Shown here piece by piece: positions 1 to 64,000 of a stretch of 64,000 bases of DNA. Numbering within the stretch: the stretch's first letter is position 1; each line of letters begins with the position of its first letter. Location: the NCBI GenBank assembly GCA_944323155.1, contig CALURL010000002.1, positions 62,001 to 126,000 on the forward strand, written 5' to 3'. Origin of the DNA: Candidatus Gastranaerophilales bacterium. Its GTDB lineage: Bacteria; Cyanobacteriota; Vampirovibrionia; Gastranaerophilales; Gastranaerophilaceae. The notes below the pieces were generated by a model. It saw only the letters and a list, made by a program, of their open reading frames with translations, had not been told where the DNA came from and ran no database searches. Made by a program: the position numbers and the translations under genes.

Positions 1-343
1 GGCGTGATTTTTCAACTGCGTTATGCTGTAAATACTCCCCAATCTGGTATAGCACCATAACCATTACAGCTTCTGGATATTCTTTTATTGCAAACGCTCC
101 GATGGTTGCAATACTCATCAAGAAGTTTTCATCAAAGATTTCTCCCTTGAGAATATTTTTAAAAGCACGTAAAACTACATCGCCGCCGGCAAATATATAG
201 GCAATTAAGTATATCAAGAATGCCGAAATCCCTTCCGGTTTGAATAAAACAGCCCCGGTAAATATTACTATGGCTATTAAAACTCTTACAATTGTTAATT
301 TTTCTTTTTTGTGTTCATGATGATGTTCGTGATGATTGCACAT
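1..343 (-). CDS. Heavy-metal P1B-type ATPase (Cd/Zn/Co exporter family), N-terminal part, cut by window edge
   Basis: Reading the minus strand from an ATG at 343 gives about 114 codons open to the left edge. The protein starts with a histidine-rich stretch (MCNHHEHHHEHKKEK), a likely metal-binding tail, and has no ferredoxin-like HMA domain before the membrane part. Two hydrophobic segments follow, then MSIATIGAF and EYPEAVMVMVLYQIGEYLQ, which match the second transmembrane region of CadA/ZntA-type ATPases. The phosphorylation site, CPC motif and ATP domain lie outside the window. A GAGGT ribosome-binding site lies about 8 nt upstream of the ATG. The divergent ArsR-family repressor and shared operator region support metal-induced expression. 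Family call is confident; the exact metal (Zn, Cd, Pb) is inferred. Confidence 0.88.
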   Translation of the reverse strand, partial: MCNHHEHHHEHKKEKLTIVRVLIAIVIFTGAVLFKPEGISAFLIYLIAYIFAGGDVVLRAFKNILKGEIFDENFLMSIATIGAFAIKEYPEAVMVMVLYQIGEYLQHNAVEKSR

Positions 344-388
344 AATTAATACCTCGATTGAGCACCTATTCAACTATATAAATATTAT

Positions 389-408
389 AATTGAATAACT
401 ATTCAATT
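389..408. promoter_or_regulatory. ArsR/SmtB-type operator, perfect inverted repeat
   Basis: AATTGAATA-AC-TATTCAATT is a perfect 9-2-9 inverted repeat lying between the divergent ATPase (start 343) and repressor (start 478). Its TGAATA/TATTCA half-sites resemble known SmtB/CadC/CzrA operators. A second half-site, CTATTCAA, lies at 366-373, nearer the ATPase start. Position and sequence both fit autoregulation plus control of the exporter. Confidence 0.8.
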
Positions 409-477
409 GTCAAGTGTTCGATTTCTAATTGTTACAAAAATTTGACAATTGAGCAATTGTTAAACTATAATTATATT

Positions 478-828
478 ATGGATATTAAAAAAGCAGATTG
501 CGAGGCAATAAATATTGAAATAGTTAAACAGCTCAGGCCTAATATGCCGGAGAGTGCGGTATTGAATGAATTATCAGATTTTTATAAGGTTATGGGGGAT
601 AATACAAGAATACGGCTTTTGTGGGCGCTGGAAGAAAGCGCTTTGTGCGTAAATGATTTGGCTGTACTTTTGAATATGACAAAATCTGCGGTTTCTCATC
701 AGTTGAAAATTCTACGAATTGCCAAACTTGTTAAATCTGAAAAACAGGGTAAAAATGTATATTATTCATTAAACGACGAACATGTTAAGACCATTTTAGA
801 AATGGCGCTGGAACATGTTCGAGAATAA
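478..828 (+). CDS. ArsR/SmtB-family metal-sensing repressor (CadC/SmtB-like)
   Basis: This 116-residue winged-helix repressor most likely starts at the ATG at 478 (MDIKKADCEAINIEIV). The same frame is open from 391, but that extension would run through the operator and has no homologous look. The recognition helix region reads LNMTKSAVSHQLKILR. The last helix carries Asp-X-His-X10-His-X2-Glu, exactly the spacing of the alpha-5 zinc site of SmtB (D104, H106, H117, E120). A cysteine near the N-terminus is in the position used by CadC for its alpha-3N site, so either or both sites could sense metal. It is divergent from the metal ATPase. Apo-protein is expected to hold the operator and release it on Zn/Cd binding. 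Confidence 0.9.
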   Translation: MDIKKADCEAINIEIVKQLRPNMPESAVLNELSDFYKVMGDNTRIRLLWALEESALCVNDLAVLLNMTKSAVSHQLKILRIAKLVKSEKQGKNVYYSLNDEHVKTILEMALEHVRE

Positions 829-836
829 ATTATAAT

Positions 837-1751
837 TTATAATTTTTGTTTGAGTTCGTTTCTAACGTCAGAAAGCGGTCCGTTATTTGGATTTACAAAA
901 TTATAATAATATTTTTTTACATAAGTTACCGGATATTTCGGAATCCATCCTAGCTGCATGAATATTGACACTGTATCAGCACCTTGAGATAGCATAAGTT
1001 CATCTATTGTATCTTCATGCGCCGGAGAAATTGTTGAGAATATTTTTATCAGATAATCAGTGAAAGTTAGAACAGAGTATCCGGACATAACTCCAGTATC
1101 TGTAATAATCGTGCTTATTGTAAAGTCTTTATTTGTACCTAACTCAGCGAGGTTTTCAGGTAAAGCAAGTTCTTCAGAGCCGGTGTGTTCAATTTCATAC
1201 CATTCTCCGAGAAATTTTATTCTCATAACATTGGATTTAGGCATATAAATATCATCAAACTTATTGGCGATAATTGTATTTCCGTTTTTATCAACAACAC
1301 CGTATTTGTAATTTTTGCAGGTTAAAAACATTCCGCCAAACAGGATGTCTATCTTGGAATATTCATGTGGCAAAAGCATCTTGCCGTTTTCGTCGTATAA
1401 ACCATAATTATTATCATTTCCAAATTTTGCGTATTTGCCTAAAATTCTTTCAGTATGTCTGTATTTAGGCTGAACGAGGTAATTACCATTATTATCAATC
1501 AGTCCAAATTTATTTTTTTTCTGGACAATCCAGGCTGATTTCCCAAGTCTGATCAGTTTTTTGTACTGAGGTTCTACAAGAACTTGTCCGTCTTTTGTTT
1601 GAAGTCCAAAAAGATTGTCATCATTTTTAATTACTGTTAAATCTGATGCTTGAACATTCATTTGAACAGTTTCTTTTAAAGGCTCATCTGCCAGTGCTGT
1701 GCCTTGTTGAAATAATAATATTAAAGATAACAAAACCAAAAATTTTTTCAT
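837..1751 (-). CDS. Exported WG-repeat protein
   Basis: This 304-residue protein has an N-terminal signal peptide (about residues 1-21, ending TALA/DE) and four consecutive WG-type repeats between about residues 45 and 170, recognisable as FGL/YGL/YGV followed by D-X-N/D-G and a later P-X-Y or K-F. WG (KWG) repeats form beta-sheet arrays and usually mediate protein contacts; no enzymatic motif is visible. The C-terminal third is not a recognised domain. The start lies 6 nt after a -10-like TATTAT (1758-1763, minus strand, preceded by TG), with no ribosome-binding site, so the message may be leaderless. Its promoter is back-to-back with that of the AsmA-like gene. Periplasmic location and a binding role are inference. 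Confidence 0.8.
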   Translation of the reverse strand: MKKFLVLLSLILLFQQGTALADEPLKETVQMNVQASDLTVIKNDDNLFGLQTKDGQVLVEPQYKKLIRLGKSAWIVQKKNKFGLIDNNGNYLVQPKYRHTERILGKYAKFGNDNNYGLYDENGKMLLPHEYSKIDILFGGMFLTCKNYKYGVVDKNGNTIIANKFDDIYMPKSNVMRIKFLGEWYEIEHTGSEELALPENLAELGTNKDFTISTIITDTGVMSGYSVLTFTDYLIKIFSTISPAHEDTIDELMLSQGADTVSIFMQLGWIPKYPVTYVKKYYYNFVNPNNGPLSDVRNELKQKL

Positions 1752-1757
1752 ACATAT

Positions 1758-1790
1758 ATAATACCATAATATTAAAATTTGTGGTATAAT
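1758..1790. promoter_or_regulatory. Divergent extended -10 promoters
   Basis: On the plus strand TGGTATAAT ends at 1790. On the minus strand TGGTATTAT ends at 1758. The two -10 elements form an inverted arrangement (ATACCA near 1761-1766, TGGTAT near 1782-1787) and serve the WG-repeat gene and the AsmA-like gene. Neither has a convincing -35 box, which fits extended -10 promoters. Confidence 0.6.
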
Positions 1791-1809
1791 TTTTTTGAAG
1801 AGGTTGATT

Positions 1810-4620
1810 GTGAAGTTATCGAAAAAGTCAAAAATTATTATATCTGCAGCATCTGCCGTGGTTATTCTGGCAGCGGCGCCTTTTGCTGTTTATTTAAAAG
1901 TTCTTCCTTGGGCAGTTGCTAACCCTGAGGTTATTAATTATACAGAAAGCATGCTTAAAAAATACGCAGGACTCGATTTGAATGTTGTTAATCCTGTTTT
2001 GAAAACTTCTATCAAGCCGGATATTGATTTTGAAGTTGATGAATTATCTCTTTCTAAAGGAAAGGATTCTTTACTTTCTGTTAAAAATTTCGATGTAGAA
2101 GTTTCATTTGACAAAATATTTGACCAGGTTATTAAAATAAATAAACTTGGCGCTGATGATATTTATGCAGATGTAAATAAGCTTATGGCACTTGTTCCTC
2201 AACAGGAAACCACTAAACCAAAAGAACCATCAAAGTGGTTTATTGATTTGTTTGATTCAATTCTATATGTTAAGAATTCTAAAATTATTTATGATATCGA
2301 TTCTAAAACTCACCTTGTTTTGATTGCTAAAAATTTAGGAATTGATAATACTAAAAAAGATTTAAGATTTGTTCATTTTGATATTGCTACTGATATCGAA
2401 AAAGACAAAAAACATTTGAATATCGCAATTGCAGATAAAAATACTGTTTATATAAAAAATAAAAAATTGTATATTCAAGATACAGTTTTGAATATCAATA
2501 AGTCAAAAATATTTATTAAAGCAGATGCAAGCAGAGCTGACGGTTTCAGGCTTGCTGTTTATTCGCCCAAAATTGAAATTCCTGATGTGATAGAACTTAT
2601 TGAGTCTAATATTATTGAAAATAATCTCTCTGAAGTTTTTGTATATTTTAAAGATTTGAAAGGCAGCTTTAATTTTAATATTAAGCTTACCAAACATGAT
2701 TTAGACGGTGTTGTCGGGCTTAACAGTGCAAGTTTTAAGGTTGTTCCTGTCTGCAATTTGCCTGTAACGCTTACTAAAGGCAACATAAAGATGAATAAAA
2801 CAGCCGTTACCCTAAACGATTTTGAAGGTTATTATAACAATAAAAAAGCTAATAAAATGGACTTTCATGGAATAGTAACTGATTATTTGAAATCAATTGA
2901 CACCAAAGTTGAAGGTAATGCAGTTGTAACAAATGATTTTGCTGTAAATTATTTTTCTAAACTTGTTGGTATGCCGATTACGCTTGTAGGCGGTAATACA
3001 AAAACACAGATAAAATTAGCTTCCAAATATAATAAAATTGATTTGACATGGCTTTTTGGATTAAAACCAGGTCAGGATATTTTAATTGACGGCCAGTCTT
3101 TGACTCCTCCGAAATTTATCAGAGGACTTAAAGCTGATTTACATTTTGAAGATACTTTATTGAATATAAAAACAATTGACTATTATATTCTTCCTGAACA
3201 ATTTAGAGAAACTTTTAAAGAGAAGAATATTAAGCCGCGTCCGGTTGTTAAATTGAGAGGCAATATTGATGTTGCAACTCCTATTCCGACTGTTAAAGAT
3301 TTAGGCTTTGAAGTTCCAAATCCATTGCCGAGTGAGTTTTTGAATGTCTTAATCGGACAAAAGTTATTCAGAAAAGGTAAATTCTCCGGTTATTTAAGTT
3401 TTGACAACAATGGTGAATATCCGGTTCTGAAAGGGAACATGGATGTTGAAGGGATAAGGATTCCTTCTCAAAGACTCCGTGTAAACAAAGGTAAATTGAT
3501 TACTGAAAATGGACTTTTACGTTTGTCAGCCGATGGCAAATATAAACGCACCGGATGGGATTTTTCAGGAGATTTTGTTAACGCATTGAAGTTTCCTATT
3601 GTAATCAAGGATATTAATCTTGCACTTGATAATGTCGATGTTGAAAGATTTTTAGCGGCATCAAATGCTGAACCGCCGAAACAGATGACAAAAGAGGAAG
3701 TCGCAGCAGCACAAGATATGTCTGATAAAGAAATTGAAAATAGTGATGCCGCACCTACATTTGATGTTTCTAACCTAATTATTGAAAACTGTGATTTTAG
3801 CCTGGCTAACGGAATTTATAAGGATATCAAATTTGGCAATGTTAAAGCTAAGCTTACACTTGATAAAAACAGCAATTTAAGTTTGTTCTCAAACAGATTT
3901 GATTTTGCTGAAGGCCATACTTCCGGTAAAGTTGATTGCGATTTGAAAAATCATAAATATAAGGTGATTTTAGGTATTAAGGATGTAAATTCAGATGTAA
4001 TTGCTTCTACTTTGCTTAATTTGAAACGGGAAATTTCAGGTAAAGGAAGCGGTTTAATTGTTCTTGAAACTGATAAGTCTATGAAATTAAACGGTTCAAT
4101 AAATTTCATAATAAAAAATGGACAAATTCAAAAAATTGGTTTAGTAGAATATGTTATGAAATTTGCGGCATTATTTAGAAATCCGCTTGCAATGATTAGT
4201 CCTTCAACAGTATCAGATTTGGTTAATATCCCGGAAGGCTACTTTGATGATATTACAGGTAAAATTCTAATTAAAAATAATATTATTGAGGCTATGCAAA
4301 TTAAGTCAAAAGCTTCTCAACTTAGTGCCTATATTGTTGGGCGTTATGACCTTGAGACAGGGGATGCAACTTTGAGAATTTATACCAAATTTAGCAGTGT
4401 AAAGAAAGGATTTGCTGGTTTCTTAAGAAATATTTCTTTGAACAGTCTTGCTAATAGAGTTCCATTAAGTTCTAGAAATGATGCAAACTACTATGCTGCT
4501 GAATTGAAGGAACTTCCTCCTATTGATGCTGATGAAAAAGATTGTCAAATTTTCCTTACTAAAGTTGATGGCGATGTTGTAAATAATAACTTTTTGTCAT
4601 CATTAAAGAAGATTAAATAG
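1810..4620 (+). CDS. AsmA/YhdP-like large periplasmic protein
   Basis: This protein of about 936 residues has one N-terminal membrane anchor (IIISAASAVVILAAAPFAVYL) followed by a very long beta-rich region. The C-terminal 250 residues look like the AsmA/DUF3971-type C-terminal domain: GSGLIVLETD, then a KNGQIQKIGLVEYV segment and repeated short beta strands. Members of this family (AsmA, TamB, YhdP) are thought to form hydrophobic-grooved bridges carrying lipid between inner and outer membranes, which fits a diderm. I prefer the GTG at 1810 because GAAGAGG lies 6 nt upstream; in-frame TTG codons at 1795 and 1804 would be too close to, or within, the predicted transcript start. It has its own extended -10 promoter (1782-1790). 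Family is fairly confident; lipid transport is inferred. Confidence 0.78.
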   Translation: MKLSKKSKIIISAASAVVILAAAPFAVYLKVLPWAVANPEVINYTESMLKKYAGLDLNVVNPVLKTSIKPDIDFEVDELSLSKGKDSLLSVKNFDVEVSFDKIFDQVIKINKLGADDIYADVNKLMALVPQQETTKPKEPSKWFIDLFDSILYVKNSKIIYDIDSKTHLVLIAKNLGIDNTKKDLRFVHFDIATDIEKDKKHLNIAIADKNTVYIKNKKLYIQDTVLNINKSKIFIKADASRADGFRLAVYSPKIEIPDVIELIESNIIENNLSEVFVYFKDLKGSFNFNIKLTKHDLDGVVGLNSASFKVVPVCNLPVTLTKGNIKMNKTAVTLNDFEGYYNNKKANKMDFHGIVTDYLKSIDTKVEGNAVVTNDFAVNYFSKLVGMPITLVGGNTKTQIKLASKYNKIDLTWLFGLKPGQDILIDGQSLTPPKFIRGLKADLHFEDTLLNIKTIDYYILPEQFRETFKEKNIKPRPVVKLRGNIDVATPIPTVKDLGFEVPNPLPSEFLNVLIGQKLFRKGKFSGYLSFDNNGEYPVLKGNMDVEGIRIPSQRLRVNKGKLITENGLLRLSADGKYKRTGWDFSGDFVNALKFPIVIKDINLALDNVDVERFLAASNAEPPKQMTKEEVAAAQDMSDKEIENSDAAPTFDVSNLIIENCDFSLANGIYKDIKFGNVKAKLTLDKNSNLSLFSNRFDFAEGHTSGKVDCDLKNHKYKVILGIKDVNSDVIASTLLNLKREISGKGSGLIVLETDKSMKLNGSINFIIKNGQIQKIGLVEYVMKFAALFRNPLAMISPSTVSDLVNIPEGYFDDITGKILIKNNIIEAMQIKSKASQLSAYIVGRYDLETGDATLRIYTKFSSVKKGFAGFLRNISLNSLANRVPLSSRNDANYYAAELKELPPIDADEKDCQIFLTKVDGDVVNNNFLSSLKKIK

Positions 4621-4740
4621 GATTTGGTGCTACTCACGTAGTTACTTGTATCAATGTTCGAAAAACTTTAAAGTCTTTCGAATATTGGCACAAATTCCTA
4701 CGTGCGGAGCTCCTTTTCCATCAGGAGAGGGAATTTTTTT
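4621..4740. repeat. Dispersed intergenic repeat with long imperfect inverted arms
   Basis: After the AsmA-like gene the sequence folds on itself: GCTACTCACGTAG near 4629 pairs imperfectly with CTACGTGCGGAGC near 4698, and GTTCGAAA pairs with TTTCGAAT inside. The 23 bp at 4667-4689 recur in reverse orientation at 44234-44256 with one mismatch, inside the leader of a pilin gene. It ends in a GAGCTCC...GGAGAGGGA motif also found in variant form at 44172 and 5556. This is therefore a member of a dispersed repeat family. It may also act as terminator for the upstream gene. No gene is seen in it. Confidence 0.65.
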
Positions 4741-4831
4741 GTTCTATTTTTCAAAGATGTTAAGATATGTTTAAAAACGTATTTATGTTTAGCAAATTAT
4801 ATATTTACAAGTTTTACATATTAAAAGATAT

Positions 4832-5041
4832 ATGAAAGAAGAAATTATGGATTGTAATGTGAATTTTAAAGGAAGATTAATTATAAATGGTATGACAAAA
4901 GATAAAAATCGTTGGGCAGCTATTGCAAAGAGGTTCAAAGAAGAAACTAAGGGGATTAATTATGAAAGTAGAATCTTCGATGATAAAGGCAAATTAGAAA
5001 TTTATACTGATAGATTAAACAGAAAAAAACAGACGGTATGA
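4832..5041 (+). pseudogene. N-terminal part of a small unknown protein split by a frameshift
   Basis: This frame gives 69 residues (64 if the ATG at 4847 is used) and ends at a TGA just after an A7 tract (5023-5029). If the tract had six A, the frame would pass directly into the downstream frame (RKNRRYDCIDDL...) giving one protein of about 185 residues. The N-terminus contains VNFKGRLIINGM, a short motif that resembles N-termini of two other unknown proteins in the window (22333 minus strand, 51445). No family is recognised. Alternatives are a genuine broken gene, a slippage-controlled gene, or a one-base homopolymer error. No strong ribosome-binding site is visible. Confidence 0.5.
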
Positions 5042-5075
5042 TTGTATTGATGATTTAACATCAAGAGAAGCTTTT

Positions 5076-5387
5076 TTGACTGAAAAAGGTACAGAAGAAT
5101 TGTTGTCACAATCAGATGATGTTATTGCAAGAATTCTTGCACAACATTTAAAATTTGTTAAGAAATTAGACGAAAATTTTAAACAGGCAGATGTAATGAT
5201 AAATGATTTATTAGAGAAGGTTTCTAGAACTTTCAAAAGAAATGGTTTTGATACGAAAAACATTTCAGATGTATTTAATTCTGATAGTCCTAATTATCTT
5301 GCTCAAGTAAAAGTAGCTCCAGAGTATGATGCGCTTAAAAAATTACCCGGATTTAAAGATGCTGAAATGTCACACATTTATTTATAA
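5076..5387 (+). pseudogene. C-terminal part of the frameshifted small unknown protein
   Basis: This 103-residue frame begins at a weak TTG without a ribosome-binding site. It is open further upstream, to just before the A7 tract, reading RRYDCIDDLTSREAFL before the TTG. It is therefore better read as the continuation of the upstream fragment than as an independent gene. The sequence is charged and predicted helical (for example VKKLDENFKQADVMINDLLE), perhaps a coiled coil. No enzymatic motif is visible and I do not recognise the family. Joined to the preceding frame it would make a cytoplasmic protein of about 185 residues. Confidence 0.5.
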
Positions 5388-5745
5388 CGCTTGTTATTTA
5401 ATCGTGTGTAGATTTTTTTCTTGATTATTCCGAAATGTTTATTGTTGGGCATACTTCATACATGCCCAACATACAAAATAGGAGAGGATATTTTCTTCCT
5501 TCTCTCAGTGGGAGCTGGTGACTGCAAGTCTGTGTATTTATTGTCATATCAAATCCCCTCTCTTGATGGAAGAGGGCTAGGGTGAGGGAACAGTCATAAT
5601 TAGTTTCATTTGTTGGGGTGGAAACCCCAACCTACAATTACTGCAAGCCGGATGAGGGGAAGTAGAAATGTTGTTTATTTATTGTCATAATTTTGTTGGG
5701 CAAGTATGCCCAACCGACAATTTTTGCCGGAACCCCAACAAGTAA
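5388..5745. repeat. Gene-free region with several dispersed hairpin repeats
   Basis: No gene is seen. Three palindromic hairpins of related sequence occur: TGTTGGGCAT/ATGCCCAACA (5443-5471), GTTGGGG/CCCCAAC (5612-5631) and GTTGGGCA/TGCCCAAC (5695-5714). Between them lies a CCCTCTC...GAGAGGG-type element (about 5556-5590, continuing GGGTGAGGGA). A TTTATTGTCATA block is repeated near 5537 and 5677. The same hairpin (GTTGGGC/GCCCAAC) and the same GAGAGGG...GGTGAGGGA element appear inside the pilin leader at 44172-44354. The region looks like an accumulation site for small non-coding repeats. Confidence 0.7.
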
Positions 5746-6150
5746 TTAAGTCGTTACTTTTTTATTTGCTGGATTCCATGGATCTTCAAGATTATTCTTT
5801 ATAAGGTTTTCATAGAACTTTTGTTTATAATTAAGAACATCTAATTGATTTCTTAATTCTTCCATCTGCTGTAAAGCTTTTTCTTTTGTGTCCATAATTA
5901 TTTTGTATCTTTCTTTTATTGTAGAATCGCCTATCAGGCATAAATCAATATATCTTTTTATGGACTTATTATCTGTTCCAATTTTTCTGAGACATTTTAC
6001 TATTTTTACCCATTCAAGGTCAGTCTCATCAAACTGCCTGATGTTGTTTTTATCACGGGTTATTGACGGGAAAAGTCCGCTTTTTGCCCAAAAACGAAGC
6101 GTGTGTTCGGATACATCCATCAGCTTTGAAACCTCTTTTATTGTATACAT
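5746..6150 (-). CDS. MerR-family transcriptional regulator
   Basis: This 134-residue protein starts at the ATG at 6150, 3-4 nt after a strong GGAGGGA; an upstream in-frame extension to 6207 would overlap the promoter. The N-terminal MerR winged helix reads YTIKEVSKLMDVSEHTLRFW, followed by a conserved LFPSITRD...RQFDETDLEWV. The C-terminal half is the usual dimerisation coiled coil (about residues 75-120). There is no cysteine pattern for metals; the sequence is closer to the small-molecule or aldehyde-responsive branch (AdhR-like). It is divergent from a flavodoxin-fold oxidoreductase, and the region between them has the 19-bp-spaced promoter that MerR proteins activate. The inducer is unknown. 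Confidence 0.88.
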   Translation of the reverse strand: MYTIKEVSKLMDVSEHTLRFWAKSGLFPSITRDKNNIRQFDETDLEWVKIVKCLRKIGTDNKSIKRYIDLCLIGDSTIKERYKIIMDTKEKALQQMEELRNQLDVLNYKQKFYENLIKNNLEDPWNPANKKVTT

Positions 6151-6186
6151 AATTCCCTCCTGAATAAATTTTAGCATAAAAATCTC

Positions 6187-6217
6187 TTGACTGATAGTTA
6201 CTATCAAGTTGTAAAAT
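6187..6217 (+). promoter_or_regulatory. MerR-type promoter with 19-bp spacer and dyad operator
   Basis: TTGACT (6187-6192) and TAAAAT (6212-6217) are separated by exactly 19 bp, and the spacer contains the dyad GATAGTTACTATC (6193-6205). An over-long spacer with a central dyad is the hallmark of promoters that MerR proteins activate by twisting the DNA. It reads into the oxidoreductase gene and overlaps the region upstream of the merR-type gene, so autoregulation is likely. Confidence 0.85.
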
Positions 6218-6249
6218 GAATTTTGTTAAATAAGAAAGGTGGAATGGTT

Positions 6250-6792
6250 ATGAGTAAAAATGTATTAATTATATCGTCATCTCCAAGAAAAGGCGGTAAT
6301 TCAGATATTTTATGTGATGAATTTTTAAGAGGTGCAAAAGAGGCCGGTAATTCTGTTGAGAAAATTTTTCTACGTGATAAAAAAATAAACTACTGTACAG
6401 GATGCGGTTTTTGCAATACAAATGACAACACTGCCTGCTCTCAAAAAGATGAAATGACAGAAATTCTTGAAAAAATGCTAAAAGCTGATGTTATTGTTTT
6501 TGCTACTCCGATTTATTTTTATACTATTTGCGGACAATTGAAAACTTTAATTGACAGATGCTGCGCAATGTATACAAGAATTGTAAATAAAGAATTTTAT
6601 TACATAATGACTGCCGCCGACGTAAGCCAGCATGCTATGGACAGGGCTGTTATTGAATTGCAGGGATTTTTATATTGCTTGTCAGGCGCAGAAGACAAAG
6701 GGATTATCCGAGCAACCGGCGTTTGGCAAAAAGATGAGGTTAAATCTACCAAATATATGCAGGAAGCCTATCAAATGGGTAAAAATGTTTAG
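6250..6792 (+). CDS. Flavodoxin-fold NAD(P)H-dependent FMN reductase / iron-sulfur flavoprotein-like
   Basis: This 180-residue protein has the flavodoxin-fold phosphate-binding loop ISSSPRKGGNSDIL at its N-terminus and a YCTGCGFCNTNDNTAC cysteine cluster, then the FMN-contact segment ATPIYFYTICGQLKTLIDR. The pattern is typical of multimeric flavodoxin/WrbA-like NAD(P)H oxidoreductases often controlled by MerR regulators. Whether the cysteines hold a 4Fe-4S cluster is not certain. The ATG at 6250 is chosen because AGGTGG lies about 8 nt upstream; the ATG at 6244 is too close. Transcription is expected from the 19-bp-spaced promoter activated by the divergent MerR protein. The substrate (quinone, nitro compound, aldehyde-stress related) is inferred only in general terms. 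Confidence 0.85.
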   Translation: MSKNVLIISSSPRKGGNSDILCDEFLRGAKEAGNSVEKIFLRDKKINYCTGCGFCNTNDNTACSQKDEMTEILEKMLKADVIVFATPIYFYTICGQLKTLIDRCCAMYTRIVNKEFYYIMTAADVSQHAMDRAVIELQGFLYCLSGAEDKGIIRATGVWQKDEVKSTKYMQEAYQMGKNV

Positions 6793-6834
6793 CCCTGGCT
6801 GTTTGAGGAATGTTTGAAGAAAAAGTATTTAATA

Positions 6835-6868
6835 AAAAATCCCGACAAATTTAATTGCCGGGATTTTT
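6835..6868. terminator. Bidirectional intrinsic terminator
   Basis: AAAAATCCCG and CGGGATTTTT form a stem between the convergent oxidoreductase and TPR genes, with A and T runs on both sides. Confidence 0.85.
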
Positions 6869-6869
6869 A

Positions 6870-7526
6870 TTATAATTTTAACGATTTTTTCAGATCTTCA
6901 TAATCTTCTTTGAATGAAGTTTTATAATTTTCGATGTCTTTATGAATTTCATCTTCTCTGAATGGACAATATTTTATTGCAGTTTGATAATCTTCAAGTG
7001 CGCTGTTTCTTTGTTTGAGATTTTCGTATATAACTGCACGTGTTCTGTAATTCCAACAATTTGCAGGATTTTTTTCAATTGCTGTATTAACATATTTTAA
7101 TGCGTTGGTATAATCCTTTAAGAATATATAATTTATTGCAATTGCAGTATATGCATTCTGGTCTTTTTCTACGTTTATTGCTTTTTCGTAATCTCCTTTG
7201 GCAGTATAAATCATGCCAAGTGCCGTCATATCTTTATAACTTTTTTTGTATTTATATGCTTCTTCAAAATGTTTAAGAGCTTTAAGGCCGTTATGCTCTT
7301 CTGTTAGATAATATCTTGCCAGCTCAAGATTTGCAGTGGCACGTGCTCTTGGAATTATTGCGCTTTTTATTGCTGATTTGTAATATTCTTCGGCCTGAGC
7401 TGAAGGCTGCGGACTGCTAAAGGCTTTTGCTAAATATGCCCATGGGATTCCTAGAGTTATGGTTATTGCTAGAATTGATATTGTTGATATAGTACTTATT
7501 ATAACGATTTTTGTATTTTTATTCAT
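6870..7526 (-). CDS. Membrane-anchored TPR-repeat protein
   Basis: This 218-residue protein has one N-terminal transmembrane segment (IVIISTISTISILAITITLG) without a clear cleavage site, then four or five tetratricopeptide repeats from about residue 44 to 195 (for example ALKHFEEAYKYKKSYKDMTA and ALKYVNTAIEKNPANCWNYR). TPR arrays bind partner proteins; no catalytic motif is present. TAGGAG lies about 7 nt upstream of the ATG. It stands alone between a terminator and a divergent MFS gene, so context gives no partner. Confidence 0.82.
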   Translation of the reverse strand: MNKNTKIVIISTISTISILAITITLGIPWAYLAKAFSSPQPSAQAEEYYKSAIKSAIIPRARATANLELARYYLTEEHNGLKALKHFEEAYKYKKSYKDMTALGMIYTAKGDYEKAINVEKDQNAYTAIAINYIFLKDYTNALKYVNTAIEKNPANCWNYRTRAVIYENLKQRNSALEDYQTAIKYCPFREDEIHKDIENYKTSFKEDYEDLKKSLKL

Positions 7527-7623
7527 GGAAAACTCCTAATTATTACTCCATATATTTTATATTCCATAAAATTGTCAATAATAAACATTATTTGTATTAT
7601 AATTTTATCTGGAGAAGATTTAC

Positions 7624-8835
7624 ATGTTTGGAAATATAAAGAAAAGTTTGTTATCATTAGCTTTTGGAACATTCAGCCTCGGAATGGCAGAATTCGTAAT
7701 GATGGGAATTTTGCCTGATATTGCAAAGTCTATGAAAATATCTATTCCGGCAGCGGGACATTTTATTTCAGCCTATGCATTGGGCGTGGCTTTTGGTGCG
7801 ATAATACTTGTATTTGCAGCTAGAAAGAAACCTTTAAAAAATATTTTATTAGGTTTAGTTTCTATCCATATAATAGGAATTTTACTCACCTCAATATCTC
7901 CTAATTATTTATCTATGTTAATATCGAGATTTGTTTCGGGACTGCCTCATGGAGGATTTTTCGGAATAGGTTCTATTGTTGCTTCAAAGCTTGCTGATAA
8001 AGCAAAGGATTCTCAGGCTGTTGCAACTATGGTTGCAGGCATGACTGTAGCCAATTTAATAGGCATTCCTTTGGGAACTTTTGTTAGTCATAATATTTCA
8101 TGGAGAGTTTTATTTTTATTGATTGGAATTTTTGGAATTTTCGTATTTGCCGCTATATGTAAATGGATTCCTCATTTTGATGCTATGCCTGATAATGGAA
8201 TTCTGGGACAGTTTAAATTTTTAAAATCTCTTGCTCCTTGGTTAATTATTGCCGCAATTATGTTTGGAAACGGAGGAATTTTTTGCTGGTTCAGTTATAT
8301 TAACCCATTGCTTGTTAAAGTATCCGGATTTAAACCTCAGAGTGTTTCTTTATTAATGATTATTGCCGGTGCCGGAATGTGTTTTGGTAATTTTATCGGT
8401 GGGAAATTAGCAGATAAATACACTCCTGCTAAAGTTGCGGGTTATACTCAATTAGTTGCGGCAATCAGCCTTATTTTAATATTCTTTTTAGCCGGTAATA
8501 ATGTTTGTTCTGTTATTTTAATGTTTATTTGTACTGCATGTTTGTTTGCGATTTCAGCCCCACAGCAGCTTTTGATTATTCAGTACGCTCCGGGTGGAGA
8601 AATATTAGGTGCTGCAAGTGCACAAATGGCTTTTAATTTAGGAAATGCTCTAGGTGCTTTTTTAGGAGGTTTACCTCCTGAAGCCGGATTATCTTATAAT
8701 TATACTACTGTTCCGGGATATATTCTGGCGTTTGTTGGTTTTGTTTGCTTTATGTACTTTATAAAAAAATATGACAGATATAATTTTGTTAAGAATGAAA
8801 CAGAATTGCCAAAGACTAGTGAATGTAAACTTTAA
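7624..8835 (+). CDS. MFS transporter, DHA1/AraJ-like efflux permease
   Basis: This 403-residue protein has 12 predicted membrane segments. The first reads SLAFGTFSLGMAEFVMMGIL, the signature start of AraJ/YdhP-type DHA1 permeases, with GLPHGGFFG at the fourth helix region. The family exports sugars, nucleobases or drugs; the substrate here cannot be read from sequence. GGAGAAG lies about 6 nt before the ATG. A TolC-family gene follows 21 nt downstream with its own -10 element, so the two may be co-expressed, but MFS proteins of this type usually act without an outer-membrane partner. Confidence 0.9.
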   Translation: MFGNIKKSLLSLAFGTFSLGMAEFVMMGILPDIAKSMKISIPAAGHFISAYALGVAFGAIILVFAARKKPLKNILLGLVSIHIIGILLTSISPNYLSMLISRFVSGLPHGGFFGIGSIVASKLADKAKDSQAVATMVAGMTVANLIGIPLGTFVSHNISWRVLFLLIGIFGIFVFAAICKWIPHFDAMPDNGILGQFKFLKSLAPWLIIAAIMFGNGGIFCWFSYINPLLVKVSGFKPQSVSLLMIIAGAGMCFGNFIGGKLADKYTPAKVAGYTQLVAAISLILIFFLAGNNVCSVILMFICTACLFAISAPQQLLIIQYAPGGEILGAASAQMAFNLGNALGAFLGGLPPEAGLSYNYTTVPGYILAFVGFVCFMYFIKKYDRYNFVKNETELPKTSECKL

Positions 8836-8842
8836 TTTATGG

Positions 8843-8848
8843 TATAAT
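8843..8848 (+). promoter_or_regulatory. Extended -10 promoter placing the start of the TolC-like mRNA at the ATG
   Basis: TGGTATAAT ends at 8848 and the ATG is at 8857, so transcription should begin at or next to the start codon. No ribosome-binding site precedes the ATG. Confidence 0.65.
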
Positions 8849-8856
8849 GTATTACT

Positions 8857-10158
8857 ATGAAAAAATTGTTTTGTACTTTAATGTTTCTAATATTATCCTC
8901 TCCTGTCGCTTTTGGTATTGAGGATATTAAAAAGGTGTATCTTAATGAAGCAATTGAGGCAGCGTTAAAAAACAATATTGATTTACAGGCAGAACAGATT
9001 AACATTAATATTGCTAAAAATGATATTAAGAAAGCAAATAGGCTTCAAAATCCGTCATTTGATGCATTTTATTTTTTAGGTGCGGCAGGAAGGTCAGAAC
9101 CTAAACAGCTTGGAGCATCACAGCTTATTGAGATAGCCAAAAGAAGTGCCCGTAAAGATTTGGCGAAGTCTAATCTTGAACTTGTTCAAAAAAATGTTGG
9201 TTATACAACATTTGATTTAAAAATGGATGTGAGAGAAGCTTATATCAGTCTTGTATCTGCAAAATCAGTTCTTTATACTCTTGAGCAGCAGCAGGCCTTA
9301 CAGGAAGAACTATTGGATATTGCAAAGGAGCGTGTAAAGTCCGGTAAAAATTCTGAAATTGATGTTTTGCAGGCAGAAATTGCTCTTAACCAGCTTATAA
9401 CTCAGGTTAATACAGCTAAAGTTGATGTTAAAAATGCTTTAGTTTATTTTAATGAAATCATTAATGATCCTAACGACGTTACATACGATAGTATGGATAA
9501 AATATTTTCTGAGGAAAATAATTTTGATGAAATGTTAACTCCTCCGCCTAATTATAAATTCCCATCATTCAAACTTGTTGTGGAAAAAGCTTTGAAAAAT
9601 CGTTACGATATTCAAATTGCAAAACAGGAAATTGATGTAGCTGAAAAAAATCTTAAAGTTGTTGCACGTCAGAGAATTCCGGATTTATCACTTGTCGGCG
9701 GCTATGCTTACCAAACAGCAGCATATTCAAACAGCGGTAATTTTAACAATGGTGCTTATGCCGGCGCAAGCATTGTAAACATCCCTTTATTCTATAATTA
9801 TTCGCCTGAAATTCAAAATGCAGGTTTGAAGCTTTCGCAGGCTGAATTGAAGTATAAATCCGTAAAGAATAAGGCTGAAAAAGATATTAGTGCAGCTTAT
9901 GACAAATTCCTTACTGCAGCGCAGAATTTGAATTATTTTGAAGATAAGATTATTAAAGACTCTGATGAATTAATTAATTTGTCAAAAGAAAACTATGAAA
10001 ATGGCAAATCTGATATTACAGAGTTAATAGTTATGAAGCAGTCTTACAAATCTATTATTGTTGGGTATACTTTGGCTCTTGCAGAATATTATAACAGCTG
10101 GACAAATTTTTTGCGTGAAGTCAATGACGAAGATTTTGATTTGCCGGAAGATATCTAG
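8857..10158 (+). CDS. TolC-family outer-membrane efflux channel protein
   Basis: This 433-residue protein has a cleavable signal peptide (MKKLFCTLMFLILSSPVAFG) and two OEP domains, each beginning with the typical VYLNEAIEAALKNNIDLQAE or LVVEKALKNRYDIQIAKQE segment, arranged as an internal duplication (about residues 28-215 and 230-425). Long helical segments with Q, N and A heptads fit the TolC/CzcC tunnel. It forms the outer-membrane exit of tripartite pumps or type I secretion, which implies an outer membrane. No periplasmic adaptor or RND pump is next to it; the nearest transporter is the upstream MFS gene. The message looks leaderless. The family is certain; the pump partner is unknown. 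Confidence 0.9.
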   Translation: MKKLFCTLMFLILSSPVAFGIEDIKKVYLNEAIEAALKNNIDLQAEQININIAKNDIKKANRLQNPSFDAFYFLGAAGRSEPKQLGASQLIEIAKRSARKDLAKSNLELVQKNVGYTTFDLKMDVREAYISLVSAKSVLYTLEQQQALQEELLDIAKERVKSGKNSEIDVLQAEIALNQLITQVNTAKVDVKNALVYFNEIINDPNDVTYDSMDKIFSEENNFDEMLTPPPNYKFPSFKLVVEKALKNRYDIQIAKQEIDVAEKNLKVVARQRIPDLSLVGGYAYQTAAYSNSGNFNNGAYAGASIVNIPLFYNYSPEIQNAGLKLSQAELKYKSVKNKAEKDISAAYDKFLTAAQNLNYFEDKIIKDSDELINLSKENYENGKSDITELIVMKQSYKSIIVGYTLALAEYYNSWTNFLREVNDEDFDLPEDI

Positions 10159-10161
10159 AAA

Positions 10162-10782
10162 TTATATATGATTTAATATTTCTCTAAGATCTTTTTTGTC
10201 AATAATAATATTTGCATGCTGTTTTAGGATTGGTTTTGCGCAGAATGCAATTTTTTTACTTGAATATTTAAACATACTCAAATCATTTGCCCCGTCGCCT
10301 GTGGCAATTGTGTCCTCCGGCGTAATATTTAAAAGATTTTGTATTCTTTTTAACATTTCGCCTTTGCTATCAGAAAACATCATTTCTCCGCCAACCAGTC
10401 CTGTAAGTATTCCGTCTTTTGAATGTAAAATGTTTGAAAATTCACAATCAATACCGAATTTTTTTGCAAAAGGAACAGTTGCATTTTTGAAACCGCCTGA
10501 AAAACATATTACTTTAAATCCTTTTTGGTGGAGCGCTTTAATTGTTTCTTCTGCACCTGGCATGGCGGGCAGGTTTTCACAAATGTGATTAACAGTTTCA
10601 ACTTTTAAACCTTTAAGCAAAGAAACACGTGTTTGTAGACTTTCAAAAAAATCTAATTCTCCTTGCATTGCTCTATCCGTAATTTGTTTGACTTTTTGTT
10701 CTATATTGGCCTCTTTAGCGAGATATTCTATTGTCTCTCCGTCCATTAAGGTTGAATCAAAGTCGAAAACTGCTAATTTCAT
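10162..10782 (-). CDS. serB: Phosphoserine phosphatase SerB
   Basis: This 206-residue HAD-superfamily enzyme has motif I DFDSTLMDGE (nucleophile Asp7, acid Asp9), motif II CFSGGF, and motif III GDGANDLSMF. It is the short form lacking an N-terminal ACT domain and matches SerB, which removes phosphate from O-phosphoserine in the last step of serine synthesis. It is the third gene of a co-directional operon, 12 nt after serA, which itself follows a class V aminotransferase. Its 3' end is 3 nt from the convergent TolC-like gene, so no separate terminator is visible. Confidence 0.93.
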   Translation of the reverse strand: MKLAVFDFDSTLMDGETIEYLAKEANIEQKVKQITDRAMQGELDFFESLQTRVSLLKGLKVETVNHICENLPAMPGAEETIKALHQKGFKVICFSGGFKNATVPFAKKFGIDCEFSNILHSKDGILTGLVGGEMMFSDSKGEMLKRIQNLLNITPEDTIATGDGANDLSMFKYSSKKIAFCAKPILKQHANIIIDKKDLREILNHI

Positions 10783-10794
10783 TTGTTACCTTTT

Positions 10795-12393
10795 TTATTC
10801 TTTTACATTAAGTTTAATATATTGAGGATTATGCACGCCGTCAATATGTTCAATTTCTTTCAGTACATTGTTATTAACTTCTGAATCAATATTGATTACC
10901 ATTATTGATTCTGTTGCGTGTTTGTCATTTTTCTGAACAACGTTCATAGAACCTATGTTGATATTATTTTCTCCGATAACTTTTGCAACTTTTGCAATCA
11001 TGGAAGGTTTGTTGACGTGTGGTACAAGCAGCATGTGTTTTTGCGGGCGGATACTTGTTTCATAGTCATTGATCTTTACAATTCTTGGAATATCCTTTGC
11101 AACAAGCGCGCCTGAAACAGTATTACTGCCTTTGTCTGTCGTAAGTTTAATTGTTAAAAGCCCTGCAAAACTACATTTTGTTTTTGAACGTGTAGAAATA
11201 ATATCTATTCCGCGTTTTTTTGCAATAAACGGTGCGTTAACATAGTTTACACCCTCAAGCATTGATGATAGTATCCCTCTTAACACTGCAACTTCTAAAG
11301 GTTGAATTTCTAAATCTGCAAGATTTCCCATAGCTGTAATTTCTATTGATTTAATAACTCCTTTTGAAATTTGCATTGCAAGTTCTGCTGAATTTTCTGC
11401 AATTTGCATATATTCTTTTACCGGTTCAAGCTTATCAGGACGAAGTGATGGTATATTTACAGCAGATGAGGCTGAGCCGCCTGATAGAACTTCTTTTATT
11501 TGTTCTGCAACATCAATTGCTACATTCATCTGCGCTTCCTGAGTGCTTGCCCCGAGGTGCGGTGTAAGTACAATATTCCCGTTGCAGTGAATTAATGGAC
11601 ATTCTTGAATATTTGGTTCATTCTCATAAACATCAATTGCGGCTGATGCAACATAACCACTTTCTATTGCATCCTTTAGATCTTTTTCATTGATAATCCC
11701 GCCTCTTGCACAGTTTACAAGACGTACACCTTTTTTCATTTTTGCAATTGTATCTTTATTAATTAGATTAATTGTGTCTTTTGTTTTTGGAACATGAACT
11801 GTTATAAAATCACATTTACCCCAGAAATCATCAAGATTTTCAATATATTCTCCGCCGCGTTTTTCTACAATTTCTTTTGCGGCGTAAGGATCATATACAA
11901 CAACTTTCATTCCCAGGGCGAGTGCGACTTCACTAACATGCGTCCCGATTTTACCAAAACCGATTATTCCTAATGTTTTTTTATAAAGCTCGCAGCCTGT
12001 GAATTTAGACCTATCCCACCTGCCTTCTTTGGTAGATGCGGCAGCAGGTGCAATATTCCTTGCCATTGCAAGCATTAGAGCAATTGTATGTTCTGCTGCT
12101 GCCATGGTGTTACCGTCAGGTGAATTTACAACAATTATTCCTTTTTGAGTTGCAGCTTCTACATCTATATTGTCAACGCCGACACCTGCTCTGCCTATAA
12201 TTTTTAAGTTTTTACCGGCCTCAATGATTTTTGCCGTAACTTTTGTCTGGCTTCTTACCATTAATGCATCATATTCAGGTATAATTTTTACCAATTCATC
12301 CTCTTGCATTGTTGGAAGAAAATCAACCTGCGCAGCTTGTTCTATAATTTTTTCCGCTGCCTCGTTTATTTTATCTGTTATTAAAACTTTCAT
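10795..12393 (-). CDS. serA: D-3-phosphoglycerate dehydrogenase SerA
   Basis: This 532-residue enzyme is the long form: substrate and NAD domains (about 1-315), an intervening ASB domain and a C-terminal ACT domain (about 460-532) that binds serine as feedback inhibitor in relatives. The NAD motif is GIIGFGKIGTHV, and the catalytic Arg, Glu and His lie in NCARGG, ENEPNI and PHLGAST. It oxidises 3-phosphoglycerate to 3-phosphohydroxypyruvate. GGTGG lies about 5 nt upstream of the ATG. It sits 10 nt after the aminotransferase gene and 12 nt before serB, giving the whole pathway in one operon. Confidence 0.96.
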   Translation of the reverse strand: MKVLITDKINEAAEKIIEQAAQVDFLPTMQEDELVKIIPEYDALMVRSQTKVTAKIIEAGKNLKIIGRAGVGVDNIDVEAATQKGIIVVNSPDGNTMAAAEHTIALMLAMARNIAPAAASTKEGRWDRSKFTGCELYKKTLGIIGFGKIGTHVSEVALALGMKVVVYDPYAAKEIVEKRGGEYIENLDDFWGKCDFITVHVPKTKDTINLINKDTIAKMKKGVRLVNCARGGIINEKDLKDAIESGYVASAAIDVYENEPNIQECPLIHCNGNIVLTPHLGASTQEAQMNVAIDVAEQIKEVLSGGSASSAVNIPSLRPDKLEPVKEYMQIAENSAELAMQISKGVIKSIEITAMGNLADLEIQPLEVAVLRGILSSMLEGVNYVNAPFIAKKRGIDIISTRSKTKCSFAGLLTIKLTTDKGSNTVSGALVAKDIPRIVKINDYETSIRPQKHMLLVPHVNKPSMIAKVAKVIGENNINIGSMNVVQKNDKHATESIMVINIDSEVNNNVLKEIEHIDGVHNPQYIKLNVKE

Positions 12394-12403
12394 TAAACCA
12401 CCT

Positions 12404-13555
12404 TTACTTTTCTAATTCTAAAATAATAGTTTTAACTCCTTCTCCTATTGCGAAATTATGTCCGAGTTTGTGTAATACAGCCTCTAATGCACCTACTGAA
12501 GCTATTAAATCTCTGTCGCATACAAAACCAAGTGTTCCCATTCTGAAAATTTTATCTTTTAATTGGTTTTGACCGTTTGCAACAACGATGTCATAATCTT
12601 CTTTCAGCGCTTTTCTTATATCAGGTACCGAAATACCTTCAGGCGGCAGAATAGATGTTATTGCATAACTTGCGTTTTCATCCTGCGGAACAAGAAGTTT
12701 TAAATTCATTGTGCGAAGTGCTTTTCTTAATGCCATAGCGTGACGTTTATGACGGTTGTTAACTTTTTCAATACCTTCTTGTTTAATCATTTTCAACGCA
12801 GTATTTAAGCCGACAATAAGGTTAACTGCGGGTGTGAAAGGTGTTGAATTCGCTTGAACAGATTTTTTGTAAGCAGCCCAGTCAAAATAAAAGCTTGGAT
12901 GCTTACATTGCTCATAAACCTTCCAGGCGCGTTCATTTGCCGTCAGAAAAGCCAGACCTGGCGGAACCATAAAACCTTTTTGAGAACCTGAAATAAGTAC
13001 ATCAATTCCCCATTCATCAGGCTTACATGGCATTGCGCAAACACTTGTTACACCGTCAACTACAGATATCGCACCGTGTTCTCTTATTATAGAACATAAT
13101 GTTTTTATATCATTTGCAGCACCTGTTGAGGTTTCACTGTGTGTTAGCGTGACAATTTTAATCTCTTTATTTTTGTCCTCACTAAGAGCAAGTTTAAGAA
13201 TTTCCGGATCAATAACTTCTCCTGCTGCAACTTCAATTTTTTCAACTTTAGCGCCTCTTGATTCTGCAATTTTTGCCCAGCGGTTGCCAAAGTTGCCGAT
13301 AACGAGTGATAAAACTTTATCTCCTTCATTAATAAGATTTTCTAAAGCTGCGCACATTGCACCTGTGCCGCTGGATGTGAACATAAATACGTCATTTTTT
13401 GTCTGGAAAACATATTTTAAATTTTCATAAACTTCTTCTAAAATGGAGGAGAATTCCGAGCTTCTGTGTCCAATCGGATGTTTAGCGATGTCGAGCATTA
13501 CTGATTCCGGTACCGGTGTAGGGCCTGGAATCATCAAAAAAGTTTTGTCTTTCAT
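12404..13555 (-). CDS. Class V aminotransferase (serine-pyruvate/alanine-glyoxylate type), probable phosphoserine aminotransferase role
   Basis: This 383-residue PLP enzyme starts MIPGPTPVPESV, has the PLP-phosphate motif TSSGTGAM and the Schiff-base lysine in SGSQKGFMVPPG. It belongs to the alanine-glyoxylate/serine-pyruvate aminotransferase branch of class V, not to classical SerC, which has a different N-terminus. It is the first gene of an operon with serA and serB and no serC is present here, so it probably performs the phosphohydroxypyruvate to phosphoserine step, as proposed for related enzymes in archaea and others. That role is inference from context. A GGAGGGG ribosome-binding site lies just upstream of the ATG. 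Confidence 0.88.
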   Translation of the reverse strand: MKDKTFLMIPGPTPVPESVMLDIAKHPIGHRSSEFSSILEEVYENLKYVFQTKNDVFMFTSSGTGAMCAALENLINEGDKVLSLVIGNFGNRWAKIAESRGAKVEKIEVAAGEVIDPEILKLALSEDKNKEIKIVTLTHSETSTGAANDIKTLCSIIREHGAISVVDGVTSVCAMPCKPDEWGIDVLISGSQKGFMVPPGLAFLTANERAWKVYEQCKHPSFYFDWAAYKKSVQANSTPFTPAVNLIVGLNTALKMIKQEGIEKVNNRHKRHAMALRKALRTMNLKLLVPQDENASYAITSILPPEGISVPDIRKALKEDYDIVVANGQNQLKDKIFRMGTLGFVCDRDLIASVGALEAVLHKLGHNFAIGEGVKTIILELEK

Positions 13556-13573
13556 TATTTAACCCCTCCTTTA

Positions 13574-13597
13574 TTACACATGTATTGTTACACATGT
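13574..13597 (-). promoter_or_regulatory. Direct repeat upstream of the serine operon
   Basis: TTACACATGT occurs twice (13574-13583, 13588-13597), 14 bp apart, about 20-40 bp upstream of the first gene of the operon. Each copy contains the palindrome ACATGT. It could be an operator or RNA element; nothing in the sequence identifies the regulator. Confidence 0.35.
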
Positions 13598-13648
13598 CAT
13601 AAAGAATGAATATTTTTTAATAAAAGTATATGTATTTTTCGTAATAAA

Positions 13649-15967
13649 TTATTTATTAATAATTTCTTTTATCAGTTCTACAACTCTTTCTGAAGCATGG
13701 CCGTCTTCTATGCAGCCTTTGTCTTTTAAGAACTTTTCTACTTTTTGTTGATATTTTTCATTATCAAAGTTTAATATATTTTGGATTAACTCCTCATTGT
13801 TACGGGCAATAGGGAATGGCGTTTCTTCTAGCGGGTAATAAAATCCCCGTTCTGTATTATATTCTTCAATATCCGTTGCATAAATGAAACCTGGTTTTTT
13901 AGTCAGCATAAAATCAAATATGCAGCTTGAATAATCAGTTATTGCAATATCGGCAGCAGCCAAAAGTTCCTGTATATCTGGATATTGGGTTACATCTATA
14001 ATACTGGCATTATTCTTTGGTATTAGAAGATTGGTATATTTTTCTAATTTAGGGTGGAGTCTAACTAATATTTTCCATTCTCCGTCAAATTTCGTTTCTA
14101 AAGTCTTTTTTAAACTCTCAAAATTTATGTTATAACAGCTAATTCTTGTGCCATCACGGAAAGTAGGTACGTATAATAAAACTTTATCAGATTTATTTAT
14201 ATTGTAATTTGAATAAATTTTTTGTTTACAGCTATTTAAGTCCTTTAATAAAATATCATTTCGTGGATGCCCATAAAATTCTATTTCTCCATATTCAGAT
14301 AAATTATGTTTATAAATGTTTGCTTCAAAAGTGCTGTTACATATTAAATAATCACTATACTTCGCATCTTGTATATAATAATCCTTTAAGACAAATGTCT
14401 TCTCCCAAAAACCAGGAATTGCATTTTCAATTTTCTTTATACCTAATGAACCATGCCAAGTTTGAATATATATTTGGTTATTCTTTTTTTCTAAACCTCT
14501 TTTTAGTAAATTAATTTTTCTAACATTATCAACCCAAATTTTGGCTGTAGATAGTTCATAAATCGCTTTTTCAGAGGCAATATCTACTAATTTCAGCTTT
14601 TTAGGAAAATTTTTTCTGCTTTTTTTAGGATTCTGAACTAACCAAACTATTTTACAGTTAATATTCTGTTTTAAGAGTTCTTCTGTGATATATTTCGGAT
14701 TACAACCATAGCCAAAACCTAAAAAATTATCAAAAACAATTTTTTTATTATCGACTGGTAAGTACTTGTATATGTGTTCATAAATAAAATTATTAGGTAT
14801 TCGGAATTTTAGTCCTAGTATTGATAAATTTTTATGTCCTCCAAAATTTTTAAAACATATATAATCTTTGAGATAATCTTTAAATGTAAATTGCATTAAT
14901 GATTGATTTTTTTGCGCTAAAAAACCGTCAACTAGCTTTGATAAAATATCGTCAACAGCAATTTCCGCATTCCAACCTAAACTTTCTAATTTATTTGTGT
15001 CTAGGAATATTTTACAATTTTTAGGATATAAGTTAGAATTTTTATTCTCAACTATTACTTTAATCTCAGGTGTATCTTTTGTAATTTTTTCTGCCATTTC
15101 TTTAATAGAACAAATCGCATCTTTGTTGGCTACATTATATGCTTCACCAGATGCGCCTTCTGTTAGAATTTTGAAAATTGCAGTGATACAATCTGTTATG
15201 TAACAATAATTCCTTACTGTTGACCCGTCTGTATGTAAAACGATATCCTTCTTTTCAACAACGTTTCTTGCAAATTGAGCAAATACACGCGTATCATTAT
15301 AAGGAATATTTGCCCCGATAATCTGACAAAGACGTGCGATTTTTACAGGTAAATTATATTCTTTAAAATAAGAATAACACATTGTCTCTGCTAGACGCTT
15401 TGCCTGTGGATAGGAATTTCTTTCATTTATTAAATCTAAATATCCATAATCATCTTCTTTTAGAGGAACGTCTGAGTTTACTGTTCCGTAAACTTCCATT
15501 GATGAAAGATATACAACACTTTTAACCTGTTTTTCTTTTGCAAGTTCTAATATGTTCCTTGTTCCGTTTACAGTTGTATCAATAGTCTCTACAGGCGTGT
15601 CTACAAAAGACTTTGAACTTGTGTTTGAGGCTGCATGTATTATATAATCAATTCCCCCGTGATAATTTATTTTTTTATTTATATCTTGTTTAATTAGTTT
15701 TATATTTACAAATCTAAGTTCTGAATAAAATATACTTTTAGCTTTTTTTATATTCCTTACTGGAAGAATTAATTTTACATTTAAATTGTAATCCTTTGAA
15801 GCTTTTGATAATGCAAGAACTGTTTGAACTCCTATAAAGCCTGTTGAACCGGTAATTAAGATTATTTTATCTTTAAAATTTTGCCAGTTAACCAAATTTG
15901 ACATTACAATATCTCGACAGTCACGTCTTGTGTGTTGATTAATAATATTACTGTATCGCATATTCAT
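13649..15967 (-). CDS. Fusion of SDR-type NAD-dependent epimerase/dehydratase and CDP-glycerol glycerophosphotransferase (TagF-like)
   Basis: This 772-residue protein has two enzymes in one chain. Residues about 30-350 are an extended SDR: GSTGFIG for NAD, YLSSMEVYG and a YPQAKRLAE catalytic Tyr/Lys. Residues about 400-770 are a CDP-glycerol/ribitol polyol-phosphate transferase: TWHGSLG, GHPRNDILL, YVPTFRDG and ADIAITDYSSCIFDFM. The first half would make a nucleotide-activated or reduced sugar, the second add polyol-phosphate units to a glycan. It overlaps the preceding cytidylyltransferase gene by 20 nt, suggesting translational coupling. Together they resemble teichoic-acid-like or capsule synthesis, unusual for a diderm core but known in capsules. 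Exact polyol is unknown. Confidence 0.88.
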   Translation of the reverse strand: MNMRYSNIINQHTRRDCRDIVMSNLVNWQNFKDKIILITGSTGFIGVQTVLALSKASKDYNLNVKLILPVRNIKKAKSIFYSELRFVNIKLIKQDINKKINYHGGIDYIIHAASNTSSKSFVDTPVETIDTTVNGTRNILELAKEKQVKSVVYLSSMEVYGTVNSDVPLKEDDYGYLDLINERNSYPQAKRLAETMCYSYFKEYNLPVKIARLCQIIGANIPYNDTRVFAQFARNVVEKKDIVLHTDGSTVRNYCYITDCITAIFKILTEGASGEAYNVANKDAICSIKEMAEKITKDTPEIKVIVENKNSNLYPKNCKIFLDTNKLESLGWNAEIAVDDILSKLVDGFLAQKNQSLMQFTFKDYLKDYICFKNFGGHKNLSILGLKFRIPNNFIYEHIYKYLPVDNKKIVFDNFLGFGYGCNPKYITEELLKQNINCKIVWLVQNPKKSRKNFPKKLKLVDIASEKAIYELSTAKIWVDNVRKINLLKRGLEKKNNQIYIQTWHGSLGIKKIENAIPGFWEKTFVLKDYYIQDAKYSDYLICNSTFEANIYKHNLSEYGEIEFYGHPRNDILLKDLNSCKQKIYSNYNINKSDKVLLYVPTFRDGTRISCYNINFESLKKTLETKFDGEWKILVRLHPKLEKYTNLLIPKNNASIIDVTQYPDIQELLAAADIAITDYSSCIFDFMLTKKPGFIYATDIEEYNTERGFYYPLEETPFPIARNNEELIQNILNFDNEKYQQKVEKFLKDKGCIEDGHASERVVELIKEIINK

Positions 15968-16673
15968 TCTCTTTTCTGTATTTCAAAAGTGCTTCAAGGA
16001 TATACAAATCTCTTGGTGTTGTTACTTTTATATTACCAAAATTTCCTTGTGTCATATGGGTTTGTTTATTCAATGTATTAAAAATTGTACACGCATCAAT
16101 CATATCACAATAGTTTGGATTTGTTTTCTGAATTTCTTCATGTGCAGCAATTATCTCGTTCAAATAAAAACACTGAGGTGCTTGAGCTGCATAAGTATTG
16201 CGTCTGTATGGAATTTCTTTTGGGGTAATTCCATTATCACTTATCAGAATAGTTTCATAGCACGGCGTGCAGGTGATTGAGTTTCCGAATTCTTTTACAT
16301 CAGATATGTTTTTTGAGATTACATCAGAATCAAGAATCGGGCGAACACCATCATGTATTAAAACAATTGAGTTTGAAGGATTTTCTTTTTCTGCGGCTTT
16401 CAAAGCATTATATATTGAATGCTGGGCTGTTGCACCGCCTTTTAAAACTTTTGCAACTTTTGTTAATCCAAACTTGTCAACAAGATCTTCTGTGTAAGCA
16501 AAATATTCCGGCAAAATCGATATATAAATTTTGTCTATTTCTTTATGTTTTTGAAAAATTTCTATCGTATGAACAATAATGGGCTTGCCTGAAACTTCCA
16601 CAAATTGTTTCGGGAGGTTATCATTTGAAAATCGCTGTCCTGTTCCGCCTGCAAAAATTATTGCTATATTCAT
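15948..16673 (-). CDS. IspD/TarI-family cytidylyltransferase
   Basis: This 241-residue enzyme has the CTP-binding start FAGGTGQRFSNDNLPKQF and the HDGVRP motif, then YRRNTYAAQAPQCF, which is more like TarI/Bcs1 polyol-phosphate cytidylyltransferases than IspD. It would use CTP to activate a polyol phosphate (ribitol- or glycerol-type), feeding the two transferase-like proteins encoded on either side. IspD function in isoprenoid synthesis cannot be excluded from sequence alone, and ispG lies elsewhere in the window, but the operon context favours surface-polymer synthesis. It abuts the preceding gene with its start codon at that gene's stop. Confidence 0.85.
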   Translation of the reverse strand: MNIAIIFAGGTGQRFSNDNLPKQFVEVSGKPIIVHTIEIFQKHKEIDKIYISILPEYFAYTEDLVDKFGLTKVAKVLKGGATAQHSIYNALKAAEKENPSNSIVLIHDGVRPILDSDVISKNISDVKEFGNSITCTPCYETILISDNGITPKEIPYRRNTYAAQAPQCFYLNEIIAAHEEIQKTNPNYCDMIDACTIFNTLNKQTHMTQGNFGNIKVTTPRDLYILEALLKYRKENEYAIQ

Positions 16674-17926
16674 TAATCCCCTCCGTTTTTAATCTTTTCT
16701 ATAAGATAATTCATTATAACTCCTGCTGTCCCGATTTGCGGCATAATAAGTTTTTCCATACATTTTTTGCGTTCTTCTTTCAAGGTGTCATCTTTTTGTA
16801 TTATCAATTTATTCAATGCTGCTTTCAACTCTTCTAAATTGTGAACTTTATAGTATCCTTTTGTAATTTCTTCGCCGAATTCATTTAGTCCGATGCTTTT
16901 GCCGGCAATAAGCTGTATTAAAGGTTTTTGAGCCGGAAGATATTCTGTTAAGAAAGAATTACAATCTGTTATCATCATATCAGATGTTTTAAAAATATCA
17001 AAATAATCACCTTTATCATAAAAATGCGTGTTATTTGAATTAGCCCAAAAAGCATAATAGTCGTCTGTTTCTGCTTCTGTCATAAGGTGTTCTTGGACTA
17101 TCATTTTTCTTAACACAGGATGAGGTTTGAATATAAATTCTATTTCCGGATGAGATTTTGCAAATTCAACAAAAAATTTGTAGTAAATATCAAATGTCCC
17201 AAACTTCAGAATACTATCTTTGGCAAAAGAAAAGTGCGGTGCATAAATTATTCTAAAATTATTTGTCTGCCATATTTGTTTATCCGGATTAAGCGGATAT
17301 GAATAAGCGTCAAGTTTAATACTGCCTGTGACAACAAGATTTTTGCCGTTCACTCCGTGATTTGTCAAAACTTTTTTTACAAAGTTATTATCCAGAAAAT
17401 ATGCCCAAACTTCTTTAAAAAATCTAGAACAATATTCATTCCTGCCGTTTGTTGTCCCAGTTCCATAGCTGCAATAGCAGCAAAGAGAATATTTGGAAGT
17501 ATGCCGCGGCTGCTGTAACCTTGGTAATGCCCATGGTTCCTGATAAAATATGATATCCGGATTAAATTCTGATAGTGGAATGTGTTCTTTTGTTTCTATA
17601 TCAAATGCATATTCAACATTCATTCCACGTGAATTGAAAAATTCGTAGTTTGTTTTTAGTTTTTCAATATCCCTGTCAGAATAATCCTTGTCAACCACAA
17701 GCAAAACAACAGGGGTAAAAAATTTACTTTTTATAAGTTTATCATAAAGCGATCCGTATACCCATTTTGAATTTTCCGAATTCAGAAAACAAACCCTTAA
17801 TTTTCTTTTACCGAATTCTTTTTTCAGTTTTAGTAAAATCTTTTTATAATTATGATGAGTCAAAATTAATTTTAAATTATTCGGGAAATATGATAATGAA
17901 CGTTCAATAAATGTTTTTAAGTCCAT
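16673..17926 (-). CDS. CDP-glycerol glycerophosphotransferase-like protein
   Basis: This 417-residue protein resembles polyol-phosphate transferases in its C-terminal half: YAPHFSF, FKPHPVLRKM and FKTSDMMITDCNSFLTEYL, the counterpart of the D-Y-S-S region of TagF. The N-terminal half lacks a recognised domain. I choose the ATG at 17926 (MDLKTFIERSL), which overlaps the end of the upstream GT2 gene by 10 nt and has GGCGG about 6 nt upstream; a longer frame to 17989 lies inside that gene. It belongs to the four-gene surface-polymer operon running 18702 to 13649. Substrate unknown. Confidence 0.8.
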   Translation of the reverse strand: MDLKTFIERSLSYFPNNLKLILTHHNYKKILLKLKKEFGKRKLRVCFLNSENSKWVYGSLYDKLIKSKFFTPVVLLVVDKDYSDRDIEKLKTNYEFFNSRGMNVEYAFDIETKEHIPLSEFNPDIIFYQEPWALPRLQQPRHTSKYSLCCYCSYGTGTTNGRNEYCSRFFKEVWAYFLDNNFVKKVLTNHGVNGKNLVVTGSIKLDAYSYPLNPDKQIWQTNNFRIIYAPHFSFAKDSILKFGTFDIYYKFFVEFAKSHPEIEFIFKPHPVLRKMIVQEHLMTEAETDDYYAFWANSNNTHFYDKGDYFDIFKTSDMMITDCNSFLTEYLPAQKPLIQLIAGKSIGLNEFGEEITKGYYKVHNLEELKAALNKLIIQKDDTLKEERKKCMEKLIMPQIGTAGVIMNYLIEKIKNGGD

Positions 17927-18702
17927 TTTGCACCGCCTTTTATCATTTTTAGATAATATGATATATAGTTTTTTGCTATCATAAAACACAGGTGAATATA
18001 TATTATTAACCTGAATTTGTTATAAAGTTTTTTGTGGTGTTCAATCATTTTTAATCTGATTTGTAAGTAATTTGATGGATTTAAAGCTTTTTGAGTTCTG
18101 GAATTTTCTGCCTTGCGCCAGAAAAATAGTATTTCCGGAATTTGAAAAACTTTTGCACCGGTTTCAATTATAGATAACCAGAAATCCCAATCTTCACAAC
18201 CGAGTTCGAGGTCTGGATTAAATCCTCCAACTTCTGTAAATGTACTTTTTCGAAAAAAGCTTGCTGAAAAAATTCTATTTTGAACAAGCATATTGTAAAT
18301 TGTTGCTGGTTTCAAATCCACAGGCTTGTTAACCGCATCAAAAAATTGCGCTTTACAGTATACAATTCCAATATCATCATTTTCATCAAGTATTTTAACT
18401 GCTTTTTCAATATAATCAGGCGCTATTTTGTCATCTGCATCAAGGGTTAAAATATATTCACCATTACAAGATTTAATGCCGGTATTTCTCGCTGTACAAA
18501 CTCCGGAATTTTCTATATTGATTATTGTAATCCCTTTATTTTCTAACTTATTTAATACAGGTTTTGTTATTTCATCATCTGAACCGTCATTAACTATAAT
18601 TATTTCAAAACTTTTATAATGAGAGCATAGGACAGAATTAATAGCTTCTTCTAAATATTTTCCCTGATTATAACAAGGAATAATTACAGATACTTTTTTC
18701 AT
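17917..18702 (-). CDS. Family 2 glycosyltransferase
   Basis: This 261-residue GT-A fold enzyme begins VSVIIPCYNQGKYLEEAI, has NDGSDDE, the metal-binding LDADDKIAPDYI, and the acceptor-side GCEDWDFWL. It would transfer a sugar from a nucleotide donor to a surface glycan. There is a C-terminal hydrophobic patch (LIIYIHLCFMIA) that may contact the membrane. It is the first gene of the polymer operon. TATAGT lies a few nt before the ATG, so a short or leaderless transcript is possible. Confidence 0.88.
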   Translation of the reverse strand: MKKVSVIIPCYNQGKYLEEAINSVLCSHYKSFEIIIVNDGSDDEITKPVLNKLENKGITIINIENSGVCTARNTGIKSCNGEYILTLDADDKIAPDYIEKAVKILDENDDIGIVYCKAQFFDAVNKPVDLKPATIYNMLVQNRIFSASFFRKSTFTEVGGFNPDLELGCEDWDFWLSIIETGAKVFQIPEILFFWRKAENSRTQKALNPSNYLQIRLKMIEHHKKLYNKFRLIIYIHLCFMIAKNYISYYLKMIKGGAKWT

Positions 18703-18742
18703 ACATACAGACTATAATTTAATATAAAAATAAATAAAAAAC

Positions 18743-18830
18743 GGAGTAATAGGGATTTGAACCCTAGATGCAGATTGCTCCACATAACACCTTAGCAGGG
18801 TGCCGCCTTCAGCCACTCGGCCATTACTCC
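18743..18830 (-). tRNA. tRNA-Ser (anticodon GCU)
   Basis: The minus strand reads as an 88-nt class II tRNA: acceptor stem GGAGTAA/TTACTCC, a long variable arm, the T-loop GGTTCAAATCC and an anticodon loop CTGCTAA flanked by CACC/GGTG. The anticodon GCU (complement of 18794-18796) reads AGC/AGU serine codons. No CCA is encoded. Confidence 0.95.
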
Positions 18831-18943
18831 AATTTTTATTTTTTGTTGTCAGATAATTACCTGACATGTGCATATTTTTATTCTAACATAAATATTTTTT
18901 TTCGTAAATCTTTTTTTGTTTTTAATTTTATTGTAACTTTCTC

Positions 18944-18971
18944 TTGACCTATTGTATAATTAGGCTAAAAT
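18944..18971 (+). promoter_or_regulatory. Promoter of the bifunctional nuclease family gene
   Basis: TTGACC (18944-18949) and TAAAAT (18966-18971) with a 16-bp spacer precede the ATG at 19004 and its AGAGAGGT ribosome-binding site. Confidence 0.6.
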
Positions 18972-19003
18972 AGTATTAAAAGCATTTAGAGAGGTAATAT
19001 TAT

Positions 19004-19519
19004 ATGATTGAAATGAAGGTTATGGGTATTGCACTTGATACCAGAACAGGCTCCCCAATTGTTGTTTTGCACGACAAGGAAAATAGAAAAGCTTTACCTA
19101 TTTGGATTGGGTCGGCTGAAGCAAGTGCTATTATTCGAAAAATTGAAAATCTTAATGTAGCACGCCCTATGACTCATGATTTAATCATTAATATTATAGA
19201 AAAAACTGGATACAAGCTTGATAAAGTTGAAATTAATGATGTTGAAAAAGATACTTATTATGCGACTTTGTTTTTGGTAAACGACGAAGGCAAGATTTTG
19301 GAAATTGACTCTAGACCATCTGATGCAATTGCTGTTGCAATTAGAGTGGATGCACCTATTTTTGTTACTGCTAACGTTATTTCAAACGGGTCTGTATCTA
19401 CTGATACAGCAAAAGACGAAGAAGAAGCACAAGAATTCAAAAAATTTGTACAAAGTATTAAACCTTCTGATTTCGCCAAGCTTATGAAAGATAATGATCA
19501 CCATGAAAGCGACCAGTAA
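19004..19519 (+). CDS. Bifunctional nuclease family protein (DUF151)
   Basis: This 171-residue protein matches the BFN/DUF151 family throughout residues 1-135: MKVMGIALDTRTGSPIVVL, LPIWIGSAEASAI and SRPSDAIAVAIR are the typical segments. Plant and bacterial members show RNase/DNase activity, and the fold is also found fused to UvrB/UvrC domains. The C-terminal 35 residues (EEEAQEFKKFVQ onward) are an acidic helix also seen in relatives. It is monocistronic, with its own promoter and a strong ribosome-binding site. Cellular role is not established. Confidence 0.88.
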   Translation: MIEMKVMGIALDTRTGSPIVVLHDKENRKALPIWIGSAEASAIIRKIENLNVARPMTHDLIINIIEKTGYKLDKVEINDVEKDTYYATLFLVNDEGKILEIDSRPSDAIAVAIRVDAPIFVTANVISNGSVSTDTAKDEEEAQEFKKFVQSIKPSDFAKLMKDNDHHESDQ

Positions 19520-19623
19520 TTTGTTTTATCTTTCTTAATATTCCTTAATATTTGGTTTAAAAAGCGCAATTTATTTTTTATAAATTCCTTTATATATATG
19601 TAAAGTATTAATGGGGAAAAAAT

Positions 19624-19827
19624 ATGTCATTATTTGTTAACAGAATTCAAGCAATTAATCCTGCATTGCAGGCGCAACAAGTACAACCTGTTCGTAATAA
19701 TGCTTATCAACCAGGTTTTGTACAAAGTGCAGTAAGCTCTCCTTATAATTTGAATCACCCTAGAACAAATGATATGGAAGGAATTAAGGCCTCTGCTGTT
19801 GCTAATAGATTAGATATTTTAGCCTAA
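19624..19827 (+). CDS. Small unknown protein
   Basis: This 67-residue frame has its own AT-rich promoter-like region and a GGGGAAA ribosome-binding site about 7 nt before the ATG. It is rich in Q, N, P and A (ALQAQQVQPVRNNAYQP), without hydrophobic segments or cysteines, and ends in an amphipathic helix (EGIKASAVANRLDILA). I do not recognise it. The composition resembles disordered adaptor-like proteins. An 18-Q/N/P-rich tail also occurs in the unknown protein encoded at 20345-22333, but no direct similarity can be claimed. Confidence 0.6.
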   Translation: MSLFVNRIQAINPALQAQQVQPVRNNAYQPGFVQSAVSSPYNLNHPRTNDMEGIKASAVANRLDILA

Positions 19828-20057
19828 AAAGATGTTTTTTGAATAGTTTGTACTGCAAGCTAAACGTGTATTACTATATTTTGGAGTGAAAGAATAGATT
19901 TTCTGTTCTTTCTTTTTTAATGAACACAAACCTACAACTTTTGAGTCATCATTGAAAAATTTTTTAATGAATTCCATAAACACGTCCTTCTTTTTTTATT
20001 TTTATGTATAATATTATTAATTATATTTTTGTAAAAATCAAGAGAAGGAGAAATATT

Positions 20058-20261
20058 ATGACAAAAAAAATTAGTAAAGATATGAATATCATTGAAATCG
20101 TACAAACTTGTCCTGAAAGTGTTGAAATCTTTCAAAAATATGGTTTGGGCTGTTTAGGCTGTGCTGCTGCACGTTTTGAAAATTTAGAAGCCGGTGCTAA
20201 AGTGCATGGTTTCGATCCTGATAAAATGGTTGAAGAAATCAATGCTTTAATTAAGGAATAA
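20058..20261 (+). CDS. DUF1858 domain protein (hybrid-cluster-associated redox disulfide domain)
   Basis: This 67-residue protein starts at the ATG at 20058, preceded by AGAAGGAG. It matches DUF1858: MNIIEIVQTCPESVEIFQKYG followed by GLGCLGCAAARFE, where the CxxC pair is the proposed redox disulfide. Such small proteins accompany hybrid-cluster proteins and iron-sulfur or NO-stress enzymes, but no such gene is adjacent. It is followed by a bidirectional terminator. Fold assignment is confident, function not. Confidence 0.9.
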   Translation: MTKKISKDMNIIEIVQTCPESVEIFQKYGLGCLGCAAARFENLEAGAKVHGFDPDKMVEEINALIKE

Positions 20262-20280
20262 CTAAATAATAATGCTAAAT

Positions 20281-20322
20281 AATAAATCCCGACTTTTTAT
20301 ATAATTGTCGGGATTTATTTTA
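20281..20322. terminator. Bidirectional intrinsic terminator
   Basis: AATAAATCCCGAC and GTCGGGATTTATT form a stem between convergent genes (DUF1858 and the 662-residue protein), with a T-rich tail on both strands. Confidence 0.85.
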
Positions 20323-20344
20323 TTGTTTGTGTAGAATTATAAGA

Positions 20345-22333
20345 TTAAGCTTTTGCTTTATTATCTATAAAATTTTGTATTGAAACAGTTTGTTTATTAC
20401 TTATAGGCTGGATATTTTGTTGTTGAACATTTGGTTGTAAATTTGCGTTAGGCTGCGGCTGTTGAGGCTGGGCTTTTTTCATTGCAGCTTCTTTGGCAAT
20501 ACGTTCTTTAGTCATTCTTTCACAGAATCTTGCCAGCCACATCATAAATACAGGTACAAGAACTATTGTAGAAGCAAATCCGAATGCACTGTTGCAAGTT
20601 TTGGCTGTTTGTACAAATTTGTTTGTTTTTGATTTAAATACATCATATATTGCATCAAGTGCTTTAGAGCTATCTTTCTCCATTTCTCTTTTTAAACCTG
20701 ATTTAATTTCTTCAATAGAAGCATTTTTAAGAGGCTTGCCTAATATTTCCTGCATTTTAGCTGAAATTGTTTTATCCATTCCAAGAACTTTTTTAGCATT
20801 GCCGCCATTATTTTCTAAGAATTCTACAAATCCGAGGATGCCATCTTTATATTCATGTATATTATGATATTTAGATACTATTTGTTCTGAGTTTAATACA
20901 TCTATACCATTTCCGGCTGTGAAGTAATTTTTAACCTTATGGAAGAATGATTTGTCATGATCTTCAGGTCTTGTATTTAGTGACAGGCCTGTAATTCTTG
21001 AGAACATGTCTGAGAAGCCTCTAGACAAAGCTTTAGCACCAAAAAGAATTGCGGTAAAGCTTGATATATCACGAACAAGTATTTCATCTTTTTCATAATC
21101 ACTTTTTGCATTTGCGTAACGGCTTGGCAAACAGAAACCGAACAATAGCGCTAACATATCCATAACTGACATTGAAGCGCCGTTAAATTCTGCTTTATTA
21201 AAGAATTTATTGAAACCTTTGCTGTTAATCATTTTTTCGCCGGCAGTAGAGGCTATTGACCCCAAACCGCCTTTAAATGCAACTTCTTTTGATTTATCTG
21301 ATTTTGTTTCTGTTTTTTCTGCTGTTTTATTATCTTCTTTTTGAGTTTCTTCAGCGCCTTCAATACCTGCTAAGCCTGGATCTTTTTTCAAGCCTATATT
21401 GTAAAGTTTTGGTATTAACGCATAGAAGCCGACAACTGCTGAGAACATACCTGCAACAGATAAAACTCTGCCTGTAATACGTTTGTTGTTAAAGTGTTTT
21501 ATAAAGTCTTCAATGCTTGTCATGCTCTTTGACTTATCAAAATGTTTGTTTACAGATTTAATTGCATCATTTGTATAGTCAGGCAAGCTTTCCATTAAGC
21601 GTTTTATAGAAGTATTTAATTTGTTTCCATTGTTTAATTTATAAATAGCACCAAGTTCATTCTCAGATGGAGATGCGTGAGATTTTCTTAGAAGCATGTA
21701 TTTTTCTGTTAATTCATTTTTTAAAGCTTTAGTTTCTTTCTTTTTAGAAGATTGTTCTATTTTCAGCAAAGTATTTGCAAAATATTTAGCATTTTCTGAT
21801 AGTTCTTCAGATGTAAGTTCAGCGGATTCTTTCAATATATTTTCAAAGAAGTGTGTATAGAATTCGCGTTTTGCTTCATTTTGATTTGCAAGTATATTGT
21901 GGTTGTTTTTTGCAAATTCTGTAAACGATTCACCTATAGCGTTAATATGGCTGATATGAACGTTATTGGCAGATCCGCCCCATTTTTTTATAAATGCAAG
22001 CATGCCCATAGGGATTAAGAATGCACTGGGGCCGCTTAAAATTTCTCTAATACCTTCTCTTCTTGCGAATTCCCAGTTCAAAGGGCCTGTCATTTTCCCA
22101 TTTTCATCCTTTTTTCTATTACGGTTAAGCCCTTCATATATACGTGGAGCAACCATACCGATTCCGTCTTGAGCAATAAATGATGCTGCAAAACCTCCTC
22201 TGTCTATAGCGTCCATTACTGTTACAATTGGATTAAATCCGCCTTTGAAAGATGGATTTTGCTGATTTTTTTGTTTTTCTGCATTCCCGTTTCTGTTCTG
22301 GGGTGATAATAAATTTACTGGTTTTACTGACAT
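20345..22333 (-). CDS. Large lineage-type unknown membrane protein, 662 residues
   Basis: I do not recognise a family. The N-terminus is disordered and carries the short motif NPSFKGG (about residues 26-32). Hydrophobic segments occur near residues 100 (FLIPMGMLAFI), 300 (VLSVAGMFSAVVGFYALI) and 610 (ASTIVLVPVFMMWLARF). A second KGG (AFKGGLGSIAST) follows a charged linker near residue 355, so the protein may be a duplication of a motif-plus-membrane module. The C-terminus is Q/N/P-rich. AGTAGGGA serves as ribosome-binding site. An 11-bp inverted repeat (TGTGTAGAATT) lies just outside both ends of the gene. It resembles in style, not sequence, the 1154-residue protein at 29464. Confidence 0.7.
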   Translation of the reverse strand: MSVKPVNLLSPQNRNGNAEKQKNQQNPSFKGGFNPIVTVMDAIDRGGFAASFIAQDGIGMVAPRIYEGLNRNRKKDENGKMTGPLNWEFARREGIREILSGPSAFLIPMGMLAFIKKWGGSANNVHISHINAIGESFTEFAKNNHNILANQNEAKREFYTHFFENILKESAELTSEELSENAKYFANTLLKIEQSSKKKETKALKNELTEKYMLLRKSHASPSENELGAIYKLNNGNKLNTSIKRLMESLPDYTNDAIKSVNKHFDKSKSMTSIEDFIKHFNNKRITGRVLSVAGMFSAVVGFYALIPKLYNIGLKKDPGLAGIEGAEETQKEDNKTAEKTETKSDKSKEVAFKGGLGSIASTAGEKMINSKGFNKFFNKAEFNGASMSVMDMLALLFGFCLPSRYANAKSDYEKDEILVRDISSFTAILFGAKALSRGFSDMFSRITGLSLNTRPEDHDKSFFHKVKNYFTAGNGIDVLNSEQIVSKYHNIHEYKDGILGFVEFLENNGGNAKKVLGMDKTISAKMQEILGKPLKNASIEEIKSGLKREMEKDSSKALDAIYDVFKSKTNKFVQTAKTCNSAFGFASTIVLVPVFMMWLARFCERMTKERIAKEAAMKKAQPQQPQPNANLQPNVQQQNIQPISNKQTVSIQNFIDNKAKA

Positions 22334-22563
22334 ATCCCTACTTTTTTATAACTACAATTCTACACATATATTTAAAAACTAATCTGTTTTACTTATTGCT
22401 ATTTTTTGCCGGCTTAGTTAAGAAATTTAACAAAACAAAATAATAATAAGTGTAATTATTATACTTAATCGCAATAATTTTTTCAACTTTTTTACTACAT
22501 ATATAATAATAAATTTACAATTTAGCAATAAACTCTAATATAAGAAAAAAAACATTATCCAAA

Positions 22564-22590
22564 TTGACACATTTTCTTGTCTGATATAAT
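22564..22590 (+). promoter_or_regulatory. trmFO promoter, likely leaderless
   Basis: TTGACA (22564-22569) and TATAAT (22585-22590, preceded by TGA) end 8 nt before the ATG at 22599. No ribosome-binding site fits between. Transcription would start at or next to the start codon. Confidence 0.7.
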
Positions 22591-22598
22591 CTTTTTAT

Positions 22599-23906
22599 AT
22601 GGAAGTTAATGTAATTGGTGCAGGTTTAGCAGGCTCCGAGGCGGCTTTGCAGCTTGCTAAACGCGGGATAAAAGTTAATTTGTTTGAAATGCGTCCGAAA
22701 AAAACTACCGGCGCGCATAAGACAGAAAAGTTCGCAGAATTTGTATGCTCAAATAGTTTAGGTTCTGCTGATTGTTCAAATGCGTCTGGATTATTAAAAA
22801 AAGAAATGGAACTTCTCGGCGGTGAACTTATAAAAATTGCTTATGATTGTCAGGTGCCGGCAGGCGGTGCTCTTGCTATTGACAGGGAACTTTTTTCGCA
22901 GACAGTTACAAACAAAATTGAAGAAAATCCTTTAATAAATATTATTAGAGAAGAAGTTAGAGAAATTCCCGAAGGTAATGTGATTTTGGCTTCTGGCCCT
23001 TTGACAAGTGAAGATTTATCGAATTCTATAAGAGAATTTACTCAAAGTGAGCATTTGCATTTTTTTGATGCAATAGCGCCTATTGTAGAAAAAGACAGTA
23101 TAAATTTTGATATAGCTTTTTATGCAAGCAGATATGACAAAGGCGAGGCATCTTATATTAACTGCCCTATGGATAAGGAGCAGTATGACAAATTTTATAA
23201 TATTTTGATTAATGCACCCAAAATTGAATTAAAAGAATTTGAAAAAGGGGCAAAGTTTTTTGAAAGCTGTCTGCCTGTGGAAGTTTTGGCATCCCGCGGC
23301 GTGGATACACTTCGTTTTGGTCCGATGAAGCCTGTCGGACTTGTAGATAAGCGCACTGGTGTTGAAAATTATGCTGTTGTTCAACTCCGTCAGGATAATT
23401 CTGCCAAAACCTTATATAATTTAGTCGGATTTCAAACTAATCTAAAATGGGGCGCACAAAAGGAATTGCTGCAATCAATTCCCGGGTTGGAGAATGTTAA
23501 TATTGTAAGATACGGCGTTATGCATAGAAATACATTCATTAATTCTCCAAAACTTTTGAACCCGTCATTGCAAACAAGAAAACGTGCTGATTTATTTTTT
23601 GCAGGTCAATTAACCGGTACTGAAGGCTATACAGAATCTATTGCGTCAGGTTTGCTTGCTGGAATTAACATGGCAAAATATTTGAAAGGTGAAGAGCTTT
23701 TAGTGCTTCCAAAAGAAACAATGCTAGGGGCTTTGACAAATTATATTACTGATGAAAATCATGATAAGTTTCAGCCAATAAATTCAAATTGGGGAATTTT
23801 ATCTCCAATAGAGTTACCTAAAAAGGAACGTAAAAATAAAAAATTGAAAGCAGAATTATATTCAAAGCGCTCAGTGGAGTTTTTAACCACTTGTAACTTT
23901 CAGTAA
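22599..23906 (+). CDS. trmFO: TrmFO, FAD- and folate-dependent tRNA (uracil-54) methyltransferase
   Basis: This 435-residue flavoprotein starts with the FAD dinucleotide motif [14 protein letters not shown] and carries the TrmFO hallmarks [21 protein letters not shown] and, near the C-terminus, [19 protein letters not shown]. It uses 5,10-methylene-tetrahydrofolate to make ribothymidine at U54 of tRNA. Length and motifs are complete. It stands alone with its own strong promoter. A pilin-like gene follows 45 nt downstream. Confidence 0.96.
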
Positions 23907-23951
23907 AATACGTTAAAATCATAATATACAAATAAATAGGAGGATTATTTT

Positions 23952-24754
23952 ATGAAAAATTTGTTTAGAGATGTTTACGGGGGGGGGGCAAGCGCCTAAA
24001 ATCCTCTCATAATCTATTTAAAGCCTTTACCCTTGCTGAAGTTTTAATAACTCTGGGTGTAATCGGTGTTGTTGCGGCATTAACTTTGCCTAATTTGATT
24101 GCAGATTACAAAGAAAAAGTTTTTGTTAATTCTGCGAAGAAAACCTATTCAGTTGTTTATAATGCTCTTAATATGTGGCTTGCAAATAATGGAACTCCCG
24201 GTGATTATACTGCATTTTGGCTTTCAAATTCAGATAGTGATGCGTTGTTGAAAGATTTTGCTACTTATCTTAACGCTGTTAGTGTATGCACAAGTAGTAA
24301 TATAGATAAGTGCGGCGGAAGTTATACTGTAAGGCAGTATAAGAAAATTAATAATGGTATGGGAAATACAACACAATCTGGAGCTTTAAATTCTCGTCGC
24401 ATTGTATTGGCTGATGGTAGTTTTGTTGGTATAATATCAGAAGTTCAGAACGGAAGCTGTACTCATACATGGTTTTCTAATGAAAGCGATCCAAATGGTA
24501 ATTATATTCCGGATCCTTCCAGTCCAAACGGATATAAGGGGGAGTATAAAACGAGTAATAATTGTGGATTCTTTTATATAGATACAAACGGTCTTAAAGG
24601 ACCTAATCAAGTTGGAATAGATAATTTTGCATTTGGAAGCGGTGCTGACAAAGGATTTTATTCACAAGCTCCTATGAATGGTAACTTTGATTATGTGCTT
24701 GCTAACGGGAAATTGATTGAAACAGAAAACTATACTGTTGGAAAATTTGAATAA
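23952..24754 (+). CDS. Type IV pilin-like protein, out of frame at a G10 tract (about 267 residues when joined)
   Basis: AGGAGG (23938-23943) and the ATG at 23952 begin MKNLFRDVY, then ten G (23979-23988). In the ATG frame translation stops at TAA (23994-23996). In the -1 frame the sequence continues KRLKSSHNLFKAFTLAEVLITLGVIGVV, a class III/IV prepilin signal with the cleavage site before F and Glu at +5, then a pilin body to 24754. A tract of 8 or 11 G, or a -1 slip, joins the two. The body has DTNGLKGPNQVG, a motif shared with the other pilins here, and several cysteines. A TTG start at 24086 would lose the signal and is not credible. Likely phase-variable or slippage-controlled. Confidence 0.8.
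23979..23988 (+). repeat. G10 homopolymer tract in pilin leader
   Basis: Ten consecutive G after codon 9 of the pilin-like gene, followed by CAAG. Length is 3n+1; the pilin frame needs 3n+2. Confidence 0.9.
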
Positions 24755-24802
24755 CCTTGTATGGTTATAAACAAAATTATTTTTCATGATAAACTTTTGT
24801 TT

Positions 24803-26644
24803 ATGAAGAGAAAAATAATTGGTATTCTGATAGTCTTATGTGTGGCTGCTTTGGTCGGAAAAGCTTGTATAAACAGGGATATTCCGGAAACTGATGCTCC
24901 TGTTCTCAGAAAAAAAGCAGATGTAATTTTACACGATTACAAGCAGCCCGAAAATAAGACTGTTAATGGTATTGATTATTTGCAATCACAAAACACCATA
25001 GGTGATTTTGGCGGTGATATGGTGCTTTCTACAATCGGAGAAGGTCCGAAAACTTTTAATCCATTCAATACTAAAGATAATATATCTTCTCAAATGTCTG
25101 AAATAATGTATGACGGACTTGTTACAACCCAGCCTGTTACAGGAGAGGTTATTCCTAAACTTGCTAAAGGGTTTGAAGTTAACGGGAATGAATATATTAT
25201 ATATTTGCGAAAAGGAATAAAGTGGTCTGACGGCAAATCAATTACCGCAGATGACGTTGTGTTTACGTGGAAGGATATTATACTTGCAGGATTTGGAAAT
25301 ACGTCTATCAGGGATTCTATAGTTGTCGACGGCGAACTTCCGACCGTTCATAAAATCGATGATTATACCGTGAAATTTATAACTCCGAAACCATTTGCAC
25401 CGTTTTTGAGAATGCTTGCAACTCCGATTGCTCCAAAACATATTTTTGAACCGGCAGTCAAAAAGGGAAAAGCTTATTTTGATACATTTCAATCAACGAA
25501 TATAAAGCCTGAAGGTCTAGTAACTTCAGGAGCGTTTAAACTTAAAGAATACGTTCCTGCTCAGCGTGTTGTCTATGAAAAAAATCCAAATTATTACGAA
25601 ATAAATAAAAATGGCGACAAATTGCCATATCTTAATAAGATAATCTATCTGATTGTAGGCGATATTAATAATGAAGTTTTAAAATTTGAAGGCGGGGAAC
25701 TCGATGTTATAAGCCTGCAAGGCGCAAATGTCGCACGATTTAAAGAAATGGAAAAGCATTCTGATTTTACTGTTTATAATATCGGTCCAAATACTGGTAC
25801 TATGTATCTTTCTATGAATTTAAACAACAGAAAAGATGATAACGGTAAATTCTATGTTGACCCTAAAAAACAATTTTGGTTTAGTGATTTGAATTTCAGA
25901 AAAGCCTGTGATTATGCAATTGATAGAAAAAATATGGTTTTGAATATTGCAAATGGACTTGCTGAACCACTTTTTACCCCTGAAAGTTTGAATTCTATTT
26001 TTCTTAATAAAAATTTGAAACCGTACGACAGAGATTTGGAAAAATCAAAAGAACTTTTACGAAAATCAGGTTTTTATTGGGATAAAAAAGGGCATTTGAG
26101 GGACAAATTCAATAACCACGTAGAATTTAATTTATACACAAATGCTGGCAATACCGAACGCGAAGCTATAGGTGTTATGGTAAAACAGGATTTAGAGGAT
26201 TTGGGGATGAAGGTTAATTTCAAGCCCATTGAATTTAATTCTCTTGTGAATAAACTTGTAAGTACTCTTGATTGGGATATGGTTATAATGGGGCTTACAG
26301 GCTCTCCTCTTGAACCAAATGGCGGTAAAAATGTCTGGATGTCTAACGGAACTTTGCATATGTTTAATCAACGCCTTGAAAAAGATATGAACAGCAAACG
26401 TCTGCCTTGGGAAAAAAGAATTGATTATCTTTATGAACAAGGGGCTCTGGCTATTAATTTTGAGGATAGAAAAAAATATTATGACGAGTATCAAGAAATT
26501 GTTTATGAACAAAAACCGTTTATTTACATCTATTCTCCAATTATAATCGTTGCAATAAGAAATAAGTTTAAAAATGTATTTCCAACTCCGCTTGGCGGGG
26601 TTACGCATAATATAGAAGAAATTTTTGAAAAAGGGATAAACTGA
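24803..26644 (+). CDS. Peptide-type ABC transporter substrate-binding protein (SBP family 5)
   Basis: This protein of about 613 residues is preferred from the ATG at 24803, which begins a signal or anchor segment (KRKIIGILIVLCVAALVG) followed by a cysteine, so it may be a lipoprotein although the lipobox is imperfect. A longer frame from 24761 adds 14 residues of poor signal character. The family 5 signature lies in LAKGFEVNGNEYIIYLRKGI and KWSDGKSITADDVVFTW. It captures peptides or other solutes for the two permeases that follow 7 nt downstream. The C-terminal region (QEIVYEQKPFIYIYSP) is typical. Substrate unknown. Confidence 0.92.
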   Translation: MKRKIIGILIVLCVAALVGKACINRDIPETDAPVLRKKADVILHDYKQPENKTVNGIDYLQSQNTIGDFGGDMVLSTIGEGPKTFNPFNTKDNISSQMSEIMYDGLVTTQPVTGEVIPKLAKGFEVNGNEYIIYLRKGIKWSDGKSITADDVVFTWKDIILAGFGNTSIRDSIVVDGELPTVHKIDDYTVKFITPKPFAPFLRMLATPIAPKHIFEPAVKKGKAYFDTFQSTNIKPEGLVTSGAFKLKEYVPAQRVVYEKNPNYYEINKNGDKLPYLNKIIYLIVGDINNEVLKFEGGELDVISLQGANVARFKEMEKHSDFTVYNIGPNTGTMYLSMNLNNRKDDNGKFYVDPKKQFWFSDLNFRKACDYAIDRKNMVLNIANGLAEPLFTPESLNSIFLNKNLKPYDRDLEKSKELLRKSGFYWDKKGHLRDKFNNHVEFNLYTNAGNTEREAIGVMVKQDLEDLGMKVNFKPIEFNSLVNKLVSTLDWDMVIMGLTGSPLEPNGGKNVWMSNGTLHMFNQRLEKDMNSKRLPWEKRIDYLYEQGALAINFEDRKKYYDEYQEIVYEQKPFIYIYSPIIIVAIRNKFKNVFPTPLGGVTHNIEEIFEKGIN

Positions 26645-26651
26645 AATAATT

Positions 26652-27635
26652 ATGCAAATACTAATATATATACTAAAAAGAATACTTCAAACCATACCGC
26701 TGCTTATTATTGTGTCATTGATAAGCTTTTTTATAATACGCCTTTCGCCTGTAGATCCTCTGGCTGAGTTGAAATTAAATCCTTCTGTATCAAAAGAAAC
26801 GCTTCAAAGAGAAACTGAACGTCTGGGGTTAGATAAACCGATTATTGTTCAGTACGGAAAGTGGGCAAAATCTTTTGTTAAAGGGGATCTTGGTATAACC
26901 TCAAACGGGGAGCAAGTTAGTGCTAAATTGAAGGAAAGAATTCCAAATACGCTGCTTTTGACAGTTATCGTAATCTTTTTAACATGGATTGTTGGAGTTC
27001 CATTGGGAATTCTCGCGGCTGTAAAGTGGAAAACTCCTTTTGATAGAATTCTTACTGTTCTTACAAGTATAGGTATGGCAATTCCATCATTTTTCTTTGC
27101 GGTATTACTTTTGATTTTTGCGGTGAAAACAGGCTGGTTTCCTGTCGGCGGGTTAACAAGTTCTAATTTCTTAGAAATGTCATTTTCTCAAAAAGTTATG
27201 GATATCACAAGACATTTAATCCTTCCTGTTACCGTTCTTTTTACAATATCTCTTGCAGGATTGCAAAGGCAGATGAGAGCTAACCTTCTTGATGTTTTGG
27301 ACAGCGATTATGTGAAATTTGCAAGAGCCAAGGGTTTGAGTGAATTCAAAGTCGTTTTTAAACACGCCTTGCGTAATGCTATTAATCCTATGATTACGCT
27401 TTTGGGGTTTGAATTCGCGGGACTTTTGAGCGGGGCTGCTTTGACTGAATATGTATTTCAATATCCCGGGTTGGGACGATTAATTCTTGAAGCTGTTTTA
27501 CGTTCTGACATTAATCTTGTTATGGCTTCTTTAATGATGGGAGCTATTATGCTTGTTGCAGGAAATTTAATCGCGGATATTCTATTGATTATTACTGATC
27601 CGAGGATTAGAGAAGCAGGAGGGCGTCAGGCATGA
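26652..27635 (+). CDS. Peptide ABC transporter permease, DppB/OppB family
   Basis: This 327-residue membrane protein has six hydrophobic segments and the family start ILKRILQTIPLLIIVSLISF, then RLSPVDPLAEL. The cytoplasmic EAA loop, which docks the ATPase, reads FARAKGLSEFKVVFKHALRN. It overlaps the next permease gene by 4 nt (ATGA), so they are translationally coupled. It pairs with the solute-binding protein just upstream. Confidence 0.94.
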   Translation: MQILIYILKRILQTIPLLIIVSLISFFIIRLSPVDPLAELKLNPSVSKETLQRETERLGLDKPIIVQYGKWAKSFVKGDLGITSNGEQVSAKLKERIPNTLLLTVIVIFLTWIVGVPLGILAAVKWKTPFDRILTVLTSIGMAIPSFFFAVLLLIFAVKTGWFPVGGLTSSNFLEMSFSQKVMDITRHLILPVTVLFTISLAGLQRQMRANLLDVLDSDYVKFARAKGLSEFKVVFKHALRNAINPMITLLGFEFAGLLSGAALTEYVFQYPGLGRLILEAVLRSDINLVMASLMMGAIMLVAGNLIADILLIITDPRIREAGGRQA

Positions 27636-28699
27636 TTAGAGAAGTTTTTAAACAATTAATGAAAGATAAATTCGCAAAAGCAGCTTTAATCGTGCTTGGT
27701 ATAATATATCTTGCGTTATTTTTCGCAGATTTTCTTGCACCTTATACAAAAGATTTTTCAGACAGGACTATGGCATATGTGCCGCCTTCCAAAATTTTTA
27801 CTATAGATGAAAACGGTAAATTTTCTAAACCTTACACATACAATTATAAGCGGGAATTTGACCCTGATGAACTTAGAATTATTTATAAACTTGACAGAAG
27901 CCGGAAGCATTATATAAAATTCTTTGCGCAAGGCCAGCCTTATAAATTTCTAGGTATAATTCCTATGAAAAGACATTTAGTAACAACTGATAATGACGGG
28001 CGGTTGTTTCTTCTTGGAGCTGATATTAACGGCCGTGATGTTTTTTCAAGGCTTTTATTTGGCGGAAGAATTTCTATGACAATAGGATTTTTGGCTTTAT
28101 TTGTTTTATTTCCTATAGGTCTTTTGTATGGCGGTATTGCAGGATATTTCGGCGGAAAAGTCGATGTAATTATGATGAGATTTGCTGAAGCCGTTATGTC
28201 TATTCCTAGTTTTTATCTTTTGATAATTCTTGCATCGATTTTGCCTTCTGGAATGACGAGCGTTCAGAGGTTTATGTTAATCGTTATAATTCTAGCACTT
28301 ATAGGCTGGGCAGGTTTTGCACGAGTGGTTAGAGGTATGGTGCTGTCTGTTAAAAATCAGGAATTTGTACAGGCTGCAAAATCAATAGGGGCTTCAAGGT
28401 TAAGAATTATAGTGAAACATATTCTTCCTCAGACAACGAGCTTTGTAATTGTTGCAATGACTTTATCTGTTCCTTCATATATACTGTCTGAATCCGGTTT
28501 AAGCTTTTTAGGGTTAGGAATTCAGCAGCCTGATGCAAGCTGGGGAAACATGCTTAAGGAAGCTCAGGAGTATACAAATATAATTTACAGACCGTGGCTT
28601 TTGACTCCGGGATTTTTAATTTTTGTTGCTGTATTGGCATTTAATCTTATAGGTGATACAATAAGAGATGTGTTAGATCCGAAAAGTAAGGTAAGGTAG
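27632..28699 (+). CDS. Peptide ABC transporter permease, DppC/OppC family
   Basis: This 355-residue permease has the OppC N-terminal segment, a longer than usual periplasmic insert (about residues 45-125) and the EAA loop AAKSIGASRLRIIVKHILPQ. GADINGRDVFSRLLFGGR before the second membrane span is family-typical. No ATP-binding subunit genes follow; an MgtC-family gene comes next. The ATPases must be encoded elsewhere or shared with another importer. Confidence 0.94.
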   Translation: MIREVFKQLMKDKFAKAALIVLGIIYLALFFADFLAPYTKDFSDRTMAYVPPSKIFTIDENGKFSKPYTYNYKREFDPDELRIIYKLDRSRKHYIKFFAQGQPYKFLGIIPMKRHLVTTDNDGRLFLLGADINGRDVFSRLLFGGRISMTIGFLALFVLFPIGLLYGGIAGYFGGKVDVIMMRFAEAVMSIPSFYLLIILASILPSGMTSVQRFMLIVIILALIGWAGFARVVRGMVLSVKNQEFVQAAKSIGASRLRIIVKHILPQTTSFVIVAMTLSVPSYILSESGLSFLGLGIQQPDASWGNMLKEAQEYTNIIYRPWLLTPGFLIFVAVLAFNLIGDTIRDVLDPKSKVR

Positions 28700-28731
28700 G
28701 ATTATTTGCCGGTTGAATTAAGGAGAACTTA

Positions 28732-29451
28732 ATGGATTTATCGAATGTTGGAAATATCTTAGAGATAACGATAATAATCAGGGTTTTATCATCTGTATTG
28801 CTCGGGTTTGCAATAGGTTTAGAAAGAGAGATGACTAATAAGTATGCAGGGTTAAGGACAAATATTCTTGTTTGTCTTGGGGCTTGTGTATTTACGATAA
28901 TTTCAATATACGGGTTTCCTGAAGTTTCCGTTACTGGGGATGAGTTAGGAACAAGAGATACGGCGCGTGTTGCAGCACAAGTTGTTACCGGTATTGGTTT
29001 TATCGGCGGCGGTACGGTTTTAAGACACGGGGCGACAGTTTTTGGTTTGACAACTGCAGCTACTTTGTGGATTTCTGCAAGTATTGGTATGGCTTGCGGG
29101 GCCGGTATGTACGGGCTTGCAATTACTGCGACTATTTGTTCTATTCTTGTTCTTGTGTCTGTTAGAATTTTTGAAACAAATGTCCTTCCGACAAGTACCA
29201 AGATTATGAAACGTTTGAAACTTAATCTTTGTGTCAAATCTTTGAATGCAGATAATGCTTATTCCTATGTTATAGAACATTATCCGGAACTTATTGAGAT
29301 TTCAAGAAAGTTTGACAAGCAGAATTCTGAATTAACAAAGATTGCTGTTGTCCTTGATGTTAGAGGAAAAAATCCTATTCCTGATATGTATAAGAACTTC
29401 CAAAAACTTGATGGTGTTGAATCTATTTCAATTGAAGAATGTAAGGAATAA
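28732..29451 (+). CDS. MgtC/SapB-family membrane protein
   Basis: This 239-residue protein has the MgtC domain (about residues 10-150) with SVLLGFAIGLEREMTNKYAG, GLRTNILVCLGAC and the GIGFIGGGTVLR segment, then a soluble C-terminal ACT-like part of about 80 residues. Family members affect Mg2+ or membrane-potential homeostasis, but many are uncharacterised. AAGGAGAA lies 5 nt before the ATG. It follows the peptide importer by 32 nt and may be co-transcribed with it. Confidence 0.9.
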   Translation: MDLSNVGNILEITIIIRVLSSVLLGFAIGLEREMTNKYAGLRTNILVCLGACVFTIISIYGFPEVSVTGDELGTRDTARVAAQVVTGIGFIGGGTVLRHGATVFGLTTAATLWISASIGMACGAGMYGLAITATICSILVLVSVRIFETNVLPTSTKIMKRLKLNLCVKSLNADNAYSYVIEHYPELIEISRKFDKQNSELTKIAVVLDVRGKNPIPDMYKNFQKLDGVESISIEECKE

Positions 29452-29463
29452 TTTCAGCATTTA

Positions 29464-32400
29464 TTATGATGCTTTTTTGAACTTGTCCAAGAGATTGGTT
29501 GTAACCTGTTGGGATGAAGTTTCTGCGGGTTGTGCCTGTGGAGCAGTTGTTGCTTGAACTGAATTTTGAACTGTTTCAGGAATAGCTGTTTCTGTAGGTT
29601 TCACGTTTGCGTAATATGCTGGATCCTGTAAGCCTTCCATTGCTTTCATTACACCTAATCTGCCGGCCTTCAACTGCATATCTGCCATAATTGCTTCAAC
29701 AGTATATGTCAGTATTAATGAGAATGCTACCCAGCTTATACCTGCAATTGTAAGAGCTTTTTGAAGTTCCGGTGTCATTAACACTGATGAAATTTTTCCT
29801 GTTGCAACAAGCTGTATTAATTCGTCAGGATTTTCTTGTAATGCTTTTATTAGAGCATCACTAATTTTATCTATTTGTTCTTTTGGTATATTATCAATTA
29901 TTTTTTCAAGTCTTGGTATAATCTTGAGCATTGTTTCTTTATTCATACTCGTGATATGCAAAGTATCGTATGCGTAATCTTCAAAATCTTCAGGTGTCAT
30001 AGCTTGAATATCTTCTTTCATTTTTTGAAGAATGTTTTTCGGATTGCGTATTCTTTCAGGAATGAAACTTACTGCTTCTTTTATTGTAACCTTTTGAGCT
30101 TTGTCTGTTGCTGCTTTAAACAAATTAAGCGCTTCGTCTAAATGTATACCTACAGCTTGAGGAATATCTCTAGGATTTGTCATTCCAGGCTGCGGATGCA
30201 TAAAGTTTTGGATTCCCTGTTGTGAAAATTCAGACAAGTGTTTGCTAAATTCGTCTTTGCCTAAGAATTTTTCAAGTAATTTTATCATATTTTTGTCAAG
30301 CGGTACATAGCCGTCATATTCTTGTGCTGCTTTGTTTATGTTTTGTTCAAGTATTGAGAATACCTTTTTAAACTGTTCTGATTTTACAAAATCTATCAAA
30401 TCTGTCATATCAGAACTCATTTGGGAAATAGTTCCTGCAAATTTCGGGCCGACAGCTTCTGCTAATATATCATGAACTTTCCAGGCTGTTTCTTCATTCA
30501 GATTTTTCGGATTAACGAACATATCAAGTATATTCGCTCTTAATTCTGGAGTCATATCTGCAACGCGTATATATTTGTCGGTTTGTTTGTTATAAGTGCT
30601 GCCGTTAGTTAGAATATCAAAGAATTTGTTTATATCATTTCTATCTACATTTTTGTCAAATATAACATTGTTATCCATTAATTTTTCAAGTCTGTATTTC
30701 AAGGAATATAGATATGTAATCTGTTCTTCATTATTCATTTGCCTGATATTATCAGCACTATTTTGGGTATTGGTTATTACTTTTCTTATAATTTCAACTA
30801 TCGGATCTTTTTTCAAGTCAACACCTTTTAACATTGCACCTAAAGGCTTTGGTTCTACAGTGTAATGGCCGCTTTTTCCATTGGTGTAGTAATAATGAGT
30901 TTCTTTAAGGTTAACATTATTGACTTTTCGTGTTACGTTTTCAGCAACTCCGTTCATGTATTTTTTGAACCAGTTTTTCTTCATTAAATTTGAACCGGAA
31001 CTTAATTTTTTTGTAATTTTATCAAGTAATTGGGCACCTGTCATTTTACCGCGTGCAACCTGAATACCGGGTATAATTAGAGGTAATGCTGCTAAAACCA
31101 TACCGCCGTACCAGATGAATGGCTGGGCAATATCGGTTGCTGCTTCCATTGATTCAGAGTAGACCTGCGAATTATCATCAACTTTTTCAAATGTATTGAA
31201 TACTTTTCTTTGTAAATTTACTGCATCACGCATTTGTGTATCTGAAACTTCTTGTTTTTTCAACAATTCATTAAATGCCACTTTTTCTTTATATTCTTTA
31301 TTTTTGTATTTGTTGTATGCCCAGTATTGTTTTAAAACATTCGGGATAAACAATGCATATTCTTTTATTTTGTTCGGATTCTTTTTGTTGCTTTTAACGT
31401 CTTTTACTTCGTTATAATCTTCTTCTGTGTATCCAATAAAGTTTGTCGGATCTTTTTCAAGTTCTCGTTTTGCGGTGAAACGACCTGCTCTTGCTGCTGA
31501 TTTCTGGAGTTTCAAGCCTATCATTAGACCGGCAAAACCTGATACTATTCCGCCAAATACGCCGAGAATACCTTTTTTACCCCATTTGTGAGTGAAGCCT
31601 GCCGCAAATATTTTATCCATAGTTTCTCCAAATTTAACCTTTTTGCGTGCAGCTTTTTTAGTTTTGTCGGCAACTTCGTTAATAGCTTCTTTTACTTCAT
31701 CTTCTTTACCTTTCATTAACGAATTGAACAATTCTCCCCATTGGGCGTGGTATGCTAGACCTGTCTTTTTAGTGGATTTGAATTCTTTTAATAATTGCTG
31801 GGTTTCTTCAGAGCCATATTTCTTTATTGTATTTTCAACAAATTTGTCTAAAATACCGGTTTTTTGTAAAATCCAGCCTGTCAGAGCACCGACTGTTGCA
31901 CCAAGAATAGGGGTGCCGCCAATAATTACGTTTGCTGCGACTTCCATATTTTCTGAATATTTTTCGGCTTCATTGTTAATCAGGCGAACTGTTCTTTGAA
32001 TTACTTCTTGATCTTTTTTAGCCTGTTTAATCTCTTCTGGTGTCAACTGTCTTGTAACTTTTTGAGAATCGTCTGTACGGGCTGATTTGTCTTTTAAATA
32101 AGCCCTTCTGTCTTTTAATATGTTATATATTGATTTGAACATTCCTGATTTTAATTTTGATTTTTTCTGTTCTTTTAAAAGTTCAGGATGTTCTTTTAAT
32201 TCTTTTTTTGCAGCTTCAATTTGTTCCGGTGTATAGTTTACAAAAGCTTTTGGGTCTTCAAGTTCTTTTCTTGCCTGATAGCGTGCGATTTTAGAACTGT
32301 CTGTCTGCAATTTAGCTTCCATAATTGTTGCCGCAATGAATGCTAAAATAGAAGCGCCGGCAACTCCCAAATGGTTTCTAATTATTTTTGTTTTAAGAGG

Positions 32401-32928
32401 TTTTGTTTGGCGTTTTATTTTTTCGTACATTGTACGTGCTTCTTTTTTTAATGCCGGATCTTTGATACGGTCAATTTCATATTTATCCAATAAGCTCCAT
32501 GTTGAAAACCATCTGTCTTTGCCCTTTGATTCATTAAATTTCTGGATTTTTTCTGCTAGAGCATTAGCTTCTTCGCTTTCCCTAAAATTACGTCTAATAT
32601 CTTGAATTTTGTTTAAATCTTTTTCGCTGAAATGTTTGCCAACAAACCAGTTTCCGCCAAAGAATGTGATAAGTGTTGCAAGAGAAGATAGTGGATCTAC
32701 TGCTGTTTCAACGTTTTCTGCAACGTTTTCTGAATGGTTATCCATTATGTCAACAACGTCAATAATTGTTTTTCCATATTCCTGTGCCTGCTGTAATTCG
32801 GCTTGAGTGTGCTGACGTCGTCTGGCTAACTCTGCACGTTGTGCGTCATTGTCTTTTTGCTGTTCTTCCCATTTTTTAAAGTTTTTGTTATTTTTTGCGA
32901 CTTCATTTAAAGAATTTAAAAAATCCAT
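29464..32928 (-). CDS. Giant lineage-type unknown protein with three degenerate modules, 1154 residues
   Basis: No known family. A charged coiled-coil region (residues 1-60) is followed by three related modules. Each has a SEN-containing segment leading into a Gly-rich membrane stretch (about 66-92, 325-355, and a later SESMEAATD). A KLQ...AR..R...AKRELEDP..F..YT motif follows at 203-236 and 471-504, with a shorter version near 1080-1112 (MQLKAGRLGVMKAMEGLQDP). At least six hydrophobic segments are seen, so it is probably membrane-associated. The C-terminus is Q/T/A-rich. Its promoter (TATAAT within 32951-32975, minus strand) has a C10 tract upstream. It lies directly downstream of the two-component genes on the same strand. 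Function unknown. Confidence 0.75.
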   Translation of the reverse strand: MDFLNSLNEVAKNNKNFKKWEEQQKDNDAQRAELARRRQHTQAELQQAQEYGKTIIDVVDIMDNHSENVAENVETAVDPLSSLATLITFFGGNWFVGKHFSEKDLNKIQDIRRNFRESEEANALAEKIQKFNESKGKDRWFSTWSLLDKYEIDRIKDPALKKEARTMYEKIKRQTKPLKTKIIRNHLGVAGASILAFIAATIMEAKLQTDSSKIARYQARKELEDPKAFVNYTPEQIEAAKKELKEHPELLKEQKKSKLKSGMFKSIYNILKDRRAYLKDKSARTDDSQKVTRQLTPEEIKQAKKDQEVIQRTVRLINNEAEKYSENMEVAANVIIGGTPILGATVGALTGWILQKTGILDKFVENTIKKYGSEETQQLLKEFKSTKKTGLAYHAQWGELFNSLMKGKEDEVKEAINEVADKTKKAARKKVKFGETMDKIFAAGFTHKWGKKGILGVFGGIVSGFAGLMIGLKLQKSAARAGRFTAKRELEKDPTNFIGYTEEDYNEVKDVKSNKKNPNKIKEYALFIPNVLKQYWAYNKYKNKEYKEKVAFNELLKKQEVSDTQMRDAVNLQRKVFNTFEKVDDNSQVYSESMEAATDIAQPFIWYGGMVLAALPLIIPGIQVARGKMTGAQLLDKITKKLSSGSNLMKKNWFKKYMNGVAENVTRKVNNVNLKETHYYYTNGKSGHYTVEPKPLGAMLKGVDLKKDPIVEIIRKVITNTQNSADNIRQMNNEEQITYLYSLKYRLEKLMDNNVIFDKNVDRNDINKFFDILTNGSTYNKQTDKYIRVADMTPELRANILDMFVNPKNLNEETAWKVHDILAEAVGPKFAGTISQMSSDMTDLIDFVKSEQFKKVFSILEQNINKAAQEYDGYVPLDKNMIKLLEKFLGKDEFSKHLSEFSQQGIQNFMHPQPGMTNPRDIPQAVGIHLDEALNLFKAATDKAQKVTIKEAVSFIPERIRNPKNILQKMKEDIQAMTPEDFEDYAYDTLHITSMNKETMLKIIPRLEKIIDNIPKEQIDKISDALIKALQENPDELIQLVATGKISSVLMTPELQKALTIAGISWVAFSLILTYTVEAIMADMQLKAGRLGVMKAMEGLQDPAYYANVKPTETAIPETVQNSVQATTAPQAQPAETSSQQVTTNLLDKFKKAS

Positions 32929-32992
32929 TATTCTTCCCTAATTTTTCCCTATATATTATATTAAAGTATAAATATGGGAAAATTTTGCTAGT

Positions 32993-33002
32993 GGGGGGGG
33001 GG
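32993..33002 (+). repeat. G10 homopolymer tract upstream of the 1154-residue protein gene
   Basis: Ten G followed by CAAA, the same form as the pilin tracts, but intergenic: 65-74 bp before the start of the 1154-residue protein (read as C10 on its strand), between that gene and the histidine kinase stop. It lies upstream of the probable -35 region, where a length change could alter activator spacing rather than a reading frame. Confidence 0.85.
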
Positions 33003-33008
33003 CAAATG

Positions 33009-33674
33009 TTAACTTTCTTTAAGTAAAGAAATTTTAATTTCAAAAACTGTTTCTTTTTTGTCTGATTTGAGAAGTTTTAGTTTGGCATTTTGAGCCTTTA
33101 AATTTTCTTCGCAAATATGTAAGCCAAGGCCGCTGCCAGTTTTTTTTGTCGTAAATCCTTCTTTGAATATTTCGTTTTGTTTTTCTTTTGAGATTGGCGT
33201 GCCGTTGTTGGATATTTGGATACAGGCGAAATTATCTATTATTGCAAGTGTTATTTTAATCTTTCCTTTTTTATCAATTGCTTCTATTGCATTTTTGATG
33301 ATATTAACAATGCAGGCAAGAAATTTTGTCTCATCAAGATATACTATTGCGTTATCTTTAAAATCTGTTTCGATTTTTATGTTTTTATCGTATTCATAAA
33401 TTTGCGCCATCTGCACTGCTTGTTGAAGTGTCGCTGCCAGGTCAATGTTTTCAGGTTTAAAGTTATTTAAGGATTTTAAGTCAAGAAGAGAATTATTCAT
33501 TATTTTTATTGATTTTTTAATACAATTAAGCGCGTTTTCTATTGTGGCATCATGAAATCCGGCATTATCAAGTCTTTTTTTTATTATTTCTGAATAAAGA
33601 TCACATATTGATAAATGGTTTTTAATCTCATGCGCGATGCATCTTGATTGTTGATACAATATTTCTGAATTCAT
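33009..33674 (-). CDS. Soluble sensor histidine kinase
   Basis: This 221-residue kinase has only the catalytic core: H-box CIAHEIKNHLSI with His15, then the ATPase domain with NIIKNAIEAI, a variant G1 box (ISNNGTPIS) and TTKKTGSGLGLHI. It lacks any transmembrane or sensory domain, so it must take its signal from a partner or act in the cytoplasm. The response regulator gene is immediately upstream (33751-34449) on the same strand, with a hairpin between them. Together they form a two-component pair whose target is unknown. Confidence 0.9.
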   Translation of the reverse strand: MNSEILYQQSRCIAHEIKNHLSICDLYSEIIKKRLDNAGFHDATIENALNCIKKSIKIMNNSLLDLKSLNNFKPENIDLAATLQQAVQMAQIYEYDKNIKIETDFKDNAIVYLDETKFLACIVNIIKNAIEAIDKKGKIKITLAIIDNFACIQISNNGTPISKEKQNEIFKEGFTTKKTGSGLGLHICEENLKAQNAKLKLLKSDKKETVFEIKISLLKES

Positions 33675-33695
33675 CTATATCCCCTTTTTACAATG

Positions 33696-33727
33696 AAAGT
33701 TCGGCTTTTTACTAAGAGCCGAACTTT
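33696..33727. terminator. Hairpin between response regulator and kinase genes
   Basis: AAAGTTCGGCT and AGCCGAACTTT form an 11-bp perfect stem with a 10-nt loop. There is no long T run on the minus strand, so it may attenuate or stabilise the message between the two genes rather than stop it completely. Confidence 0.6.
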
Positions 33728-33750
33728 CTGCAAATATTTATTATTGTTTA

Positions 33751-34449
33751 TTATAATGCTAATTTTGCTCTTCTTCTGTTTGCAAAGCCATTATTTAGTG
33801 CGTAAAGTACAGCTTGTGTTCTATCATTTACCTGTAATTTTTGGAAAATGTTGTTTACATGGGTCTTTACTGTAGTTTCTGATATAAATAATTTACTTGC
33901 AATACCCTTGTAGTTATTTCCCTGGGTTAGAAGATCTAGAACTTCTTCTTCGCGTGATGTCAGGTATGTAAGAAGATTTTCTTCTGTTGAAATTTCTGCT
34001 TCGTTTTTGAAAGAATTTTGAAAATATTCAAAGAAGCGTGATGTAAGTGCTGTAGGAAGATAAATTTTACCTGATGCAACTTCATCCATTGCATAAATCA
34101 ATTGTGCGGAAGCCATTGTTTTTAATACATAGCCTTTTGCCCCTATTTTCATTGCTCTGAAGATTAAATCCGCATCATCATAAGCACTTAGTGCTATAAT
34201 GCGAACTCCGAGGTTTAGCTTTTCAATTTCTTGAATTGCCTGCAAACCGTCTTTTTCTGGCATATTAATGTCCATTAAAACAATATCAGGGCGATATTTT
34301 TTTATAAGATTAATTCCTACATTCGCGCTTGTAGTTGTACTTACTACTTCATAGCTGCTTTCAAGAGTGATTAATTCTTTTACTCCTCTTAAATGATCTG
34401 CATTATCATCTATTAGTAACACTCTTGATTTTCTTTTGAACTCTCTCAT
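33751..34449 (-). CDS. NarL/FixJ-family response regulator
   Basis: This 232-residue regulator has a receiver domain (LLIDDNADHLRG; phosphoacceptor Asp60 in DIVLMDINMP; conserved Thr/Ser region RIIALSAYDD; Lys in AKGYVLKTM) and a C-terminal LuxR-type helix-turn-helix (LTSREEEVLDLLTQG, then ISETTVKTHVNNIFQKL). It should be phosphorylated by the downstream kinase. A 10-bp inverted repeat about 150-190 bp upstream (34591-34638) is a possible binding site. GGGAG lies about 8 nt before the ATG. Confidence 0.93.
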   Translation of the reverse strand: MREFKRKSRVLLIDDNADHLRGVKELITLESSYEVVSTTTSANVGINLIKKYRPDIVLMDINMPEKDGLQAIQEIEKLNLGVRIIALSAYDDADLIFRAMKIGAKGYVLKTMASAQLIYAMDEVASGKIYLPTALTSRFFEYFQNSFKNEAEISTEENLLTYLTSREEEVLDLLTQGNNYKGIASKLFISETTVKTHVNNIFQKLQVNDRTQAVLYALNNGFANRRRAKLAL

Positions 34450-34590
34450 TTTTTATCTCCCTATTTTTTGCTTCCTTCTACACTATACATACTACAACTT
34501 TTAGAGGGTTGTTTTCATCCATGCCCTGATTGATATTAATGATTTGCGGGTTTGATATAGTGTTCTAAATCTTTAGATTGATAAATTCTC

Positions 34591-34638
34591 TCAACCATGC
34601 TCTAGACCATGCTTTTCAGGTTTTGGCCGCATGGTTGA
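34591..34638. promoter_or_regulatory. Inverted repeat between the response regulator and rmuC
   Basis: TCAACCATGC (34591-34600) and GCATGGTTGA (34629-34638) are perfect 10-bp arms 28 bp apart, and a third ACCATGC half-site lies inside (34606-34612). The 270-bp divergent region is otherwise featureless. Likely a regulator binding site; assignment to the adjacent NarL-type regulator is a guess. Confidence 0.4.
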
Positions 34639-34719
34639 TTTTGTTGGATTTTAAATTTTTATTTCATCTTTATGAACTAATTCGCTTGTGGTATTATTGA
34701 GAAAAATGGGTGAGGTAAT

Positions 34720-35799
34720 ATGGAAATTTTAATATTTTTAGTCGGTTTTATTATTGGTGCTTTGTGCGTATACCTGATTTTTTATGTGATTAATAAAAAT
34801 AATAAATCCTTGCAGGAACAGAGTTTTGAACAGATGAAAATGTATTTTGAGAATACAGCTAATAAAATTTTTAAAGAAAGTTCCCAAGAGTTAACGGAGC
34901 AAAATAGGGATAAGCTTGATGAATTTTTCAAGCGCTTCAAGGAAAAAATCGAGGATTTTGAAAAACGTGCAGAAGAAAATTTTAAAGCTGAGACGGAAAA
35001 TTTTACAAGATTCGATATGAACATCAAGAATTTTCTCGAGACGGGAAATAAAATTTCTAAAGATACAAATTCTCTTGTTAATGTAATGCGCTCTGATAAC
35101 AGAACATCAGGCAGGTGGGGAGAAATTGTGCTTGAACGGGTTTTAGAGGCTTCTGGATTAAGAAAGGATGAAGAATATAAAATTCAGATGGGCACTGCGG
35201 AAGGAAGACCTGATGCTACTGTGTTTTTACCTGATAACAGATGTATATTTATTGATAGTAAAACTTCTTTTGCGGCGTGGGACGGATATGTTAATGCTGA
35301 TGATGAAAACGAAAAATCTGTTTATTTGCGCAGTTTTATTGATTCAACAAAAGCGCATATTACAGGGCTTGCAAGACGCGATTATTCTGTAGAAGATGCT
35401 TCTCCTGACTATGTTTTGATGTTTATCCCTATAGAAAGCTGCTATTCGTTAATGTTTTGTGACGACTGTGCTTTGTGGGATTTTGCGTGGAAAAACAAGG
35501 TTATGCCTGTTTCACCGTCAACTCTTCTTGCAGCTTTGAAAATTATTAATTCTTTCCATGTGGTTGACAGGCAGAATAAAAATATTCTGGAAATGGCGCG
35601 TTTGTGCACAAGTGTTCATGACAAATTCGCGGCCCTTTTATCAGAACTTTTAAAAATTCGTGATAATTTAAATAATTCTCTGAAAAAGTTGAATGGAACT
35701 GGCAATATAATTAATCAGATTGCTAAATTGGAAAAGCTCGGATGCACATATACAAAAGAGTTACCAGGACTTCCAGAAGATATTAGTGATAATGGCTAA
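34720..35799 (+). CDS. rmuC: RmuC-family DNA recombination protein
   Basis: This 359-residue protein has an N-terminal membrane segment (ILIFLVGFIIGALCVYLIF), a coiled coil (about residues 30-105), and the RmuC nuclease-like domain: SGRWGEIVLERVLEASGL, GRPDATVFLPD, FIDSKTSF and PSTLLAALKI. RmuC limits inversions at short repeats in E. coli and has a PD-(D/E)XK-like core; D and K of FIDSK fit that. GTGAGGT lies just before the ATG. Confidence 0.93.
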   Translation: MEILIFLVGFIIGALCVYLIFYVINKNNKSLQEQSFEQMKMYFENTANKIFKESSQELTEQNRDKLDEFFKRFKEKIEDFEKRAEENFKAETENFTRFDMNIKNFLETGNKISKDTNSLVNVMRSDNRTSGRWGEIVLERVLEASGLRKDEEYKIQMGTAEGRPDATVFLPDNRCIFIDSKTSFAAWDGYVNADDENEKSVYLRSFIDSTKAHITGLARRDYSVEDASPDYVLMFIPIESCYSLMFCDDCALWDFAWKNKVMPVSPSTLLAALKIINSFHVVDRQNKNILEMARLCTSVHDKFAALLSELLKIRDNLNNSLKKLNGTGNIINQIAKLEKLGCTYTKELPGLPEDISDNG

Positions 35800-35836
35800 T
35801 TGAAATTTAGTTATTAAAAATCATTATTCTATAGGG

Positions 35837-35865
35837 TTGATTTTATACTTCTCTAGTGTTATATT
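35837..35865 (+). promoter_or_regulatory. pyrF promoter, likely leaderless
   Basis: TTGATT (35837-35842), 17 bp, TATATT (35860-35865). The ATG at 35875 starts 9 nt after the -10 box and has no ribosome-binding site. Confidence 0.55.
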
Positions 35866-35874
35866 TTTTTTAAT

Positions 35875-36645
35875 ATGATAGAGAAACCTAAAACCGCTAA
35901 AGATAGAATTATTTTAGCTTTGGATACTGATAATCTTAAAGAAGCACGTGATTTGGTACGTGAATTAAAAGATTATGTTGGATATTTTAAGATAGGCTTG
36001 CCGTTGATTGTCAATTACGGGTTTGAGGCTTTTAGATTGTTGGAAGAACTTGGTGCTAAATGCTATTATGATTGCAAATTCCATGATATTCCGCATACTG
36101 TTCAAAAAGCTTGTATTAGCCTTGTAAAAAATAATATTGATTTTTTTAATGTGCATATTCAAGGCGGTTCTAAAATGACTTCTGCGGTTGTCAGGGCTTC
36201 TAAGGCTGCTGCTAAATCTATGGGGGTTAACCCTCCGACAATTTTAGGCGTAACTCTTTTATCTAGCTTTGGTCAAAGAACTCTTACTACTGAATTATGT
36301 GTGGATAAAAATATTGAAGATTACGTGCTCCAACTTGCGCGTGTGGCTAAAGATTCTGGACTCGACGGTGTTGTGGCAAGCGCTGATGAAACTAAAAGAA
36401 TTAGACAGGCTTTTAAAGATGAAGAAGGCGCTGAAAATTTTATAATACTTTGTCCTGCTACACGCCCGACATGGGCTTCTGTAAATGATCAAGTTCGCGT
36501 TGATACTCCGCGTGATGCTATTTTAGCAGGTGCTGATTTTATGGTTGTAGGAAGGCCGATTACTACTGCTGATGACCGTATTGGCGCAGCTAAGCTTATT
36601 ATTGATGAAATAGAGTCTACTATTGAAGAGAAAACTGCAGTTTAA
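35875..36645 (+). CDS. pyrF: Orotidine 5'-phosphate decarboxylase PyrF
   Basis: This 256-residue TIM-barrel enzyme converts OMP to UMP. The catalytic D-X-K-X-X-D motif is DCKFHDIPHTV (Asp66, Lys68, Asp71). The N-terminal RIILALDTDNLKEA and the phosphate-binding VGRPITTADDR near the C-terminus are also typical. No other pyrimidine genes are adjacent; it is monocistronic between rmuC and the convergent comEC. Confidence 0.94.
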   Translation: MIEKPKTAKDRIILALDTDNLKEARDLVRELKDYVGYFKIGLPLIVNYGFEAFRLLEELGAKCYYDCKFHDIPHTVQKACISLVKNNIDFFNVHIQGGSKMTSAVVRASKAAAKSMGVNPPTILGVTLLSSFGQRTLTTELCVDKNIEDYVLQLARVAKDSGLDGVVASADETKRIRQAFKDEEGAENFIILCPATRPTWASVNDQVRVDTPRDAILAGADFMVVGRPITTADDRIGAAKLIIDEIESTIEEKTAV

Positions 36646-36655
36646 TATTTTTCTC

Positions 36656-39088
36656 CTAGTGAATCGTTTGTAGTATGCGGGATTTTGTATATTTTCGCTT
36701 AGATTTGTCGTATGTAAGTATTGTATATAAATCACCGTCTGTTGTAATTTTTATGGAATTGTGCCGATCTGTTCTATAAATTTCAGTATTCCGTAAAATG
36801 TCTATTGTACTTTTGTTTGGGTGACCAAAATTGTTTAAACCTGTTGATACTATAGAAATTTTGGTGTTAAGCTTATCAAGCATTCGTTTGTCGACAACAT
36901 TTGGGCCGCCATGGTGTCCGACTTTTAAAACCTCAACATTGGTTGGAATATCTTTTTCTATTTTGTTGAATGCTGTTATGCCTGCATCACCCATAAATAA
37001 CATATCAAAATTTTTATATTGTAACAGAGTTACGATTGAATTTTCATTTTCATGCTGGCCTTCATATTTGAATTTTCTTACTGGTATTGCTGCATAATAT
37101 GTTTTTAATTTAAAATCCGGTTCGGTATAGATTGTTGTATTATTTTCTGGAATCCTGGCGTTAACTTTATTTTCTTGAATTCCTTTATAAACAAATTCAG
37201 CACTTGGTGATGTATCTGTAAAAGAATTTATATAAACATTTTCTACATTCAATGTATTCATAATGTCGTATGCGCCGCCAGAATGGTCGTTATCAAAATG
37301 TGTTATTATCATTCCTTCAATATTTTTTATCCCGCGATCTTTCATATATTTGATGAGAATTGCCTTGGCTTGAGATTGTCCTTTCTTGTAGCCGGAACGT
37401 CCTGTATCTATTATAAAATATTTATTTTGTGGTGTTTTTATTAGGAAACAGTCAGCGTTTTGAACGTCAAACGTTATTATTTCTAAATTATTGTTCGGAA
37501 TATTTATTGTGCTTATGATGAGTAATGTTATTAAAACAAGTGATGTGTATAATAATTTTTTCATTGTTTCTTTATCAGAAAATATTTTTATCGAGATTGT
37601 GATAAGCAGAACCACACAATAGTAAATAAATAGTTGGAATATGGTAGGGTGCGTGGTTTCGACTATTGAATTTGGAAGTTTTGCAAAGAAATCTGAGATG
37701 TAAACGATTATTTTTAGAATATAGTTTAATATAAAGTCGAGCGGCATGCAGACAAATTTTGTGTATGGCATAAATAGTGCAGCAATCGAACTTAAAAATC
37801 CTCCAAAACTTACTACACTCAAAAATGGCACGCTTAATATATTTGCAAAGATAGAATAAAGAGAGAATGTGTTAAAATAAAACATTTGAATAGGTGCAAC
37901 CCAAATTTGTGCAATTACAGGGATAAGCAATGTTCCGGAAATCCAGTCTGGAACATTAATTTCTTTTAATTTTTCAAAAATTATATTCCCTGTTGTTAAT
38001 AGACCGAAAGTTACAAGGAAAGATAGTTGAAAACCAACGTCATTTATATATGCAGGATTGTAGATTAACATCAAAAGAGCTACAAGTGCCAAAAGTGAAA
38101 CACTATGCGTATCTCTATCTATAAGTTTACCTATTAATATTATTAAAAGCATTAGTGCGGCTCTGATGAGCGATGGCCCCAAACCTGTCATAAATGTATA
38201 TAAAATTATGACAAACATTCCTGATATTACAGAAATTTTGAAAGGGACTTTGAGTCTTCGCATAAAGAAAAACCAGAAACCATAAATAAATGCGACATTC
38301 ATTCCGGAGGCCGCAAGTATATGCAGTAAACCTGAATTTATAAATGAAGCCTTTATATAATCCGGCGGAGCAACTGCATCGTCTCCAAATACAATACCTC
38401 CCAAGATTTCAAGGTATGGTGATTTTAGAAATTCCGAATGGGTGGAAATAATTTTATTTCTGATTTTATTTAAATTCTGTAAAAATTTCCATTTAAGTGT
38501 TAATTCTGATTCAATTTTATGTACATCATTTTTGTCAGCATAATAAACTGTAAAAGTATCAAAATTTCTAAGATATTTTCCATAGTCAAACTGTGACGGA
38601 TTTCCGGCAGAAAACGGCGCTCGTAGTTTCCCTTTGAATTCGTAAGTGTTTCCGATTGTTAAATCTTGAAAATTTCCGTCAACATCATTCACTGTTACAA
38701 GTGTTTTAGCGTTTATATTTTTATTGTCAATTTTATTTACATTTACAAAAAATTTTGATTTTTCCTTGACATTACTATTCGGGATTGAAATTATTTGACC
38801 TGTCATTATACAATCACACGGTGCAAGCGGCAAAAGTTCATCAGTTGTATGAATTTTCAACAAAGATATAAAAAATCCAAAATAAAACATTAATATCCAA
38901 AAAATTATATATTTTGTTGATACATAATTTTTTATCAATAATAAAATCCCTAGAATAGTTAGGGTTGCAGCATAAACAATTGCGTGCCCGTAAAAAAATG
39001 ACAGAATTCCGCACATAAAAACAAGTGATGTTATAAACATTACGGAATTTTTGTTTTGTAATGCTTCTGTCACAGCTTTTCTTATCAT
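36656..39088 (-). CDS. comEC: ComEC/Rec2-family DNA uptake channel
   Basis: This protein of about 810 residues has N-terminal membrane segments and a DUF4131 soluble domain, then the Competence membrane domain (ILAASGMNVAFIYGFWFF, GPSLIRAALMLLIIL) and a C-terminal metallo-beta-lactamase domain (FDVQNADCFLIKTP, ITHFDNDHSGGAYD, VGHHGGPNVV). ComEC carries single DNA strands across the inner membrane during transformation; type IV pili usually deliver the DNA, which is interesting beside the pilin family here. The start is uncertain: no ribosome-binding site is visible at 39088 (ATG), 39106 (ATG) or 39130 (TTG). The upstream terminator ends at 39107, so 39088 is preferred, from a promoter with TATTATAAAT. 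Confidence 0.9.
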   Translation of the reverse strand: MIRKAVTEALQNKNSVMFITSLVFMCGILSFFYGHAIVYAATLTILGILLLIKNYVSTKYIIFWILMFYFGFFISLLKIHTTDELLPLAPCDCIMTGQIISIPNSNVKEKSKFFVNVNKIDNKNINAKTLVTVNDVDGNFQDLTIGNTYEFKGKLRAPFSAGNPSQFDYGKYLRNFDTFTVYYADKNDVHKIESELTLKWKFLQNLNKIRNKIISTHSEFLKSPYLEILGGIVFGDDAVAPPDYIKASFINSGLLHILAASGMNVAFIYGFWFFFMRRLKVPFKISVISGMFVIILYTFMTGLGPSLIRAALMLLIILIGKLIDRDTHSVSLLALVALLMLIYNPAYINDVGFQLSFLVTFGLLTTGNIIFEKLKEINVPDWISGTLLIPVIAQIWVAPIQMFYFNTFSLYSIFANILSVPFLSVVSFGGFLSSIAALFMPYTKFVCMPLDFILNYILKIIVYISDFFAKLPNSIVETTHPTIFQLFIYYCVVLLITISIKIFSDKETMKKLLYTSLVLITLLIISTINIPNNNLEIITFDVQNADCFLIKTPQNKYFIIDTGRSGYKKGQSQAKAILIKYMKDRGIKNIEGMIITHFDNDHSGGAYDIMNTLNVENVYINSFTDTSPSAEFVYKGIQENKVNARIPENNTTIYTEPDFKLKTYYAAIPVRKFKYEGQHENENSIVTLLQYKNFDMLFMGDAGITAFNKIEKDIPTNVEVLKVGHHGGPNVVDKRMLDKLNTKISIVSTGLNNFGHPNKSTIDILRNTEIYRTDRHNSIKITTDGDLYTILTYDKSKRKYTKSRILQTIH

Positions 39089-39106
39089 AATAGATTTATA
39101 ATACAT

Positions 39107-39140
39107 AAAAAAAGAGATTGAATAAACCAATCTCTTTTTT
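39107..39140 (-). terminator. Intrinsic terminator after the GHL10-type gene
   Basis: AAAAAAGAGATTG and CAATCTCTTTTTT form a stem followed by T residues on the minus strand, just after the stop at 39147 and immediately before comEC. Confidence 0.8.
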
Positions 39141-39146
39141 TATTAT

Positions 39147-41099
39147 TTATTTTTTACGGCCAAAAATCCAACGTTTCTTTTTATCTTTATTTTGTTCTGT
39201 TGATGAGGATTGTTTTTTGTCCTGAGGATTTATTTTAAGTGTATATTTTGGGGCAAAAACACTGGTTGACAAAGCTTTCACATATCTGTCTGAAAGGTGT
39301 GCATAATCAAATATTATAACGCCTTTAGAATTTAGTTTTCTTGCTTCGTGGATTTGTCTTATCAAGTCTTCTTCTGAGCCACTCATAAATGTTACGAACA
39401 AGCCGGCATAGAAATCGGTTTTTGGAGATTTTGAACGCAGGACATCCTGCATCATGGAATTTGCCATTTTTGAATCACAAGTTAAGAAAAGTGGTGTAAA
39501 ACCGTCAATATAATCGTTTTGTGACCATGTTTTCCAGTCTTGTTGTTTTTTATCTAGAGCAGCTTGTCTATCAGGGAAGATTACAGCCGTAATGTATGTG
39601 TGTTTTTGTTTTCCAAGTTTGCCTACTTTTTGAACCATTTCTGTTACTTGAGCGCGTCTATAGCCGCACCATACAGGCCATAATGCATCTGTTATTTTTA
39701 AATCTATAGGATCTACTCCATACATTTGTTCAAATTCTTCTCTTGCTGCTGTTGTATAGCCCCAGCTTGATGATTCATTTAATGATACACAGTTTGGGTA
39801 TCTTATGTAATCAAGATTAATTCCGTCTGGTTTGTATCTAGTGATGATTTCATCTATTAATTTATATAAAAATTCCTGTACTTCTTGATTTGCCGGGTCT
39901 ACAAAGTAGCCGTTATGTTCTGAAGTTGATTTTGAAGGCTCAAGAGAATCTGCATCTTTCTTTATTTTATTTCCCCAGGAAGGATTACGTCCCAAAATAC
40001 TTTCAGGATTATCTTTAGGATTCTGCGGGCCGGCGTAGAATGTTTCAAACCAGATATGAACTTTCATATTGCGTTTATGAGCTTCTTTTATCCATATTTC
40101 AAGCGGATCTATACCGGCAAATTGAGGATTTTGTACTGTAAATCCATAGGCCTTCATAGTTTCTGACGGGAAAATTGTTTTGCCGTGAAAGTAGGATTCT
40201 AAGAATATATCGCTAATTCCGGCTTTTTTTATCCGGCTGATTGTATCTTCTATTTCATTTTTTGTTTTTTCAGTTGGTCGTATCCATACACCCTTTAGTT
40301 CATTACTTTTATATGGCACAACACTTTTTAGGGCATCATTTGCAGCTTCTATTGCTAATTTTGAATATTTTTGAACTTCATCTGGATTTTTCTGTGCTTT
40401 TTTTAAATAATTTTTTGCATCATTTATATAACTATTAGGAACTCTCCAGTTGTAATCCGGGACACTTGCTTTGTAAAAATCAATCATCTGTTGTGCTTCT
40501 GCAATTTTCTTTTCTGATTCAAACAGATAGCTTGCAGATGTTGTGTATGTATAAACAATATTTGCATCTTGATCTATATAAATTTTTGTACCTATTTTTA
40601 TACTTTGATTTATCCAATTTTTAGCTTTGCCATGACCGCTTATTACAACCCCATTTGGAGGAATAAAAGAATCTGCACCTGATAATTCTGTGACGGTATT
40701 ACCTTCAACAACAGCTTCTGCGCCGAATTCATTTGTATTTGTTCTTATGCCATATGCTGGCGTGTATATTACAAGCTGATTAATTCCACGTGCTCCAGGT
40801 AGATAACTTCCTGTTCTATTTGTGTAGACAGTAGGATCAATTGCATTAATCCAGGCTTTTGTATGGCTGAATACAACTTCATCTTTCCCGGGCTGATAAG
40901 GTTTAAATGCCGGTGGAACTGCTTTATTTTCAAGGGAGTTATCAAGGTTGCAAGGCGGTTGAACTACTACCGGTAAAGCATTTTCGTTATTCGCTTTTGC
41001 ACTCAAAGCAGGAGAAGGTGTTTGAATTTCTTCTGCCTGACAACTGGCTGTGGTAATTATTAATGCCGCCATTACTGATAAGATATGTTTTATATTCAT
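39147..41099 (-). CDS. Exported glycosyl-hydrolase-like GHL10 (DUF187) protein
   Basis: This 650-residue protein has a signal peptide (about residues 1-22, cut near SCQA/EE). The catalytic-type TIM barrel (about 270-620) matches GHL10: LKGVWIRPTEKTKNEI, KRNMKVHIWFETFYAG, GYFVDPANQEVQEFLY and PDGINLDYIRYP. These proteins are predicted to cleave glycans, perhaps in the envelope, but few are characterised. Before it lies a region of about 200 residues that includes SGADSFIPPNGVVISGHG, found in relatives ahead of the barrel. Last gene of an operon with a TPR protein and a small exported protein. GGGAG precedes the ATG. Confidence 0.88.
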   Translation of the reverse strand: MNIKHILSVMAALIITTASCQAEEIQTPSPALSAKANNENALPVVVQPPCNLDNSLENKAVPPAFKPYQPGKDEVVFSHTKAWINAIDPTVYTNRTGSYLPGARGINQLVIYTPAYGIRTNTNEFGAEAVVEGNTVTELSGADSFIPPNGVVISGHGKAKNWINQSIKIGTKIYIDQDANIVYTYTTSASYLFESEKKIAEAQQMIDFYKASVPDYNWRVPNSYINDAKNYLKKAQKNPDEVQKYSKLAIEAANDALKSVVPYKSNELKGVWIRPTEKTKNEIEDTISRIKKAGISDIFLESYFHGKTIFPSETMKAYGFTVQNPQFAGIDPLEIWIKEAHKRNMKVHIWFETFYAGPQNPKDNPESILGRNPSWGNKIKKDADSLEPSKSTSEHNGYFVDPANQEVQEFLYKLIDEIITRYKPDGINLDYIRYPNCVSLNESSSWGYTTAAREEFEQMYGVDPIDLKITDALWPVWCGYRRAQVTEMVQKVGKLGKQKHTYITAVIFPDRQAALDKKQQDWKTWSQNDYIDGFTPLFLTCDSKMANSMMQDVLRSKSPKTDFYAGLFVTFMSGSEEDLIRQIHEARKLNSKGVIIFDYAHLSDRYVKALSTSVFAPKYTLKINPQDKKQSSSTEQNKDKKKRWIFGRKK

Positions 41100-41104
41100 A
41101 TTTT

Positions 41105-41779
41105 CTACTCCCTGATGACATTATAATAATCTGTTTTGTCATAGTTTAGTTCATTTATTGAGTGGATTTTTTCTTGTAATTCTTTATTTTGCGGGTTTAA
41201 ATTATATGAAATCTGATAAAATTTTTGGGCATTAATTAAATCTGCTAATTTTTCATAAATTATGCCTAATTTTAAATTTAAATTGTATTGTCCGGAATAT
41301 CCGCTGTTGTAAGCAATTTTATAATGATTTAAAGCATGGTGGTATTCTTTTCTTTTAAAGTAATAGTCTCCAAGGTAATAATTCAAATCCGCATTATTTT
41401 TATTAATATTCATTGCTTTAGAAAAGTAGCTTTTTGCAAGAGCGCCTTTATCCGCGATGTCGTAGAGTCTAGCAAGGCGAATAAATGATTTAATATCTGC
41501 AGGCGGCATCATTGTTAACGTATAGTATTCACCTATTGCAAGCTGGAGATAGCGTTCTTTTTCTGCTTGATTTTGTGTTTTTTCTAATTTATGGAAATAG
41601 AAATCGGCCTCTTCAAGAAGCTGATTTCTATTTACTTTTTTATAGTTAAAGTTTATATTGTCATATTCCAAATAACCCGTTTGTGTAGCAAAAATTTTTC
41701 CTGCGGGGCAGAATGCATTAAATAGTAATATAATTATACTTAATCCTAGGGTGGAAATTATATTTTGCTTAAAGGTCAT
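41105..41779 (-). CDS. Exported TPR-repeat protein
   Basis: This 224-residue protein has an N-terminal hydrophobic signal or anchor (IISTLGLSIIILLFNAF) and three or four TPR units (ADLNYYLGDYYFKRKEYHHA, LNLKLGIIYEKLADLINAQK). Its start overlaps the end of the small exported gene upstream by 11 nt and its stop lies 5 nt before the GHL10-type gene, so the three genes form one operon. TPR repeats suggest scaffold or partner binding in the periplasm. Confidence 0.82.
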   Translation of the reverse strand: MTFKQNIISTLGLSIIILLFNAFCPAGKIFATQTGYLEYDNINFNYKKVNRNQLLEEADFYFHKLEKTQNQAEKERYLQLAIGEYYTLTMMPPADIKSFIRLARLYDIADKGALAKSYFSKAMNINKNNADLNYYLGDYYFKRKEYHHALNHYKIAYNSGYSGQYNLNLKLGIIYEKLADLINAQKFYQISYNLNPQNKELQEKIHSINELNYDKTDYYNVIRE

Positions 41780-42095
41780 ATATACTTGGAGTAGTCTTTA
41801 TATTATGCTTCATAAATGAATCATCATCATATGAAGGGTCTATATATTTAAAAAATGTTCTGATTTCTTTAACGGGACTTTTTTCATAATATTCTGGTTC
41901 ATTTTTTGGAGCGACATATACTTCACCGTTAGCTCTTGCTCGGGTTATTTGTGTAGCTTCTATCATTGGATCAGAATGTCCATGTAATTTTAGATAATCA
42001 ACTCCTGCTGCATCTGAATTGGTTAATTCTGCAAATGCCGGTATTGATGCTGTAAATAGTCCAATTAATGTTAAAATTAAAAATCTGTTTTTCAT
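41769..42095 (-). CDS. Small exported unknown protein
   Basis: This 108-residue protein begins at the ATG at 42095, after GAGGTGG; a GTG at 42101 is possible but sits on the ribosome-binding site. Signal peptide FLILTLIGLFTASIPAFA, cleaved before ELTNSDA. The mature part (about 88 residues) is acidic with no cysteines and is not recognised. First gene of the operon with a TPR protein and a GHL10-type protein, so probably part of the same envelope function. Confidence 0.75.
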   Translation of the reverse strand: MKNRFLILTLIGLFTASIPAFAELTNSDAAGVDYLKLHGHSDPMIEATQITRARANGEVYVAPKNEPEYYEKSPVKEIRTFFKYIDPSYDDDSFMKHNIKTTPSIYDL

Positions 42096-42188
42096 TTCCA
42101 CCTCATTTTGTATTATATCATCTAATTATAATACTTTTATTAGTAGTTACAAAATCATTATAATTTCTTTACACAAAATAGACATATA

Positions 42189-43244
42189 TTATTTGTATGA
42201 TTTATTTATAATTTCTTCTAACTTTTCAAGAAGTTGATTTTCTGGAACTTTTGCAATAATTTCGCCTTTTTGGAATATATATCCTTCATTTATGCCGCCA
42301 GCAATTCCAAAATCTGCATGTCTGGCTTCTCCTGGACCATTTACTGCACACCCCATTGTTGCAATAGTAATTGGGGCTTTTATATGTTTAAATTTTTCTT
42401 CTACTTTTTTGGCTAAGTTTATTAAGTCAATTTGAGTTCTTCCGCATGTAGGGCAGGAAATAAAATTAACTCCATTTTGTCTTAGACCAAGGCTTTTTAG
42501 TATTTCGAAACCTGCTGTAACTTCTTCTGTCGGGTTTTCAGTGAGGGATACTCTTATTGTGTCTCCAATGCCTTCTGCAAGAAGTGTACCTAAACCTACA
42601 GATGATTTTATTAAACCGCTTCTTAATGTTCCGGCTTCAGTAACTCCAAGGTGGAGCGGATATGGTATTTTGTCTGCTATTGAACGGTAAGCTTCTATTG
42701 TTGTTAAAACATCGGATGATTTTAGAGAAACTTTGATTAAATCAAAATCCAAATCTTCCAAAATTTTAATGTGCCCAAGAGCGCTTTGTACCATTTTTTC
42801 TGCTAATGGCATGTTTTTATCTAACAAATCCTTTTCTAAAGAACCTGCGTTTACACCGATTCGTATTGGAATATTTTGCTGCTTGGCCAGGGAAACTACT
42901 TTTTCTACATTTTCTCGTTTGCCGATGTTACCCGGATTAAGTCTCAGGGCGTTTATTCCATTATTTATACATTGAATTGCAAGTCTGTAATCAAAATGTA
43001 TATCTGCAATAAGCGGAAGCGGTGATTTTTTTACGATATCTTTAATAGCTTCGGCTGCATCTTTATTCAAAACCGCAAGTCGTACAAGTTCACAGCCTTT
43101 GTCTGCCATTTCATTTATCTGGTGCAATGTTGCATTAATATCTCTTGTGTCTGTGTTACACATGGATTGAACACTGATAGGATTTCCGTTTCCTATTTTT
43201 ACATTTCCTATACAAATTTCTTTTGATTTTCTTCTGTTTATCAT
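42189..43244 (-). CDS. ispG: IspG, 4-hydroxy-3-methylbut-2-enyl diphosphate synthase
   Basis: This 351-residue iron-sulfur enzyme of the MEP isoprenoid pathway starts at the ATG at 43244 (MINRRKSKEICIG); a frame to 43316 extends into the divergent gene. N-terminal barrel motifs include VSVQSMCNTDTRD-like ISVQSMCNTDTRD and RLNPGNIG; the C-terminal 4Fe-4S cysteines are in CPTCGRT and MGCAVNGPGE. The -10 TATAAT (43251-43256, minus) ends 6 nt before the ATG and there is no ribosome-binding site, so the message is probably leaderless. Confidence 0.95.
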   Translation of the reverse strand: MINRRKSKEICIGNVKIGNGNPISVQSMCNTDTRDINATLHQINEMADKGCELVRLAVLNKDAAEAIKDIVKKSPLPLIADIHFDYRLAIQCINNGINALRLNPGNIGKRENVEKVVSLAKQQNIPIRIGVNAGSLEKDLLDKNMPLAEKMVQSALGHIKILEDLDFDLIKVSLKSSDVLTTIEAYRSIADKIPYPLHLGVTEAGTLRSGLIKSSVGLGTLLAEGIGDTIRVSLTENPTEEVTAGFEILKSLGLRQNGVNFISCPTCGRTQIDLINLAKKVEEKFKHIKAPITIATMGCAVNGPGEARHADFGIAGGINEGYIFQKGEIIAKVPENQLLEKLEEIINKSYK

Positions 43245-43250
43245 ATAGTT

Positions 43251-43256
43251 ATTATA
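43251..43256 (-). promoter_or_regulatory. -10 element of ispG
   Basis: TATAAT on the minus strand, 6 nt from the ATG at 43244. A TTACCT 18 bp further upstream could be the -35. Confidence 0.5.
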
Positions 43257-43286
43257 TAACAAGAAAACTTTTGGAGGTAAATTTTT

Positions 43287-44021
43287 ATGAGAGTTGGTGT
43301 AATTTCTGATATCCACGGTAATTTTCAGGCATTGGAAAGTGTTTTAAAAGATATGGAAGGCAAAAAATGCGAGAAAGTTTTTTGCCTTGGAGACTTGGCA
43401 ATGGCAGGACCTCAGCCGAGAATGGTTATTGATTTCGTTTCAAAACAGTCTGATTGGGTAGTTATTCAGGGAAATACAGATAAAATGATTGCAGAATTTA
43501 CTCCAAAATTGTTTGAAGATGTTTATGCATCTTTTCCTGTCATGGCAAATGCTCTTGCTGATGATGTTAATCTTATCGAATCTGATAAGAAAGAATTTCT
43601 CAGACATCTTCCTCCACAAAAAGAGTTGGAAATTGAGGAAGTCAAAATTCTTCTTGTTCATGGCTCTCCAAGACGTAATAACGAGGATATACTTCCTGAT
43701 ATGCCTTTGAAAGTGGTAGAAGAAATGATTGCGGGTGTTGATGCTGATGTAATATTTTGCGGACACACCCATATTCCATGCGGTTACCAGACAAACAGTA
43801 AGCAAACTATTGTAAATGTCGGCAGTGTTGGACGTCCAATGCATGGTGAACCAAAAGCTTGTTATGTGGTTGCTGATTTTGAAGATGGCGGGTTTTCAAT
43901 TGAGCATAGATTTATTGAATATGATACAGTTATGGCTGCTGAGATAATGGCAAAAAGAAATTTTGACGGCTGTTTAAAACTCGCTGAGATGATTACTAAT
44001 CCTACGACAAGGCACATTTAA
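43287..44021 (+). CDS. Calcineurin-like metallophosphoesterase (YfcE/MJ0936-type)
   Basis: This 244-residue protein has all metal motifs: SDIHGN (Asp, His), GDLAMAGP (Asp), GNTD (Asn), LVHGSP (His) and CGHTHIP (His, His). The compact size and GSVGRP near the C-terminus place it with DUF2436/MJ0936-like phosphodiesterases. Substrate unknown. TTGGAGGT lies about 8 nt before the ATG. Confidence 0.9.
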   Translation: MRVGVISDIHGNFQALESVLKDMEGKKCEKVFCLGDLAMAGPQPRMVIDFVSKQSDWVVIQGNTDKMIAEFTPKLFEDVYASFPVMANALADDVNLIESDKKEFLRHLPPQKELEIEEVKILLVHGSPRRNNEDILPDMPLKVVEEMIAGVDADVIFCGHTHIPCGYQTNSKQTIVNVGSVGRPMHGEPKACYVVADFEDGGFSIEHRFIEYDTVMAAEIMAKRNFDGCLKLAEMITNPTTRHI

Positions 44022-44080
44022 ACTTTACATTAACTATGATTAATATTATAATTATTTTAGCAAAATAAAGGAGAGAAAAT

Positions 44081-45111
44081 ATGAAAAAGTTAGAACGACA
44101 CGCTCACGGGGGGGGGGCACAGGCGCAGAGGTAGTTTCAGGTAATGGGCTGAAAGATATATTTTTCTTCCCTCTACCTATGGGAGAGGGTGCCCGAAGGG
44201 CGGGTGAGGGATACTACGTACGTAATTACCTTTGCCAATATTTGAAAGACTTTAAAAATTTTCAGAATATGTGCTGCCAATGCTTTAGGCATTTCCACCA
44301 TCCGTCCGCAAACATTTTTAGGAAGTTAAATGTAGGTTGGGCTTTCAGCCCAACAAAAATCTCAGCCTTCACACTGGCAGAAGTCTTAATTACCCTCGGT
44401 ATAATAGGTGTTGTTGCTGCAATGACCTTACCTTCTGTAATTTTAAATTATCAGAAAAATGTAACAGTGACTCAATTAAAGAAAGCTTATACAACAATAA
44501 GTCAGGCACTTGTTATGGCTCAATCTGATTATGGGGATATGGCAGGCTGGGACTATGTAGATGGTTTAACTGCATCAGAGACTAACGTGTCTTTAAATAA
44601 TTTTGCAAATAAATATTTAATCCCAAATATTAAAAAAGTAGAAAGTTGCCCCTCCGGTACATCAGGAAGAACAAAGTGCGCTTATGAGATATATAATCGT
44701 GACGGTTCAGTGCGTATGTATCAAAATCAAGGAAGTTCAAACGATTATCGTTTTATAATGAATGATGGTGTTGTCGTTAAATTAGCATATAATAATGATG
44801 GCGGCGGTAATGATACAGGAGAAGTTCACTATGGGAGTGTTCTTTTTATTCATATTGATATAAATGGTAAAAAAGGCCCTAATATGGTTGGAAGAGATTT
44901 TTTCTATTTAATACTAGATCCAAATGCGACAAAAGTTTCTATGCTTGGTCTCAATGATGGCGACCAAAAAGCCGGTTCCCAAACAAGAGAAAATTTATTG
45001 AATAATAGTATGCGTGGTTGTAATAGTAATAATGCCTCTCAGGGAAGGGCATATTGCGGCGCTCTTATTCAATATGACGGCTGGCAGATAAAAGACGATT
45101 ATCCATGGTAG
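44081..45111 (+). CDS. Type IV pilin-like protein, out of frame at a G10 tract, with repeat-derived long leader (about 343 residues when joined)
   Basis: AAAGGAGAG precedes the ATG at 44081 (MKKLERHAH), followed by G10 (44108-44117). The ATG frame ends at TAG (44132-44134). In the -1 frame translation continues through about 75 extra residues before the prepilin cleavage site at SAFTLAEVLITLGIIGVV (about 44368). This leader is made of dispersed repeat elements (44172-44354). The body is a close paralogue of the 57788 gene, with IDINGKKGPNMVGRDFFY and the same C-terminus (ALIQYDGWQIKDDYPW). 8 or 11 G, or a -1 slip, would connect the frames. A start at the ATG at 44179 gives a signal-bearing frame without the tract, but has no ribosome-binding site. 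Confidence 0.78.
44108..44117 (+). repeat. G10 homopolymer tract in pilin leader
   Basis: Ten G after codon 9, followed by CACA. The relation to the downstream pilin frame is the same (-1) as at the other three pilin loci. Confidence 0.9.
44150..44365 (+). repeat. Dispersed repeats inserted in frame inside the pilin leader
   Basis: Three modules known elsewhere in the window lie here: a CCCTCTACC...GGGAGAGGG element continuing GGTGAGGGA (compare 5556-5590), a block of which 44234-44256 equals 4667-4689 in reverse with one mismatch, and a hairpin GTTGGGC/GCCCAAC (44336-44354; compare 5443, 5612, 5695). The reading frame stays open through all of them. Confidence 0.75.
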
Positions 45112-45140
45112 AAAAAGGAGGTATGATTCCTCCTTTTTCT
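45110..45140. terminator. Bidirectional intrinsic terminator
   Basis: AGAAAAAGGAGG and CCTCCTTTTTCT form a 12-bp stem between the convergent pilin and murE genes, overlapping both stop codons. Confidence 0.85.
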
Positions 45141-46620
45141 AAATAACGCTTCCTTCAAAAACTTTTCTTGCTTCTTCTCTGTCGTCGAAGTGGATTGTTC
45201 TGTCTTTTAAAATTTGATAATCTTCATGACCTTTGCCTGCAATTACAACTACGTCATTGTTGTTTGCAATTGATTTTAAAAGTTCAATTGCTCTTCCTCT
45301 GTCAGGCTCTACAATTACACTTTCCGTGTTAACTGATTTTAGTCCGGCAATAATGTCTGTGATAATAGTTTGAGGATCTTCTGTTCTTGGGTTGTCGCTT
45401 GTTATAACGATTTTATCCGATAATTTTTCAGCTATTGCTCCCATTTTAGGGCGTTTAGTTGCATCTCTGTCACCTCCGCAGCCAAATAGGCAAATCAATT
45501 TACCGTCTTTTGGCGTAATTTCTCTGGCTGATTTTAAAACATTTTCCAATCCGTCAGGTGTGTGTGCATAATCAACGATTACAAGAGGTTTTTTTACTAC
45601 AACTTCAAATCTTCCAGCGACACCTTTTACGTTTTGCAAAGCTTTTAGGGCAATTTGAATATCAATTCCCATTGCAAGTGCTGCTGTTATGGCGGCAAGA
45701 ACATTATAGACACTGAACATTCCGTTCATATGAAGATTTACCTTGTGTTCATTGTTATTTTCTACAAGCGTAAATTCTGCGCCATTTAGAGAAAATTCTA
45801 TATCTTTAGCCATAACATCTGCTTGTTTTTTTACGCCGTAAGTGTATTTTTTTACACCTTCTGGAACAACATTCAAAAATCTTTCTGCATAATCATCATC
45901 AGCGTTGATTACTGCAAAGTTGCCTTCTTTTAAGCGTTTGAATAGTAAAGCTTTTGCTTCAAAGTAATTGTCCATTGTTATATGGTAATCCAAATGATCC
46001 TGAGTCAGATTAGTTAGGACTGCGCCGTTAAATCTGCATCCGCCGACACGGTTTTGATCTAGCGCGTGGGAACTTACTTCCATTACGACATTGTCAATTT
46101 TTTCAACGTCTTTAATCATTCTTAATGTTGCTTGAAGTTCCGGCGCCTGCGGGGTTGTGTGTTTGGCATCACGATATTCGCCATTTGATGAAAGTTTATA
46201 ACCCAATGTACCAATAAGTGCACATTTCTGACTATTTTCTTCAAAGATTTTTTGTATAAGGTGAGTAACAGTTGTTTTTCCGTTTGTACCGGTGATTCCG
46301 ATTAAGTTAATTCCTTTAGAAGGGCTTGAATAAAATCTGTCGGCAATATCAGCAATTTTATGGCGGGTAGAAGCAACCACAACCTGTGGAATTTTTTTAT
46401 TAATCCCATCAACTTTATGTTCTACAAGAAGTGCTGCTGCACCTTTTTCTATTGCACTTTGAGCGTATTCATGACCGTCAGTGTGCTCTCCTACAAGGCA
46501 GACAAATATATCACCTTTTTTAGTTGTATTTGAATTATATGAAATCCCTGTAATATCAATGTTTTTGAAATTAATTAAATCTTTATAGTCTAAATATTCA
46601 ATGAGTTCGTCAAGTTTCAT
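45139..46620 (-). CDS. murE: UDP-MurNAc-tripeptide synthetase MurE
   Basis: This 493-residue Mur ligase has ATP motif GTNGKTTVTHLI, EVSSHALDQNR and the substrate-selecting DNPRTEDP, which in MurE proteins indicates meso-diaminopimelate addition, as expected for a diderm. It adds the third residue to UDP-MurNAc-L-Ala-D-Glu. GGAGACAC lies upstream of the ATG. It follows a class B penicillin-binding protein gene by 29 nt, forming a cell-wall operon. Confidence 0.95.
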   Translation of the reverse strand: MKLDELIEYLDYKDLINFKNIDITGISYNSNTTKKGDIFVCLVGEHTDGHEYAQSAIEKGAAALLVEHKVDGINKKIPQVVVASTRHKIADIADRFYSSPSKGINLIGITGTNGKTTVTHLIQKIFEENSQKCALIGTLGYKLSSNGEYRDAKHTTPQAPELQATLRMIKDVEKIDNVVMEVSSHALDQNRVGGCRFNGAVLTNLTQDHLDYHITMDNYFEAKALLFKRLKEGNFAVINADDDYAERFLNVVPEGVKKYTYGVKKQADVMAKDIEFSLNGAEFTLVENNNEHKVNLHMNGMFSVYNVLAAITAALAMGIDIQIALKALQNVKGVAGRFEVVVKKPLVIVDYAHTPDGLENVLKSAREITPKDGKLICLFGCGGDRDATKRPKMGAIAEKLSDKIVITSDNPRTEDPQTIITDIIAGLKSVNTESVIVEPDRGRAIELLKSIANNNDVVVIAGKGHEDYQILKDRTIHFDDREEARKVFEGSVI

Positions 46621-46649
46621 CTATTGTGTCTCCTTTATCTAAAAATATT

Positions 46650-48398
46650 TTAATTTTTCTTTTTAACCTGAACTTTATCAGGTTTTAAATTCATAATTCT
46701 TGCCACCTGAGTTGCGACTTCATGGAAAACCGGGCCTGCAACGGTGTTTCCCCATATTGCACCGACTTTTGCACTGTCTACCATTACATAAATTAGCACT
46801 TGCGGGTCAGAGGCCGGTAAGTATCCTATTGTTGATGTGTAATTGTATGGGGTATATCCGCTTCCGCCTTCTTTAGGTTTTCTGGAAGTTCCTGTTTTTG
46901 CGGCAACGTTATATTTATCCATTTTTATCACAGATCTTCCGTTGTTGACGCTTGCGGCAAGTAGTTTTGTAATGGAATGAGCTGTTTGCGGGGTTACAAC
47001 CTGAGTATATTTAATCTTGTTATCATATTCTTCTTGAGAATACTTTATAATGTGCGGGGTAACCCTTACTCCGTTGTTTGCAAGAGCCTGAACAGCAGAA
47101 ATCATCTGGATTGCTGTTACAGAAGTTCCGTAACCATATGACATTGTGGCATGAATTCCCAAATCCCAGTGTGCCCAGTATGGTAAAAGACCTGTGGATT
47201 CTCCTGGTAAATCAATTCCTGTTTTGGCTCCAAAGCCGAATTTTTTTAATTCGCTGTAGAATTCTTGAGGAGTCATAGTTCTTGCAACATTAATTGCACC
47301 AATGTTACTGGAGTGTTCAAAAAGGTATTCCAGTGAAATTTGACCGGGATATGGGTGAACATCATAGTCGTAATTTTTAATTTCCCAGTTGCCGATAGTT
47401 GTTTTACCTGTGTCGAGAACTGTTGTATTTTCATTAATTTTTCCCAAATCCATAGCTGAGGCTACTGTTACTATTTTGAACGTAGAACCTGGAGGGAAAA
47501 CGTCTGTTAATGTCCAATTTTTTAACTGCTGCTGGGTGGCTTTGCGGTAATTATTCGGATCAAATGTCGGATAAACTGCATAAGCTAAAATTTCTCCGTT
47601 TTTGGGGTTCATAACAATAACCGTGCCGCGTTCAGCTTTCTTCTCAGTAACCATTTTTTCTATTTCTTTTTCGCAAATATGTTGTATTGCGGCGTCTATG
47701 GTTAATGTTATATTTTCGCCTTTTGGATTTGTTGTTGTTGCTATTGGGTCTGTTGTAAAGTCATAAATAATTTTTCCATCGCGGGTTTTCTGGTATTTTA
47801 CAGTATTAATTACATGTTCTAATCTGTCTTTTGCTGTGTATTCAACACCGTTTGCGATGTCAGCATCAAAATTGTAATATCCTAAAACGTGTGCAGCAAG
47901 AGTTCCTTGAGGATATTCACGCGTATTTTTCTTGCCTAAACTTATTTCTCTAAGGTGAAGTTTTGCAATTTGTTTTGCTGTGTTCCTATCAATATCTTTT
48001 TTCAGCGTAATTACAGGCCCTGGCTTTTTCAGTTTTTGTAAAAGCTGGTCTTTTGGCATTTTAAGAATAGGTGCGAGAACTTTGGCAAGTTCTTCTGGGG
48101 AAGAGTCGTAATCAGCAGGGTGAGCGTAAACATCTGAATAAACTTTATCAGTTGCAAGTTTTATTCCATTGCGGTCGAATATATCGCCGCGCATTGAGAA
48201 TATGCGTCCAACCCTTTGACTTCTCGCTTTTGCTCTGTAATTTCTTACATCAATTACCATAATGAAGAACAAATAAATAAGTAAAAGCACCATAAACCCT
48301 GCAAAAAATACATGAAGCAGAGCTAATAATCTATCAAAGTCTTTAAATCTTTTTTCTTTTTTATTTTCCGGCTCTCTTGTTCTGGAACGTTCTCTCAA
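46650..48398 (-). CDS. Class B penicillin-binding protein (FtsI/PBP2-SpoVD type)
   Basis: This 582-residue transpeptidase has a cytoplasmic charged N-terminus, one membrane segment (about residues 28-50), a dimerisation/pedestal domain and a transpeptidase domain with SXXK in PPGSTFKIVT, SXN in HSSNIGAI and KTG in AAKTGTSRK. There is no PASTA domain. Next to murE it fits the division-wall (dcw) FtsI role, but other dcw genes are not in this window. It would cross-link septal or side-wall peptidoglycan. Confidence 0.92.
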   Translation of the reverse strand: MRERSRTREPENKKEKRFKDFDRLLALLHVFFAGFMVLLLIYLFFIMVIDVRNYRAKARSQRVGRIFSMRGDIFDRNGIKLATDKVYSDVYAHPADYDSSPEELAKVLAPILKMPKDQLLQKLKKPGPVITLKKDIDRNTAKQIAKLHLREISLGKKNTREYPQGTLAAHVLGYYNFDADIANGVEYTAKDRLEHVINTVKYQKTRDGKIIYDFTTDPIATTTNPKGENITLTIDAAIQHICEKEIEKMVTEKKAERGTVIVMNPKNGEILAYAVYPTFDPNNYRKATQQQLKNWTLTDVFPPGSTFKIVTVASAMDLGKINENTTVLDTGKTTIGNWEIKNYDYDVHPYPGQISLEYLFEHSSNIGAINVARTMTPQEFYSELKKFGFGAKTGIDLPGESTGLLPYWAHWDLGIHATMSYGYGTSVTAIQMISAVQALANNGVRVTPHIIKYSQEEYDNKIKYTQVVTPQTAHSITKLLAASVNNGRSVIKMDKYNVAAKTGTSRKPKEGGSGYTPYNYTSTIGYLPASDPQVLIYVMVDSAKVGAIWGNTVAGPVFHEVATQVARIMNLKPDKVQVKKKN

Positions 48399-48487
48399 AA
48401 CTTTTCTCCCCTACACCTTATTTATTGTAGCACAAGGAAGGTTAAAATAATTAAATATTAAATAAATTTAAGCGTTAAATTGGTTAG

Positions 48488-48516
48488 TTGTTTTTGTAGT
48501 AAAAAAAATGTATAAT
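48488..48516 (+). promoter_or_regulatory. Amidase promoter, likely leaderless
   Basis: TTGTTT (48488-48493), 17 bp, TATAAT (48511-48516); the ATG at 48523 starts 6 nt later with no ribosome-binding site. Confidence 0.65.
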
Positions 48517-48522
48517 TCCCCT

Positions 48523-49866
48523 ATGAAAAAAATATTTTTGTTATGTTTATTGGTATTTTTAGGGAAAAGTGTTTATGCGTTGGATATTGTTTATCCAAAA
48601 AGTCCGAATGTTACAATTTCGGCTGATTCAAGTTTTTTTATAGGTAATACTAATCCGAAATCCTGGCTTAAGATAAATGGAGAGGATGTAAAATTTAATA
48701 AATCAGGTGCATTTGCTCATGTTATAAATTTGAAAGACGGTATAAACACGTTTGTTATTGAAAGCGGTGCAGAAAGAAAGACTTATACAATAAATAAACC
48801 TTTTGCAAAATCCGTTTCTAAATCAGTTTATAGAGCGCCTCAATTTGTTGAATACAATTATCTTAAAAATTACTTAGTTTCAGATGAAAATACTCCTATG
48901 CGAGAAACTCCGGTTGATTCTGGGATAAATAGAATGTCGCATTTTCAAAAAGATATTCCGTTAATTGTTGACGGTGAAAAACAGAATTTTTTCAGAGTTG
49001 TGTTGAATGATAATACAAAGGCGTGGGTTGCAAAAAGCGATGTGAAACTAGTTGTAGATGATTTTATAAATAATCCTGCTTCGCTAAAGAGTTATGAGCA
49101 TAAGCAAACACATGAATTTGATATATATGCGTTTCATTTTGATAAAAAAACACCTTATGTGATGAAGGAAGGAAATCCTTTTATTCTAACATTCTACAAT
49201 GTAAGAAATAATCCTAATTCTACATATACATTTGAGGTTCCGATAAAAGGAAATTTATTCGGTTATAGCGGAAAATTCAACGGTAATACATTTGTTTTAA
49301 AAATTAGAAAAGCACCAAAGAGTATAAAAGGTTTAAAAATTGCAATAGATGCAGGACATGGCGGAAGCGAGTGCGGAGCTATAAGCTGTCATTGCGATAA
49401 AGAAAAAGATATTAATTTAGCAATTTCTAAATATCTTGAGGCGGAGCTTAAAAAACGCGGAGCACATGTTTTAATGACACGTAAAAATGATGTTTATGTC
49501 GGACTTCGAGAAAGAGTTGATTTTGCAAACCGGCATGATGCAGCGATTTTAGTAAGTATTCACGGGAATGCTCTTCCTGATTGTGCTAACCCGAATATGC
49601 ACAGTGGAACAAGCGTTTATTACTACTACCCGCAGGCAAGACCTCTTGCTGATAATGTTTTAAAGTCAATGACAAAATCTGCCGCTACCAATAACGATCA
49701 GGTTAGGCAGGGAAGTCTTGCGTTAGTCAGGAATACAAATGCATTGAGTATTTTAATAGAAGTCGCTTATCTGATAAACCCTGACGACAGCGATTTATTG
49801 AGAAATCCGGAATTTCAAAAGCGTTGTGCAAAGGCAATTGCTGATGGAATTGAAAAATCTATATAA
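48523..49866 (+). CDS. N-acetylmuramoyl-L-alanine amidase (Amidase_3 family, AmiC-like)
   Basis: This 447-residue protein starts at the ATG at 48523 with signal peptide KKIFLLCLLVFLGKSVYA. The C-terminal Amidase_3 domain (about 270-445) carries the zinc ligands: His in AIDAGHGGSE, Glu in KEKDINLAI, His in SIHGNALP, and the catalytic Glu in ILIEVAYLI. The N-terminal region is beta-rich and may bind the wall. It cuts the peptide from MurNAc to separate daughter cells. A frame open to 48508 begins inside the promoter. An intrinsic terminator follows. Confidence 0.93.
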   Translation: MKKIFLLCLLVFLGKSVYALDIVYPKSPNVTISADSSFFIGNTNPKSWLKINGEDVKFNKSGAFAHVINLKDGINTFVIESGAERKTYTINKPFAKSVSKSVYRAPQFVEYNYLKNYLVSDENTPMRETPVDSGINRMSHFQKDIPLIVDGEKQNFFRVVLNDNTKAWVAKSDVKLVVDDFINNPASLKSYEHKQTHEFDIYAFHFDKKTPYVMKEGNPFILTFYNVRNNPNSTYTFEVPIKGNLFGYSGKFNGNTFVLKIRKAPKSIKGLKIAIDAGHGGSECGAISCHCDKEKDINLAISKYLEAELKKRGAHVLMTRKNDVYVGLRERVDFANRHDAAILVSIHGNALPDCANPNMHSGTSVYYYYPQARPLADNVLKSMTKSAATNNDQVRQGSLALVRNTNALSILIEVAYLINPDDSDLLRNPEFQKRCAKAIADGIEKSI

Positions 49867-49869
49867 TAT

Positions 49870-49898
49870 AAAAAAAGCGGGTTTTTGCCCGCTTTAAT
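49870..49898. terminator. Intrinsic terminator
   Basis: AAAGCGGG/CCCGCTTT stem (49874-49895), flanked by A and T runs, between the convergent amidase and pepA genes. Confidence 0.85.
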
Positions 49899-49923
49899 AA
49901 TTATAGAATTATTATTGTTTCTT

Positions 49924-51321
49924 CTATTTGATTACGTAGTTCAAAAGAGTTCTGACGCCGACACCTGTTGCACCAGCGATGAATTCGTTTTGAGGTTTTT
50001 CTAAGTAAGCAGTTCCTGCAACATCAATGTGTGCCCATTTTACGCCTTCTACAAATTCCTGCAGGAATACACCTGCTGCAGATGCGCCGCCGTAACGTGA
50101 ACCTGTGTTTTTCATATCCGCAATATCTGATTTTAGGCCGTTGAAATAATCTTTATACATCGGTAATTGCCAGAATTTTTCACCGCTTTCTTCACCTGTT
50201 TTGATAAGCTCTTGAATTAATTCTTCATTATTACCCATAATTCCTGAAACAGTGTTTCCTAAAGCTACCATGCAGGCGCCTGTTAGTGTTGCAATATCAA
50301 TTACTTCATCAACTTTGAGTTCACAGGCATAACATAAAGCATCTGCAAGAGTTAGTCTGCCTTCTGCATCTGTATTATCTACTTCAATTGTTTTTCCGTT
50401 TTTGGCTGTTAAAATATCACCAGGTTTGTATGAACTTCCTGAAGGCATATTTTCGCACGCCGCAATTATTCCGTGAATCTCTATCTGCGGTTGTAATTTT
50501 GAAAGTGCATTCATTACACCTAAAATGCAGGCTGCACCTGACATATCGTCTTTCATTGTAAGCATTGATGAAGGAGGCTTAATATCAAGTCCGCCAGAAT
50601 CAAAACAGATACCTTTTCCGATTAATGCAATACGTTTTTTCGGATTGTTACAAGAGTATTTCATATGAATAAATTTTGGCGGCTGAATGCTTCCCTGACC
50701 TACTGCAAGAAATGCACCCATTCCCATTTTTTCACATTCTTCTCTATCGTAGATTTTTGTTTCTATTCCGTCAAGATTTTTTGCAATTTCTGCTAACTTT
50801 GATGGAGTTGCGTTTTGCGCAGGTTCGTTTGCTAAATCTCGTGTGAATTTCATTGTTTCACCGAAAATGATGCCTTCATTAACCTGCTCTTTTGAAAATC
50901 CTGCAAACGTAATTTCATCAACTCTATCTTTTTTTTCGGATTTGTATTTGTCATAGTAGTAATCGGCAATTAAAGCTCCGATTGCTGCAGATTTCCCAAA
51001 ATCTTTATTAATGTCAAAATCGAAGCAGGCTTTTTTAGCTTTAATTTGCTGTAATTTTTTTACTGCTTTTGCGCTTACTTCACGCATTTTATTTCCGTCA
51101 AATTCATCTTTTTTACCGCATCCGACAACAAGAATTTTTTCTTGAGGAAGCTGGCCTAAAGTATGAATAACGTATGTTTCACCTAATTTGCCTTCAAAAT
51201 TGTCTTTTTCAACGACATATTTATTGACAAAATCAAGTGATGTTTTTTCACCTTCAAATTTGCCGATAACAAGAACCTCATACGGGGTATCTGTTACGTT
51301 TTGTGTAACTTTAATTTCCAT
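49924..51321 (-). CDS. pepA: Leucyl aminopeptidase, M17 family
   Basis: This 465-residue enzyme has the M17 signature NTDAEGRLTLADAL and metal ligands in IGKGICFDSGGLDIKP (Lys, Asp) and KDDMSGAACIL (Asp). The C-terminal domain is complete (WAHIDVAGTAYL and GATGVGVRTL). It removes N-terminal residues from peptides in the cytoplasm. GGAGAGAG lies just upstream of the ATG. Monocistronic. Confidence 0.95.
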   Translation of the reverse strand: MEIKVTQNVTDTPYEVLVIGKFEGEKTSLDFVNKYVVEKDNFEGKLGETYVIHTLGQLPQEKILVVGCGKKDEFDGNKMREVSAKAVKKLQQIKAKKACFDFDINKDFGKSAAIGALIADYYYDKYKSEKKDRVDEITFAGFSKEQVNEGIIFGETMKFTRDLANEPAQNATPSKLAEIAKNLDGIETKIYDREECEKMGMGAFLAVGQGSIQPPKFIHMKYSCNNPKKRIALIGKGICFDSGGLDIKPPSSMLTMKDDMSGAACILGVMNALSKLQPQIEIHGIIAACENMPSGSSYKPGDILTAKNGKTIEVDNTDAEGRLTLADALCYACELKVDEVIDIATLTGACMVALGNTVSGIMGNNEELIQELIKTGEESGEKFWQLPMYKDYFNGLKSDIADMKNTGSRYGGASAAGVFLQEFVEGVKWAHIDVAGTAYLEKPQNEFIAGATGVGVRTLLNYVIK

Positions 51322-51444
51322 TTGTCTCTCTCCTTTTTCACGATTTTATTATACACATTTTTTGAAGAATTGTAAATTTATTTTTTATAATAACAAAATT
51401 TTATCTTTATAGTTCTTAAAGCAAAAGGAAAAAAAGGAGAAATA

Positions 51445-52023
51445 ATGGATATAAAAATTACACCAGCATCAAAATCACCTGCCTCAGTAGTTAGTAATAA
51501 ACCTGCGTTTACTGCTCAATTGAAAGGCAATGCCGTCAAAATGGCTGTAAAAAATGCAGTTGATGCTTTTCAGATAGGGGAAGTTACAGAAATTCTTGAA
51601 AATGTTAGGTATTTGGGCGATAGTGCAACAAGGATTGATTGCAATGCAGATGGATTAGTTTCTGTAAGCAATCAAAAATTTGGAAACCTTGTACATAAGT
51701 TTAAATTAAGAAAAAATGATAAATCCAATAATCCATATTTGGAGTTTTTGAGAGAATTTAATAGCAATAATGGAATCCTTAGAGTAGAACATAATTTCTT
51801 TGGTTTTATCTTTGGCCATATTAAATCTCCTGCAATGAAAGAAGCAAAATATAAATTATATTCTTCTTTACCGATGAGTTCTGCAACAATGGAGGCTCTT
51901 AACAATACGGCAAAGCAGCATGGCATTATAAAAATGCAGAAAAGTCCTGAAGACGATGCAGTGACATTAGAAAGATTCAAAGAAGCTATACTAAAAGTTA
52001 TTGATAAGCAAAATAATGTCTAA
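51445..52023 (+). CDS. Unknown protein, 192 residues
   Basis: I do not recognise this protein. The N-terminus is polar and unstructured, with NKPAFTAQLKGNAVK (about residues 18-32), a motif resembling the F-K-G region near the start of two other unknown proteins here. The rest is mixed alpha/beta without membrane segments or obvious active-site motifs (ESRVEHNFFGFIFGHIK-like VEHNFFGFIFGHIKSP near residue 115). An AAAAAGGAG ribosome-binding site precedes the ATG. The next gene, rny, lies 233 bp downstream with an unassigned region between, so it is probably monocistronic. Confidence 0.65.
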   Translation: MDIKITPASKSPASVVSNKPAFTAQLKGNAVKMAVKNAVDAFQIGEVTEILENVRYLGDSATRIDCNADGLVSVSNQKFGNLVHKFKLRKNDKSNNPYLEFLREFNSNNGILRVEHNFFGFIFGHIKSPAMKEAKYKLYSSLPMSSATMEALNNTAKQHGIIKMQKSPEDDAVTLERFKEAILKVIDKQNNV

Positions 52024-52256
52024 TTCCATATAACGCAAAATTATTTTTAATATTGTGTATCAAAAAATAAATTTCTACTATACAAATATATATTTGCATG
52101 ATATTATATTTACAGATGTAGTAGGTAAATATTTTTTGGAAATATATGCAATAAAATTAATTTAAATAAAGAAAATAAATTAAGGCTCGATAGGATACAT
52201 GTATCGGGCATTGCGTGTATTATTGAAAAATAGAAAAGGATAAGGTAAAAAACTTT

Positions 52257-53777
52257 ATGGACTTTTTATTGATTATTGCGATTATTGCGGTAATAGCATT
52301 AATCGCCGTGCTGTTTGTCCAGCAAAGCAAAACTAAATCCGTGCTGTTATCTATAGAAAAAGATAAAAAAGCATTGGAAGAGAAAGAAAAATTGCTTTTA
52401 AAAGAAGCAAAAATTAAAGCAATTGAAGAGTTGCAAGATGACAGAGAAAAACTTAATGAAGAAGAGAGAGAACGCAGGCAAGAGCTTGCAAGACAAGAAC
52501 AAAAGCTAGCAAAACGCGAAGATATGCTTGAAGATAAAATTCAAGAATATACCGATAAAGAAATTCAGGTTCAAAGAAAACTCGATGAACTTTTGGATAA
52601 AGAAGATTATCTTGCTGAAATCGTTCAAAAACAGACTACGGAATTGGAAAGAATTTCCGGAATGTCAGCAGAAGATGCCAAAAACATGCTTCTTGAGCAG
52701 TTGAAACACGATTTGGCTCAAGAGCAGATGCAGCTTATTCGTGAAAACGAGGCAAAAATAAAAGAAACTTCTTTGGAAAAGGCTAAAGAAATCCTATCAA
52801 CTACAATGCAAAGATGTATGATAGAACAGGTGGTTGAAACTACTGTTTCTGTTGTAGCACTTCCAAATGACGAAATGAAAGGCCGTATAATCGGTCGTGA
52901 AGGTCGCAATATCAGAGCTTTAGAAACTTTGACCGGTGTTGATTTGATTATTGATGATACACCTGAAGCCGTTGTATTATCAAGCTTTGACCCTGTTAGA
53001 CGTGAGATTGCAAAACTTGCACTGGAAAAATTAATTGTTGACGGGCGTATTCACCCTGTACGTATTGAAGAAATGGTTGAAAAAGCCAGAGAAGAAATTG
53101 AGAAAAAAATCTGGCGCGAAGGTGAAAATGCCGCACTTGATATGGGAGTTATGGGCTTAAATAAAGAACTTATAAAAACTCTTGGCCGTTTGTATTACAG
53201 AACAAGTTACGGTCAAAATGTATTGAAACATTCTTTAGAAGTCGGCCATATCGCAGGCATGCTGGCTGCAGAATTAGGTGCAAATGAGGCGATTGCAAAG
53301 CGTGCAGGGCTTTTACATGATATAGGAAAAGCTGTTGATCAGACTCAAGAAGGTACACATATTCAACTTGGTGTTGAATTGGCTGCAAGGTTTGGTGAAA
53401 GACCTGAAGTTATTCATGCGATTGAAGCGCACCACGATGATGTTGTCGCTAATACTATTGAAGCTGTTCTTGTAAAAGTCGCTGATGCAATTTCTGCAGG
53501 AAGACCGGGAGCAAGACGCGATACTTTGGAAATTTATATTAAACGTCTTCAAAAAATAGAAGAAATAGTTAATAGCTATGATGGTATTAAACAGTCATTT
53601 GCTGTTCAGGCAGGACGTGAAGTTAGAATTATTGTAGAAGCTGAAAAATTCGACGATTTAGCTTCTCAAAAACTTGCGCGTGATATTGCAAAACGTATTG
53701 AAGATGAACTGGATTATCCAGGACAAATTAGGGTTACTGTTGTAAGAGAATTCAGAACAACAGAAATCGCAAAGTAA
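52257..53777 (+). CDS. rny: Ribonuclease Y
   Basis: This 506-residue membrane RNase has an N-terminal anchor ([18 protein letters not shown]), a long coiled coil (about residues 28-165), a KH domain ([17 protein letters not shown]) and an HD domain ([27 protein letters not shown]). It starts decay of many mRNAs. The 233-bp upstream region (52024-52256) contains a perfect 12-bp palindrome, GATACATGTATC, at 52194-52205, possibly a regulatory site. The next gene is ymdB-like, an association seen in many bacteria. Confidence 0.95.
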
Positions 53778-53784
53778 AAAATGA

Positions 53785-53869
53785 TAAGACTATAAGACGT
53801 TAAGAGGTAAGTTCTTTCCGTTATAGCTTTTCTAATATGAACTTAACAGCTTAACGTCCTTGTGTCTTA
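53785..53869. repeat. Long imperfect inverted repeat between rny and the ymdB-like gene
   Basis: The left arm (53785-53814, containing AAGACGTTAAG and GTAAGTTC) and the right arm (53839-53869, containing GAACTTAAC and CTTAACGTCCTT) pair over about 30 bp with a few mismatches and a 24-nt loop. No T run follows, so it is not a simple terminator. It may be a REP/MITE-like element or an RNA processing stem near an RNase gene. Confidence 0.6.
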
Positions 53870-53895
53870 ACTAATTTAAAACAAAAGTTGATTAT

Positions 53896-54735
53896 ATGGT
53901 GAGTAATAAGCAAACAATAAAAATATTATTTCTTGGCGATATTGTAGGTAAACCGGGTAGGTTTGCCGTAAGAGATTTTCTTGCGGATTTGCGAACAAAT
54001 GACAAAATGCCTGATTTTGTTATCGCTAATGTTGAAAACGCATCACATGGTTTTGGGTTAACTGAAAAGAATTATAATGAAATCTCAGAATATGGTGTAG
54101 ATTGTATGACTTCAGGAAACCATATCTGGGATAAAAAAGATATTTTTAACTACATCGAAAATGCTGATAAACTAATCAGACCGTTTAATTATCCAAAAAA
54201 TACCCCAGGTCAAGGAAGCAGAGTTTTTGAAATTTCAAGCGGGGTAAAAATTGGAGTTATTAATGCTCTTGGCAGAGTATTCATGGCGCCTGTAGATTCT
54301 ATATGGGAAGTTGTGAGAGACGAGATTATCCGCCTGAAAAATATTACCCCGATTGTAATCGTCGATTTTCATGCAGAAGCTACCGCTGAAAAAATATGTT
54401 TTGCGAAATTTTGTTCAGAACTTGGAGTAAGCGCGTTTTTTGGAACTCATACTCATGTGCAGACGGCAGATGAACAGATTTTAAACAATATGGGATACAT
54501 TACAGATGCCGGATTTTGCGGTACTGCCGACGGGGTTATAGGAATGGAATACAGTACTTCCCTGTCGCGTTTTACAACCGTTATTCCTGAACGTTATGAT
54601 GTAGCAGAAGGCAACTTAACACAAATTTGTGCTGTTGAGGTGGAAATTGATTCCTCTACAGGTTATGCTGTTGCCATAAAAAGGATTTTTTGTAGTAGAA
54701 ATAGAGAAGAAAAGGATGAAGGCCATGAAGTGTGA
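53896..54735 (+). CDS. YmdB-like metallophosphoesterase (TIGR00282 family, 2',3'-cyclic nucleotide phosphodiesterase)
   Basis: This 279-residue protein matches the family through ILFLGDIVGKPGR, NVENASHGFGLT, SGNHIWDK, VDFHAEATAEK and FGTHTHVQTADE, which hold the dinuclear metal site. The Bacillus homologue YmdB hydrolyses 2',3'-cAMP and affects biofilm/motility decisions; genes for YmdB and RNase Y are commonly adjacent, as here. The start at 53896 is an ATG with weak ribosome-binding sequence. It overlaps the downstream PHP gene by about 11 nt, suggesting coupling. Confidence 0.92.
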   Translation: MVSNKQTIKILFLGDIVGKPGRFAVRDFLADLRTNDKMPDFVIANVENASHGFGLTEKNYNEISEYGVDCMTSGNHIWDKKDIFNYIENADKLIRPFNYPKNTPGQGSRVFEISSGVKIGVINALGRVFMAPVDSIWEVVRDEIIRLKNITPIVIVDFHAEATAEKICFAKFCSELGVSAFFGTHTHVQTADEQILNNMGYITDAGFCGTADGVIGMEYSTSLSRFTTVIPERYDVAEGNLTQICAVEVEIDSSTGYAVAIKRIFCSRNREEKDEGHEV

Positions 54736-55579
54736 TTTACATATTCATACATATTACTCGGACGGAGTTTTTTCGCCTGAAAAAATCGTGGATACGGCAA
54801 TCGATGTCGGGCTTGGTGCAATAGCACTTACAGATCACGATAATATTTTATCTTATAAGGTCGCAACCGACTACCTTAAAAAATCCGGTAAGAATGATAA
54901 GTTAGAAGTTATTGAAGGTGTTGAAATCAATACTCTTTATAAAAACTATGAAGTTCATATTCTGGGGTATTTTATGGACGATACCAACAGTGATTTTCAA
55001 AACCTTCTAAAAGTTCAGCAGGCTGCGAGGGTTAAGCAGACAAAAGAGATAATAACTCTGCTTTATAAAAAAGAAGGAATTAAAATAAAGTATGAAGATA
55101 TAGTAAAGCAAGTTGCAGAAGGCGGCAGTATTGGACGTCCGCATATTGCAAAAGCTATTACTAATGCCGGCGGGACATCAAGTGTTATGGAAGCTTATGC
55201 TAAATATATCCATGATGATTCTCCTGTTTATATCCCGAGAAAAACAGTTTCTCCTCATGATGCAGTAGAAATTATTTACGATGCCGGCGGAATTCCTGTA
55301 ATCGCTCACCCGCATGATCTTGATATTGCGGAAACTTTGATTAAAGATCTAATGTCTTACGGGCTGCGTGGAATTGAGGCTTACCATAGAAAACATTCTC
55401 CTGCATGTGTGGAATATTTCTCGTCAATGGCAGAAGAACTCGGATTGATAGTGACAGGCGGGTCAGATTTCCATGCGCCTAATATTATGAACGGGCAAAT
55501 TATTATGGGTAAAAATTTCGTTCCGGAATGGATTTATGATAAACTCCTGAATGAAAAAAAACTTATTGATATGGCATAA
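54725..55579 (+). CDS. PHP-domain phosphoesterase (YciV/RNase AM-like)
   Basis: This 284-residue protein has the PHP metal motifs CDLHIHTYYSDG, ALTDHDNI, GVEINTLY, IGRPHIA, IAHPHDL and GGSDFHAPN. The length and order fit the YciV/TrpH family, which includes enzymes acting on 3',5'-bisphosphorylated nucleotides and RNA 5' ends (RNase AM). Because RNase Y and the 2',3'-cNMP phosphodiesterase are just upstream, an RNA-turnover role is plausible but inferred. I prefer the ATG at 54725 (AAAGGATGA upstream); 54716 is also possible. Confidence 0.88.
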   Translation: MKCDLHIHTYYSDGVFSPEKIVDTAIDVGLGAIALTDHDNILSYKVATDYLKKSGKNDKLEVIEGVEINTLYKNYEVHILGYFMDDTNSDFQNLLKVQQAARVKQTKEIITLLYKKEGIKIKYEDIVKQVAEGGSIGRPHIAKAITNAGGTSSVMEAYAKYIHDDSPVYIPRKTVSPHDAVEIIYDAGGIPVIAHPHDLDIAETLIKDLMSYGLRGIEAYHRKHSPACVEYFSSMAEELGLIVTGGSDFHAPNIMNGQIIMGKNFVPEWIYDKLLNEKKLIDMA

Positions 55580-55596
55580 TATCAAATGAGGTAGTT

Positions 55597-56238
55597 ATGG
55601 TGCGAAAGAAGTATTGGAAACTTGAATATTCTGTAGCTTTGTTCTTTATGTTAGGTATAATTCTTTTGATGATGCCTATTTCTATTGAAAATACAAGGCA
55701 GGCTAATTTTATATCAAAATGGAATGAACGCTATAACAGAGTAGATTATATGTTTCAAGTTATAAACGCTCATATTACAGATGATTTGTTGACAAGTTTT
55801 AATAAGGCTAAAACACCCGCTGAAAGAGAAAAACTTTTATTGCTTCTTGTAAAACCGTATCTGAGGCTTAATACAGAAGATAATGTAAGCAGACATTATA
55901 AAATCCGTTATATGAATGGAAATAAAGTCTTTAAAGGCCAATTGTATTATTTTGACGATTTTTATTATGCGGAAAATAATACAATTGTCGGAATAAAGGA
56001 TATTCAATCACAAAAGAGTGATGATGCATTTTTTATAATGATGTTTGATATAAATGGTTTAATGCCGCCAAACCGGTGGGGAAAAGATATTTACGGTATA
56101 AAAATATTTGATGGCGGTAAAATTAAGCCTTTCGGAGAAGAGCTTAGTATGGATGAGTTGAGAAAAGATTGTTCTGAGTCTGGAACTGGTGTAAGCTGTT
56201 CATATTATTATAAAATTGGCGGAGGTTTTGATGAATAA
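55597..56238 (+). CDS. Pilin-like protein without canonical prepilin signal
   Basis: This 213-residue protein has one N-terminal hydrophobic segment (SVALFFMLGIILLMMPI, about residues 12-28) after basic residues but lacks the FTLAEVL signature and the Gly-Phe cleavage site. It shares with the four pilins the motif FDINGLMPPNRWGKDIYGI and the general layout, including Cys residues near the C-terminus (KDCSESGTGVSCSY). It may be a minor pilin, a pilus-tip or a membrane-anchored accessory protein. It has no G tract. GAGGT precedes the ATG, and it overlaps the LOG-family gene by 8 nt. Just after it come two tract-bearing pilins. Confidence 0.7.
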   Translation: MVRKKYWKLEYSVALFFMLGIILLMMPISIENTRQANFISKWNERYNRVDYMFQVINAHITDDLLTSFNKAKTPAEREKLLLLLVKPYLRLNTEDNVSRHYKIRYMNGNKVFKGQLYYFDDFYYAENNTIVGIKDIQSQKSDDAFFIMMFDINGLMPPNRWGKDIYGIKIFDGGKIKPFGEELSMDELRKDCSESGTGVSCSYYYKIGGGFDE

Positions 56239-56824
56239 AATTCAACGGGTTTGCGTATTTGCTTCTTCCTGTAATTATCTTGATGAAAGTTATTATACTG
56301 CTGCCGCTGAATTTGGAACTTTATTAGGAAAATCCGGATTTGATATGGTTTACGGCGGAAGTTCACTTGGCTTGATGTGGGCTTGTGCCGAGAATGTTAA
56401 ACAAAACGGCGGACAGCTAATTGGGGTTATGCCGGAACGTCTTCACGATATGGGAGTTTACACTGATGAGTGCGTTGATTTATTTGTAACTCCTTGTATG
56501 AGAAGCAGAAAAGCTAAAATGGATGAACTTTCCGATGCTGTTGTAGCATTACCCGGCGGATTAGGAACTCTGGAGGAGCTTTCTGAAATGATTGTTCAAA
56601 AGCAATTGGGCTATAACCAAAAAGCTATTGTTATTTTGAATATAAATGGATTTTATGACAAACTTTTGGAATTTTTTGAGGAAATTATTTCGCAAAAGTT
56701 TGCAAAGGGTTCTGCAAGAGGTTTATATTTTGTTGCACAATCTTCCAAAGAAGCTATTGATTTTTTAGTCAATTATGAACCTAAAAATCTGGCTGTGACT
56801 AAAGCGGATATTTATACAAGATAA
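56231..56824 (+). CDS. LOG-family protein (TIGR00730, nucleoside monophosphate phosphoribohydrolase)
   Basis: This 197-residue protein starts at the ATG at 56231, after GGCGGAGG. It has GGSSLGLMWACAENV, MRSRKAKM and PGGLGTLEELSEM, the R-X2-K and PGGXGTXXE motifs of LOG-type phosphoribohydrolases. Such enzymes cleave N6-modified AMP to base and ribose 5-phosphate; in bacteria the native substrate is often unknown. The apparent operon is PHP, pilin-like, LOG. Confidence 0.92.
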   Translation: MNKIQRVCVFASSCNYLDESYYTAAAEFGTLLGKSGFDMVYGGSSLGLMWACAENVKQNGGQLIGVMPERLHDMGVYTDECVDLFVTPCMRSRKAKMDELSDAVVALPGGLGTLEELSEMIVQKQLGYNQKAIVILNINGFYDKLLEFFEEIISQKFAKGSARGLYFVAQSSKEAIDFLVNYEPKNLAVTKADIYTR

Positions 56825-56890
56825 AACTCTTGCAAATTATAAAAAATAGTATATAATCTTAATGTACACTTGAAAAATAAGGAGATATTT

Positions 56891-57660
56891 ATGAAAAGCT
56901 TACAGAGACACGTTCACGGGGGGGGGGCAAAGGCCGCTTAGTCTCCTTTTTTAACCCGAGTAATGGCTTTACGTTAGCAGAAGTGCTGGTTACTTTGGGA
57001 ATAATTGGTGTTGTTTCGGCGATGACAATCCCGACTTTGATGCAAAATCATCAGAGAAAGGTTTATGTTACTCAGTTAAGAAAAATATACAGTGAAACAA
57101 GTCAGGCTCTCGTTAATTATCAGACTGAGCATAATGCAGTTAATCTCAAAGAAGCTGGTATAACTTCTTTAAATGGGGCTATAGATTTTGTTAAGTCAAC
57201 ATTTAAAGTAGTAACAAATTGCGGTTCAAATAATGAACCTTGTTTTGCCCCAAATTCTGAGTATAGAAAGCTGGATGGTACAAAAATAACAGATGAACGT
57301 TGTGCTGATACACATCCATGTTTGGCTCTTGCAAATGGAGCTTCTGTTTCAATTTATTATTACGGATCAAATCCGTTATTACAGTTGATTATTGATGTAA
57401 ATGGAGCTCAAGGCCCTAATATTGCCGGTAGAGATTTTTTCCCTTTTTATATTTATAATAATGGTGTTATTGATGATGTTGCGACAAAAGAATCAGAAGA
57501 TACTGATACTGGTTGGACATGGGATTCAAGTATTGTAGCGCCGTTAAGCAGAGAACTCAGGGAGAAAAATTTTAAACAAGGCTGTATGAGCAGTGCGCCA
57601 ACAGAATGGCATGGTTGTTTTGGCAAACTTCTTAATGACAATTGGGAAATGAATTATTAA
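56891..57660 (+). CDS. Type IV pilin-like protein, out of frame at a G10 tract (about 256 residues when joined)
   Basis: AAGGAGA (56879-56885) and the ATG at 56891 begin MKSLQRHVH, then G10 (56918-56927). The ATG frame ends at TAG (56939-56941). In the -1 frame: KGRLVSFFNPSNGFTLAEVLVTLG, an ideal prepilin signal with cleavage between Gly and Phe, then the body to 57660 with VNGAQGPNIAGRDFFPF and a Cys-rich C-terminus. AAGGAGA can pair with TCTCCTT (56942-56948) after the tract, which could hide the ribosome-binding site. The leader is about 88% identical in DNA to that of the 57788 gene, while the bodies differ. A GTG at 56983 lies inside the signal and is not a credible start. Confidence 0.82.
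56918..56927 (+). repeat. G10 homopolymer tract in pilin leader
   Basis: Ten G after codon 9, followed by CAAAGGC; the identical context occurs at 57815. Confidence 0.9.
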
Positions 57661-57787
57661 TATTGTTAAAAATAATTCCTGATTTAGGGCTGACATCTGT
57701 TAGTCCTAAATTTTTAGGTTATTTGCAAATTTAAGAAAATTGTATTATATTAATTTTGTTGATTTAAGAAAAATGAGGAGAATATGT

Positions 57788-58563
57788 ATGAAGAATTTAT
57801 TTAACATTATTCACGGGGGGGGGGCAAAGGCTGCTTAGTCTCCTTTTTCAACCCCAGTAATGGCTTTACATTAGCAGAAGTTTTGGTTACTTTGGGGATT
57901 ATTGGAGTTGTTGCTGCAATGACTTTGCCAAGTGTAATCAATAATTTTAGAAAAGTAGAGACCGTGACAAGATTGAAAAAAGCTTATTCTACACTTTCTC
58001 AAGCTTTTGTTATGGCGCAAAGAGATTATGGAGAGGTTTCTGAGTGGAATTTTGCAGGGTATATATCTGCTGATGCAAGCAGTGATGACAGTGCTGAGAT
58101 CCGTAAAAAAGCTGCAGAAGATTTTACTAAGACTTATTTGTTACCTTATTTGAATGAGGTTGAGGATTGCGGGTTAGGAAAATGTGACTATAATAAATAT
58201 GATGCCGGTGGTTATATTTATGGATACTCTAATAGTACTTATAGGTTTATAATGAATGATTCTGTTATTGTAAGTGTTACTTTGGATACCAATGAAGCAG
58301 GGCAATTTAATTGTGTTATGCTTTCAATTGATATTAATGGGAAAAAAGGCCCTAATACCAATGGGAAAGATCTTTTCTATATTAGTTTTTCGACTGATAC
58401 AAAGTTCCTTAATATGTATGGTGTAGGGCATACCAGAGAAACATTGCTTGATGGTCATAGAGAGTCTTGTAGTAGTACAGAACGTAATTTCGGAGGGCGT
58501 TATTGCGGAGCTTTAATTCAGAAAGATGGATGGCAGATTAAGGATGATTATCCATGGTTTTGA
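57788..58563 (+). CDS. Type IV pilin-like protein, out of frame at a G10 tract (about 258 residues when joined)
   Basis: GAGGAG (57775-57780) and the ATG at 57788 (an ATG at 57784 is too close) begin MKNLFNIIH, then G10 (57815-57824). The ATG frame ends at TAG (57836-57838). In the -1 frame: KGCLVSFFNPSNGFTLAEVLVTLG, then a body ending ALIQKDGWQIKDDYPWF. The body is a clear paralogue of the 44081 pilin (shared IDINGKKGPN and C-terminus), but its leader DNA nearly equals that of the neighbouring 56891 pilin, so leader and body have different closest relatives. AGGAGA (57776-57781) can pair with TCTCCT (57839-57844). An intrinsic terminator follows. Confidence 0.82.
57815..57824 (+). repeat. 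G10 homopolymer tract in pilin leader
   Basis: Ten G after codon 9, followed by CAAAGGC. Confidence 0.9.
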
Positions 58564-58566
58564 AAT

Positions 58567-58597
58567 AAAAAAACGAGCCTTTTAAAGGCTCGTTTTT
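58567..58597. terminator. Bidirectional intrinsic terminator
   Basis: AACGAGCC and GGCTCGTT form a stem (with A run before and T run after) between the convergent pilin and apt genes. Confidence 0.88.
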
Positions 58598-58602
58598 CAT
58601 TT

Positions 58603-59133
58603 TTAGTACTGAATCATTGAAACTATTCTAGGGCAATCTTTAAGTTTTTCACGGCCATTTAACGCTTGTAATTCAATTAAAAAAGCCATTCCAACAAGAT
58701 TTGCGCCTGTCTTTTTAATAAGTTTACAAGCAGCTTCTGCTGTCCCGCCTGTTGCAAGAAGATCATCCACAATCAATACATTTGCTCCTTCAAAAAATGC
58801 GTCTTTATGCACTTCTATCTTATCTGTGCCATATTCCAATTCGTATTCTTGTGAATATGTCGCTGCAGGAAGTTTGTTTGGTTTTCTAATCGGTACAAAT
58901 CCCGCATTTAATTTATAAGCCATCGGCATGCCAAATATAAAGCCGCGGCTTTCAATGCCTGCTATAAAATCTATTTTTATATCTTTAAATTGTGCACATA
59001 AATAATCAATCATTACTTTTAATGTTTCAGGATCTTTTAGGGCAGTTGTTATATCTCTGAAAATTATTCCTTCTTTTGGAAAATCTTTTACATCTCTGAT
59101 TTTGCTTTTAACATCAATAAGTGTTTCTGTCAT
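58603..59133 (-). CDS. apt: Adenine phosphoribosyltransferase
   Basis: This 176-residue enzyme matches Apt: IRDVKDFPKEGIIFRDITT at the start, GIESRGFIFGMPMAY, and the PRPP motif VLIVDDLLATGGTAEA. It converts adenine and PRPP to AMP for purine salvage. Its ATG overlaps the stop of the upstream glycosyltransferase gene by 1 nt, so the two are co-transcribed. AAGGAGAA lies upstream. Confidence 0.95.
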   Translation of the reverse strand: MTETLIDVKSKIRDVKDFPKEGIIFRDITTALKDPETLKVMIDYLCAQFKDIKIDFIAGIESRGFIFGMPMAYKLNAGFVPIRKPNKLPAATYSQEYELEYGTDKIEVHKDAFFEGANVLIVDDLLATGGTAEAACKLIKKTGANLVGMAFLIELQALNGREKLKDCPRIVSMIQY

Positions 59134-60545
59134 TATTTTTCTCCTTTTTCGGCTACAAGTTGTTTTAATTTATCGGTGTATTCTTTAGTATATTCTTTTG
59201 TTTTTTGTAATTCTTTTTTTATAAAAGCTTTTATACTTGCTTCTTCTTCCAGTACAAGTCCGTGTGCTGTTTTACCCCAATTCATATCTTTTTTCATGAA
59301 AAGAATTTTGAAACAGATAAAAAGTACAAGCGGAAACCATATTATCAAAAGGTATATAGAAGTTTCCACAGCTTCAAAAGCTGCATCAAGTCGCGGCATA
59401 AAATCATATCTTCTAAGTGCATATCTTGCCGCCAGGAAAAACGCTATACCAATTGCACACCCTATAATTATTGAAGAATAAAGCGTATGAGTCGGTGCAT
59501 CTTTTGCAAGAACTTTAAATCCTCTGATTAGAATTTCCATAACAAGCCATAATGGCATTATGAATTCTGAAATATATGCCATCATATCGAGTCTTGCTCT
59601 CAATGACATATCTTTTGAGCGTAATGCAGCTCCGGAATATTCTAAATATCTTCTAATCGTACCTTCAAGCCATCTTCTTCTTTGTCTAAACAGCGGCCAC
59701 AGATATATTATACCTTCCTCGTAAACAATAGCATCAGGACAAAATCTTACGTCCCAGCCTTTTATATGTAATCTCGTTGACATATCAAGATCATCAACTA
59801 TTGTATAATTATTCCATCCGCCGATATCTTCAACTGCCTGACGTTTTAGAAGTTCACCGTTTCCTCTTAACTCAACTGCACCCTTAACTGAGTCTCTTCC
59901 AACCTGAAAATGTGTATCCAGTGTGTATTCATCATTCTGGCAGCGGGTAAGAAGATTTACATTTTTATTCCTAATGACTTTTCTTGCCTGAACAGCTCCT
60001 ACATCCTTTGGTTCAAGATGTGGTATAAGTTTTTTTAGAAAATCAGGCTCAACTGTTGCATCTGCATCAAATACAAGAAATGCTTCACCTTTCGCAATTT
60101 TCATTGCATCGTTTAGAACTGCAGATTTGCCCGGGAATGCGTCTTTAGGTCTTATCAGACCTTTTACTTTAGCAGGGTATTTTTGTTCTAAATCTCTAAT
60201 TACTAAGGCAGTATTATCAGTACTTCTGTCATCAATTACAATGACTTCAAAGTTGTCATAATCCATATTAATAATATTTTCGACAGTATTTGCAATAACT
60301 GTTTCTTCGTTGTGCGCAGGTATCATTACTGATACAAAAGGTTTATAATTTTCATTAATTACAGGAGGATATTTTTGGTTTTTTCTGCTTTTAAGCTTAT
60401 ATGAAAGGTTCATAAACATTGCGTATATAAACATAAATGTACATAACAACGCTAAGCCCCATACTGTATTAAAATAACTCTGAAAAATATATAAAAAGAT
60501 TCCAAGCCCGAAAACTAACGTAAATAAAATTATTCTTTCTTTCAT
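59133..60545 (-). CDS. Membrane family 2 glycosyltransferase (poly-GlcNAc/cellulose synthase-like)
   Basis: This 470-residue enzyme has two N-terminal membrane segments, a GT-A domain (VSVMIPAHNEETVI; DDRSTDNTA; VFDADATVEPDF; IVDDLDMSTRL), the processive QRRRWLEG motif and three or four C-terminal membrane segments (about residues 300-425), then a charged coiled tail. The layout fits processive synthases such as PgaC-like poly-N-acetylglucosamine synthases or hyaluronan synthases. No partner for export is next to it. The product is not deducible. Confidence 0.88.
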   Translation of the reverse strand: MKERIILFTLVFGLGIFLYIFQSYFNTVWGLALLCTFMFIYAMFMNLSYKLKSRKNQKYPPVINENYKPFVSVMIPAHNEETVIANTVENIINMDYDNFEVIVIDDRSTDNTALVIRDLEQKYPAKVKGLIRPKDAFPGKSAVLNDAMKIAKGEAFLVFDADATVEPDFLKKLIPHLEPKDVGAVQARKVIRNKNVNLLTRCQNDEYTLDTHFQVGRDSVKGAVELRGNGELLKRQAVEDIGGWNNYTIVDDLDMSTRLHIKGWDVRFCPDAIVYEEGIIYLWPLFRQRRRWLEGTIRRYLEYSGAALRSKDMSLRARLDMMAYISEFIMPLWLVMEILIRGFKVLAKDAPTHTLYSSIIIGCAIGIAFFLAARYALRRYDFMPRLDAAFEAVETSIYLLIIWFPLVLFICFKILFMKKDMNWGKTAHGLVLEEEASIKAFIKKELQKTKEYTKEYTDKLKQLVAEKGEK

Positions 60546-60719
60546 AACTTTAACCTTTTTTCTTACTCCCGTTTAAGAACTTCAATAATATTGTACCAAA
60601 AATTTTTTTAAATGGCTTTAATTTTAAAGAAATCATTACTTTTTGTATAGTTATGTTGTCTAATAATACTGCAAACAGATGTTTTTTCTGTAAAAATATG
60701 TAAAAAAACGTAAAAAAGC

Positions 60720-60747
60720 TTGCGTTATAAAAAAGATTGGTTATAAT
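60720..60747 (+). promoter_or_regulatory. HU gene promoter
   Basis: TTGCGT (60720-60725), 16-bp spacer, TATAAT (60742-60747), upstream of AGAAGGAG and the ATG at 60780. The remaining 60546-60719 is AT-rich with short GTAAAAA repeats and no gene. Confidence 0.65.
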
Positions 60748-60779
60748 AGTTTTTGTACATTAGAAGAAGGAGTTTTATA

Positions 60780-61058
60780 ATGAACAAAGAAGAATTAGTA
60801 CAAGAAATCGCAAAAAAAGCAAGTGTAACTCAAAAAGAAGCTGCTGAAGTATTAGGCGCTTTCATTGAAACAGTTGAAAAAACAGTTTCAAAAGGTAAAA
60901 AAGTTACATTAGTAGGTTTCGGAACATTCGAAGCACGTAAAAGAGCTGCTAGAATCGGTAGAAACCCACAAACAGGTAAAGAATTGAAAATCCCTGCAAC
61001 AACTGTTCCAGCATTTTCAGCAGGTAAAAAATTCAAAGAAGCTGTTAACAAAAAATAA
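60780..61058 (+). CDS. HU-family DNA-binding protein
   Basis: This 92-residue protein starts at the ATG at 60780 (MNKEELVQEIAKKASVTQKE) with AGAAGGAG upstream. The beta-arm signature GFGTFEARKRAARIGRNPQ and the C-terminal PAFSAGKKFKEAV are those of HU. It binds and bends DNA as a dimer in the nucleoid. Codons are strongly biased, consistent with high expression. It is followed by a strong terminator. Confidence 0.95.
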   Translation: MNKEELVQEIAKKASVTQKEAAEVLGAFIETVEKTVSKGKKVTLVGFGTFEARKRAARIGRNPQTGKELKIPATTVPAFSAGKKFKEAVNKK

Positions 61059-61087
61059 GCGATTTTCTTATAAGCTTGTAGAAAAAC

Positions 61088-61121
61088 AAAAAAGACTTAT
61101 CAAAACGATAAGTCTTTTTTT
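61088..61121. terminator. Bidirectional intrinsic terminator
   Basis: AAAGACTTATC and GATAAGTCTTT form an 11-bp perfect stem, with A run and T run, between the convergent HU and SNF2 genes. Confidence 0.88.
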
Positions 61122-61145
61122 ATTCTGTATTGCGTATAATTAAAA

Positions 61146-64000
61146 TTAATCAACTGAAAAAATTTCCTTGATATCGTCCATTGTAAGTGATTTTACAATA
61201 TTTCTGTCAACAGAAATTACGCTGTCAACAAGGTTACGTTTAATAGTTTTAAGTTTTTGAATTTTTTCTTCAACAGTATTTTTCGTAATAAGTCTGTAAA
61301 CAAACACTTTTTTAGTTTGTCCGATACGGTAAGCTCTGTCTGTAGCCTGATCTTCAACAGCAGGGTTCCACCAAGGATCATAATGGATTACGTAATCAGC
61401 GCCTGTAAGGTTTAATCCGGTACCGCCGGCTTTCAAACTGATTAAGAATATCGGAATTGAAGGCGTTGAATTAAAGCGTTCAACAGCTCCCTGACGATCT
61501 TTTGTTTTACCTGTCAGGTATTCGTATGGGATGCCCTCGCGTTCAAGCCAGGCTTTAATTATATCAAGCATATCTACAAATTGGCTGAATAAAAGTATTC
61601 TGTGGCCTTCTGATATAATTTCTTCAAGCATAACTTTGAGTTTTTCAAATTTGCCTGATTTCATGATATTTTTAACATTTTCTTTATCATAAAGTCTCGG
61701 GTGGCAGCAGATTTGACGTAACCTCAAAAGTGCTGAGAAAATTGAAAGTCTGCTCTTTTCAAGTCCGTTTTGTTCAATTGATTTGAATAATTCTTCTTTT
61801 GTGCTGTCAAGAACCTGTAAATAAAAATCTCTTTGTTCATCAGTCAGTTCACAATATGCTATGTTTTCTACTTTATCCGGCAAATCTTTTGCAACGTCAC
61901 GCTTCATACGGCGCAAAATAAACGGATAAATTTGTAATTTTAAACGTTTTTCAACGGTTTTGTCCTGGCGTTCCATAATCGGGTTAACATATCTGTAGTT
62001 AAAATCGGATACGCTAAACAAGAAACCGGGCATTAAGAAATCAAATACAGACCATAACTCTTCAAGTTTGTTTTCAATAGGTGTACCTGAAAGTGCAAGT
62101 TTGTGAGAAGCCTGTAATTTTTTTACTGCCTGCGCTGTCTGAGACATAGCATTTTTAATATTTTGTGATTCGTCAAGAATTACATATCTGAAATTAATAT
62201 CCTTTAATTTTTCAATATCGCGTCTTACAAGAGCGTAGCTTGTTATAACAACATCGTAATTAGGAATTTCTTTAAAGAATTGTTTTCTTTCCACACCTGA
62301 AAGTTTAAGAGTTGACAATGTCGGTGCGAATTTTTGAATTTCTGATTCCCAGTTGAAAACAACTGTTGTCGGGCAAACAACAAGTGTTGGCATTGGCCCG
62401 TCTTCTTCTTTAGCTTTCTGGACAACTGCAAGCGCCTGCAGAGTTTTACCAAGCCCCATATCGTCTGCAAGAATTCCATTTAGTCCATATTTATACATAA
62501 ACCATAACCAGCCAAAACCTTTTGTCTGGTATTCTCTGAATTCCGCATGAATACCTTCAGGTAATTTTAAATCTTCAGAAGTTGAAAATGTTGACATTTG
62601 CTCCCAGAAGTTTTCAAAATCTTTACTCAAAACAAGTTCAACATCGAGATTTTTAAGTTCATTAATAAGACCTGCACGGTATGTTTTTACGATAAATTTG
62701 TTATCCGTATTTCTGTAAACATCAAATGAATTGAATGCGCGCATCATTGAATAAATATTTTGCGCAGGATATTCTACAAATCCTAAACTTCTTATACGGT
62801 TGTATTTTTCTCCGCTCTGGATTGTTTCGTAGATTTCATCGAAACTGATTTGTTCTTCTCCAACCTGACCGTATAAAAAGATTTCAAAACTATCTTGGCT
62901 TTCTTTTGAAAAATCAATTTTTGCACATAACCTAAAAGGGTCATCAAGCAGTTTAAAGAAATTCATATCATCTTTTTCTACAAATTTCCAGCCTTCTCCT
63001 GCCTGTTTTATGTAATAATTGTAAAAATCAATTGCGTTTTCTTTTTCTAAAGCGAGGTTGTTTGTCTGCATTGGAACAAATTTACAAGCAAGAAGCATTG
63101 CATAAGCTTCCTGCTCATGTTTGATATTTCGTTTTATCCAGTAAACTAAATCTTCGCCTTGTTTTTTGATTGTTATGTATGGAGATTTTTCTGCAGTTTG
63201 TTTCGAATATGGAACAATAACTCCATCGTAGTCAAATTCTAAAGACGCTTTCAATGACTGGTCATAATCTATTCCCATTGTGACGATGTTGAGAGGCGGA
63301 CGTTCTTCAAGCATTAATTTGCTTATATTTTCAGCAATTTCAACATCCATAATTTCTTGTAACTTCGGTAGTTCTTCGTAAATAAATTTCCCGCCGTCAG
63401 CATCTTTCAAATCAGTGAAAGATGATTTCAATAAGTTTTGCGGCAAAGCATTCATTGCAATATTGGTCGGGAAAATAAGATTTTTATACCTTCCCCATTT
63501 GAGGTGTCTTGAAAAATATCGAACTTCTTCAAGCGGATAAACATCATCTTTATCCGGTCTAATCCATTCAAGAGAAAGAAGAATTGTACCCTGTGCACCT
63601 GTATTAACAGTAAGTTTTAGTTTCCACTCTTCATCTGTAAATTTTAATCGTTGTTTTGTTTTTTCATCCAAAACTTCATCTGCATGCGACATCAATGTAA
63701 ACATTGGAGCAAACTTTGTAATTGGAATATCATACCAGCCTGCTTTTTTATCCTGGCGTGAAATTGTTAATAATTGTTGAAAAATCGCAACTTCAACCTT
63801 TTGAGAATTATTCAGTTCAAAAGTAGAATCTTGTTTTTGGGCTTCGATGAGGGCTCTTAATATTGGTTCAATTTGTCTTACTACTTTTCCTGTTTCTCTG
63901 GAGCGGACAAGAATTGAGAAGAAGTTTGCTTTTCTTTTTGAATTAAAGTGGAAAATATAATTCCCCTGCGGTTCTGTTGTTAATTCTGTATTTTCATCAG
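61146..64000 (-). CDS. SNF2/RapA-family helicase-like ATPase, N-terminus cut by window edge
   Basis: The frame runs from 61146 to the right edge with no stop, over 950 residues; the ATG at 63704 is internal because the sequence upstream continues (for example AGWYDIPITKFAPMFT). It carries the SNF2-associated N-terminal region and both ATPase lobes: LADDMGLGKTLQAL (Walker A), ILDESQNIKN (Walker B), LALSGTPIENKLEELW, and in lobe two SLKAGGTGLNL and DQATDRAYRIGQ. Bacterial members of this type translocate on double-stranded DNA; RapA recycles RNA polymerase, but this protein is closer to SNF2 proteins with an unassigned role. The start and first domain lie outside the window. Confidence 0.93.
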   Translation of the reverse strand, partial: DENTELTTEPQGNYIFHFNSKRKANFFSILVRSRETGKVVRQIEPILRALIEAQKQDSTFELNNSQKVEVAIFQQLLTISRQDKKAGWYDIPITKFAPMFTLMSHADEVLDEKTKQRLKFTDEEWKLKLTVNTGAQGTILLSLEWIRPDKDDVYPLEEVRYFSRHLKWGRYKNLIFPTNIAMNALPQNLLKSSFTDLKDADGGKFIYEELPKLQEIMDVEIAENISKLMLEERPPLNIVTMGIDYDQSLKASLEFDYDGVIVPYSKQTAEKSPYITIKKQGEDLVYWIKRNIKHEQEAYAMLLACKFVPMQTNNLALEKENAIDFYNYYIKQAGEGWKFVEKDDMNFFKLLDDPFRLCAKIDFSKESQDSFEIFLYGQVGEEQISFDEIYETIQSGEKYNRIRSLGFVEYPAQNIYSMMRAFNSFDVYRNTDNKFIVKTYRAGLINELKNLDVELVLSKDFENFWEQMSTFSTSEDLKLPEGIHAEFREYQTKGFGWLWFMYKYGLNGILADDMGLGKTLQALAVVQKAKEEDGPMPTLVVCPTTVVFNWESEIQKFAPTLSTLKLSGVERKQFFKEIPNYDVVITSYALVRRDIEKLKDINFRYVILDESQNIKNAMSQTAQAVKKLQASHKLALSGTPIENKLEELWSVFDFLMPGFLFSVSDFNYRYVNPIMERQDKTVEKRLKLQIYPFILRRMKRDVAKDLPDKVENIAYCELTDEQRDFYLQVLDSTKEELFKSIEQNGLEKSRLSIFSALLRLRQICCHPRLYDKENVKNIMKSGKFEKLKVMLEEIISEGHRILLFSQFVDMLDIIKAWLEREGIPYEYLTGKTKDRQGAVERFNSTPSIPIFLISLKAGGTGLNLTGADYVIHYDPWWNPAVEDQATDRAYRIGQTKKVFVYRLITKNTVEEKIQKLKTIKRNLVDSVISVDRNIVKSLTMDDIKEIFSVD

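Follow-up and report, generated by a model that had tools for sequence, protein, structure and literature searches.

Dispersed palindromic repeats are known to lie in frame within protein genes, the described cases being RPEs and those REPs that fall within ORFs (PMC10969869; PMC3733652). Intragenic repeat clusters encode 43-82 residues (PMC3733652), and a notable share of RPE and REP insertions into ORFs is found at N termini (PMC10969869; PMC3733652). The genes that harbor RPEs are unrelated, often housekeeping genes, and the repeat-encoded segment is mostly kept in the protein (PMC10969869; PMC3733652). GTAG-tagged REPs and BIMEs, composed of GTAG followed by a palindrome, occur in many copies, assemble into mosaic clusters and accompany a RAYT gene flanked by REPs (PMC2817692, PMC3733652). 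Frame switching of pilin genes has been reported for the sortase pilus of Bifidobacterium, in which an intragenic G tract whose lengths include G9-G12 decides the fusion of two reading frames; each genome has one or two such loci (PMC9187656). It is puzzling that repeats read in frame should insert into functional proteins; if the peptide that they encode were removed before the protein works, their tolerance would have a simple account.

The gene described here lies in a window of 64,000 nucleotides, the whole stretch of DNA that was analysed (G000:C2:62001-126000 in our numbering of genomes and contigs), in the 1.79 Mb genome of a Candidatus Gastranaerophilales bacterium. Positions without a contig prefix are those of the window. 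The gene runs on the + strand from an ATG at 44081, the sole start with a Shine-Dalgarno region (approximately 44072-44080, +, scored in the sequence), to a stop at 45111. The start codon and first codons, nine in all and read in frame as MKKLERHAH (44081-44107, +), precede a G10 tract (44108-44117, +). The frame of the ATG coincides with the pilin frame at G8, G11 and G14 only; at the assembled G10 it reads GGGAQAQR-stop, ending after MKKLERHAHGGGAQAQR with the stop 17 codons past the ATG, and the gene is OFF as assembled. At G11 translation from the ATG would read the leader and then FTLAEVL. The pilin frame itself is already open 5' of the tract and meets no stop until 45111, with 83 leader and 247 mature codons. 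The first-pass annotation was right that this frame stays open through the insert and overlooked that the ATG frame is out at G10. The distance from the end of the tract to FTLAEVL (44368) is 250 nt, whereas the three further tract pilins in the window have 37, 40 and 40 nt. The excess thus amounts to about 70-71 codons with no stop in the pilin frame; the first-pass annotation had counted about 75 extra residues. Like the Bifidobacterium switch (PMC9187656), this gene carries an intragenic pilin G tract that sets a frame fusion; unlike Bifidobacterium, the present genome has pilins that are type IV-like and some 60 genes with a G tract, and a repeat-built leader does not appear in the consulted part of the Bifidobacterium account. 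The window holds pilin tracts at 23979, 44108, 56918 and 57815, as well as a G10 tract at 32993-33002 with no pilin motif downstream.

The mature pilin (44368-45111, +, 247 codons and the stop) begins with FTLAEVLITLGIIGVVAAMT, and profile, alignment and motif lead us to expect cleavage before the F. The leader, the predicted cleavage before F, the E at +5 of the prepilin peptidase motif FTLAEVL and the hydrophobic helix that follows are shared with type IV prepilins and type II pseudopilins, and a prepilin peptidase domain (PF06750) is encoded in the genome. In a profile comparison made with the mature part, the first mature residue of solved type IV pilins falls on F88, and two models score just under their cut-offs: TIGR02532 at 16.1 bits (cut-off 16.3) and Pfam N_methyl at 18.6 bits (21.2). 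The GspG and ComGE models show partial similarity below cut-off. The predicted structure has a helix at residues 87-142 with pLDDT 87-96, the leader remaining mostly at 26-48. Since a Foldseek search of the whole model against the PDB returned no significant match, the assignment as a pilin rests on the N-terminal motif, the matches to solved pilins, the sub-cut-off profiles and the family alignment. What differs from type IV prepilins is the leader, which in the ON phase would reach about 95 residues, a length well beyond that usual for prepilins. At the other end, most aligned mature pilins, this one and its relatives, finish in a strongly conserved CGALIQYDGWQIKDDYPW that Pfam DUF6613 matches weakly.

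Read from 5' to 3', the leader is a mosaic of a REP remnant, a block B, a block A, a stretch known from one paralogue only and a GTAG-tagged REP, all on the + strand. It opens with a segment common to paralogues (GAEVVSGN, 44118-44144), delimited by alignment with the genes at C11:68497 and C8:22973. The remnant TGGGCTGAAAG (44145-44155), which the first-pass annotation missed, is over its 11 nt the exact inverse of 44342-44352, so that the mosaic is flanked by inverted REP parts. Block B, CCCTCTACCTATGGGAGAGGGTGCCCGAAGGGCGGGTGAGGG (FPLPMGEGARRAGEG), occupies 44169-44210 and was delimited by repeat comparison and a consensus match; block A (44214-44262), the approximately 48-nt core of a 60-bp unit (YYVRNYLCQYLKDFKNF), is the inverse of 4656-4714. 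The following 44263-44331 is common to paralogue C11:68497 alone and has no other match in the compared DNA. The last element, GTAGGTTGGGCTTTCAGCCCAAC (VGWAFSPT, 44332-44354, with its hairpin at 44336-44354), has the layout that defines a GTAG-tagged REP, GTAG followed by an imperfect palindrome (20-40 bp in the definition). The B-A composite matches the consensus of the other genomic copies with 86% identity over 94 nt (E 3e-26), and we regard the repeat origin of this leader as nearly certain. The first-pass annotation had described three modules found elsewhere; blocks B and A are indeed true repeats, and the hairpin belongs to a widespread family, its exact 19-nt variant being confined to four pilin leaders in the genome. 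Because of this restriction, part of the spread of the variant is likely to have been from leader to leader. A fourth candidate repeat, block 'D' (KICYNSDMxHHY), was dropped and left out of the insertions because it resembles the conserved leader of congener G001. A search of Rfam with 43900-44700 gave no match.

The same elements occur between genes. Within the window, repeat comparison places a block A copy at 4656-4714 (-), and a diverged block B copy, already seen in the first reading of the sequence, lies at approximately 5556-5588 (+); REP-family hairpins of the 20-nt type lie at 5612-5631 and 5695-5714 (both +; C2:67612-67631 and C2:67695-67714 in the hairpin scan). Genome-wide, the REP family has 63 exact-stem hairpin copies, against 0 in a mirror control, and the 97-nt B-A consensus matches 59 places. 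REPs combined with other motifs in a recurring order, the arrangement of a BIME, are found as B-A-REP at loci on C23, C10 and C4; intergenic examples with the order and orientation of the leader include C23:16426-16522 and C10:76054-76150. The one Y1 transposase-family gene of the genome is a RAYT by NCBIfam NF047646 (130.2 bits, cut-off 80), with REP-family hairpins on either side, their inverted orientation being judged loosely, and one inside. The internal one is a REP-type hairpin read in frame as VGVETPTYG within the coding sequence of this RAYT (C3:17237-17593, L191). This layout agrees with the published RAYT/REP/BIME organisation (PMC2817692, PMC3733652), the shared features being GTAG with a palindrome, copy number, mosaics and a REP-flanked RAYT, and the Coxiella REP GTAGGTTGGGCTGAGCTTGCGAAGCCCAAC (PMC2817692) is closely similar to that of this genome. 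Unlike the GTAG-REP and BIME systems, the mosaic described here sits inside an ORF and adds blocks A and B. We infer a RAYT-driven origin of the leader mosaic, A and B being only candidate RAYT substrates. That the repeats move, as proposed in the first-pass annotation, gains indirect support from a RAYT flanked by its cognate REPs and from the absence of the composite in sister species. Judged by its sequence, the leader resembles RPEs and intragenic REPs in carrying dispersed palindromes in frame in a protein gene; unlike RPEs, the pilin-leader repeats are concentrated in a single gene family, where they occupy a segment that should be cleaved off and that lies 3' of a homopolymer switch.

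The survey of the genome took in about 80 prepilin genes. In sixty of them an ATG with Shine-Dalgarno is followed by 9-10 codons and then a G tract; as assembled, 55 of these are out of frame and 5 in frame. When C-tract genes are included (n = 69), 68 leaders are open, with a median of 43 nt and a maximum of 548 nt. Tracts range over G9-G12 and C10-C11 among loci; in this single assembly, a long homopolymer within the ORF, lengths that differ among loci and a fusion that depends on frame together have the appearance of phase variation. In 51 of about 60 prepilin genes the tract is exactly G10, which lacks a single base for the fused frame, and six have G11, a bias for which selection for OFF, assembly consensus and slippage in transcription are candidate causes. 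Many tract pilins have no repeats in the leader. B/A blocks occur in about 10 leaders, eight by automatic detection together with C2:138824 and C19 near 15344. All 17 scored copies in leaders lie on the coding strand and all 17 are open (one frame accounts for 12 and a second for 5), while outside leaders the forward frames are open in 10/22, 2/22 and 16/22 cases and the reverse frames in 19/66. The B/A-bearing leaders sort into about three related groups, so that independent insertions were few, and the frame argument on its own is weak if there were only three events. By cluster, 8 of 31 fall in leaders by automatic count, or 10 with C2:138824 and C19. Leaders make up about 0.33% of the genome, and the enrichment has a P of about 1e-7 for 9 or more B/A clusters, a rough value that assumes a 12% non-coding share and treats as independent insertions that may be shared by descent. 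The gene at C2:138824 is ON: at C11, an ATG with Shine-Dalgarno opens a 402-aa frame whose 195-residue leader holds four A units and one block B. It belongs to a second class of pilins, with C10/C11 tracts in place of G tracts and with A/B leaders (C1:200414, C2:134733, C2:138824, C24:4986 and C19 near 15344).

The closest relative of the gene, at C11:68497, shares 96.8% DNA identity in the leader, where the 83 codons compared show 8 nonsynonymous changes and 0 synonymous ones, and differs in leader length by exactly one 60-bp A unit. The mature parts are 88.8% identical, with dN 0.076 and dS 0.32, values that point to constraint on the mature pilin. By these identities, the two leaders diverged later than much of the mature sequence did, a pattern suggestive of recombination; identity along the pair is patchy, with further near-identical patches. 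The leader residues show no sign of constraint, a weak indication from eight changes only. Related leader arrangements are present at C8:22973 and C1:186095.

We consider it likely that an in-frame REP/BIME mosaic is tolerated in the discardable leader of a type IV prepilin under G-tract control. The BIME-like mosaic would sit in frame in the leader; a slip from G10 to G11 would carry translation from the ATG at 44081 through it as a leader of about 95 residues; prepilin peptidase would cut before FTLAEVL and leave the mature pilin unchanged. Translation of the leader in the ON phase followed by its removal is probable. Because it is discarded, such a leader could accept almost any inserted sequence, provided that the frame stays open, and only frame-keeping insertions would be tolerated. 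Leaders may in this way gather the genome's own repeats by fresh insertion, by gain or loss of 60-bp tandem units and by paralogue duplication or recombination. Phase switching at G10 and the absence of selection on the leader sequence are both inferred, and tolerance of the mosaic, as distinct from selection for it, is fairly probable. The first-pass annotation also held that leaders tolerate insertion; the gene described here, some ten of its relatives within the genome and, with different repeats, further genera bear this out.

Other explanations differ in what they make of the open frame. The gene might be a relic locked permanently out of frame, its repeats untranslated and its frame open by chance. 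The stop 17 codons after the ATG at G10, the 55 of 60 G-tract pilins out of frame and an internal ATG at 44179 devoid of a visible Shine-Dalgarno would suit a relic; 83 leader and 247 mature codons are nevertheless still open, as are 68 of 69 tract leaders, the mature part is constrained relative to its paralogue and genes at G11 or C11 exist, one of them with a repeat-filled leader, all of which makes a relic unlikely. Frameshifting during translation at G10, or slippage there during transcription, may also take the place of DNA slippage. The repeats might instead act as DNA or RNA, as seams for recombination that reshuffles pilin cassettes or makes them alike, or as message-tuning hairpins, with translation incidental. 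We rate this as rather unlikely. In its favour are the higher identity of the leader than of the mature part, the near-identical patches between paralogues and the 19-nt REP variant limited to four pilin leaders; the RNA fold is also mildly more stable than shuffles (z -2.2), a value given little weight. An open frame would be needless for a function at the DNA level, however, many tract pilins do without repeats and the patchy identity leaves the borders of exchange tracts undefined.

A long leader could alternatively be a selected peptide (for targeting, or as a chaperone or regulatory domain) that derives from repeats by chance. Leaders can be conserved, as illustrated by the approximately 35-residue leader LAAERNFLPHCEKEKICYTSDMKNHFKSIKKG shared by the majority of the pilins sampled from congener G001 (L121-L140). 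Against such selection stand the excess of nonsynonymous over synonymous leader differences, the low predicted order of the leader and the reading of block A in two frames in different pilins. Conservation of the long leader as protein across species, which the first-pass annotation would have taken as the sign of selected coding sequence, was looked for: none of the 59 family genomes sampled, both congeners included, has the B-A composite, and three have B alone. A selected peptide is accordingly very unlikely. Wrong joins in metagenome assemblies typically occur at repeats, and an intergenic repeat might have been joined artificially to a pilin; with the same leader on another contig at 97% identity and with one extra 60-bp unit, with the related arrangements at C8:22973 and C1:186095 and with in-frame repeat leaders in other genomes, a chimera is barely credible.

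Reading of the yfcE neighbourhood found an orthologous pilin at this locus in none of ten sampled family genomes, so that exact insertion junctions are not mappable; one neighbourhood (L111) has a nearby pilin on the opposite strand with a different leader. These ten genomes and the paralogues yielded no insertion-free allele and showed neither a clean junction nor a target duplication; the paralogues have flanks in common and differ in the 3' parts of their leaders. In G003, which represents another genus of the family, tract leaders are open in 9 of 9 cases and five span 235-491 nt; the loci were picked partly for long open frames and the count therefore gives no frequency. Several of these leaders are palindromic repeats unrelated in sequence to B/A, and a 251-nt piece of one has 83 matches in the G003 genome. 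The leaders of L099, L110 and L157 hold further repeat-like stretches, recognized by inspection. We tentatively suggest, as a possibility on balance rather doubtful, that the Gastranaerophilales leader is a general safe harbour within coding DNA, where the repeats of each lineage, RAYT/REP mosaics in this genome and other palindromes in others, would build up in frame and serve as seams for the exchange of leaders and switch cassettes among tens of phase-variable pilins. One large gene family, a disposable leader and different repeats in different genera form a combination that searches of open-access papers did not find described. Such a family offers many natural replicates with different repeats and bears on how the gut relatives of cyanobacteria diversify a large set of switchable pilins; for gene calling, genes in the G10 state are likely annotated with wrong starts. 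In G001, most sampled leaders carry KICYTSDMKxHF before FTLAEVL, and similar stretches occur in several pilins of the present genome. A second in-frame FTLAE motif lies 5' of the real one in three pilins (L101 4882, L111 2912 on the - strand and L147 92), which look as though their leader and cleavage region had been duplicated.
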